Source: Candidatus Kapaibacterium sp. (GTDB lineage Bacteria > Bacteroidota > Ignavibacteria > Kapaibacteriales > UBA961). Taken from it: a stretch of DNA of 36,527 nucleotides. The number at the start of each line of letters is the position of its first letter. Position 1 is the stretch's first letter. The translations under genes were made by a program, and so were the position numbers. The stretch is taken from NCBI GenBank assembly GCA_017302855.1, contig JAFLBY010000011.1, positions 1 to 36,527 of the forward strand, given 5' to 3'. A model generated the notes under the pieces. It was not told the origin of the DNA and did not search any database. It was given only the letters and a program-made list of their open reading frames with translations. This document shows, one piece after another, positions 1 through 36,527 of the stretch.

Positions 1-416
1 TATGCTTCCATAATAGTGCGCGCTTGTTTGCCCGCCACCTTCCACTCCTGTTTAGCAAGAGTTTGCATATCGAATGAACGCATGAATTTATCGGTAGCAA
101 GTGCTTTTTTACCAAGTATTTGTGCTAATTGACCTTTGCCCGCCCTTCGTGCTATGTCCATTTGCCATAAGCGGTCTTGGGCATGCACATACCCAAGTGC
201 AAAATATCCATCTGCGTCATTATTGGTGATGATATGCGGTATGGAAAACTTATTGCGATAGATGGAAATACTGTCATTGACTAAGGTGGTCTCATACTCA
301 TTGCCCGGCTGCACTGACGAGCGCGTGGCGGTGTGAAGCGAGAACAAGATAAAACATACTGCAAAGACACATAAAGCCAGTAATATCCCCGCAAAATTTC
401 TGAAAAATCGAATCAT
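1..416 (-). CDS. Penicillin acylase family protein, N-terminal part (runs off left edge)
   Basis: The first 138 residues of an Ntn-hydrolase of the penicillin acylase family (S45), which cleaves side-chain amides such as beta-lactam or acyl-homoserine-lactone amides, usually in the periplasm. A hydrophobic N-terminal segment (about residues 8-28) would be a signal anchor or signal peptide. The alpha-subunit hallmark follows: IPHI at about 61-64, then FALGYVHAQDRLWQMDIARR at about 73-92, and a GQLAQILGKKAL stretch. The autocatalytic Ser and the beta subunit lie outside the window, so activity and substrate cannot be judged. The start at 416 is the only one that places the hydrophobic segment at the N-terminus. 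Family assignment is firm; substrate is unknown. Confidence 0.9.
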   Translation of the reverse strand, partial: MIRFFRNFAGILLALCVFAVCFILFSLHTATRSSVQPGNEYETTLVNDSISIYRNKFSIPHIITNNDADGYFALGYVHAQDRLWQMDIARRAGKGQLAQILGKKALATDKFMRSFDMQTLAKQEWKVAGKQARTIMEA

Positions 417-557
417 GGTTATAGTCTTGTCTGTAAAATGCTGCTAAAATCGTATTCAAAGTTACTAAGAGAGAGGGTAAGTTTGTACTATTCTTGCTTT
501 TTTGTATCGCAGGCAAGAAGTGCTTCCTTGATGATTGCAGGGATTGGTCAAGCCATA

Positions 558-764
558 TCAAGCAACAAAAAGCAACACGGCTGTGTATAAAAACGATGAG
601 GTGAACAGAGCAATACCAATGTGGAAAAGAACCCGGAATTCATGTGCTAAGTTTTGTCTCAACTCTGTAGTCAATAATTCAAAAACGATAGACTGATGTC
701 GGTTGAGAGCAAGTGGACTTATTGACGATAAGAGCAATGCGATTTCCGAAATATATTTCAGCAT
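558..764 (-). CDS. Possible small membrane protein (68 aa), doubtful
   Basis: A 68-residue frame with an ATG start lies upstream of the acylase on the same strand. It has two hydrophobic stretches, about residues 4-20 and a stronger C-terminal one at about 47-68 ending in LLFVA. There is no recognisable family and no clear Shine-Dalgarno sequence, and a 141-base gap separates it from the acylase start. It could be a real small membrane protein or a chance frame. Position and hydrophobicity are the only support. Confidence 0.25.
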   Translation of the reverse strand: MLKYISEIALLLSSISPLALNRHQSIVFELLTTELRQNLAHEFRVLFHIGIALFTSSFLYTAVLLFVA

Positions 765-792
765 TCGTATAATGCAATTTTAGCACAATGGA

Positions 793-824
793 TTTGTCAT
801 TGTTACCAATGTTTTGTAGTTTTG
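793..824 (+). promoter_or_regulatory. Bacteroidota-type promoter (TTTG-N20-TAGTTTTG)
   Basis: TTTG at 793-796 and TAGTTTTG at 817-824 are separated by exactly 20 bases, matching the Bacteroidota vegetative promoter (-33 TTTG, -7 TAnnTTTG). It points at the membrane protein starting at 962. The 30 bases from 811 to 840 recur without a mismatch at 1804-1833, in front of the Mrr gene. Confidence 0.75.
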
Positions 825-961
825 AGGGAAGAAAAGGGCGGATTGGGTGGTTACAACTATGCTCATAGGTGTTTGCGGTAAAAATACTTGAGCTACATTA
901 TTCACTTGACACTGAGTGCAAGAAAAAAACTATACACACACATACGTATGACAGGCTTCTT

Positions 962-1630
962 ATGTTCACGAGAAAACAAATGCCTTATTGGCTTGCAATG
1001 ATTTGTTGCATAGAAATATTAATCTATTTGTGGTCAGTTTGGACTTCGACATTTGATGCGAGTAATTTTTTTGCAATCAAATCACAATTTATTTTTGACA
1101 AATGTGCTCGTATTGCCGGAAGAATTTCATCAGCACTCATTCTCATGACCTTACTGATGGTTGGATATTATGGTCTCAAAAAAATTTATGTCAATGATAA
1201 GAAAAAAGAGATTTTTCTTTTGTTAATGACAATGTTCAGCCTCAATCATTTAATTCATTTACTGTTTGTGTATCTTCGATTCCACAGCCATGGCGAGACA
1301 ATAAATTTCGAAGATCCTTTACAGATTGGCGGAACTATACATGGTGTTTTTACATTTACATTTATTGTTTTAATACCATTTGTTCTCTGGATTAAAAAAA
1401 GTTTACATACAATCCTCTATATCGTCATACATGTACATTTATTCAATATCTGTAGTTTTATCATTCAGACCTTTTTAGGCAAAATCAAACCTCCTGAACA
1501 TCCGGCGTATCAAAATCAGTTTGGAATAGTCGTAATATTGGCAGCTTGTCTTTATATGCTGTATAGACTCTATATTGAGAATAAACGAGGACCTCAATCT
1601 ATGAGTGACAATGCCATTATGAAAACATAA
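962..1630 (+). CDS. Uncharacterised six-helix membrane protein
   Basis: A 222-residue integral membrane protein of no family I recognise. Six hydrophobic segments can be read, beginning near MPYWLAMICC, ISSALILMTL, IFLLLMTMF, GVFTFTFIVL, HTILYIVIHV and GIVVILAACL. Histidines cluster in and after helix 3 (NHLIHLLF, then RFHSHG) and in helix 5 (IVIHVHLF). Such intramembrane His can bind haem or metal, but that is only a possibility here. I prefer the ATG at 962. A GTG at 869 in the same frame would add 31 polar residues before the first helix and also lies downstream of the promoter at 793-824. The AT-rich composition and the promoter shared with Mrr suggest an accessory, possibly transferred gene. 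Confidence 0.6.
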   Translation: MFTRKQMPYWLAMICCIEILIYLWSVWTSTFDASNFFAIKSQFIFDKCARIAGRISSALILMTLLMVGYYGLKKIYVNDKKKEIFLLLMTMFSLNHLIHLLFVYLRFHSHGETINFEDPLQIGGTIHGVFTFTFIVLIPFVLWIKKSLHTILYIVIHVHLFNICSFIIQTFLGKIKPPEHPAYQNQFGIVVILAACLYMLYRLYIENKRGPQSMSDNAIMKT

Positions 1631-1703
1631 TATTTAGTGGTCAATAACAACTAGAAATTTTCTTGTAAGTTTTTAAGAGTAGATTTTTTTTGAAAAACAG
1701 AAC

Positions 1704-1723
1704 CCAACAGCCGCAACTGTTGG
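1704..1723. other. Short perfect hairpin between accessory genes
   Basis: CCAACAG (1704-1710) and CTGTTGG (1717-1723) form a 7-bp perfect stem with a six-base loop, downstream of the membrane-protein gene. It is not followed by a T run, so it is a poor intrinsic terminator on the plus strand. It may be a remnant of a cassette-type palindrome or an RNA-end structure. Confidence 0.4.
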
Positions 1724-1786
1724 TCAAATAATCGGCAATTTTTTAGAACAATACATGTACGGAGATACAAACTTCAATACATATAG

Positions 1787-1817
1787 TTGTATGAACAGCG
1801 AAAGTTTTGTAGTTTTG
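1787..1817 (+). promoter_or_regulatory. Bacteroidota-type promoter for the Mrr-like gene
   Basis: TTG at 1787-1789 and TAGTTTTG at 1810-1817 are 20 bases apart. The surrounding 30 bases (1804-1833) are identical to those at 811-840. The predicted transcript starts about 100 bases before the ATG at 1931. Confidence 0.75.
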
Positions 1818-1930
1818 AGGGAAGAAAAGGGCGCAGCTTTATGGATGTGTACAAACGAAATTGGGTTATGTAACTTCGTAAATCTAACTTCCGCTCGTGG
1901 TAGTTGTTTAAAGAACGAGAAAAACAGACA

Positions 1931-2818
1931 ATGGAAATACCAAAATTTAACGAAACATTTATTCCGATTCTTGAAGTTCTAAAAGATGAAAAAGTTTATA
2001 GTCATAGAGAACTTATTGAAGCTGTAAAAAACAGATTTTATTCTGAACTGACAGCAGAACAATTAAAACAACAAACTAAATCTGGGGATTTAGTCATTGA
2101 TAACAGAATCGCTTGGGGTAAGACATATCTAAAAAAAGCGGGATATGTTGAATCACCTCAACGTGGTCTGATTAAAATAACTGATAAAGGAAAACATCAT
2201 TCACTTTCTCTGACTGTACGAGACCTAGAAAATGAAAGTTCCGTCTTCGAATTCTATAAACAAGAGCAAGATAAAATTCCAAATTCAATTAAAAGTGGTC
2301 AAAGTAATATTATTTCATCACCACAAGATTTAATTGACGAAGGTTTTAATAGAATTGAAAATGAAGTAAAAAATGATCTCTTAAATAAGCTTAAAACTAT
2401 TGATCCCTATTTTTTTGAAAAAGTAGTTCTCAGACTACTTAAAAAAATGGGGTATGGAGAATTCATCGAAACGTCAAAATCAAATGATGGTGGGATAGAC
2501 GGAATTATTAATGAAGATAAACTAGGGCTTGACAAAATTTATATTCAAGCAAAACGATTTAATGAAGGTAAGGTAAGAGAAAAGGATATTAGAAATTTCA
2601 TTGGGGCAATGAGTGGTGATACAAATAAAGGAGTATTTGTAACAACATCAGAATTTGATGAAAAAGCACTTGAAAAAGCACGTTCAGCTCATCATAAAAT
2701 AATCTGTATTGACGGGCAAAAGTTAGTGACATTAATGCATGAATTTAATGTTGGAATTCAAGTAAAGACAATATATGAAATAAAACAAATAGATGAAGAC
2801 TTTTTTAATGAACAGTAA
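1931..2818 (+). CDS. mrr: Mrr-type restriction endonuclease (type IV-like)
   Basis: A 295-residue protein close to the usual Mrr length (about 300). It has an N-terminal winged-helix Mrr_N-like domain (about residues 5-95, including GLIKITDKGK), a charged linker, and a C-terminal Mrr_cat nuclease domain (about 155-280). The PD-(D/E)xK-type core is visible as FFEKVVLRLLKKMGYG, then DGGIDGI with D190, then QAK (Q206, K208). Proteins of this family cut DNA carrying foreign methylation and act in defence. An in-frame TTG at 1904 would add nine residues; the ATG fits the family's start better. No modification or specificity gene is adjacent, so it is a solitary enzyme. It is AT-rich relative to the isocitrate dehydrogenase downstream and sits behind an accessory-type promoter. 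Confidence 0.88.
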   Translation: MEIPKFNETFIPILEVLKDEKVYSHRELIEAVKNRFYSELTAEQLKQQTKSGDLVIDNRIAWGKTYLKKAGYVESPQRGLIKITDKGKHHSLSLTVRDLENESSVFEFYKQEQDKIPNSIKSGQSNIISSPQDLIDEGFNRIENEVKNDLLNKLKTIDPYFFEKVVLRLLKKMGYGEFIETSKSNDGGIDGIINEDKLGLDKIYIQAKRFNEGKVREKDIRNFIGAMSGDTNKGVFVTTSEFDEKALEKARSAHHKIICIDGQKLVTLMHEFNVGIQVKTIYEIKQIDEDFFNEQ

Positions 2819-2907
2819 AGAGAAATAAGCACCTACAATACTACCCCTTTTTCTCAAAAGAGGGACAAGAGCACACCCCCATCATCACTTTTCCCACTAA
2901 GGGTAAT

Positions 2908-2941
2908 AAAAAAGCAATCGTTTTTTGCGATTGCTTTTTTT
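2908..2941. terminator. Bidirectional intrinsic terminator between mrr and icd
   Basis: A stem AAGCAATCG (2912-2920) pairs with CGATTGCTT (2928-2936) around a T-rich loop. It has an A tract on the left and a T tract on the right, so it terminates on both strands. It lies between the convergent mrr (plus) and icd (minus) genes. Confidence 0.85.
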
Positions 2942-2966
2942 ATGTGAGTATCGGATAGTGTGCTGC

Positions 2967-4355
2967 TTATTCGCCTTGTGCTTTTGAATAGAGGGCAGCG
3001 CCATTTTCTTCATGAAGTTTTTCAATGTGCATCCACGGAAGTTCCGCAGGGAAATTATTGAGAAATTCCAAAATATCATCATCGGTGAGCGGATTTTGTG
3101 CTGTGTAGCGGCAACGCTGACAATCCACAATAACAATATCGGGAATATCGCCCGGATAAATTTTTGTGCCGCGATTGGATACCATAGTTAAAGTCAATTT
3201 TCCTACTGATTTCGGTAAAAGACTAATATCTGTGGTGCGAACAAATATATCAACGCCTTTGATAGTCCACGGTGCTTGTTCTTTGCGTAATTCCTCACGT
3301 GCAATGCGCACTCGCGATGCTATTGCTTCAGCCGACGGCGCAACAGCCGGTAAATCGGCAATTGCCGCACAAATAGCGTCGGTGTATTCTGTTGTTGTTG
3401 CCGAACCGCCAATATCACGTGTTTTGATGCCCGCTTCCAATGTTTTGGTTAAGGCATTTTCAATGAGGGCAGCATGGTCTGTTGCTCCCATATAGCGTAA
3501 CATCTGAATACTTGAGAGGAGAAGTGCTGTCGGATTTGCAAGATTTTTTCCGGCAATGTCCGGCGCAGAACCGTGCACAGCTTCAAACACAGCAGCGTCC
3601 GTACCGATATTACCGCCGGGCGCTACGCCAAGACCGCCAATAAGACCTGCACAAAGATCACTGACAATATCGCCAAATAAATTAGGCAATACGAGTACAT
3701 CGAATTGTTCCGGCTTGATAACAAGTTGCATACATAGATTGTCAATGAGGATATCGCTGTGTTCAATGGCAGGATAGCCGCCGGCAACATCCATAAAGGA
3801 ACGAAGGAATAAGCCATCGGTCATTTTTTGAATATTGGCTTTGTGGACACAGGTTACTTTTTTACGTCCTTCTATGCGTGCCATCTCGAAGGCATAACGC
3901 GCAGCAGCACGTGAGCCGACGCTGGTAATCAAACGCAGACATTGGGCAACTTCGGGTGTTTGCATATGTTCAATACCGCCATAGGTATCTTCAACATTTT
4001 CACGGACAATAATCAAATCCACATTATCATAACGTGTTTTGATGCCGGGGAATGTTTTGCATGGGCGAACATTGGCAAAAAGTTCAAGCGTTTTGCGAAT
4101 TGTCACATTGATGCTTTTATGACCGCCGCCTATGGGGGTTGTGGTGGGTGATTTTAATGCAATGCCATTGCGTGCAATAGAATCAAGAGTCTCTTTGGGT
4201 AAGCCATTGCCGTATTTTTCAATACAGTAAAGCCCCGCATCGGCTTCTTCCCATGCCACAGGAGCATTTGCCGCTGCGAAAATTGTTTTGATGGCTTCGG
4301 CGATTTCAGGACCAATGCCGTCGCCTTTAATTAATGTAACCGTTTGTTTTACCAT
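2967..4355 (-). CDS. icd: Isocitrate dehydrogenase, long form, probably NAD-dependent
   Basis: A 462-residue member of the isocitrate/isopropylmalate dehydrogenase family, catalysing isocitrate to 2-oxoglutarate plus CO2 in the cytosolic TCA cycle. Substrate residues are seen in SINVTIRKTLELFANVRP (81-98) and ENVEDTYGGIEH (119-130, catalytic Tyr about 125), with Lys at about 172. Metal-binding Asp lie in NLFGDIVSD (225-233). The cofactor loop reads HGSAPDIAGKNLANP (261-275). The Asp-Ile where NADP enzymes such as E. coli Icd carry Lys-Tyr suggests NAD+ preference. About 120 extra C-terminal residues match the long subfamily known from Thermus and Rickettsia. The ATG at 4355 gives the canonical MxxxVTLIKGDGIGPE start; an upstream in-frame ATG at 4424 would add 23 unrelated residues. 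Confidence 0.95.
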   Translation of the reverse strand: MVKQTVTLIKGDGIGPEIAEAIKTIFAAANAPVAWEEADAGLYCIEKYGNGLPKETLDSIARNGIALKSPTTTPIGGGHKSINVTIRKTLELFANVRPCKTFPGIKTRYDNVDLIIVRENVEDTYGGIEHMQTPEVAQCLRLITSVGSRAAARYAFEMARIEGRKKVTCVHKANIQKMTDGLFLRSFMDVAGGYPAIEHSDILIDNLCMQLVIKPEQFDVLVLPNLFGDIVSDLCAGLIGGLGVAPGGNIGTDAAVFEAVHGSAPDIAGKNLANPTALLLSSIQMLRYMGATDHAALIENALTKTLEAGIKTRDIGGSATTTEYTDAICAAIADLPAVAPSAEAIASRVRIAREELRKEQAPWTIKGVDIFVRTTDISLLPKSVGKLTLTMVSNRGTKIYPGDIPDIVIVDCQRCRYTAQNPLTDDDILEFLNNFPAELPWMHIEKLHEENGAALYSKAQGE

Positions 4356-4501
4356 AGAAATATTCTTTGATGAGTTTTGATGAGTAATAAGTATTGATAC
4401 AAAATTAGGTATTACGACAAACATAAAATGGAAAAATTTTCTCGGGAATCATAAGCCCCAAGCCATAGAGTTAGCCGTATTATTTAGATAATCCCCTCTT
4501 G

Positions 4502-7500
4502 TTATTTCATAATCACACATTGAGTACTCATTTGCATTGTTGGTGTTTGCACAATTACTCTGTATGTGCCGTTCGATAGTTTATCCGTCGGATAGCTGAA
4601 AGTATAATCACCATGTTCTAATATTCCATCGCTTATGACAGCGACAGTTTCGCCGAGCGAGGAAATTATGCGCAAGGTATGATGACCCGTTTCTACGGTA
4701 TGAATGTCAATATTCATGCCTTCATGCGGCGGATTCGGCATAATGGACACGGTAGGCATACCATAAGGATTGAAGAGCCGTTTACCGCCGGCTTCGCATA
4801 TACCCAATACGGTAAATTTTCCGGCTTGGGCAGATAAACCAACGGGCGCGCCACCGGCATCGAGGTTCTGTAATTGTAATGTGATTGTATCATCTGTTCC
4901 GAGCATAACTCTACATTCAATAGTCCCGAGAATATTGCTTGTTATGGGTTGTACCGGTAAAGTAAGATTGATGGTTCGGTCAAATCCGCTTATGGTTCCG
5001 CGCATGGCAGGATTGGTTGGTTCCAGAACCGTCGCATTCATGACTAATTGTGCATTAAATTGCTTTGCCCCTGAGATTGCAAGCTGATTGGCGGATGTCA
5101 ATTGAATCGGAATTGAGACAATATCGCCCGGATATCCTCGATTATTGCCCACAACAAGAACTGCCGAGGAACTTGCTCCCGTACCCGTGATTGTTGATGT
5201 TGTTTGCAGACCGCTTGCACTTGTTGCCGTGAGTGTTATTTGTTTAGCACCAATGCTCTGCGGTACAAAACGGACAGTAATAGGTAAAGCTTGATTTTTA
5301 TTGACTGCCTTTGGGACAAAGCCGATAACAGCAAAATCGCCCATATCACCATTGGTAGGAATAACCGATTGTATGATTTCATCAGTCGGGGAATTGGTTG
5401 TTACTTCTATGTCTTTATCCTTGGATGTATTAATACCAATGGCACCGAAATTATGATTTTCCAAAGCTAATGTGGGTATGAAAGTACTTGTGACAATACC
5501 TTTTATCGTGCATTCATCTGATATATCTGCGCCGGATTGATCTTGCCCTGTTACTTTAAGTATGCCTAATTTGACACCGTCGGGGGTTCCTGTTTGTGGT
5601 GCGAAGCGTATCGGAATAGTCATTTGATCATTGGTATTGGCAAGCACTTGCGGAGTAAATGGCAGCACACTGAACACTGCATCATCATTTGATTCGAACA
5701 CAGCCGCAGCAGAAGAAATAGTGACCGGTCCTTTGCCATTATTGATGACAGTGACTGTTCCATTATCTATTTCGCCGATTTTGAGTGATATGGGAAATGC
5801 GAAGTCTAATGCCTCAATAGATGGTGCATTGACATCAATAACTTCACCGATAAGTTCCACGCCCACATATAATGCACATGGCGGCGGAGAAGTCACTTCT
5901 AATTTATCAGATTCTTCACCAATAACAGTTGCCGAAAAACCAATAGTCACTTCTAATCTTCCGCCGGGTTGAATATCTATGGTTTGCGGTGGTGCGGGCA
6001 AAACGGGATTGGTGGAAAGTATGGAAAATTGCCCTGCCACATTTGCCAAGCTATTTGTATTTAATGGAATGGGTGTTGTGCCCGTATTTGTTAATATTGT
6101 CATCAGACTTGTAGGAGAACCTATATTTACAATACCGAAATTTAATATAGGATTTGAGGCAGTCATTGTCGGCGGTGTGATGCGTCTGCCTGTGATTTTT
6201 ATTCTTTTTTGTATGGAACATGGAGTGAGCGTAATATCAATATAACCGAAAAAATAACCATTCGGCGTTGTATTTTGAGCCGTTAATTGTGCTCTAAATG
6301 TTTGTGTCGAACCGCTGAATAGAGTAACGCCCGTTATTAAATCAGGCGATGAAGCACCATTGGCGGAATTGACTGTGTTTATTGTAAAATCATCCGTGCC
6401 TGTTGTGGTAATAGTAAATGTTGCGCTGCCCATCATAGTTTCGCAGACTATATCGCCCACATTGACGCTATCGGGAATTTGCGGGGCGGTAATGCCGCTT
6501 TTATTACCCTTGAGAATAATATCTTTGGTTTGATTGCATGGATTATAGACTAATCGCAATGTTGCTTGTGAATTACCTTGATTTTGCGGTGCATAACGAA
6601 TTTTAAGTTTTACACGAGCACCGGCGGGTATGGAATTTAAGGGAATATCCGAACCGAGATAGGTAAAATCATTTCCGATAATTGTGGGAGGTGACATTAC
6701 TATCGGATCTGTGCCCGTATTTTGAATTTCAATATCTTCAATTTTTTCATTTTCACAGCCCGATAAACTTGGAAACGTATAATCGGTGGGTGCTGTAAGA
6801 GAAGCAGCGCCGCCAACGGTAATAATTATCTCATCTTTTCCGGTGCAATTATCTTTTCCTGTTACGGTGAGTGTATATTTTGTTTGTCCGGAGACCGAAG
6901 CGGTAAATTCCGGTGTGAGAATAGTGGCATCACTTAATCCTGTGGTCGGTTGCCATTGATATGAAAAAGGACCTATGCCTGCAACTTGTGGATTAAGTGT
7001 CTTTTTTTCACCAATACAAATCCCCATATCATCGCCGACATTAACTTTAATTTCAGGATTAACCGAAATAATAATGGTATCGCGTATCACACAATTATTG
7101 ACATCGGACACCATAACAGTATATAACATATTCGATGAAGGTGTGACTTTTAATTCATTTGTTGTTGCCGATTGAATAAGGGTAGTACCATTTTCCCGCC
7201 ATTCAAAAATATATGGTGGGTCACCGCCCAAAACATTTGCCACCAAGCGAGCTTCCACACCAAAACATTGGATTAAATCATTGCCGAGCGACACTTTCAT
7301 TTCATTGCCCACATTGATAAAAACGCTGTCGGTGGCGCTGCATCCTTTGGTATCGGTGATTGTCACTTTATATTTTGTTGTTGTTGTGGGAGTTGCGACA
7401 GGAGCGGCAATAGTCGCCGAATTTAGTCCTGTGGCAGGTTCCCATCTATATGTAAATGTGGAAGCCGACCCCGTACCTCCTGAGCCAACACTTTGTAATT

Positions 7501-10153
7501 GAACAGATTTGCCATAACAAACAAAAACACCTTCATCTTTGGGTTCAGTAATGGCAACGGTCATGGAAGGATTTACTCTTACGGTTAATTTCCCTTCTAC
7601 GGTACAATTGCCCGGACCTGTGACTCTGGCAGTGAGAGTGCCTGTGCCTACTTGGTTCCATGTTACATTGACATCTTGCAGATCATCGGGACCATTTATG
7701 ATACCGCCTGTAATATCCCATTTGAATATATGTCCCGGACCATAATTTCGTGGTAAACGATATATTTCGCCACTCCCCAAACATTTCTCCGGTAAAACAG
7801 AATCCGGCACAATAGGTTTGGGAAAAACAAATACCGTGACGGTATCGAGAATAGGGCAATTAGCACCATTGCGCACCACAACGGTATAGCGTGTTTTTGT
7901 TGTCGGCGTTACGAATGTTTTAGAGGCGGTCGTATTGGTAACACCTGTGGGAGGTGTCCATAAATAGCCATTGCCGGCAATGGGATCTTTACCTATTTCC
8001 ACTGATTCGCCCAAACATATATTTTTTGTTGTGCCGGCATATACTGTGGGTGAATATGCTGAATCAATACAAATAAAAGAAATAAAATTATCAATTCCTC
8101 CATTAGGCGTATTATCATAAACACCCGGAGTAGTAATCATACTCGGATGGGAAAATCCATTAATCCAAAAACGCTCTCCTGCATCAGAAACTTCAATATT
8201 GCGAATATCATTTGTTGTATTATATGAGCCATATAATAATGAATTAAGCGAATTGTTAAATTTTGCAACAATACCCGTTTCTATATTGGATGCATGGGGT
8301 TTTACCACAAAAGCTGCAAATGTTGTCGGTCCGCCCGTCACACCGGAAATAAATACTTCTGTGGAAGTTTTGGCGATGGCAATATCAAAACATTTTGTAT
8401 CCGTTGCACTGATAAATGTACCGGATAAAGGAGCAAGAGAAGGAGAATATTTAATAATAAAGCCATTGCTTCCCGTACCCGTAAAATTAGGTGCAAAACC
8501 ACCGGAAGGAATTGGAAAATTAGAGCTATATGTTTCACCCGTAATAAAAATATTGTCATCTTTATCAAGAGCCATTCCATGAATAATATCATCACCGCTT
8601 CCTGCTACAAAGAATGAATTAATGACACTATTGCCATCCGATGATAATAATGCGACATAACAATCTCTGTTTGATGAATTGGAATATGACCCGCCACCCG
8701 AAAAAGCAATATTGCCATTACTGAGAACGGCAACATTGGTAATATGCACACCACCGGATTGATTGCCATCTTCTTGTGCTCCGCCGAGAAAACGTGCCCA
8801 AGGGCGATTGGCGCCATTAGCCGTCATTTTCATCACAAAAAAATCATTATTACCACCCAAATAGCCATTAATTGTTGTTGGAATTCGTTTTGCCGTAGGT
8901 GTAATACCGCTGATAATAAAATCGCCATCATTGGCACGTGCCAAACCAAAAGGATATGCCACACCATTTGGACCACCGATAAATGTGGAAAAAAGTAAAC
9001 CGCCGCCGGCACTGAATTTTGCAAAAAATCCATCACCCTCGCCCGGTGTAGTCACACCATCATTGGTATTATCATATAAACCCGTTGTTGTAGGAAAAGA
9101 AGCACTGCCACCCACGCCGACAAGATAAATTTCATTATTATGAATGAATAAGCGTGAACCATAATTTTGTTGAGTAGCAATAGTGTTTTGCCCCAGATAT
9201 GTTGACCACACTATATCTTTACCATCTTCTTGCATATAAGTCATATATGCTTCGCTTTTAGCAAGATTAAATGTATTATCATATCCGGCTTTTGTGGGGA
9301 AATTTGTGGATTGTGTGGTACCTGTTACGAGCGTAGCATTATTCAATATGACCATATCAAAAGGTAAATCATCAGCCCCGCCTCCAAGAAATGTTTGATA
9401 GACATACGGATCAATAATAAGCGGTGTATCGTGATGATATTCATCAAGATTAATACCGACACGTTGAGCGGAGAGCTTTTTGAAATGTCCATGAACAATA
9501 GTTTTTTTACCGTCAATATATTGAAAAGCCATTAAGCCATCATGCACTACTTTCCCCATGTGCGTACCCAGTTCCAAAGCAGATGATGGCGTGATATGCA
9601 CATAATCGGCACCATCGAATTTGAGAACTATAGATTGCGGCATGGCATGAGGAGCGGTATGAAAATCATAGCGCAAATTATTATTCTCAAAATAGAGGCG
9701 TATATCAATGCCTGACCATACATTACGTAAAAGTACTTCGCCGTGCAGCGCCACATGTTCCGCCCATTGTGTGGGGTCATTGCCATAATAATAGTTATGC
9801 CATGTTTGGGATTGATTGGAGCGAACAATGTCGGAGGGGGGCAATCCTTTATCCCATGTCATTTGTATCACATGATGTTCAGTCTGTGTTTTCTTATGAT
9901 GTAACAATTCATGGGGTGAGTTCTTACTTTTCGAGACGGCATTGCCCATAGGGCGATAATAATCGAAGGTAATTCCTGTTTGCGTTACCCATGCGGCATA
10001 GCCGTCACATCGCGCCATAAAAAGGACTTGTGTATCCCATTGACCTTTATTTTCTATAAACAGCGGCGATTTACCCGCTTGCATATCCATCGAGAAAAAA
10101 AGTAAAAGACTCAAGACAAAGCCCAATCTTCCCAATAGTGAAGCAATTGACAT
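4502..10153 (-). CDS. Giant T9SS-secreted protein: DUF7948/SBBP, Ig/PKD-like, choice-of-anchor D, cohesin-like
   Basis: An 1883-residue exported protein. In order: signal peptide (about 1-26); a DUF7948-like region opening with IENKGQWD and a long beta-sandwich (about 28-255); SBBP-type propeller repeats with FLGG/FIGG and DGDFIISG-like motifs (about 250-700); several Ig/PKD-like domains with paired Cys and TKYTVTV-like endings (about 705-1115); repeated choice-of-anchor D (ASPM/SPD-2/Hydin-like) domains with FGAIGI and IRFAP signatures (about 1120-1640); a cohesin-like domain starting YPGDIVSIPIQL (about 1640-1790); and a C-terminal T9SS type A sorting domain with SIMPNPPHEG (about 1800-1883). 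It is predicted to be surface-attached or released by T9SS. A strong Shine-Dalgarno (AAAAGGAG, minus strand, 10159-10166) sits five bases before the start, unusual here. Ligand and role are unknown; adhesin or scaffold is the natural guess. Confidence 0.9.
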   Translation of the reverse strand: MSIASLLGRLGFVLSLLLFFSMDMQAGKSPLFIENKGQWDTQVLFMARCDGYAAWVTQTGITFDYYRPMGNAVSKSKNSPHELLHHKKTQTEHHVIQMTWDKGLPPSDIVRSNQSQTWHNYYYGNDPTQWAEHVALHGEVLLRNVWSGIDIRLYFENNNLRYDFHTAPHAMPQSIVLKFDGADYVHITPSSALELGTHMGKVVHDGLMAFQYIDGKKTIVHGHFKKLSAQRVGINLDEYHHDTPLIIDPYVYQTFLGGGADDLPFDMVILNNATLVTGTTQSTNFPTKAGYDNTFNLAKSEAYMTYMQEDGKDIVWSTYLGQNTIATQQNYGSRLFIHNNEIYLVGVGGSASFPTTTGLYDNTNDGVTTPGEGDGFFAKFSAGGGLLFSTFIGGPNGVAYPFGLARANDGDFIISGITPTAKRIPTTINGYLGGNNDFFVMKMTANGANRPWARFLGGAQEDGNQSGGVHITNVAVLSNGNIAFSGGGSYSNSSNRDCYVALLSSDGNSVINSFFVAGSGDDIIHGMALDKDDNIFITGETYSSNFPIPSGGFAPNFTGTGSNGFIIKYSPSLAPLSGTFISATDTKCFDIAIAKTSTEVFISGVTGGPTTFAAFVVKPHASNIETGIVAKFNNSLNSLLYGSYNTTNDIRNIEVSDAGERFWINGFSHPSMITTPGVYDNTPNGGIDNFISFICIDSAYSPTVYAGTTKNICLGESVEIGKDPIAGNGYLWTPPTGVTNTTASKTFVTPTTKTRYTVVVRNGANCPILDTVTVFVFPKPIVPDSVLPEKCLGSGEIYRLPRNYGPGHIFKWDITGGIINGPDDLQDVNVTWNQVGTGTLTARVTGPGNCTVEGKLTVRVNPSMTVAITEPKDEGVFVCYGKSVQLQSVGSGGTGSASTFTYRWEPATGLNSATIAAPVATPTTTTKYKVTITDTKGCSATDSVFINVGNEMKVSLGNDLIQCFGVEARLVANVLGGDPPYIFEWRENGTTLIQSATTNELKVTPSSNMLYTVMVSDVNNCVIRDTIIISVNPEIKVNVGDDMGICIGEKKTLNPQVAGIGPFSYQWQPTTGLSDATILTPEFTASVSGQTKYTLTVTGKDNCTGKDEIIITVGGAASLTAPTDYTFPSLSGCENEKIEDIEIQNTGTDPIVMSPPTIIGNDFTYLGSDIPLNSIPAGARVKLKIRYAPQNQGNSQATLRLVYNPCNQTKDIILKGNKSGITAPQIPDSVNVGDIVCETMMGSATFTITTTGTDDFTINTVNSANGASSPDLITGVTLFSGSTQTFRAQLTAQNTTPNGYFFGYIDITLTPCSIQKRIKITGRRITPPTMTASNPILNFGIVNIGSPTSLMTILTNTGTTPIPLNTNSLANVAGQFSILSTNPVLPAPPQTIDIQPGGRLEVTIGFSATVIGEESDKLEVTSPPPCALYVGVELIGEVIDVNAPSIEALDFAFPISLKIGEIDNGTVTVINNGKGPVTISSAAAVFESNDDAVFSVLPFTPQVLANTNDQMTIPIRFAPQTGTPDGVKLGILKVTGQDQSGADISDECTIKGIVTSTFIPTLALENHNFGAIGINTSKDKDIEVTTNSPTDEIIQSVIPTNGDMGDFAVIGFVPKAVNKNQALPITVRFVPQSIGAKQITLTATSASGLQTTSTITGTGASSSAVLVVGNNRGYPGDIVSIPIQLTSANQLAISGAKQFNAQLVMNATVLEPTNPAMRGTISGFDRTINLTLPVQPITSNILGTIECRVMLGTDDTITLQLQNLDAGGAPVGLSAQAGKFTVLGICEAGGKRLFNPYGMPTVSIMPNPPHEGMNIDIHTVETGHHTLRIISSLGETVAVISDGILEHGDYTFSYPTDKLSNGTYRVIVQTPTMQMSTQCVIMK

Positions 10154-10293
10154 AGACGCTCCTTTTGTGGTGTCGTAAAAGTATCACAGTATCTGCATGT
10201 GATATGCAAAATAACAGTATTCGGCTGATTAGAAAGCAAAGAGAGAATTTTTGCATGGTTCTGCTTGTCTTCGCACCGCGTTGATTGCTCTTT

Positions 10294-10655
10294 TCACAGT
10301 GTGGGATTTTTCTTCGGTTGTTTCTTTGGCTTTACTGTCGGCTTCCGGAAACGAAGCACACTCAAGAGAAAAGGGTTGGCTTCCGTATTGAGATTGTATT
10401 GTTCCATACACTTCCTGATGAGAGCATAGCTTTTGATGGTTGTACTTGGGTGATAATGCCATAGTCACGATATGTTCCCCCGTCGTTTTCAGGATTGGTG
10501 CATAAACAGAAAAGTTCGTCAGAACGATGGACATTGCTGCGGATATTGTATCGGAGCTGATAAGCCATCAGCAAGATCAAAACGCATCTTACTATGAGAA
10601 AAGAGTAGAAAATCGCTGAGGTGCTGTGTTTACTCCGGCATAGAGACATTTCCAT
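10294..10655 (-). pseudogene. Possible frameshifted small membrane protein
   Basis: Two overlapping minus-strand frames together read like one short protein. The first starts at 10655, with a hydrophobic segment (AIFYSFLIVRCVLILLMAY) followed by ENDGGTYRDYGIIT. After about base 10460 the neighbouring frame becomes more protein-like (SYALIRKCMEQYNLNTEANP, then a lysine/proline-rich tail) and stops at 10294-10296. A single-base shift between them would give a protein of about 115 residues with one membrane anchor. A third frame (10229-10534) is also open, so the choice is uncertain. It may be a decayed gene, an assembly error or chance. Confidence 0.3.
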
Positions 10656-10715
10656 TCCTCATATTTGGATGGATAAGCAAAGTTTTGTAGTTTTGAGGAA
10701 ACGAGTGACGTTTTG
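10627..10715 (+). repeat. 89-bp direct repeat, copy 1 (contains promoter)
   Basis: This segment aligns without gaps to 13135-13223, starting with an identical 20 bases (TGTTTACTCCGGCATAGAGA) and remaining about 80% identical to GACGTTTTG/GACGTCTTG at the end. Both copies contain the TTTG-N20-TAGTTTTG promoter. Together they bracket the PIN, HEPN-like and four-helix membrane genes. Confidence 0.8.
10664..10695 (+). promoter_or_regulatory. Bacteroidota-type promoter at the head of the cassette array
   Basis: TTTG at 10664-10667 and TAGTTTTG at 10688-10695 with a 20-base spacer. It is placed to transcribe the PIN and HEPN-like genes and possibly read through into following cassettes, most of which have no obvious promoter of their own. 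Confidence 0.75.
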
Positions 10716-10743
10716 TGGCAATATGGGAGATGGCACCAATAGT

Positions 10744-11610
10744 ATGAAGACATTCGTAGAACATTTAACCACTCAACTTGACAGTATTAAACTAACAATG
10801 TTTGAGCTATTGGACAACTCTAGAATAAATTTCCGAAGAGACGACCATTACTCAAACATAGCTGTAATTGCACCAACACGATACTGGGACAATCCAACAG
10901 AAACAGAGCAAACTTTACAAATAAAACTAAAGAAAAACTACGATCAATGGATAGAAACCTTCAAACTGTTCACTAAAAATTCGCCTGAATCTTCAAAGCG
11001 AAAAATTAATGAAACGGATGAGTTTATAATTAATTGGATTGAGAAAAAAAGCGATTGGGAAATACCCAACACTATTGCAGAAGCAAAAGTAAAATTCGAG
11101 AATAGTATAAAATTTTTCTACGACACCTTAAACCTGTATTCAAGTAATGGTGATAAAGAAATAATTATTCTTCCTGACACAAACGCACTAATTCAGGAGC
11201 CTGACCCAAAAACATATAAAACATTATCAGGTTCTGACAAATTAACAATTGTCTTTCTGCCAACTGTTTTGAGTGAACTTGATGAACTTAAACTCAAATC
11301 ATCCAACCCTGACTTTCAAAAAAAAGTAAAATCTGTAATCACCAGACTAAAAGGTTACAGACAACAAGGCAATCTCATTGACGGAGTTACTGTTGAAAAA
11401 ACGATTAAACTTAAAATGGTGGCTTCAGAACCAAATTTTGACAGAACTCTTTCGTGGCTTGACCGAGACAATAACGATGATAGAATAATTGCGAGTGCAT
11501 TAGAAATTCAAAGAGACAATCCTTCTTCAGCCGTATGTTTGGTGACAAGCGACATCAACTTGCAGAACAAGACCGAAATGGCAAGATTATCATATATCGA
11601 TATTGACTAA
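10744..11610 (+). CDS. PIN-domain ribonuclease
   Basis: A 288-residue protein with an unrecognised helical N-terminal region (about 1-135) and a C-terminal PIN domain of the PIN_4 type. All four expected acidic positions are visible: D145 in IILPDTNAL, E178/E181 in SELDELK, D245/D246 in NDDRIIASAL, and D270 in VTSDINLQNK. PIN domains are Mg-dependent RNases found in toxin-antitoxin, RNA-decay and defence proteins. The start is chosen at ATG 10744; an in-frame ATG at 10723 is possible, and anything upstream of about 10700 would precede the promoter's start site. The next gene begins within or just after its end (11603/11633), indicating translational coupling with a HEPN-like protein. Its AT-rich, Asp/Thr/Lys-heavy composition differs from the neighbouring core genes. 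Confidence 0.85.
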   Translation: MKTFVEHLTTQLDSIKLTMFELLDNSRINFRRDDHYSNIAVIAPTRYWDNPTETEQTLQIKLKKNYDQWIETFKLFTKNSPESSKRKINETDEFIINWIEKKSDWEIPNTIAEAKVKFENSIKFFYDTLNLYSSNGDKEIIILPDTNALIQEPDPKTYKTLSGSDKLTIVFLPTVLSELDELKLKSSNPDFQKKVKSVITRLKGYRQQGNLIDGVTVEKTIKLKMVASEPNFDRTLSWLDRDNNDDRIIASALEIQRDNPSSAVCLVTSDINLQNKTEMARLSYIDID

Positions 11611-11632
11611 TTCGCTACAACATAAGAAAGCA

Positions 11633-12277
11633 ATGCAATTAGCACTAACCACATTTATAGCAGGACGAAAAACTGTTGCTGATTGGAATGAAGTAAAAGT
11701 GTCTTTGACTGACTTCAATAACATAAGCCTCTGGACAGCCGTATATAATGATTTTTACTTTACAAGACTTACCGACCGTTACTTAAACCCTATTAAATCA
11801 ATACAAGAAGATGGTGGATATACAGGTGAAGGCTTCTCAATCATGACAATTATTTGCTCACTCATTGAATTTTTAGAAACAACCTATCAAGGTAGAAATT
11901 ATAGATATAGACGTAATGGAGACCCACCGCTTGGACAATACGAATATGGAACGAGTGGACAAATCTTCATTGACTTTCTGACCAATCGAAACCCATTTAA
12001 CACACAGTTTGACAGACAAAATGCTGATGACTTTTATAAAAACATACGCTGTGGGTTATTGCACGAAGCAAGGACAAATGGAAATTGGACAATATGGGGT
12101 AATTCAGGTAATGGAACTCTAATTAAAAAAACAGCAAATGAAACAATCATATATCGAGATGACTTTTATAAAGCATTATTAGATTTCATAAACACGCACT
12201 ATAAGGCAGACTTACTATCATCAGCCGACAGAAAAGAAGCATTCATTAGAAAATTTGACAAGCTATGCGAAGAATAA
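11633..12277 (+). CDS. HEPN-like protein (putative RNase partner of the PIN protein)
   Basis: A 214-residue protein from the ATG at 11633; a TTG at 11603 in the same frame would overlap the PIN gene by eight bases and add ten residues. The alpha-rich body contains IRCGLLHEAR, an R-x4-H motif (R139, H144 from the ATG), which is the catalytic signature of HEPN-domain RNases. A GNW/GN-rich segment and a C-terminal DLLSSADRKEAFIRKFD helix follow. I do not recognise a named family; HEPN assignment rests on this motif and its helical context. Immediate coupling to a PIN gene suggests one functional unit, either two RNases or an RNase with a controlling partner. The attC-like palindrome starts nine bases after the stop. 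Confidence 0.6.
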   Translation: MQLALTTFIAGRKTVADWNEVKVSLTDFNNISLWTAVYNDFYFTRLTDRYLNPIKSIQEDGGYTGEGFSIMTIICSLIEFLETTYQGRNYRYRRNGDPPLGQYEYGTSGQIFIDFLTNRNPFNTQFDRQNADDFYKNIRCGLLHEARTNGNWTIWGNSGNGTLIKKTANETIIYRDDFYKALLDFINTHYKADLLSSADRKEAFIRKFDKLCEE

Positions 12278-12285
12278 CTACGGGT

Positions 12286-12398
12286 GCTAACAGCCATTTT
12301 GCAAAAGCGGGTTCAGTGGTTAATTGAACATTCGGCTCCGAATAAACATTTGTGCTGAAAAAACCGCATTTGTAAAGCTACAAAATGATGGCGGCAAC
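12286..12398 (+). repeat. attC-like palindrome 1
   Basis: It begins with GCTAACA, resembling the R-type core of attC sites. The left arm CATTTTGCAAAAGCGG pairs imperfectly with the right arm CCGCATTTGTAAAGCTACAAAATG. A central hairpin, ATTCGG (12330-12335) with CCGAAT (12338-12343), forms the tip. Unpaired extra bases on one arm are typical of attC. The rest of 12399-12505 is AT-rich with no feature seen. Confidence 0.6.
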
Positions 12399-12505
12399 TC
12401 TACACCTATGTTAAAAAAATGTTGATAATTAACAATTTATAGAACTATTATAATACTAAAGCAACAAAATTAAATTCAACAAATAATCCTCATCATTTCT
12501 AAATA

Positions 12506-12976
12506 ATGAAAACACTTCTTCCAAACTTTAAAACAACCTTTTTAATTGTTGGTTATACGTTCACGTTATTACCATTTAGTCTTTTTACCAAGGGCTTGAT
12601 GAAAAGTATGGCTGAATTCAAAGTGCCTGAATATATTCTGAATTCATCCCATTATTTTGACGCAATACTTTGGGTTTATGTTCATATGACAGTAATAGGG
12701 TTACTCATACTAACTATAGGATATTCTGTCAATGATATAAATAAACAGAAATGGATAGCAACACTACTTTTTTTAGTGACAGCATTTTATGCTTATTTGG
12801 ATTTTCGTAGTGCTGACTGGATTTATGGGAATGCCTTATATAAAGGCGAATCTTCAATAATTCCTGCAATTATCGGCTTGTTAGTTAACTTGCTTTTTTT
12901 TCAGTTAGTGATACGTCTCTTTACAAGTAATAAACTTACAATGAGGAATAATGACAACAAGTTGAGCAGCCGCTAA
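12506..12976 (+). CDS. Uncharacterised four-helix membrane protein
   Basis: A 156-residue integral membrane protein. Four hydrophobic helices are readable at about residues 10-30, 50-75, 83-100 and 118-140. A conserved-looking stretch DFRSADWIYGNALYKG lies between helices 3 and 4, and the polar tail ends in KLSSR. I recognise no family or function. Its TAA stop lies inside the GCTAACA core of the following attC-like palindrome, as often seen in integron cassettes. No promoter was found directly upstream; it may be read from the promoter before the PIN gene. Confidence 0.6.
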   Translation: MKTLLPNFKTTFLIVGYTFTLLPFSLFTKGLMKSMAEFKVPEYILNSSHYFDAILWVYVHMTVIGLLILTIGYSVNDINKQKWIATLLFLVTAFYAYLDFRSADWIYGNALYKGESSIIPAIIGLLVNLLFFQLVIRLFTSNKLTMRNNDNKLSSR

Positions 12977-13088
12977 CAGCACCTACCGAAAAGGCGGGGT
13001 TTTGTGGTTACATCAAGCTTTGTGCATCTACTCAAGTTCAGTGCAGGTTTTCAGTTGAAAAACAGCGAAGCTCAATCGCCATTCGGCG
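12972..13088 (+). repeat. attC-like palindrome 2
   Basis: It starts with GCTAACA at 12972, overlapping the stop codon of the preceding gene. The left arm CCGAAAAGGCGGGGTTTT pairs with a right arm whose reverse complement reads CCGAATGGCG...TGTTTTT. It is followed at 13089-13104 by a perfect GCACCTC-GG-GAGGTGC hairpin and then by the second copy of the 89-bp repeat. Confidence 0.55.
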
Positions 13089-13134
13089 GCACCTCGGGAG
13101 GTGCAATCCCCAGCAATGAATCTCTAACACGCTA

Positions 13135-13223
13135 TGTTTACTCCGGCATAGAGAACTTTCTCTTATTCAGGTTTGGATGGGTAGTCAAAGTTTTGTAGTT
13201 TTGAGGAAATGAATGACGTCTTG
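13135..13223 (+). repeat. 89-bp direct repeat, copy 2 (contains promoter)
   Basis: Partner of 10627-10715, same length and orientation, about 80% identical, with the first 20 bases identical. Confidence 0.8.
13172..13203 (+). promoter_or_regulatory. Bacteroidota-type promoter inside the array
   Basis: TTTG at 13172-13175 and TAGTTTTG at 13196-13203 with a 20-base spacer. It faces the gene starting at 13347. Confidence 0.75.
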
Positions 13224-13250
13224 CGTCAATTTCATATTCGTACATCTATA

Positions 13251-13307
13251 GATTTGCAAAAGTAACTCATTGATAAACTGCGTTTGCATTCAGTAACTAC
13301 GCAAATC
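13251..13307 (+). repeat. Second-family palindrome, copy 1
   Basis: GATTTGC (13251-13257) and GCAAATC (13301-13307) close a long imperfect stem. The left arm continues AAAAGTAACTCATTGATAAAC and the right arm, read in reverse complement, GTAGTTACTGAATGCAAACG. The sequence recurs with changes at 15620-15678, again shortly before a cassette gene. Confidence 0.6.
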
Positions 13308-13346
13308 CGCTGATTGTTATGTGGCAATGATAAGACGACATTAATA

Positions 13347-13796
13347 ATGATAACAGATTTAACTTTTAAGACTAATTCTATTTTTGACTCTGTAGCATAT
13401 GACAAGGATGCCAACGCTTGGTATTTTAGTTTTGCGGACAACATTTACGCATCATCTTCCGGTTTCTGGCGACTACTTAAAGCAAATAGAATTGTTTTTG
13501 TTTCGCTTGACAATGGACGTCAATTCGGACTTCCTCAACCGCTTGACATCGTGGAAAATATTATGAAACAACTGACCGGGAAAAAGTTGACCGAGATAAA
13601 AGTGGATAAAGACACAGGTGACCTGACATTAACGATTTCGGACAACATCCAAATTCAAATTTTTGTAGCTTCATTGGGTTACGAATCTTATGACTTTTCA
13701 TTTGAAGACAAAAGATTCATTGGCTTGGGGTCGGGCGACATTGGAATTATTGAAGCGACAGATAATCCGGAATTATTTATAAAAAGACAGCTGTGA
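13347..13796 (+). CDS. Uncharacterised cytosolic beta-rich protein
   Basis: A 149-residue protein without signal or membrane segments. Alternating hydrophobic stretches (RIVFVSLDNG, LTEIKVDKDTG, DLTLTISDNI, IQIFVASLGYESYDF) suggest a beta-sheet fold like that of small immunity-type proteins (the pattern ISDNIQ...S.GYESYDF recalls DUF6188-like families), but I cannot name it. I chose the ATG at 13347, since the upstream frame extension enters the repeat zone. Promoter at 13172-13203. Confidence 0.55.
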   Translation: MITDLTFKTNSIFDSVAYDKDANAWYFSFADNIYASSSGFWRLLKANRIVFVSLDNGRQFGLPQPLDIVENIMKQLTGKKLTEIKVDKDTGDLTLTISDNIQIQIFVASLGYESYDFSFEDKRFIGLGSGDIGIIEATDNPELFIKRQL

Positions 13797-13814
13797 CAAA
13801 TGAGAAACACAGCA

Positions 13815-13947
13815 GCTAACAACACATTGGCAATAGTCGGGGTTTCGTGTTTCAAAGACAGTTTTGTGGTTACAGAAAGTTCAGTTCTTCGAATAAACGT
13901 TTGAGCTGAAAAACCCGCCCATCGCAAATCTAAAGAACGTTTTAGCC
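13815..13947 (+). repeat. attC-like palindrome 3
   Basis: This is the clearest copy. It opens GCTAACA (13815-13821) and closes GTTTTAGCC (13939-13947), which are inverted relatives as expected for R'' and R' boxes. Inner arms are GCAATAGTCGGGGTTT and AAACCCGCCCATCGC. The next gene starts one base after its end. Confidence 0.65.
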
Positions 13948-13948
13948 T

Positions 13949-14539
13949 ATGAAAAAAAGACTATACTACATATTGACAATGTTGACAATCATTTTGACTT
14001 CTTTCACGGTGGACAAACAGACTGAAAAGACAGAATTTGAAATGAAAGTTGAGACTTTGATAAATAGACTCAAGACAGATTTTGACGAGAGTTCTGAAAG
14101 ATATTTAAACTCAATATACAATGACTTGAACTTGGAGACAAAGATCAAATCGACTTGGAGCAGAACATTGACATTGAAAAGCAAAAGGACTTTTAAAAAT
14201 CATTACGACCAGAAAGTAAAACAAAGACTTTATTTCGGCTTTCACGACTATGAGACAGAAGAAAAATGTAATAAAGCATTTGACACTTTGATGAAATGTT
14301 TAGGAACTGACTGCCAGCCAATAAATTGGGGAGACGAAAAAACAGGACTAAAGACAACCCCATTTATTTACTTAAAGAGTGAGAGACAGATTGTTTTCTG
14401 CATAATAAGTTGTGAACACAAAAATGACTTTTGGGAAGACATTAAACAACTTATAGAAGGAGATTTTAAAACAGGAAAATACAAAATAATAACAGCAGAC
14501 TGCGGTGGACCATTGACATTTAAGACAAATGAAAACTGA
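13949..14539 (+). CDS. Uncharacterised secreted or lipid-free periplasmic protein
   Basis: A 196-residue protein with an N-terminal signal-type segment: MKKR, then a hydrophobic core of about 16 residues (YYILTMLTIILTSFTV). The mature part is polar and helical. Four cysteines are in the second half (two in DTLMKCLGTDCQ, then CIISC), and the C-terminal ADCGG adds another. No family recognised. Its ATG lies immediately after attC-like palindrome 3, leaving almost no leader, so translation signals would have to lie inside the palindrome. Codon use (many GAC, ACA, AAA) matches the other cassette genes. Confidence 0.55.
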   Translation: MKKRLYYILTMLTIILTSFTVDKQTEKTEFEMKVETLINRLKTDFDESSERYLNSIYNDLNLETKIKSTWSRTLTLKSKRTFKNHYDQKVKQRLYFGFHDYETEEKCNKAFDTLMKCLGTDCQPINWGDEKTGLKTTPFIYLKSERQIVFCIISCEHKNDFWEDIKQLIEGDFKTGKYKIITADCGGPLTFKTNEN

Positions 14540-14568
14540 AAACCAAACAGACGAAATTAGAAGCACTG

Positions 14569-14700
14569 GCTATACTGCACCTATAAGAAATTGGCGGTTC
14601 AGTGGTTAAATCAAGCTTTATGCTGACAGACAGTTTAGTGCCTCGAATTGAAAATCAGCGAACCTCAATTGCCAACTTCGGGTAGCTTCAAAACGTTACC
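14569..14700 (+). repeat. attC-like palindrome 4 (degenerate)
   Basis: GCTATACTGCACCTATAAG corresponds to GCTAACAGCACCTACCGAA of palindrome 2. AAATTGGCGG pairs with CAATTGCC on the right, and the element ends near AACGTTACC. The outer box is weaker than in the other copies. Confidence 0.5.
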
Positions 14701-14723
14701 TACAAGCCTAAAAGACAAACACA

Positions 14724-15023
14724 ATGCTAGATTTTTACATCATAAATGACGACCAAGAAAAACCAAACTATCCTGAGAAATTAGGACTTGAGTTCGCTGG
14801 TGGACTTGATAACAAAACATTTGACAATTTGCAGAACAAAGGAATTATTGACAGACGATTTGACTATTATTCAGACTTCAGATTAGGGACTTTGCTAATT
14901 AATCAAATTCGACAAACTATTATAAAAAAACAACTTCAAGCAGACAATGATGTAAAAAAAATAACACAATTATTTGACACTGCCAGCAAAAAACAAAGCG
15001 GACTAATAGCCTATGGAGACTAA
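14724..15023 (+). CDS. Small uncharacterised protein, first of an overlapping pair
   Basis: A 99-residue cytosolic protein with a readable core DFYIINDDQEKPNYPEKLGL, then GGLDNKTFDNLQNKGIIDRR, and an amphipathic C-terminal helix. No family recognised. It ends eleven bases into the next gene (15013), the type of overlap used for translational coupling. Such paired small genes in mobile cassettes are often toxin-antitoxin or toxin-immunity partners, but nothing in the sequences proves this. Confidence 0.55.
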   Translation: MLDFYIINDDQEKPNYPEKLGLEFAGGLDNKTFDNLQNKGIIDRRFDYYSDFRLGTLLINQIRQTIIKKQLQADNDVKKITQLFDTASKKQSGLIAYGD

Positions 15024-15423
15024 AGATAATATAGAACAAATTTTTGTGAATTTTGTCAAAGACTTTGTAGCAAAGGACAAGCAAGATAGAATTCTACAAT
15101 TTTTTCAAAACAAAAAAGACTGGTGGAAAATTAAAATCGAATTTCATACATCAAATCCATTTGACAGTAAAAAAATATTAGAAATAGAACCTAATCAACA
15201 ATATGCGGACAATATCTATGTGAAGCTAAAAAAACTGGGGACGAAAGAAGAATGTTTATCACTTTTGGACTATCTAAATAATGAAACTTATAATTGTAAA
15301 CTAGAGGACAAACTTGCCGACACAGTTGGTTTTTTATATGAGACAATTATTTATTGTCCAGCGACAAAAACTGGCTATTTTGAAAGCGGACACGCAAAGG
15401 ATAGATATATATTAAAATCTTAA
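15013..15423 (+). CDS. Uncharacterised protein, second of an overlapping pair
   Basis: A 136-residue protein overlapping the preceding gene by eleven bases (ATGGAGACTAA). It contains KKDWWKIKIEFHTSNPF, then LADTVGFLYETIIYCPATKTGY, and ends RYILKS. No signal or membrane segment. No family recognised. The pair is enclosed by attC-like palindromes 4 and 5 and so behaves as one cassette. Confidence 0.55.
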   Translation: METKDNIEQIFVNFVKDFVAKDKQDRILQFFQNKKDWWKIKIEFHTSNPFDSKKILEIEPNQQYADNIYVKLKKLGTKEECLSLLDYLNNETYNCKLEDKLADTVGFLYETIIYCPATKTGYFESGHAKDRYILKS

Positions 15424-15482
15424 CAGAGGAACAATTTAAAAAATGGAGACCGACATAAAAAAATATTGACAAAAAAAACAGC

Positions 15483-15608
15483 TACTAACATCAATTTGGT
15501 AATATGGCGGGTGAAGCGCTTCTATGAAACATTTGTGCACGATTCAATAGCAGCAATTCTATTGAATTTATGTTAGAAATTCTGCCACCAAAGCAAAGGC
15601 CGAAAACG
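15483..15608 (+). repeat. attC-like palindrome 5
   Basis: It starts TACTAACA. TTTGGTAATATGGCGGG pairs with TCTGCCACCAAAGC on the right. The central tip is a perfect 8-bp hairpin, ATTCAATA (15542-15549) with TATTGAAT (15560-15567). The remaining bases up to 15714 hold only the second-family palindrome. Confidence 0.6.
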
Positions 15609-15619
15609 GTGCATATATA

Positions 15620-15678
15620 CATTTGCAAAAGTACTTCATTGGCAAACACGTTTGCATTCAGTAGCTGTACATAATCCG
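15620..15678 (+). repeat. Second-family palindrome, copy 2
   Basis: Shares ATTTGCAAAAGTA, then GTTTGCATTCAGTA with 13251-13307. Arms TACTTCATTGGCAAAC and, in reverse complement, CTACTGAATGCAAAC pair imperfectly. It lies 37 bases before the TetR-type gene. Confidence 0.55.
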
Positions 15679-15714
15679 AAAATACTAGCTGAATTTATTT
15701 ACAAAAGACACTCG

Positions 15715-16263
15715 ATGACAGATAAGACAGAAATATGGATAATTGAAGGATATGAAATTTTTGCTTTGTGGGGTGAGAAGGGACTGATTATAGAGCAACT
15801 TGCAAAAAAAGTTGGAAAAAGTAAATCATCTTTCTATCACCACTTTGCTGACTTGGATATCTTTTTAGAAAAAATACTATTATATCATTTGAAACAGTCG
15901 TCAATCATTGCAGAGAAGGAAAGAAAAGCCAAGAATATAAATCCGGATTTGATAAATATCCTCATTGAACATAAAATTGATTTACTTTTCAATAGACAGC
16001 TTAGAATATACTCAAATAAGTCTAATTTTAAGGACACGCTTATTAAATCCAGTAAAATTATTGGTACAGACTTTGTAAAACTTTGGTTAACGGACGAAAA
16101 ACTTAACTTGACACCAAAACAGGCTGAAGCTATTTTTGCATTAGCAATGGAAAATTTCTATCTTCAAATCAACCAAGACAACATCAACAAAGAATGGCTA
16201 ACGACGTATTTTGACAATCTAAAGAGGATTACACGACACTTTGAAACAACCATTGTACGGTAG
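15715..16263 (+). CDS. TetR/AcrR-family transcriptional regulator
   Basis: A 182-residue protein. The N-terminal 50 residues form the TetR-type helix-turn-helix, with GLIIEQLAKKVGKSKSSFYH followed by HFADLDIFLEKIL. The C-terminal part is a diverged all-helical ligand or dimer domain, as usual in the family. The ATG at 15715 puts the helix-turn-helix at the normal position; the longer frame upstream reads into a repeat. The small membrane gene 70 bases downstream lacks its own palindrome and is the likely regulated partner within the same cassette. Ligand unknown. Confidence 0.82.
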   Translation: MTDKTEIWIIEGYEIFALWGEKGLIIEQLAKKVGKSKSSFYHHFADLDIFLEKILLYHLKQSSIIAEKERKAKNINPDLINILIEHKIDLLFNRQLRIYSNKSNFKDTLIKSSKIIGTDFVKLWLTDEKLNLTPKQAEAIFALAMENFYLQINQDNINKEWLTTYFDNLKRITRHFETTIVR

Positions 16264-16333
16264 CGACTAAAATTTAAGATGATTAATAACTAAGTTTGTC
16301 AAAATTTTCCACTTATTTCTTACTTGTAGAATT

Positions 16334-16675
16334 ATGAACAATATCAGCTTTATAAAAATTCTTTTAATCGTTCAGACAATTGGACTGTTGATATACACAT
16401 TCTTTGCATTTCAAACGGAAGGTGCAGCCCTATTTAGTGTCTTTACTAATAATGTGTTATCGTTGAATTGGTCGGGCCAATTTAATCTTGACTTTCTTTG
16501 CTATCTAACACTTTCAGGGTTATGGATAATGTGGAGAAACAAGTTTACAACCAAGTCAATTATTTTGGGTTTGTTTGCAATGGTACTAGGTATAATTATG
16601 TTTGCACCGTATATACTTTGGCTGACAAGTAAAGAAAACGGAAACATAAAACGAGTATTAATTGGCGACAGATAA
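16334..16675 (+). CDS. Small membrane protein (DUF2834-like pattern)
   Basis: A 113-residue protein with three hydrophobic helices (about 5-25, 48-66, 74-95). The order FFAFQTEG, then NLDFLCYLTLSGLWIMWR, then a third helix resembles the DUF2834 family of small membrane proteins, whose function is unknown. This is from memory of the pattern, not a search. It shares a cassette with the TetR-type regulator and is followed by attC-like palindrome 6. Confidence 0.55.
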   Translation: MNNISFIKILLIVQTIGLLIYTFFAFQTEGAALFSVFTNNVLSLNWSGQFNLDFLCYLTLSGLWIMWRNKFTTKSIILGLFAMVLGIIMFAPYILWLTSKENGNIKRVLIGDR

Positions 16676-16682
16676 AAGAAAA

Positions 16683-16808
16683 ACAAGTGTGTGGCAAAAA
16701 TGTGGGTTCAGTGGATAAATGAAGTCTTGTGCTTACATCAAGTTTTAGTACAACTTGATAGTTTAGTGATTAGATATTCTATACTTCGTCAAGCTGAATA
16801 CGCTATCT
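16683..16808 (+). repeat. attC-like palindrome 6 (degenerate)
   Basis: The left half (GGCAAAAATGTGGGTTCAGTGG) is close to palindrome 1. The tip is a perfect 7-bp hairpin, TCAAGTT (16738-16744) with AACTTGA (16752-16758). The right outer arm is poorly conserved. Confidence 0.45.
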
Positions 16809-16845
16809 ACAACAATAACATACAATAGCAAAAAAAACAGATATT

Positions 16846-17655
16846 ATGAAATCATCGAATAAAATTAAACTTGCAAACTTGACGACGTGGACAATGGTAA
16901 TAACTATTTCCTTTATTACTATATTCTTTATTGGGTTCATTGTGACAAATACCTTCGACCTCAATGTATTTACAAGTAGGGCATCCAATTTTATTTTCTC
17001 CTTTATTGGATTTAGTTCAGTCATTGTTCTATGTTCTGCAATTTTAAATATAAGTCTTAATATTAGCATAATTGCAGATAGTAAAAAACAAGAACTTCAA
17101 ATCAATGAGACAAGTTTTGTTAGTAAGAAATTTCTACTCTCGACATTAGCAGGGGTGATAATTATTGTCTCATTTCTGTTTGCTGGGGACTATATAACAC
17201 GAGAAAATGAGAAAAATAAATTAGTTTCAGAAGCCAATGACATAATCACTCGTTATAAAGCTTCTATAGACAAAATACCTATTTGTCTTGCGGATACTTC
17301 TAAAATTGGGGGCATTCCCGAAATTTTAAAATTCTTATCTAATCAGAAGCAAGAGTTCGCTTCAGTAGCTCTTATTACAACAAGCACCTATAATAGACAA
17401 TTGACGTTTCTTGAAATAAATGAATTCGACAATGAAGAAAACTTAAAAAAACCATTTTATAATTACTCATTTTACAAATGTCAAATCCAGGACTGCGAAT
17501 ACTTAAAAGAGTACTTCACAGGGAAGACAAAAGAAAATTATTTTTGGACGCAAAAAAATGACTATAAATTTTACTTCCCATTTGACAATAAAGGGAAAAA
17601 ATATATACTTCTATTTACAAAATATGAAAGAAATGGCAAAATTGGTTCATACTGA
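16846..17655 (+). CDS. Uncharacterised membrane protein with C-terminal soluble domain
   Basis: A 269-residue protein with three transmembrane helices (about 15-37, 50-72, 92-113). A soluble domain of about 150 residues follows, beginning with a charged helix (ENEKNKLVSEANDIITRY) and ending with paired beta-like segments such as NDYKFYFPFDNKGKKYILLF. No family recognised. It is the last gene of the array; no palindrome of the attC-like family follows it, which marks the right end. Confidence 0.55.
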   Translation: MKSSNKIKLANLTTWTMVITISFITIFFIGFIVTNTFDLNVFTSRASNFIFSFIGFSSVIVLCSAILNISLNISIIADSKKQELQINETSFVSKKFLLSTLAGVIIIVSFLFAGDYITRENEKNKLVSEANDIITRYKASIDKIPICLADTSKIGGIPEILKFLSNQKQEFASVALITTSTYNRQLTFLEINEFDNEENLKKPFYNYSFYKCQIQDCEYLKEYFTGKTKENYFWTQKNDYKFYFPFDNKGKKYILLFTKYERNGKIGSY

Positions 17656-17870
17656 CAGCGTGATAATTACAGCCACGAACATCGGTAACTCTTCCACAAC
17701 ACCCCCATATTCGTTTTCGAAGAATTGATAATTATGTGATACTTTTCCCCAAAAATACGACAATTCAGCTAATGTGGATTTATGTATGATAGTTTTACAG
17801 CTGTAACAATAATGATAACGATATGCCATAATGTATCACCGAGATTGAATAGCAAGGAAAGATAGTTGTA

Positions 17871-17900
17871 TTGTTATCTCACTTCATTTTTGTAGCTTTG
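17871..17900 (+). promoter_or_regulatory. Bacteroidota-type promoter (TTG-N19-TAGCTTTG)
   Basis: TTG at 17871-17873 and TAGCTTTG at 17893-17900 with a 19-base spacer. It would give a leader of roughly 175 bases before the protease gene at 18085. Confidence 0.7.
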
Positions 17901-17953
17901 CACTTTGAGTGAGTGTTGTCAGAGCCATTCGCGATTTGAAACAACCATCGTGT

Positions 17954-18061
17954 ATGCGCAAGCGACAGCACAAGTATCATTACGGTGGAATCATAGTTAG
18001 CAATAAAAAAAAGTATAAAGTTGTTGACGGTTTTCTATATGTATGGTACTACATACACTAA
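17954..18061 (+). CDS. Possible 35-residue leader peptide
   Basis: An ATG frame of 35 residues, basic then aromatic, lies between the promoter and the protease gene and ends 23 bases before it. It opens MRKRQHKYHYGG and closes LYVWYYIH. An in-frame GTG about 45 bases upstream could extend it. Composition looks protein-like but there is no recognisable homologue and no clear ribosome-binding site. Confidence 0.25.
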   Translation: MRKRQHKYHYGGIIVSNKKKYKVVDGFLYVWYYIH

Positions 18062-18084
18062 GTTCCTTTATATAGTTTAAACCA

Positions 18085-19914
18085 ATGAAATGTAACAACA
18101 TTATTCGTGTCACACTAATAATTTTTTATTTAGTTTTTTCCGTAGATGTATTCTCTCAAAATCTTGATTCAGAGATTTTAATTGAAAATTTGAAAAACAG
18201 TAGTAATAATCTCTTTAAAGAGTATGTAAAAGTCTATGATGAATATTTAACTCAGCATCCAAATGACATTGCAATACAAATAGAGAAATGTAAATTTTTA
18301 CAAAATGCACAATACAATAGTCAAGAGGATATTAATCCGAATCAAAGTGCAGCGGATAGTTGTTGTGCAGCTCTCATAAAAGCATATCCTAATCATCCTG
18401 ATGTTCTTATATTTCAGATAACATATAGCTGGGGCGATAAGCTCAATGAAATATTTGCCGCAGCGCAGTCTTCTATTGAAGTAAATCCAAAAGTGTGGAG
18501 TGATAAAAATCTGGGTATTCTTTACAAATCAATGTCGGATCAGAGTTTTGCTGACGAAAAATTTGACAGTGCATATTTGTATATACAAAAAGCGATAAGG
18601 AAAGATGAAGCATATATACATACATTGGATAATGTTCGTATTTTAATACAGATGAAGAAGGAAAAAGAAGCTCTGAATGTTCTTAATTCGATAAAAGATA
18701 CAACAAAAAACGTATGGGAGTTATCACAGAAAGCCAAGTTGTTTATGGAGCTAAAGTCCTATCAAAGAGCCCTTGATTTATACAACACAATTAGTAAGAT
18801 TGACTCATCGTACAACAACCACGAAAATATTGCCAATTTACTCGAAAAAGTAGGTCAAATTCAATTGGCTCGAAAGTTTCTTGTTTCTGACACGGCTCGA
18901 AATTGGCGCAAAGCAACATCCGCAAGAAACTTGCTGATTCATGATTTAAAATATGAAAACGGTGACAAATGTATTGAAAGCTATAACAAATATAGAGATT
19001 TGGGTATCTCTAATGATCCTTTGGGTATTTACCGACTTAAGATTTTCTTTTTGTCTCCGCTTCAACCCTGGCGTATCAGAGATTTTTTAGCTATACTATT
19101 CTTCTTTATGGTTCTTCTGTCATTTGTATTGATTCCGTCAATTTGGATTTTGCCGGTTTATTTTATTGGACACAAATGGAACTTTTTATCTCGTGCTAAA
19201 CCTTTTGAGTCCGTCTGGGGCTTAAAATCGTTTTGGTTTATCAGTATTGGCTATTTATTTGCTTCATTTGTGACTTTTTTTGTTGAGCCTGAGTCACTTA
19301 ATTCTATTTTTAGTTCTTCTCACTACGAATTCGAGTTAGACCAGAGTACATCAGGTTTATCAGTACTTGTTTATATCTTAACCTTTGCAATATTTGGATT
19401 TGCCACATTGCATAAAACAAATCTAAATATATTGTTAAGTTCTGAACTCACGATAAAGAAAAGTATAGCTATGAGTCTTGGTTTAATGTTAGTACTTAGG
19501 ATTATTACGAAAATATATTTTCGCGTTAGTGTTGATGTTTTTGATATTTCCATTGACAATTTTGCCAGTGTACCGCAATTGTTTTTTACGACTCGACAAG
19601 ATATACAAGACCTTATTGCCTTCTCCGGAATCGAAATTGCTTTTTTACTCATATCTGTATTGGTTCCTCTGTACGAAGAAATTATATTCAGAGGTGTTAT
19701 TTTGGAATCATGCCAACGATATATAAATTTCCCAATTGCAAATTTAATTCAAGCAACATTGTTCGCAACTATTCACATGAACCTATATTTATTTCCTATA
19801 TTTCTATTGTTTGGAATCATAACCGGCATTCTTCGTAAGAAAACCGGTGGATTATTAGGCGGAATAGTCTTTCATATATTTAACAATGTATTAGCTATGA
19901 TATCATATGTGTAG
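18085..19914 (+). CDS. TPR protein with C-terminal CPBP intramembrane protease domain
   Basis: A 609-residue protein. Signal or anchor segment at about 8-25; a helical TPR-like region at about 30-300 (including AYLYIQKAIRKDEAYIHTLD and ALDLYNTISKIDS); and about eight membrane helices from about 335. The CPBP (Abi/CAAX-type glutamic protease) motifs are all present: EEIIFRG at about 530, FATIH at about 560, and FHIFNN at about 597. Members cleave or process membrane peptides, and in bacteria many are tied to bacteriocin immunity or unknown signalling. The exported TPR part would sit outside the membrane and could recruit substrate. This order (TPR first) is not the commonest layout. Substrate unknown. 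Confidence 0.82.
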   Translation: MKCNNIIRVTLIIFYLVFSVDVFSQNLDSEILIENLKNSSNNLFKEYVKVYDEYLTQHPNDIAIQIEKCKFLQNAQYNSQEDINPNQSAADSCCAALIKAYPNHPDVLIFQITYSWGDKLNEIFAAAQSSIEVNPKVWSDKNLGILYKSMSDQSFADEKFDSAYLYIQKAIRKDEAYIHTLDNVRILIQMKKEKEALNVLNSIKDTTKNVWELSQKAKLFMELKSYQRALDLYNTISKIDSSYNNHENIANLLEKVGQIQLARKFLVSDTARNWRKATSARNLLIHDLKYENGDKCIESYNKYRDLGISNDPLGIYRLKIFFLSPLQPWRIRDFLAILFFFMVLLSFVLIPSIWILPVYFIGHKWNFLSRAKPFESVWGLKSFWFISIGYLFASFVTFFVEPESLNSIFSSSHYEFELDQSTSGLSVLVYILTFAIFGFATLHKTNLNILLSSELTIKKSIAMSLGLMLVLRIITKIYFRVSVDVFDISIDNFASVPQLFFTTRQDIQDLIAFSGIEIAFLLISVLVPLYEEIIFRGVILESCQRYINFPIANLIQATLFATIHMNLYLFPIFLLFGIITGILRKKTGGLLGGIVFHIFNNVLAMISYV

Positions 19915-20045
19915 ATAAGAGTTTAGTATAGATTGTGTAAATGTAATGTTGCCATAATCGAGCTAAACCACGTGTGACCTACTGATAATGTTTCCACATT
20001 CTATCGGTGATTATTGTAGAAAAATTTAGGTAACCTGAGGTAAAG

Positions 20046-20078
20046 TTTTGTTTCTATCATCAAAGTTTTGTAGTTTTG
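20046..20078 (+). promoter_or_regulatory. Bacteroidota-type promoter for the CMD-family gene
   Basis: TTTTG at 20046-20050, a 20-base spacer and TAGTTTTG at 20071-20078. CAAAGTTTTGTAGTTTTG is shared with the copies at about 10678 and 13186, although the bases after it differ. Confidence 0.75.
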
Positions 20079-20170
20079 GGAGAAGTAAAGAATTTTTTGT
20101 GTTATGATGAGAAAAATCGAATAATCCGAATAATGAAGAATTTACACAATATTTAAACTATACAAGATAT

Positions 20171-20770
20171 ATGGAAAGACCATTGGTATTACCATCATCA
20201 GAAAAAGAAGACAAGAATTTTCAAGATTTGATACAGTTCTTTAATGAAACTTTAGGGTTTTGTCCTAATAGTGTTAAAACCATGTATCACAGACCATCAA
20301 TAGCATACGCCTTTATAGAACTAAATAAAGCCGTTATGGAAAATAAAGGTAATGTAACCAGTTCTCTAAAAAGGCTGATTGGATATATTAGCAGTAATGT
20401 CGCCGGTTGCAGATACTGTCAGGCACACACTATTCGAGCAGCCGAAAGGTATGGTGCAGATGAGGATAAATTGAAAAACATCTGGGATTTTAGAACGCAT
20501 AGTGTTTTTTCTGAAGCCGAAAGAGCAGCACTGGAATTTGCTCTCACCAGTTCGACTATTCCAAATGCTGTAGATGATAAGATTGCTAAAAATTTACGAT
20601 TATATTGGAATGATGGCGACATAGTTGAAATACTTGGTGTAATAGCTCTTTTCGGATATTTAAACCGCTGGAATGACTCAATGGGAACTGAACTTGAACA
20701 AGAGGCAATTGAGTCAGGTGATACATATTTAAAGCAAAAAGGTTGGAACACAGGTAAACACAAATATTGA
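20171..20770 (+). CDS. Carboxymuconolactone decarboxylase/AhpD-family protein
   Basis: A 199-residue all-helical protein. The redox motif VAGCRYCQAHT (C80, C83, H86) is the AhpD-type CxxC...H site, which acts as a peroxidase or disulfide reductase. The C-terminal half (DGDIVEILGVIALFGYLNRW) is the second helix bundle of the peroxidase-related subfamily. It is likely a cytosolic antioxidant or alkylhydroperoxide-type enzyme; the exact substrate is not evident. It is monocistronic: its own promoter lies about 95 bases upstream and the next gene is on the other strand. The start is the first ATG after the promoter. Confidence 0.88.
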   Translation: MERPLVLPSSEKEDKNFQDLIQFFNETLGFCPNSVKTMYHRPSIAYAFIELNKAVMENKGNVTSSLKRLIGYISSNVAGCRYCQAHTIRAAERYGADEDKLKNIWDFRTHSVFSEAERAALEFALTSSTIPNAVDDKIAKNLRLYWNDGDIVEILGVIALFGYLNRWNDSMGTELEQEAIESGDTYLKQKGWNTGKHKY

Positions 20771-21035
20771 CTTTTATCTTGTCTATACACAACAAGCCGA
20801 TTGATGATATTGCTGCGTTTGAATTTGATTGTTGTAATATTTTATGTGATGTATATCCACTACGGTTCTATTTGTATTGAAAGTATAGCCAACAGACGTA
20901 ACGAAAATATTATGAAAATACATTTTTTTCGATGAGATTATCTGCAAATTTGCATATTGACTTATTCGAAATAGATATAAATATTTTTTTTGTATCCCTA
21001 TAACTATGTTAGAGTTATAAACTCAGCAAGTGAAA

Positions 21036-22118
21036 TTACAATTCCGGAAAAGCGAGTATAAATGTGGTTCCTTGATTTTCTTGTGATTCGGCATGGATAG
21101 TGCCGCCATGTAATTCCACAAATTCTTTGACAATGCTTAATCCCAGCCCCGTTCCCTTAACTGTCTCCGTACGATTAGAACGGAAAAAAGGTGTAAATAT
21201 ATGTGGCAAATCTTTATCGGCTATGCCCACTCCTCGGTCTTGAATACTTACATAAATTACTCCTTGAACATAATACAGTCGAATGAGTATTGTTGTTCCC
21301 GTCGGTGAATATTTCATTGCATTGGTGAGAATGTTGCGGATAATATGTCGCATTAATCGAATATCCCAATGCACAACGGGCAGCGATTCTTCATAAGAAA
21401 ATTCTATCACATGAGATAAAGGATGGAATGTCTCAGCAATATCATTAATAATCGTCTGACAAGCCATCACTGGATGTATTATTTCGGGATTAAACATTGT
21501 AGTCAATGATTGTGCCGACGATTGTGTTAATAAATCCTCAATAAGATTTGTTAGTTCATTGGTACGATTCAATATACTTTCTAATGTTCTTCTTTTGGTG
21601 TGCTCATCCATTCTTCCCATATAATGTTGCAATAATTCCGCCGACATAGAGATACCTGTCAGAGGTGTACGAAATTCATGTGATACCGTATAAACAAATT
21701 GTGATTTCAGCGCATTTAATTGACGTTCTTTGTCGAGTGCCGCACTTAATTCTTTTTGTGCTTCTTTTTGGACAGTAATATCAAAAGCTGATCCCATAAT
21801 TTCTTCGATTTTCTTACCGCGAATAATTGGTTCTAAAGAAACTAACATTGTGCGTTCTCTGTACATCATCTCGAATTGGGTGCTGATGCCATTGAAAGCC
21901 TTCACTATATTTGGATAGAGTACAGAATAGGTATGCTTTGTAAATATTTCGGTCAAAGTCCGATTCCGAACAAACCGAGTGGGAATATTATATTGTTCAG
22001 CAATCATTCCCTCAGAAAATAAAAAATAACATTCCTCTTCATCGCGATATATCATAAATACATGATGCTGTACTAATCGTAATAATTGACGAACTTCGTC
22101 CGGTAAGGTTAACAGCAT
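21036..22118 (-). CDS. Orphan sensor histidine kinase (PAS-HisKA-HATPase)
   Basis: A 360-residue kinase without transmembrane helices, so probably cytosolic. A PAS-like sensory region (about 10-120, ending in GSAFDITVQKEAQKEL) is followed by a HisKA domain with the phospho-acceptor H147 in VSHEFRTPLTG. The ATPase domain shows the N box (NILTNAMKYSPTG, about 262-274), G1 (DRGVGIA, 294-300), F box (FTPFF) and G2 (GTGLGLS, 323-329). All catalytic elements are intact. No response regulator is adjacent. It diverges from the large T9SS gene at 22321 with about 200 bases between the starts, so co-regulation is possible but unproven. Confidence 0.93.
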   Translation of the reverse strand: MLLTLPDEVRQLLRLVQHHVFMIYRDEEECYFLFSEGMIAEQYNIPTRFVRNRTLTEIFTKHTYSVLYPNIVKAFNGISTQFEMMYRERTMLVSLEPIIRGKKIEEIMGSAFDITVQKEAQKELSAALDKERQLNALKSQFVYTVSHEFRTPLTGISMSAELLQHYMGRMDEHTKRRTLESILNRTNELTNLIEDLLTQSSAQSLTTMFNPEIIHPVMACQTIINDIAETFHPLSHVIEFSYEESLPVVHWDIRLMRHIIRNILTNAMKYSPTGTTILIRLYYVQGVIYVSIQDRGVGIADKDLPHIFTPFFRSNRTETVKGTGLGLSIVKEFVELHGGTIHAESQENQGTTFILAFPEL

Positions 22119-22320
22119 GGTGTTTGCATAAATATGTTGATAAACATTTTTACTGATGATTTAACCGCCAGATTTATTGTACAAATTCCCATTGTTATGA
22201 AATCATGACGTGAAATGAAGCGTGTTAAGAAATCATAACAAAATGACAACAATAAGCCAACATTAAAAGTGGTAGATTGCATGCTTTCCTTTCACTTATC
22301 ACTTTTTATGTGAGGTAAAT

Positions 22321-25300
22321 ATGATGCAAACACTGCGTAGTCGTTTATGGCTAATGGCAGCAAGTTTTATTGCAATATGTTTTTTGGGCAGCAATCAAGC
22401 GCAAAGCCAAATGTATCCGCCACAAGGCAGAACATTGCAATTTATGGGCAGATATTCCACGGGATTATATAATCAGGCAGCAGCCGAAATTGTCTCGTAT
22501 GATCCTGCAACAAAAACAGCTTTTTTGATTAGCTCCGTTGCTGTACGTTTGGACGCTCTGTCATTGGCAGACCCATCGAATCCAACACTTGCTTATACGA
22601 TTGATTTATCGCCGTATGGCAGTGCAGTAAATAGTGTTGCCGTAAAAAATGGTATTATAGCGGCTGTTATGGAAGCTCCTGTACGTACCGATAATGGTTC
22701 CGTCGTATTTATAACAACAGCCGGACAATTTTTACGACAACTCCCCATTGGCGCTCAACCAGATATGGTCACGTTTTCGCCCGATGGCAAGAAGGTGTTA
22801 ACGGCTAATGAAGGTGAACCAAGCTCAAATTATTCTATTGACCCTGAAGGTTCGGTAAGTATTATTGATTTAAGCACAGGAATTAATAATGCTACTGTCA
22901 CAACTTTAGGATTTACTTCTTATAATTCTCGTCGTCAAGAATTATTGGGCAAAGGCGTACGGCTTTTTGGACCAAATGCAAGTGTTGCTCAAGATTTAGA
23001 GCCCGAATATATTGCCGTGTCACCGGATAATACTCGCGCATGGGTTACATTGCAGGAAAATAATGCCGTCGCGGTTATTAATTTAACTAATAATTCTTTG
23101 GTTGATATTTATCCATTGGGTACAAAAGATTGGGGACGTGGTTTACCTCGTTTAGAAAAATATACAATGGACAATCGTCCTCTTTTAGGCACTACCTCGG
23201 CAGGGCAAGATATATTACTCGGTGGTTTTTCCGGATTATGGTTTGAAGGCATGACCGAAGACGGAAAAATGAAATTTCTCACCCATCCTGACCGTGGTCC
23301 TAATGCAGAACCGGCAAATTTGGGTGGTGTAAATAAACGTCCTTTTGCGCTGCCAGATTATCAGGCGCGTTTGGTACGTTTTGAACTTGATCCGACAACA
23401 AAATCCATTGAAATAACCGAGCAATTACCATTATTTCGTGCTGATGGTGTGACACCGATTAGCGGTCGTCCGAATGTACAGGCACAAGCACAAGGTTTGG
23501 CTTATACCGATGAATTTGGTGTTGATTTATTCGGCAATCCAATTCCCAATGATGAAATGGGCGGCGATATGGAAGGAATTGTCGTTGCTCCAGATGGCAC
23601 ATATTATTTAGTGGATGAATATCGTCCGGCTATTTATCATTTTAATGAAGATGGTATTATGGTTGACCGTTTTATTCCAATGGGTACAGCAGCGGCAGCG
23701 GGACGTACACAGGGTACATTCGGCACAGAAGTTTTACCGGCAGTCTATGGTCAAAGACGTAATAATAGGGGGTTTGAGGCAGTAGCTATAGAGGGAAATA
23801 AATTATATGCATTTATCCAAAGCGGTATAGACAGTCCAGATCTTGCCAATGATAATACATCACGTAATGCTAATTTTTTACGCATTGTAGAATTTGATAT
23901 TGTCACCAAAGCAGTAACAGGTGAATATATTTATCCGATTTTTGAAAGAGCGCAAACATGTGATAAATTAGGTGATGCAGTTTCTTTGGGTAATGGTAAA
24001 TTTTTAGTCGTTGAGCGTGATGATGCTACCGGTCCGAATGCTCGTAAATATATTTTTGAAATAAATTTATTCGGCGCAACCAATACATTTACCAATCCTC
24101 CTGCATTAGGGGCAGGAAAAACAATAGAAAATTCAACGTATGATGAATTAATAGCTGCTAATGTACGCCCTGTGTTTAAACGCAAAGCCGTACATTTACC
24201 ATCAATCGGTTATGATCAATCCGATAAAGTGGAAGGTCTTGCAAAAATTAATGATAATACTTTTGCAGTGATTAATGATAATGATTTTGGCGTAGGCGGC
24301 AGTGTTTTACCTGCTGTACCCAATGGATTAATTACGGTAAATCCAACACCTGTAGTTTTGGGTATTATTTCTTTTGATCGCAGCAATGCTTTGGATGCAA
24401 GTGATCGTGATGGCGCGGGCAATACAGCTTCTATCAATTTCCGTAATTGGCAAAATCTTTATGGTTTATTTATGCCTGATGCCATTGCATCATTTTCTGC
24501 TGATGGACGCACATATTATATTACGGCAAATGAAGGCGATGCTCGTGATTATACGGGATTTGGCGAAGAACGTCGTGTCAGCGATGCAACACGAGTGCCG
24601 CTTAATCCACAATTTTTCCCCAATGCTTCCACATTGCGCCAAGATGGTAATTTGGGACGTTTACAAACAACATCATTTATCAATTCCGGTACATTATCGG
24701 CATCATCTCCTTCAACGGGTGATTTGGACGGTAATGGTACTTTTGAAATGCTCCATACCTTTGGCACACGTTCCTTTACTATCTGGAATTCGGAAGCAAA
24801 TACGGTATGGGACAGCGGTGATGATTTGGAACGTCGCACGGCATTTTTATTTCCCAATTTCTTTAATGTAAGTAATTCCAATAATACACGTGATAGCCGC
24901 AGCACTTCCAAAGGTCCTGAGCCGGAAGCCGTGGCGGTAGGAACGATTAATGGTCGTACATTGGCATTTATCGGACTTGAACGTATTGGCGGTATTGCGG
25001 TGTGGGATGTCACTACTCCACATCATCCTACGTATGTTGATTATCTCAATACCCGTTCATTTAATGCAGTATTTAATTATCCGACAGAAGGGGATTTAGG
25101 TCCTGAGGGATTAACATTTGTTGCGGCAGAAGAAAGTCCAAATGGCTTGCCTTTATTATTATGCGCCAATGAAACCAGCGGTACAATTTCTATTTATCAA
25201 ATCAATCCGCCGATGGTATATGTTAATGCTGCCACAGGTAATGATAAAAATACCGGGATAAATTCCTTGAATATTCCGGCGGGTACAGGTCCGAAAAAAA

Positions 25301-26715
25301 CCGTACAAGCAGGAATAAATGGTGTGGCAAATGGCGGTCGTGTTGAAATTGCCGAAGGTAATTATCCTGAAACTATTACGATTAATAAACAAGCAACTGT
25401 TATTGGTGCCCCATTACGCAATAGCCAAAGTGTGGTAACAATTAATGGCGGCAATGGTACAACTCTTACTGCGATAGGCACGGATAATAGTATATTCCAA
25501 AGAATAAACTTGGGCATAAGTACTAATCCTTCTGCGCGGATTGCTTCTATTCCTACAGGCAGCTCCGGTAATATTGTTCTTGTTGGTAATGCTCAAATCG
25601 GCGGTTCGAATATTAGTTCCAATATTGCAGCATCCTATATTAATGATGCGAATGATGCGAGCTATGGTACAGGACGATTTTTATTTGCACCTACGACTCC
25701 TCCGACACATAATCTTGCATTACATTTAAATGCTCAATCACTTTCACTTCCCAATAATTCCGAAATTTCTGAGTGGAATGATGTATCAAACAATAATAAT
25801 AATGCAGAACAATCAATGCGCGGTCGTATGCCATTATTATCCACTTCATCATCATTCTTTAATAGCAATAATTCCGTTGTATTTACGGGAGGTCGCGGTA
25901 TGGCTGTCAAGTCGAATGGAAATCTTAATGGTGGAAATGAAAAATCGGTATTTATAGTATTCCGCACAGGTGCTTCCTTAGCAGGTTATCAAACAATTAC
26001 TGAATTGGGCGGTACGAATAGCGGATTTTCGACATATATTTTTAATGGTCAAATATATTTCGGAACATGGGATAATTCAATTCTTTACTCTTCACGCATC
26101 GTATCACCTAATACCACATACTTAGCACAAATGAATTATACAGGTAATCGAGTGGGGTGGTCATTAAATCGTATAACATATTCGGCTCCATTTAATGATA
26201 ATTTTATTGTATCCGATTTATCTGATATTGGTATAGGTTCTGTCGCAAGTGGTACACGTTATCATAATAGAGTGGAACCTTCTATGTTTGCTCATCCATT
26301 TGCAGGACAGATTGCCGAAGTTCTTGTCTATAATTCTTCACAATCGGAAATGCGTGAATTAACATTTGCTTATCTCAATGAAAAATATAATTTAAATCTT
26401 GGATTGCAACCATTGGAAAAATCAATGGACACAGAATGGGAATTATATACGGAAGAGAGCATAACCGATACTCATAATGCTGAATTTGGTATATATCCTA
26501 ATCCGGCTGCCACCCAAGCTGCCATTGTTTTCCCGACAAATATAGAGGGCAATATCAGCATTCATGATGTGATGGGAACAACGGTGGGTGAATATACTCT
26601 AAAAAACAGTAATCGTCTTTCTTTGGATATTACTACTTTACCTACGGGTACATATACAGTACATGTGCAATCCGGCGGTAAGAGCATGGTACAACCATTA
26701 GTGATAGTACGATAA
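22321..26715 (+). CDS. T9SS-secreted choice-of-anchor I protein with nested phytase-like esterase domain
   Basis: A 1464-residue exported protein. Signal peptide (about 1-29); a choice-of-anchor I beta-propeller beginning FMGRYSTG and containing NGSVVFIT and PDMVTFSPDGKKVLTANEGE. The propeller is interrupted at about residues 275-680 by an esterase-like/phytase domain (GGFSGLWFEGMT, HPDRGPN, DMEGIVVAPDG, NRGFEAVAI). It resumes at NALDASDRDG and runs to about 960 with ARDY, FGTRSF and KGPEPEAV motifs. A short right-handed-helix/DUF1565-like piece follows (YVNAATGNDKNTG, about 967-1110), then a LamG-like domain (about 1133-1370) and a T9SS sorting domain (FGIYPNPAAT to the end). It is probably a surface phosphatase or esterase with a carbohydrate-binding-like module. 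GTGAGGTAAAT just before the ATG serves as ribosome-binding site. Confidence 0.88.
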   Translation: MMQTLRSRLWLMAASFIAICFLGSNQAQSQMYPPQGRTLQFMGRYSTGLYNQAAAEIVSYDPATKTAFLISSVAVRLDALSLADPSNPTLAYTIDLSPYGSAVNSVAVKNGIIAAVMEAPVRTDNGSVVFITTAGQFLRQLPIGAQPDMVTFSPDGKKVLTANEGEPSSNYSIDPEGSVSIIDLSTGINNATVTTLGFTSYNSRRQELLGKGVRLFGPNASVAQDLEPEYIAVSPDNTRAWVTLQENNAVAVINLTNNSLVDIYPLGTKDWGRGLPRLEKYTMDNRPLLGTTSAGQDILLGGFSGLWFEGMTEDGKMKFLTHPDRGPNAEPANLGGVNKRPFALPDYQARLVRFELDPTTKSIEITEQLPLFRADGVTPISGRPNVQAQAQGLAYTDEFGVDLFGNPIPNDEMGGDMEGIVVAPDGTYYLVDEYRPAIYHFNEDGIMVDRFIPMGTAAAAGRTQGTFGTEVLPAVYGQRRNNRGFEAVAIEGNKLYAFIQSGIDSPDLANDNTSRNANFLRIVEFDIVTKAVTGEYIYPIFERAQTCDKLGDAVSLGNGKFLVVERDDATGPNARKYIFEINLFGATNTFTNPPALGAGKTIENSTYDELIAANVRPVFKRKAVHLPSIGYDQSDKVEGLAKINDNTFAVINDNDFGVGGSVLPAVPNGLITVNPTPVVLGIISFDRSNALDASDRDGAGNTASINFRNWQNLYGLFMPDAIASFSADGRTYYITANEGDARDYTGFGEERRVSDATRVPLNPQFFPNASTLRQDGNLGRLQTTSFINSGTLSASSPSTGDLDGNGTFEMLHTFGTRSFTIWNSEANTVWDSGDDLERRTAFLFPNFFNVSNSNNTRDSRSTSKGPEPEAVAVGTINGRTLAFIGLERIGGIAVWDVTTPHHPTYVDYLNTRSFNAVFNYPTEGDLGPEGLTFVAAEESPNGLPLLLCANETSGTISIYQINPPMVYVNAATGNDKNTGINSLNIPAGTGPKKTVQAGINGVANGGRVEIAEGNYPETITINKQATVIGAPLRNSQSVVTINGGNGTTLTAIGTDNSIFQRINLGISTNPSARIASIPTGSSGNIVLVGNAQIGGSNISSNIAASYINDANDASYGTGRFLFAPTTPPTHNLALHLNAQSLSLPNNSEISEWNDVSNNNNNAEQSMRGRMPLLSTSSSFFNSNNSVVFTGGRGMAVKSNGNLNGGNEKSVFIVFRTGASLAGYQTITELGGTNSGFSTYIFNGQIYFGTWDNSILYSSRIVSPNTTYLAQMNYTGNRVGWSLNRITYSAPFNDNFIVSDLSDIGIGSVASGTRYHNRVEPSMFAHPFAGQIAEVLVYNSSQSEMRELTFAYLNEKYNLNLGLQPLEKSMDTEWELYTEESITDTHNAEFGIYPNPAATQAAIVFPTNIEGNISIHDVMGTTVGEYTLKNSNRLSLDITTLPTGTYTVHVQSGGKSMVQPLVIVR

Positions 26716-26738
26716 GAAATATAAAAATGCAGCATAAG

Positions 26739-26774
26739 AAAAAAGACCGTCATAAACATGACGGTCTTTTTTTA
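26739..26774. terminator. Strong bidirectional intrinsic terminator
   Basis: A 13-bp perfect stem, AAAAGACCGTCAT (26741-26753) with ATGACGGTCTTTT (26758-26770), has a four-base loop and flanking A and T tracts. It ends the T9SS gene (plus) and dcd (minus). Confidence 0.92.
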
Positions 26775-26821
26775 TGGGTTTTACGCAAAAATCAGATAAA
26801 ATGTTATGTTGTTGTAATTTA

Positions 26822-27355
26822 TTAAAAATTCTTCCACATCATTGATTCTACCGGCACGGGTTTACGATCATTATATTTGGCAGAGGATTTGGAATTATAG
26901 GGTGTTAATACATCGCCTTTGACTTCAAAATAGATAAGCTGACCTATTGGCATACCTGCATAGACACGCACATGTTGTTTGACGGATATTTCCAAAGTCC
27001 AAAAATTGCAAAAGCCGACATCGCCTTTACCCGCTGTGGCATGTATATCAATTCCTAATCGCCCAATACTGGATTTGCCCTCCAAGAATGGCACATGATC
27101 ATGCGTTTCGGTATATTCTTGTGTCACTCCCAAATATAACTTATGCGGCTCAAGGATATAGCCCTCTTCCGGTATCTCAAACATTGTGATGTGATTATGT
27201 TTTTTAGCATCGAGTACAACATCATTATAGACTGCAAGCGTTGCCCCCAGATGCACATCATAACTGTTAGAACCGAGTCGTTCACGCACAAAGGGTTCAA
27301 TCACGATGCGCCCTTTTTCAATGTTCTCCAATATTTCTTTATCTGTAAGTATCAT
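26822..27355 (-). CDS. dcd: dCTP deaminase
   Basis: A 177-residue enzyme converting dCTP to dUTP for thymidylate synthesis, a cytosolic homotrimer. Motifs: RLGSNSYDVHLG (26-37), GKSSIGRLGIDIHATAG (93-109), and the catalytic Glu in TLEISV (about 122). The C-terminal SSAKYNDRKPVP closes the active site in the family. Length is slightly below that of E. coli Dcd (193). No fused dUTPase function can be inferred from sequence alone. The start ATG at 27355 gives the usual MILTD opening. Confidence 0.95.
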   Translation of the reverse strand: MILTDKEILENIEKGRIVIEPFVRERLGSNSYDVHLGATLAVYNDVVLDAKKHNHITMFEIPEEGYILEPHKLYLGVTQEYTETHDHVPFLEGKSSIGRLGIDIHATAGKGDVGFCNFWTLEISVKQHVRVYAGMPIGQLIYFEVKGDVLTPYNSKSSAKYNDRKPVPVESMMWKNF

Positions 27356-27456
27356 TTTTTCAAGGAAATAATGAGTAAATAAGCATTATGGTCTTTGAGG
27401 CAAGCACGGAGTGTTGAATCACTAAATGCCTCAAATACTACACAAAAATACGAAAT

Positions 27457-27999
27457 TTAGAAGGTATTACTTCGCCAAATCTTCACAGCTTCGTAAAGAA
27501 CAATTCCGGTTGCCACACTGACATTGAGTGAATGTTTCACGCCATACATGGGTATCTCGATAGTATCATCCACCAATGCCATCACTTCGTCTGCTATACC
27601 GGTAATTTCATTACCCACAATAAGTACCAAAGGATAATCATCACTGACAATAGTATCGTACATACGATGAGTGTCGGCAATTTCGACGGCAATAATTTTC
27701 TTGCCTTCGCTGCGCAATGTTTCCACCGCCTCCACAGCCCGAGAGAAATAACGCCAAGGCACGGTGTTTGTAGCACCCAGCGCGGTTTTTTCTATCTCTT
27801 TTCGCGGTGGATGCGGAGTATAGCCACATAGTATTATTTCTTGAATAAAAGCAGAATCGGCAGTACGAAAAAGAGAGCCCACATTATATAAGGAGCGTAC
27901 ATTATCCACCATCAATGTTATGGGATGCCTTTGCGCTTGTGCTGCTTGCTCTTCGGTAAGTCTTTTTTCTACTATTTCCGCATGGAGTAATTTTTTCAT
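27457..27999 (-). CDS. SpoU/TrmH-family RNA 2'-O-methyltransferase
   Basis: A 180-residue SPOUT methyltransferase, short and without an N-terminal substrate-binding extension. Motif 1 NVRSLYNVGSLFRTAD (33-48), motif 2 LVLIVGNEITGI, and motif 3 IPMYGVKHSLNVSVATGI near the C-terminus form the SAM-binding trefoil knot. It methylates a ribose in tRNA or rRNA; which position cannot be read from the sequence. It lies 101 bases upstream of dcd on the same strand, so the two may be co-transcribed. Confidence 0.92.
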   Translation of the reverse strand: MKKLLHAEIVEKRLTEEQAAQAQRHPITLMVDNVRSLYNVGSLFRTADSAFIQEIILCGYTPHPPRKEIEKTALGATNTVPWRYFSRAVEAVETLRSEGKKIIAVEIADTHRMYDTIVSDDYPLVLIVGNEITGIADEVMALVDDTIEIPMYGVKHSLNVSVATGIVLYEAVKIWRSNTF

Positions 28000-28150
28000 G
28001 ATATATTGACCAAAGAAAATGCTAAAATCATAGACATTTTACCGTTATGCATATTATTTTTTCATTAGAAAGGGAATATCAATCTTCGATGTTGTATCTT
28101 TAATTTTTGTAGAATTATTCATCGTCATAAAAATAATAGCGTAAGTATAA

Positions 28151-28184
28151 AAAAAGCCATACTGAATAATGTATGGCTTTTGTG
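28151..28184. terminator. Bidirectional intrinsic terminator after yidC
   Basis: AAAAGCCATAC (28154-28164) and GTATGGCTTTT (28173-28183) form an 11-bp stem with an eight-base loop and a flanking A tract. On the minus strand this becomes a T tract after the stem, so it ends the rpmH-rnpA-yidD-yidC transcript. Confidence 0.85.
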
Positions 28185-28197
28185 AAAACTGCTGAAA

Positions 28198-30081
28198 CTA
28201 TTTTTTCTTCGGTTTTTGATTCGATTGTTTTGGTGAAGGTTGTCCGGGTAAACTTCTACCTTGAGCAGCGGCAATTTCTTGAGCCATTTGCATACGTTTT
28301 TGCAACCATGATTCTTTTTTCGGCATCTTTTTCAAGTCCTCAAGAGTTAAGCGATTTTTCGCATATTTAGAGACATAAAGTTGTTGCATAATACCAAGTA
28401 AGTTGAAAACCAGATAGTATAAATTAAGTCCGGCAGGAAATGCGGAAAACATAAGCGTAAACATTATCGGCATCATGTAAATCATGGCTTTTTGTCGCGG
28501 GTCGGTCACTGTCATTTTTTGTTGTACAAACATTGTTGCACCCATGATAATTGCCAATCCGGAGAATTTATCAATTTCAAAGAGAGGAATATGGAATGGT
28601 AAATGGAGAATAACATCCGGAACACTTAAATTTGTTATCCATCCGAAAAATTCCGCGCCTCGGATTTCAATATTACTGCTCAACACAGACCATAAGGCAT
28701 AGAGAATAGGCATTTGCAAGAGAAGTGGTAAACATCCTCCGGCAGGATTGATACCATATTCACTGTAAAGTTTCATGGTTTCTTGTTGCTGGGTCATTTG
28801 ATCATCGGGGTATTTATCGCGAATTTTCTGCAATTCAGGAGCTAATAATTGCATTTTTTGTGTTGATTTTACTTGCTGCACGCTTAATGGGTACAGCAAT
28901 AATTTCATCAAAATTGAGAAAATGATGATAGAAATACCATAATTCGGAATAAAGGTGTGAATGAACTTAAAAATTGGCAACATAAAATATTCGCCAATCG
29001 GTGCTACAAGCCACCTCCAACCGAGATTAATTGTTGATTCTAAATTGTAATCGGAGAGCCGATCATATTCTTGCGGACCACAATAGACAGTAAAATGTGA
29101 TGCGTTTTTGCCCGGACGAACAGGTACTCTGTATGCTAATGAATATTCCTCATATTTTCCTTTGTCGGGCGCGCCGAATAGTTTCCCTTCCATGTAAATT
29201 GTTGCATCGGGCGAGCCGGTTTTCGGTTGAAATGCAGCAAGAAAATACTTACTGCGCACAGCGATGTAATCAATTTTGCCTGTGAAATTTGTTTTATGCT
29301 CATCCGAATAATTTGCTGCATCTAATTCTTCGATAGAACCATTGAGAGAAGCCATTGCAGTGGCTGTGTTGGATTCATCCACGCTGTTTTCTTCTTGATA
29401 TTGAAGCCCTTTATTCCACGTGATATCATAGTTGCGAACGATATATTGTTCCACATTATTTAAAGCAATATCAGCATCGAATGAATACGAATCACCGCGG
29501 AATGTCATTGTTTTCACAATCTCACTGCCGGGAGCTATGGTCAAACGAGCATTGAGCGTAAAGGTAGATGAACCATAGACACGCGTATAATTATTTTTTG
29601 CGGTTTTTACTGCGGGTACAAGCTCAAACTGCAATTTTTTTGCATCAATTTTTTTACCGTCAACGCTTGAAAATTCTAAACCGAATTCGCGCGCATAGGG
29701 CTTGATAAGTTGTACTTTTGTTTTATCCCATTTATCATAATGTTTCAGTTTCCATGAGGCAATGGTGCCTCCATTAGAGCTGATTTTTGCTATATAATTA
29801 TCGGTTTCGATAGTAAAAAAACGTTCATTGCTTGCAGCAAGCGGGGAGAAATATTTTCCCAAAGCATTGACATCTGCTGTCGAAGTTTGCGTCGTGGATT
29901 GTTGCGGGTTTGGATTTTGCTTGTCCGCTGACGTTGATTCTGTTTTTTGTTTTGTTTCTTTAGACTTGTCGGTCGGCCGTGTAGAGATGCTTGAATACAT
30001 CATCCATGCCGTGATAATGATGCCGATGAGGACGAAGCCGATAAGGGAGCGTTTATCCATCGGTTGAGGTTGTTGATTCAT
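28198..30081 (-). CDS. yidC: Membrane protein insertase YidC
   Basis: A 627-residue inner-membrane insertase that inserts membrane proteins alone or with SecYEG. An N-terminal anchor helix (about 11-29, SLIGFVLIGIIITAW) is followed by a large periplasmic beta-sandwich (about 80-360, with NYDITWNKGLQYQEENSVDE). The conserved 60K core comes next: NYGISIIIFSILMKLLLYPL, then GGCLPLLLQMPILYALW, and the final hairpin FPAGLNLYYLVFNLLGIMQQ. A basic tail ends the protein. The start at 30081 places the anchor helix at the N-terminus; the upstream frame overlaps yidD. Last gene of the classic rpmH-rnpA-yidD-yidC order. Confidence 0.97.
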   Translation of the reverse strand: MNQQPQPMDKRSLIGFVLIGIIITAWMMYSSISTRPTDKSKETKQKTESTSADKQNPNPQQSTTQTSTADVNALGKYFSPLAASNERFFTIETDNYIAKISSNGGTIASWKLKHYDKWDKTKVQLIKPYAREFGLEFSSVDGKKIDAKKLQFELVPAVKTAKNNYTRVYGSSTFTLNARLTIAPGSEIVKTMTFRGDSYSFDADIALNNVEQYIVRNYDITWNKGLQYQEENSVDESNTATAMASLNGSIEELDAANYSDEHKTNFTGKIDYIAVRSKYFLAAFQPKTGSPDATIYMEGKLFGAPDKGKYEEYSLAYRVPVRPGKNASHFTVYCGPQEYDRLSDYNLESTINLGWRWLVAPIGEYFMLPIFKFIHTFIPNYGISIIIFSILMKLLLYPLSVQQVKSTQKMQLLAPELQKIRDKYPDDQMTQQQETMKLYSEYGINPAGGCLPLLLQMPILYALWSVLSSNIEIRGAEFFGWITNLSVPDVILHLPFHIPLFEIDKFSGLAIIMGATMFVQQKMTVTDPRQKAMIYMMPIMFTLMFSAFPAGLNLYYLVFNLLGIMQQLYVSKYAKNRLTLEDLKKMPKKESWLQKRMQMAQEIAAAQGRSLPGQPSPKQSNQKPKKK

Positions 30082-30129
30082 ACTGAAATGAAAAGATAAA
30101 TAAGTGACAAATAGCCGAATACATAGCTG

Positions 30130-30137
30130 CAAAGCTA
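30130..30137 (-). promoter_or_regulatory. Possible internal -7 element before yidC
   Basis: On the minus strand TAGCTTTG matches TAnnTTTG about 50 bases before the yidC start. No TTG lies 19-20 bases upstream, so it is at best a weak promoter. It sits in a small inverted repeat (TAGC-TTTGCA-GCTA). Confidence 0.35.
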
Positions 30138-30154
30138 CAATCACCGGATGCCTT

Positions 30155-30364
30155 TTATGGCACGGGATCGAAGCCGCCTTTGTGAAAAGGGTGACATTTG
30201 AGTACACGCTTTATTGCAAGCCATGTACCGTTGAGAACACCATGTTTTTCTAATGCTTCCATTGCATACACCGAGCAAGTCGGATGAAAACGACATGAAT
30301 TGGGCAGCATTGGCGATATAATTTTCTTGTACATTCGCAATAAGCCAATCAGAATATACTTCAT
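30155..30364 (-). CDS. yidD: Membrane protein insertion efficiency factor YidD
   Basis: A 69-residue YidD protein with the family core throughout: [29 protein letters not shown], and the C-terminal [14 protein letters not shown]. It assists YidC at the inner membrane. Its ATG overlaps the rnpA stop (ATGA), showing translational coupling. It is followed 73 bases later by yidC. Confidence 0.95.
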
Positions 30365-30789
30365 GGAGAACCTTGCAATGATTGAAGTTTTTCCTGACGT
30401 TTTTTATTGAAATAAGCAACAGCATCATTGAGCATTTGGGCAACTATCGGTTGAATATCCTGTAATGCTATGCGCATCGGATGCGGGGGAATGCTATTCC
30501 AGCCAACGATTATTGACTGAATATATTCAGCTCCCTCGGGCGGAGCAGCACTCCATTGACGTATGCTCTCACGCAGCAAACGTTTGATACGATTACGCAT
30601 GACTGATGTACGTGCTAATTTTTTGCGCACGATAAGCCCATAAAAAAGTGTGTCCGTCGGTTGCGATGAGCGACGCACAGTCATCATACATTCCGGGCTA
30701 TGGAAACGTCGCCCGAAGCGCATGGCTTCCGAAAATGGTTTTATCCCTTTGATGGGTGCTGTTCGCATAGTTCTATTGAAATGGCTCAT
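30361..30789 (-). CDS. rnpA: Ribonuclease P protein component
   Basis: A 142-residue protein subunit of RNase P, which trims the 5' ends of pre-tRNAs. The RNR signature is present as [10 protein letters not shown] (65-74), preceded by [12 protein letters not shown] and [16 protein letters not shown]. It is slightly longer than typical (about 115-130) because of a C-terminal tail. The start at 30789 was chosen because the upstream extension lies in the rpmH-rnpA spacer with its hairpin. Confidence 0.93.
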
Positions 30790-30805
30790 TGCCGAACATA
30801 ACAAA

Positions 30806-30825
30806 GGGCAAACAGATGTTCGCCC
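30806..30825 (-). terminator. Possible attenuator hairpin between rpmH and rnpA
   Basis: In the transcript GGGCGAAC pairs with GUUUGCCC (8 bp with one G-U, four-base loop) and is followed by UUUGUUAUG. The weak U run suggests partial termination that would lower rnpA-yidD-yidC expression relative to rpmH. Confidence 0.5.
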
Positions 30826-30891
30826 TTGTTCAATAATTATGCTGCAATCACTCCGCATTGTCCGTGAAGCGGAATGTAGTGTGTCTTTATA

Positions 30892-31044
30892 TTAACGACG
30901 GATGCTGTCGCTTACTGTCAGACGAAGGCGTCCTTTCGCACGACGACGTGACAAAACTTTACGGCCATTTTTTGTAGCCATACGCGTACGGAAACCGTGA
31001 GTGTTGCGACGCTTGCGATTACTTGGTTGAAATGTACGTTTCAT
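30892..31044 (-). CDS. rpmH: Ribosomal protein bL34
   Basis: A 50-residue protein beginning [18 protein letters not shown], with [13 protein letters not shown] near the middle, the unmistakable bL34 sequence of the large ribosomal subunit. First gene of the rpmH-rnpA-yidD-yidC cluster, 102 bases before rnpA. It is often close to the replication origin in bacteria, but no dnaA or DnaA boxes are visible here. Confidence 0.98.
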
Positions 31045-31079
31045 AGCGTTAATTTCTACTGTTTGAAAAAATAAGACCG

Positions 31080-31087
31080 CAAAGATA
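31080..31087 (-). promoter_or_regulatory. -7 element of the rpmH promoter
   Basis: On the minus strand TATCTTTG (followed by CGG) fits TAnnTTTG and lies 35 bases before the rpmH start. The -33 region has no good TTTG match, so only the -7 part is confident. Confidence 0.55.
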
Positions 31088-31264
31088 CAAAGTTTTATTG
31101 AGTTATTGACCTATCTGTTGTGATTTTCTCTGTTTTCTGTGTTTTTTCTTCTTCGTAACAAACGAAATGTATGATATTTTTCTGTTAACTCTTGTCGGCA
31201 GTGCAGCATGATTGCGATGAGCACGCTATTTTTGAACATACTTCTGATTATAAATACTTTTTCT

Positions 31265-32374
31265 ATGACAATGAACCAAACAATACGCAAAGTTGCTATC
31301 AATACAGGCGGTGGTGATGCTCCCGGGCTTAATGCAGTGATTCGTGCTGTCGTACATGCGGCTGTCGGTCGCGGATGGGAATGTGTAGGCATTCGCGATG
31401 GCTATAATGGTATCCTCACACCCGAAGAATATCCTCAAGGCGGCGTAATACCATTAACACTGAACACAGTGCGCGGCATAACCCATCTCGGCGGCACTAT
31501 ACTTGGAACAACAAATAAGGGCAATCCCTATAAATATCCTACATTACAACAAGATGGTACATATAAGGAAGTCAATCGTCTGCCGGATGTGGCTCATCAA
31601 TTGCGAGCACATGGTGTGGATGCACTTATTGCTATTGGAGGCGACGGCTCTTTAACTATTGCCGATAAATTGCGAGAAGAGGGAATAAAAGTTATCGGTG
31701 TGCCCAAAACAATTGATAATGACTTAGAACAAACCATCACATTTGGTTTCGATAGTGCGGTGACATTTGCCACCGAATGTTTAGACCGATTGCATACCAC
31801 GGCAGAATCACATCATCGAGTCATTGTGGCAGAAGTGATGGGGCGCTATGCCGGATGGATAGCACTGTATGCGGGGGTTGCCGGTACGGCGGATGTCATA
31901 CTCATACCCGAAATACCTTTTGACATTGAAAAAGTTGCAGAAAAAATTCGTCTTCGTGAAAGTTTGTCCCGACAATTTTCGATTATCGTTGTTGCTGAAG
32001 GAGCGCGTCCGGTCGGTGGTGATTATTCGATTATTGGGAAATCTGTAGGACAAGCAGAAAGATTAGGAGGCATAGGTCATAGCGTAGGAGCTTCCATTGA
32101 GGCATTGACAGGGAAAGAAACACGTGTGGTTGTCTTGGGACATTTGCTGCGAGGCGGCACTCCGACAACACGTGACCGCTTAATCTCATTGCGCTTGGGG
32201 ACGGCGGCTGTCAGAGCACTTGCCGATGGATTTGATGGCGTGATGATTGCCTATAAAGGCGATATCATTTCCTATGTGCCGATTGATGAAATTGCAGGTA
32301 AAATGAAAATGGTTCCTTCCGATCATGATGTACTTTGCACAGCAAGAGAATTAGGCATTTCGTTTGGTGATTAA
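31265..32374 (+). CDS. pfkA: 6-phosphofructokinase (group III / mixed-substrate type)
   Basis: A 369-residue phosphofructokinase forming fructose 1,6-bisphosphate in glycolysis. Motifs: GGGDAPGLNAVIR (15-27), the phosphoryl-donor loop GGDGS (125-129), PKTIDNDL (147-154, catalytic Asp in the TIDND motif), and MGRYAGW (about 193-199). The combination of Gly in GGDGS (as in ATP-dependent enzymes) with Lys in PKTIDND (as in PPi-dependent ones) is the mixed-substrate clade pattern, so ATP is likely the donor but this is an inference. The allosteric site is not readable. The start is at 31265 or 31271 (two ATGs), just before the IRKVAINTGG strand. Confidence 0.93.
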   Translation: MTMNQTIRKVAINTGGGDAPGLNAVIRAVVHAAVGRGWECVGIRDGYNGILTPEEYPQGGVIPLTLNTVRGITHLGGTILGTTNKGNPYKYPTLQQDGTYKEVNRLPDVAHQLRAHGVDALIAIGGDGSLTIADKLREEGIKVIGVPKTIDNDLEQTITFGFDSAVTFATECLDRLHTTAESHHRVIVAEVMGRYAGWIALYAGVAGTADVILIPEIPFDIEKVAEKIRLRESLSRQFSIIVVAEGARPVGGDYSIIGKSVGQAERLGGIGHSVGASIEALTGKETRVVVLGHLLRGGTPTTRDRLISLRLGTAAVRALADGFDGVMIAYKGDIISYVPIDEIAGKMKMVPSDHDVLCTARELGISFGD

Positions 32375-32592
32375 TGGTCTGAGTAATTTTATGAAGACTC
32401 TGTATATGACATTGAGTGTGGATATGATGAAAAAATGGGAAAATATGCAAAGCCCGGATTAGCTGCTAATGACGGTAAAACATTTGATACAAAGCCAACG
32501 CCTAACAAACCCTCAAAAAGCTAAGGGATACTTTACAGCCGAAGTTGATGAGAGGGAATGTGAATTGTTTATTTTACAATAAAAGGACTAAC

Positions 32593-34401
32593 ATGAATAA
32601 CAAAGAACTTTTCATAAATGGATTTTTGGAGAAAATTGCCAAGCAATATCCACAGTCATCCAATCATCAAGAAAACATTAATTTAGCATTTGAGATATTT
32701 GGAATAGCCGCTGCACTTGATAAGCCCTTCCAAGAGATATTTGATAAAATACTAATTAAGGACAAATCCGGCAAACGATCCGGTTCGAAAGATGGAGGCA
32801 TTGATGGTATTTGGTTCAACGATTTGGGAGATTATTTTGAAATGCACGTGTTCCAATGCAAAAATGCTCCGAGTTTAAAGCCAAATGAACTGGATAAATT
32901 TAGAGGCGATGTCAGAGAAATATTTGTGGAAGGAAATAAAATAGGTAAAGGAAACATAGATGATTTAGTGCCCTTTATTAGTGAATATAAAAGTATATCA
33001 CAAAGTGGTAAAGTAATTGATATTAAACTCTACTTTATCTATAATGGAAATAATGTGGATGCTAATTATGCGAATAATGAATACGTTTTTAATTCCTACA
33101 ATAAAGCCGATCTCTTCTTCTGGATTTATGACTCAAATTGGATTTACAATAAGTTAGGTTCATTTGCTAAGAAGAAAAGAGAGAAAATTGAGTTCACTTT
33201 TCATCCTGAAAATTCTAACTTCTCTTTATTAGATAATCAAGCACTTTATACGTATTCGATTGGTAATACCCGAGCAGCCAATTTTAGAATTCTTGCCACG
33301 GAATTATGTGAATTAATTGAGAAAGAAATATTAGTAAATGGGACATTTGATATGTTGTTTGAGGAGAATATCAGACAATATTTAGGGGTTAGTAAATTCA
33401 GAGCAAATAAACGGATGAATGAAACATTGAACAGCGAGGATGCTGTATTGTTTCCTTTTCTTAATAATGGAATTACAATTGTTAGCGAGCAAATAATCGT
33501 CCCAAAATCAGCACAGGATGGTAAGTATAATTTACCTGTCGTGAATCCACAAATTGTGAACGGACTTCAAACAAGTAGAGTATTGTATGATATATACAAG
33601 GTGGAAAGTCAGAGAGTAAAGCTAAAGGGGGTTTATGTAAATGTACGAGTTTATGAAAGTAAAGAAATTGGTTTAATTGAGAAAATTACAGATGCCACAA
33701 ATACTCAAACGCCAATAACAAACAAAGACAAAATTAGTAACAAAGATTTTAATGGATTTGCCAAAACAGTTTTTCACAATGAAGGCATTAACTACATAAC
33801 TAAACGAGGTGAAGGATTTAGCTCTGCTGCTTCCGAATATGATAAACACATAGATAGCGAGACCATAATAAAATTTTGGTATGCCACATTTTATGAAGAA
33901 CCGGAGATTGCAAAAAACAGCATTGCAAAAGTTTTACAGGAAGTATATGATGCTTCGACAATTGAAAAGCACCCACTGGAAGATTTATTTGATGGCAGTA
34001 AAGATTCTCCTATTTATTCACAGTTTTTAGCTGTTTACCGAATTTATAAATTCATTCAAGAGAATAGGACAAGAACGGTAAGAAACGAGACAGTAAAATA
34101 TTCGGAGAAATATGAACACCTTGCCTATTCAGATGAAATGATGGCTTACGGCATTTACAAGTTTCTTGGTATTACTTTATCTCAATATTCAATTGAAGAT
34201 AATCTTTCGGCAGCTTATGATGATACCGCTATAGTTATTAATAGTTTGGTCGAAAAGAATAAGATAGAATTAGAAGCGAACAATAAAACATTTTCTTTTA
34301 ATGGATACTTTAAGAAACCAAAATGTCGGTACGACTTTAATAAAGAGAAGGGCATCATTGAAAGCGACAATCTCATAGAAGAAATAAAAAATATAAGATA
34401 G
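32593..34401 (+). CDS. AIPR-family abortive-infection protein with Mrr-like nuclease motif
   Basis: A 602-residue protein. The N-terminal part carries a PD-(D/E)xK-like motif, KDGGIDGI (D71) followed by VFQCKN (Q88, K90), like the one in the Mrr gene at 1931. The central and C-terminal parts match AIPR (PF10592): LFEENIRQYLG, LFPFLNNGITIVSE, and NPQIVNGLQTSRVLYD. AIPR proteins act in phage resistance, often near restriction-modification genes. A good ribosome-binding site (AAAAGGA) lies eight bases before the ATG at 32593. The short frame starting seven bases after its stop resembles an HsdR N-terminus, suggesting a former defence locus. Confidence 0.88.
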   Translation: MNNKELFINGFLEKIAKQYPQSSNHQENINLAFEIFGIAAALDKPFQEIFDKILIKDKSGKRSGSKDGGIDGIWFNDLGDYFEMHVFQCKNAPSLKPNELDKFRGDVREIFVEGNKIGKGNIDDLVPFISEYKSISQSGKVIDIKLYFIYNGNNVDANYANNEYVFNSYNKADLFFWIYDSNWIYNKLGSFAKKKREKIEFTFHPENSNFSLLDNQALYTYSIGNTRAANFRILATELCELIEKEILVNGTFDMLFEENIRQYLGVSKFRANKRMNETLNSEDAVLFPFLNNGITIVSEQIIVPKSAQDGKYNLPVVNPQIVNGLQTSRVLYDIYKVESQRVKLKGVYVNVRVYESKEIGLIEKITDATNTQTPITNKDKISNKDFNGFAKTVFHNEGINYITKRGEGFSSAASEYDKHIDSETIIKFWYATFYEEPEIAKNSIAKVLQEVYDASTIEKHPLEDLFDGSKDSPIYSQFLAVYRIYKFIQENRTRTVRNETVKYSEKYEHLAYSDEMMAYGIYKFLGITLSQYSIEDNLSAAYDDTAIVINSLVEKNKIELEANNKTFSFNGYFKKPKCRYDFNKEKGIIESDNLIEEIKNIR

Positions 34402-34407
34402 CAATCA

Positions 34408-34593
34408 TTGAAACCCATAACCGAAAATATCATAGAACAATCAGCAATTGAAGTTTTACATACGTGTCGAGTGAATATGGTAATGGTAAGTGAACTTCTC
34501 TCGAAAACTAATAGTAAGAGTATGAATTATGAAAGCATGAATAAATATATCTACGTTTATACACATACAACAAAAAAGGATTATACAACATGA
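34408..34593 (+). pseudogene. Probable remnant of a type I restriction HsdR N-terminus
   Basis: From a TTG at 34408 the first residues read KPITENIIEQSAIEVLHT, which matches the start of HsdR-type restriction subunits (ITE..IE..AIE.L...GY). After about residue 19 the similarity is lost. A one-base frame change gives SEYGNGK and then a stop, close to the expected Y.Y..G continuation. The helicase and nuclease domains are absent. I read it as a truncated or frameshifted relic; a short real protein cannot be excluded. Six bases separate it from the AIPR stop. Confidence 0.35.
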
Positions 34594-35267
34594 TGCAAGA
34601 ACTGCCCATATTTATCGGATTATTGTTCGGGATAACTGTACTCATAACCATTTTTATGATGTACCGAGCAACACAATCCAAGAAATTTTTATTGTCTGTC
34701 GTACTATGGACTTTAGTGCAATCTGCACTTGGAATAAGCGGCATATATCAAAAAACGGATATGATGCCACCAACCTTATTAATCTTTGGATTATTTCCTA
34801 CAATAGTCGCCATTATTACTGTTTTTTTTACAAAAGCGGGAAAACAATTTATTGAAACAATAGATTTGAAAATTGTAACATATTCTCACACCATTCGCAT
34901 TCCCGTAGAAATTGTCCTCACACTTCTTTTCCACTATGGCGTAATGTCGGTATATATTACTTTCGAGGGAACTAATTTTGATATTCTGTCCGGTATAAGT
35001 GCACCGATAATTGCCTATATTTCGTACCGGTCAATAACAGTAAATCACAGAGCACTTCTTTGGTGGAATGTGATGTGTTTACTCCTTTTGCTCAATGTTG
35101 TTATTACAGCAATATTTGCTATTCCTTCTCCTTTTCAGAAAATTGCCTTCGACCAGCCCAATATTGCTGTTCTTTACTTCCCGTTTAACTTATTACCCAC
35201 CATTGTCGTACCTTTAGTTTTGTTTGGACACTGTGTTGCAATAAAGCGATTATTGCATGCTCAATAA
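34590..35267 (+). CDS. Uncharacterised seven-helix membrane protein
   Basis: A 225-residue protein with about seven hydrophobic helices. Interhelical segments IRIPVEIVLTLLFHYG, FEGTNFDILSGISAP, and IPSPFQKIAFDQPNIAVLYF look like conserved signatures; I recall similar proteins as common uncharacterised Bacteroidota membrane proteins but cannot name the family. Two ATGs (34590, 34593) are possible. No partner gene is evident. Confidence 0.65.
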   Translation: MMQELPIFIGLLFGITVLITIFMMYRATQSKKFLLSVVLWTLVQSALGISGIYQKTDMMPPTLLIFGLFPTIVAIITVFFTKAGKQFIETIDLKIVTYSHTIRIPVEIVLTLLFHYGVMSVYITFEGTNFDILSGISAPIIAYISYRSITVNHRALLWWNVMCLLLLLNVVITAIFAIPSPFQKIAFDQPNIAVLYFPFNLLPTIVVPLVLFGHCVAIKRLLHAQ

Positions 35268-35428
35268 GACCAAGTTGTGTATTGTTGTAGGAAAGAAAAG
35301 TTGAAAAACAAAGAAAAAGGTGTGCAAAAATTACAATTGAGCTAACATGTTCTTTGTATTATGGTTAGGAGCTTAATAATAATACTGTTCGGTTTATTGG
35401 ATACACTACATTTTCAATAACCCGACAT

Positions 35429-35449
35429 AATTATCTTTTTTTGATAATT
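35429..35449. terminator. Weak hairpin between convergent genes
   Basis: AATTATC (35429-35435) pairs with GATAATT (35443-35449) around a seven-T loop, between the membrane gene (plus) and the WD40 gene (minus). The stem is all A/T except one pair, so termination would be weak. The rest of 35268-35454 shows nothing else. Confidence 0.4.
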
Positions 35450-35454
35450 GCAGA

Positions 35455-36527
35455 TTATTCGAGAAGCAGTAATTGAGTCATTTTTTTATTACAGGAAACG
35501 AGTTCTGCTATATATATCCCTCGACATAAGGAAGAAATATCTGCTATTGTTGAGCGTGATGTGCATATCGTTTGAAATACCTTTTCACCCAATATTGAAT
35601 AAAGCGTACATGTCGCATTGCCTGTTTCGTCCGGATAGATATTTTCGATAGTTAATTGAGTATTATCCACATTGAGAGAGCAGAATGTCTGTGAAGATAA
35701 TTGTTGATCATTCAGTGAGCTAAGATTATCGGGTATATCCCACATTGAAACACTGCCACGATAACTTCCGATACATAGTCGTGTTGCATCAAGATTGCAT
35801 TGTGCTGTTCGGACAGCAATATGATGATTATCAAAGGTGAGTATATTTTTTCCGGATATCATATCCCATAATTTTACCGTACCATCATCGCTCATTGTGA
35901 CAATATACTTTTCATTAGGCGTAAAAAATGCCATAGTGACTTTGGCTGTATGTCCCGTTAAAGTCATCAGAAGCTCACCTGTACCGGAATCCCATACACG
36001 TGATAGTTTATCAGAACCTGTTGTTACGAGTCTGGTACCGTCACTATTAAAATCCATGCTTTCAATACGATATTGATGTGCTTGAAATTTTATGATTTCC
36101 TTTGCTGTTCCTGCGTCCCAGAGAATTACCTTTCCATCTCGATCGCCTGTTGCGGCACGATGTGAGATATTGGAATATGCAGCACAGGTTAATGCTTCAT
36201 CATGTCCTTTCAGGGTTGTCAGATTTTTGCCCGTAGCAGCATCCCATATTTTAGCACTACCGTCAGCACTTGCCGAAATAATGTGATTATCGGCACCCCA
36301 GGATACTGTTTGTATATCTCTTTCATGCCCAAGAAGAGTGTGTTGAAGTGAACCGGTGGAAGCATCCCAGACTTGTAGTACTTTATTGTAAGCACTTACT
36401 ATGCGTGAGCCATTGCTATTGTAATGTGCAGCTCGTACACCATCATTATGCCCTTCAAGGGTAAACAGCAGTTTGGCATTTTCTGTTGACCATACTTTGA
36501 CAGTTTTATCATCACTTGCGGTAAGAA
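35455..36527 (-). CDS. WD40-repeat protein with T9SS sorting domain (5' end off right edge)
   Basis: The frame is open to the window edge, giving the last 357 residues. About seven WD40 blades are visible, each with an x-W-D ending and a GH before the next: TVKVWST, VLQVWDAS, SAKIWDAA, KVILWDAG, LSRVWDSG, TVKLWDMI, SVSMWDIP. The C-terminal about 70 residues (DETGNATCTLYSILGEKVFQ to IYIAEL and a KMTQLLLLE end) form a T9SS type A sorting domain. It is predicted to be an extracellular or surface propeller for protein interaction. The N-terminus, probably with a signal peptide, is missing. Confidence 0.9.
   Translation of the reverse strand, partial: LTASDDKTVKVWSTENAKLLFTLEGHNDGVRAAHYNSNGSRIVSAYNKVLQVWDASTGSLQHTLLGHERDIQTVSWGADNHIISASADGSAKIWDAATGKNLTTLKGHDEALTCAAYSNISHRAATGDRDGKVILWDAGTAKEIIKFQAHQYRIESMDFNSDGTRLVTTGSDKLSRVWDSGTGELLMTLTGHTAKVTMAFFTPNEKYIVTMSDDGTVKLWDMISGKNILTFDNHHIAVRTAQCNLDATRLCIGSYRGSVSMWDIPDNLSSLNDQQLSSQTFCSLNVDNTQLTIENIYPDETGNATCTLYSILGEKVFQTICTSRSTIADISSLCRGIYIAELVSCNKKMTQLLLLE

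Follow-up and report, generated by a model that had tools for sequence, protein, structure and literature searches.

The window, by which we mean the whole 36.5 kb stretch of DNA analysed here, almost certainly contains an integron-type array of mobile gene cassettes, now partly decayed. Between positions 12281 and 16813, six elements of about 120-150 bases are set between small plus-strand genes; these are attC sites of a class whose recombinase is, in all likelihood, a tyrosine recombinase without the I2 domain of integron integrases. By strict definition this is not a canonical integron, since the I2 domain and the core consensus were both checked and neither was found, yet to judge from sequence it would work like one. 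An earlier note on this DNA had proposed an integron-type cassette array. That reading is upheld by a check of cassettes as units, by covariation among related sites and by two congeners whose cassettes have been exchanged where predicted. Together these point to a variant integron whose integrase lacks I2.

The attC sites and the genes between them

Pattern, profile and covariance searches all recover the six elements, each on the plus strand. The covariance model R3 was built from 66 sites drawn exclusively from other genera, the genus of the window being left out. Its matches in the window are exactly the six elements listed by the earlier note (Table 1), with E-values from 9.5e-13 to 6.7e-4 and the next match at 0.019. 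Since a model made from other genera recovers these six and no other below E = 0.019, they lie far beyond chance. R3 thereby supplies the covariance-model check that had been suggested, although with a model other than that of IntegronFinder. The training sets of two further models, R1 and R2, partly included sites that were later matched, a circularity avoided in the key tests by R3 and by 14 loci outside all models. An Rfam search of the window elements gave no match. A strict consensus pattern matched just once genome-wide, at the best-preserved site, on contig C201, and at none of the six in the window; it was through this sole match that the integrase described below was found, in the same neighbourhood of C201.

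Table 1. Features of the cassette array in the window, in order of position.
Feature	Position	Strand	Remarks
Probable integrase 3'-end remnant	10557-10597	+	Pairs with codons for TDKSISKIKSPLDL of the intact C201 integrase
attI copy with Bacteroidota-type promoter	10613-10737	+	77% identity over 133 nt to the attI beside the intact C201 integrase
Promoter in attI copy	10664-10667 (TTTG), 10688-10695 (TAGTTTTG)	+	Consensus only
Cassette 1	10738-12277	+	PIN_4-domain protein 10738-11607 (Pfam PIN_4, E 4.2e-16) and second ORF 11636-12277 (no Pfam match)
attC site 1	12281-12398	+	R3 E 3.6e-10
Cassette 2 ORF	12506-12976	+	No Pfam match; stop codon inside attC 2 core
attC site 2	12967-13117	+	R3 E 8.5e-7; right arm disturbed; attI/promoter-like repeat follows
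Second attI/promoter repeat, inside array	13119-13231	+	79-80% identity to other copies
Cassette 3 ORF	13347-13796	+	No Pfam match
attC site 3	13810-13950	+	R3 E 9.5e-13; best preserved
Cassette 4 ORF	13949-14539	+	No Pfam match
attC site 4	14564-14706	+	R3 E 1.3e-9
Cassette 5, two overlapping ORFs	14724-15423	+	14724-15023 and 15013-15423; no Pfam match
attC site 5	15479-15618	+	R3 E 6.7e-4
Cassette 6	15715-16675	+	TetR-like regulator 15715-16263 (Pfam TetR_N under cut-off) and small ORF 16334-16675
attC site 6	16674-16813	+	R3 E 6.6e-5; left core degenerate
Gene beyond last attC	16846-17655	+	No attC found downstream (R3)

As Table 1 shows, six cassettes end in an attC, whereas the gene previously counted as a seventh is not followed by one. 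The stop codon seen by the earlier note within a core is the TAA of GCTAAC in attC 2, which ends the cassette 2 ORF. The cassette 3 ORF has a relative, with 34.5% identity over 110 amino acids, in a Rufibacter locus (L126) that contains an I2-less integrase and attC. PADLOC found nothing convincing among the cassette proteins. Beyond the second cassette the cores of the array are degenerate.

Cores and fold of the attC class

Among the 66 foreign sites AAC is present in all 66 and GTT in 62, while the other core letters vary. Only one of the 66 fits RYYYAAC and GTTRRRY in both boxes, the cores being YAAC/GTTR instead of those of canonical integrons. The departure from consensus recorded by the earlier note is general across the class; the window cores obey the rule of a different, widespread kind of attC and are not bad sites.

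Across 89 related sites, in an alignment that was fitted to the structure, the covariation score is 0.428, compared with 0.160 for shuffled sites and at most 0.10 when the structure is slid, and 76.4% is paired, against 58.2% in shuffles. Three helices covary: the pairing of R'' with R', a 10-pair inner stem and a second one of 5 pairs. A plain MAFFT alignment of 22 sites gives weaker covariation, still beyond every shuffle (0.215 versus 0.141). Through the covariation of the 89 sites the class thus has the conserved foldback of canonical attC sites, and the stem structure described earlier finds support across relatives, but the single-stranded DNA folds of the six elements themselves are in no case more stable than shuffles. 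The spacer from core to inner stem is one base on the left and usually five on the right, and this difference might distinguish the two strands. Covariation alone does not separate folded DNA from folded RNA.

Cassettes as units and their exchange

Integron cassettes are cut within R'. A cassette therefore starts with letters of R', and pairing is expected between its R'' and the R' of the site before it. Across 53 pairs of consecutive sites, R'' agreed with the preceding R' at 3.09 of 5 positions, compared with 1.96 for its own R' and 1.93 after shuffling (0 of 5000 shuffles). At the 14 loci outside all models the pairing was 4.92 of 6 with the preceding R' versus 2.53 with its own, and of 38 pairs there 25 were perfect with the preceding and 2 with the own R'. 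The core ending a cassette is complementary to the core at that cassette's start, not to the next one, and the cassettes are units cut at G|TT as in canonical integrons. Within the window, clear links are limited to the first two, the attI tail against the core expected from attC 1, and attC 1 against attC 2, each matching at 7/9 positions.

Since the first cassette would enter at attI, a GTT should be present beside the integrase, with the letters after it complementary to the first R''. Of 20 codirectional loci, 19 have a 9/9 match to the first cassette core near the integrase, mostly no more than about 300 bases from the stop codon, and in six of eight divergent loci it lies near the gene start; among independent loci it was seen in 12 of 13. 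The letters ahead of the crossover are approximately CATATAAACAA|GTT. As in canonical integrons, an attI adjoins the integrase gene, here with an exact core match in most loci.

The window locus has no counterpart in the congener G001, and synteny of its downstream flank is absent from two congeners save for short promoter repeats; exchange was therefore examined at the integrase locus. There G000 and G001 have identical integrases and share 99.3% identity over 3016 bases upstream of the crossover. They diverge at GAGAG|TTAGC and rejoin at CG|TTGGGC (CG|TTGGGCGC), after which identity is 100% over the available 190 bases. Between the breakpoints one congener has 3.4 kb with hsdM/hsdS and the other 6.0 kb with four other cassettes. 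Both breakpoints are predicted recombination points (G|TT), and the divergence is also seen by blastn. The exchange between related strains that is typical of canonical integrons, and that the earlier note had called for, is thus present at the integrase locus, but the window locus offers no such comparison.

These results bear on whether the elements could be dispersed palindromic repeats of another origin, such as REP-like elements or MITEs, that fall between genes by chance. The genome does contain many dispersed copies of a promoter repeat. However, cassette-unit complementarity, attI matches and exact exchange breakpoints would be unexpected of such repeats, and with the cassette-unit test in strong contradiction we give this explanation hardly any credence.

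A copy of attI and an integrase on another contig

At the start of the array lies a copy of attI whose predicted crossover point is after position 10729 (GGGAG|ATGGCACC). Just upstream, where the end of an integrase gene would be expected, the stretch 10557-10597 is probably a scrap of an integrase 3' end (78.6% identity over 42 nt, E = 0.004), a resemblance that is suggestive but not by itself conclusive. Contig C201 of the same genome carries an intact tyrosine recombinase of 355 residues with its own attI and attC; along the direction of the cassettes the order is integrase, a 110-base repeat, hsdM/hsdS (named from sequence) and a complete attC. On C201, as in G001, the core match of attI lies at stop+237 of the integrase. 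The 110-base repeat of C201 has two copies in the window, at 10613-10734 and 13119-13231. From the repeat copies, therefore, and from the 3'-end-like stretch upstream of the first of them, the window array appears to have lost its own integrase while the genome retained another on C201.

The promoter repeat (D2) has many further copies in the genome, some of them before ordinary genes, and for that reason it was rejected as a pure attI copy; it is a dispersed promoter repeat that doubles as the attI of the window's genus.

The absence of IntI reported in the earlier note holds in that none scores over the cut-off, but the attI copy, the probable scrap and the intact I2-less integrase on C201 qualify it. 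Likewise the window agrees with the definition of a CALIN, at least two attC sites with no integrase nearby, in having six attC sites and at most a 3' scrap of an integrase, an intact one being absent; nevertheless, with an attI copy at its start, it is not a simple orphan cluster. The search recommended for further attC sites in the genome led to the complete one on C201, with its integrase and attI.

An integrase without I2

About 42 residues are missing from the C201 integrase and from the rest of its clade, among them the IntI-specific I2 helix, the additional domain of canonical integron integrases. Aligned to the structure of IntI4 (PDB 2a3v), the enzyme leaves IntI4 residues 203-249 unmatched, and nearly all clade members measured have a distance of 58-59 residues between the KDR motif and HxLRH, where IntI has 100-102. 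A structure predicted for one clade member (pLDDT 82, pTM 0.56) shows no helix between helices 254-267 and 284-297; this model has an extra N-terminal domain, and nonetheless its best solved match by Foldseek is IntI4. Against TIGR02249 the C201 integrase scores 192 bits (cut-off 265), and its best NCBIfam model is XerA-like, at 205.6 bits (cut-off 220).

A tree of 95 rows, made by quick search and weak in its deep branches, places all 25 attC-linked I2-less enzymes in one clade of 48 rows (SH-aLRT 92), Bacteroidota in every record that names a phylum. Canonical IntI form a separate group (SH-aLRT 100) that is not nested within the I2-less clade. Two other Xer-like proteins of the genome, on contigs C168 and C239, fall outside that clade.

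The enzyme might use its attC sites double-stranded, in the fashion of Xer, with the stem being kept for another purpose, for example as RNA structure in the cassette transcript. Such a view gains from the loss of the very helix that, in IntI, docks the extrahelical bases of the folded attC (PMC7790495), from the presence of Xer recombinases among the nearest sequence relatives of the integrase, and from the fact that a fold of RNA would leave the same covariation as one of DNA. The stem, on the other hand, is placed exactly around the point of exchange and includes both cores, whereas attI, with the same G|TT, has no long stem in the contexts seen (by inspection), which is the attI/attC asymmetry of integrons. 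We consequently regard the double-stranded alternative as rather unlikely, and judge it fairly probable that the I2-less enzyme acts through a folded single strand, by analogy the bottom one.

Association of enzyme and sites

Where clade loci have room, defined as at least 2 kb downstream (n = 20), the attC type is present in 19 of 20, versus 2 of 23 loci outside the clade (p = 5e-9). Among 296 sampled Bacteroidota genomes the integrase family occurs in 86, the attC type in 147 and both in 76 (p = 1e-18); in 71 genomes the attC type is found without an integrase above the strict threshold. Outside the phylum we found a Peregrinibacteria locus with a 9/9 attI and one Spirochaetota site, so these groups may also hold members of the system.

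A different reading would make the array a plain CALIN of canonical integrons: an ordinary IntI, since lost or acting in trans, would have mobilised its attC sites, and the I2-less neighbour would be incidental. IntI does occur in many genomes of the phylum (57 of 198) and some genomes carry both systems, on different contigs. Yet no IntI over the cut-off was found in the window's genome or a congener, the attC type is absent at E < 1e-3 from the flanks (up to 10 kb) of all 20 canonical IntI loci, against its presence in 19 of 20 I2-less clade loci with room, and it is the I2-less gene that attI adjoins. Canonical IntI was accordingly rejected as the enzyme for the window's genome, and the reading as a whole seems improbable. 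An IntI may have gone undetected there, as the assembly is a draft in 298 contigs with 94% completeness.

Proposed mechanism and relation to known systems

The account that would connect the features read from the sequences (the site family, its covarying structure, the cassette-unit signature, the attI at the integrase, the exact exchange points and the absent I2) is of an old array in which, we are confident, cassettes entered at an attI beside the integrase and an enzyme of the I2-less clade recombined the G|TT points. Cassettes would have been inserted successively at the attI now at 10613-10737, which then adjoined an integrase gene of which probably just a scrap is left, and transcription of the first genes would start from the promoter within the attI repeat. 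The I2-less integrase would join the G|TT of attI to the G|TT at the foot of a folded attC of about 140 bases. Because the cut lies within the right core, each cassette would start with TTR... and end with ...YAAC, the two being mutually complementary. The C201 enzyme may still act on the sites of the window.

With integrons, including the sedentary chromosomal ones of Vibrio type and CALINs, the system shares cassettes in one direction, attC sites with palindromic arms, exchange at G|TT, an attI at the integrase gene, complementary start and end cores and cassette exchange between relatives. It differs from them in the I2-less integrase, in YAAC/GTTR cores among which RYYYAAC/GTTRRRY is rare, in the 1-by-5 asymmetric loop from core to inner stem, in an attI core of approximately ATATAAACAA|GTT, and in an integrase that is usually codirectional with the cassettes, though divergent in some loci. 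Xer/XerA recombinases, which act at dif, are its closest kin without the I2 insert, but unlike them the present enzyme accompanies cassette arrays and attI, and forms its own Bacteroidota clade apart from the two Xer-like proteins of the genome.

In the literature IntI is defined by I2 (PMC9668308), which is regarded as required for cassette capture and exclusive to integron integrases (PMC7790495). Smyshlyaev et al. (2021) consider the insertion essential to integron function while finding it not fully conserved in an 'integron-like' subgroup (PMC8138268); no I2-less enzyme is tied to attC arrays there, and the text of that paper has no mention of attC. Our search of the open literature, with preprints and most subscription papers outside its scope, found no report of an attC-linked integrase without I2, and I2-less enzymes with attC arrays may have been described before.

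On balance we favour the view that this is a second integron lineage, carried by roughly half of the genomes sampled from the phylum and perhaps also by Peregrinibacteria and Spirochaetota. Its recombinase, without I2, would capture cassettes by way of folded attC sites, whether by a separate route or in a state preceding I2. The presence of the attC type in 147 of 296 genomes affects present counts, a 2022 survey having found complete integrons in Bacteroidetes almost only in Salinibacter ruber (PMC9024848). Because these sites depart from the standard core consensus, a large pool of mobile genes, most of them uncharacterised, may have escaped notice. I2 has been seen as the innovation that enabled integrons, with no ancestor available for testing that idea (PMC7790495). 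The array gives a testable route into integron evolution, and an I2-less integron system would be natural material for testing the role of I2 in the origin of integrons.

Repeats and attI sites

The promoter-bearing repeat, which includes attI-like copies, is present at least 40 times in the window's genome, and the tails of 16 copies match the following attC core better than shuffled sequences do. The predicted promoter reads TTTG-N20-TAGTTTTG, and the same repeat carries a hairpin, TGACG..CGTCA. The repeat is frequently located at cassette heads. A second repeat frequently lies after it or after an attC, and is abundant in loci L049, L050 and L055-L057.

On C201, which carries an intact I2-less integrase, and at the equivalent position in L063, two nearly identical 33-base palindromes lie between the integrase stop codon and attI; they are missing from the window's copy.

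Positions of the repeats and palindromes
Feature	Sequence	Location	Position
Promoter-bearing repeat		window	10641-10729, 13149-13231
Promoter-bearing repeat, further copies		window	at 793, 1770, 20044
Promoter-bearing repeat		contigs C277, C239, C229, C24, C7, C46, C233	
Second repeat	GCATCTATACATTTGCAAAAGTACTTCATTGACAAACTGCGTTTGCATTCAGTAACTG	window	13240-13320, 15609-15690
Palindrome pair	CAATACAAAATGCGCATTGCGCATTTTGTATTG	L008 (C201)	~3757-3853
Palindrome pair	CAATACAAAATGCGCATTGCGCATTTTGTATTG	locus L063	equivalent position

I2-less integrases

Outside Bacteroidota, I2-less recombinases with attC-like sites were seen at loci L146 (Peregrinibacteria), L141 (Spirochaetota) and L179, the first also having a 9/9 attI match. 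Six genomes (G153, G206, G076, G066, G079 and G096) combine a canonical IntI with an I2-less integrase that has its own attC type.

Residues 1-65 of the integrase at locus L109 form an N-terminal beta-beta-alpha-beta-beta domain. Since this domain, found in many attC-linked integrases, is missing from some, it is dispensable for the association of integrase and attC.
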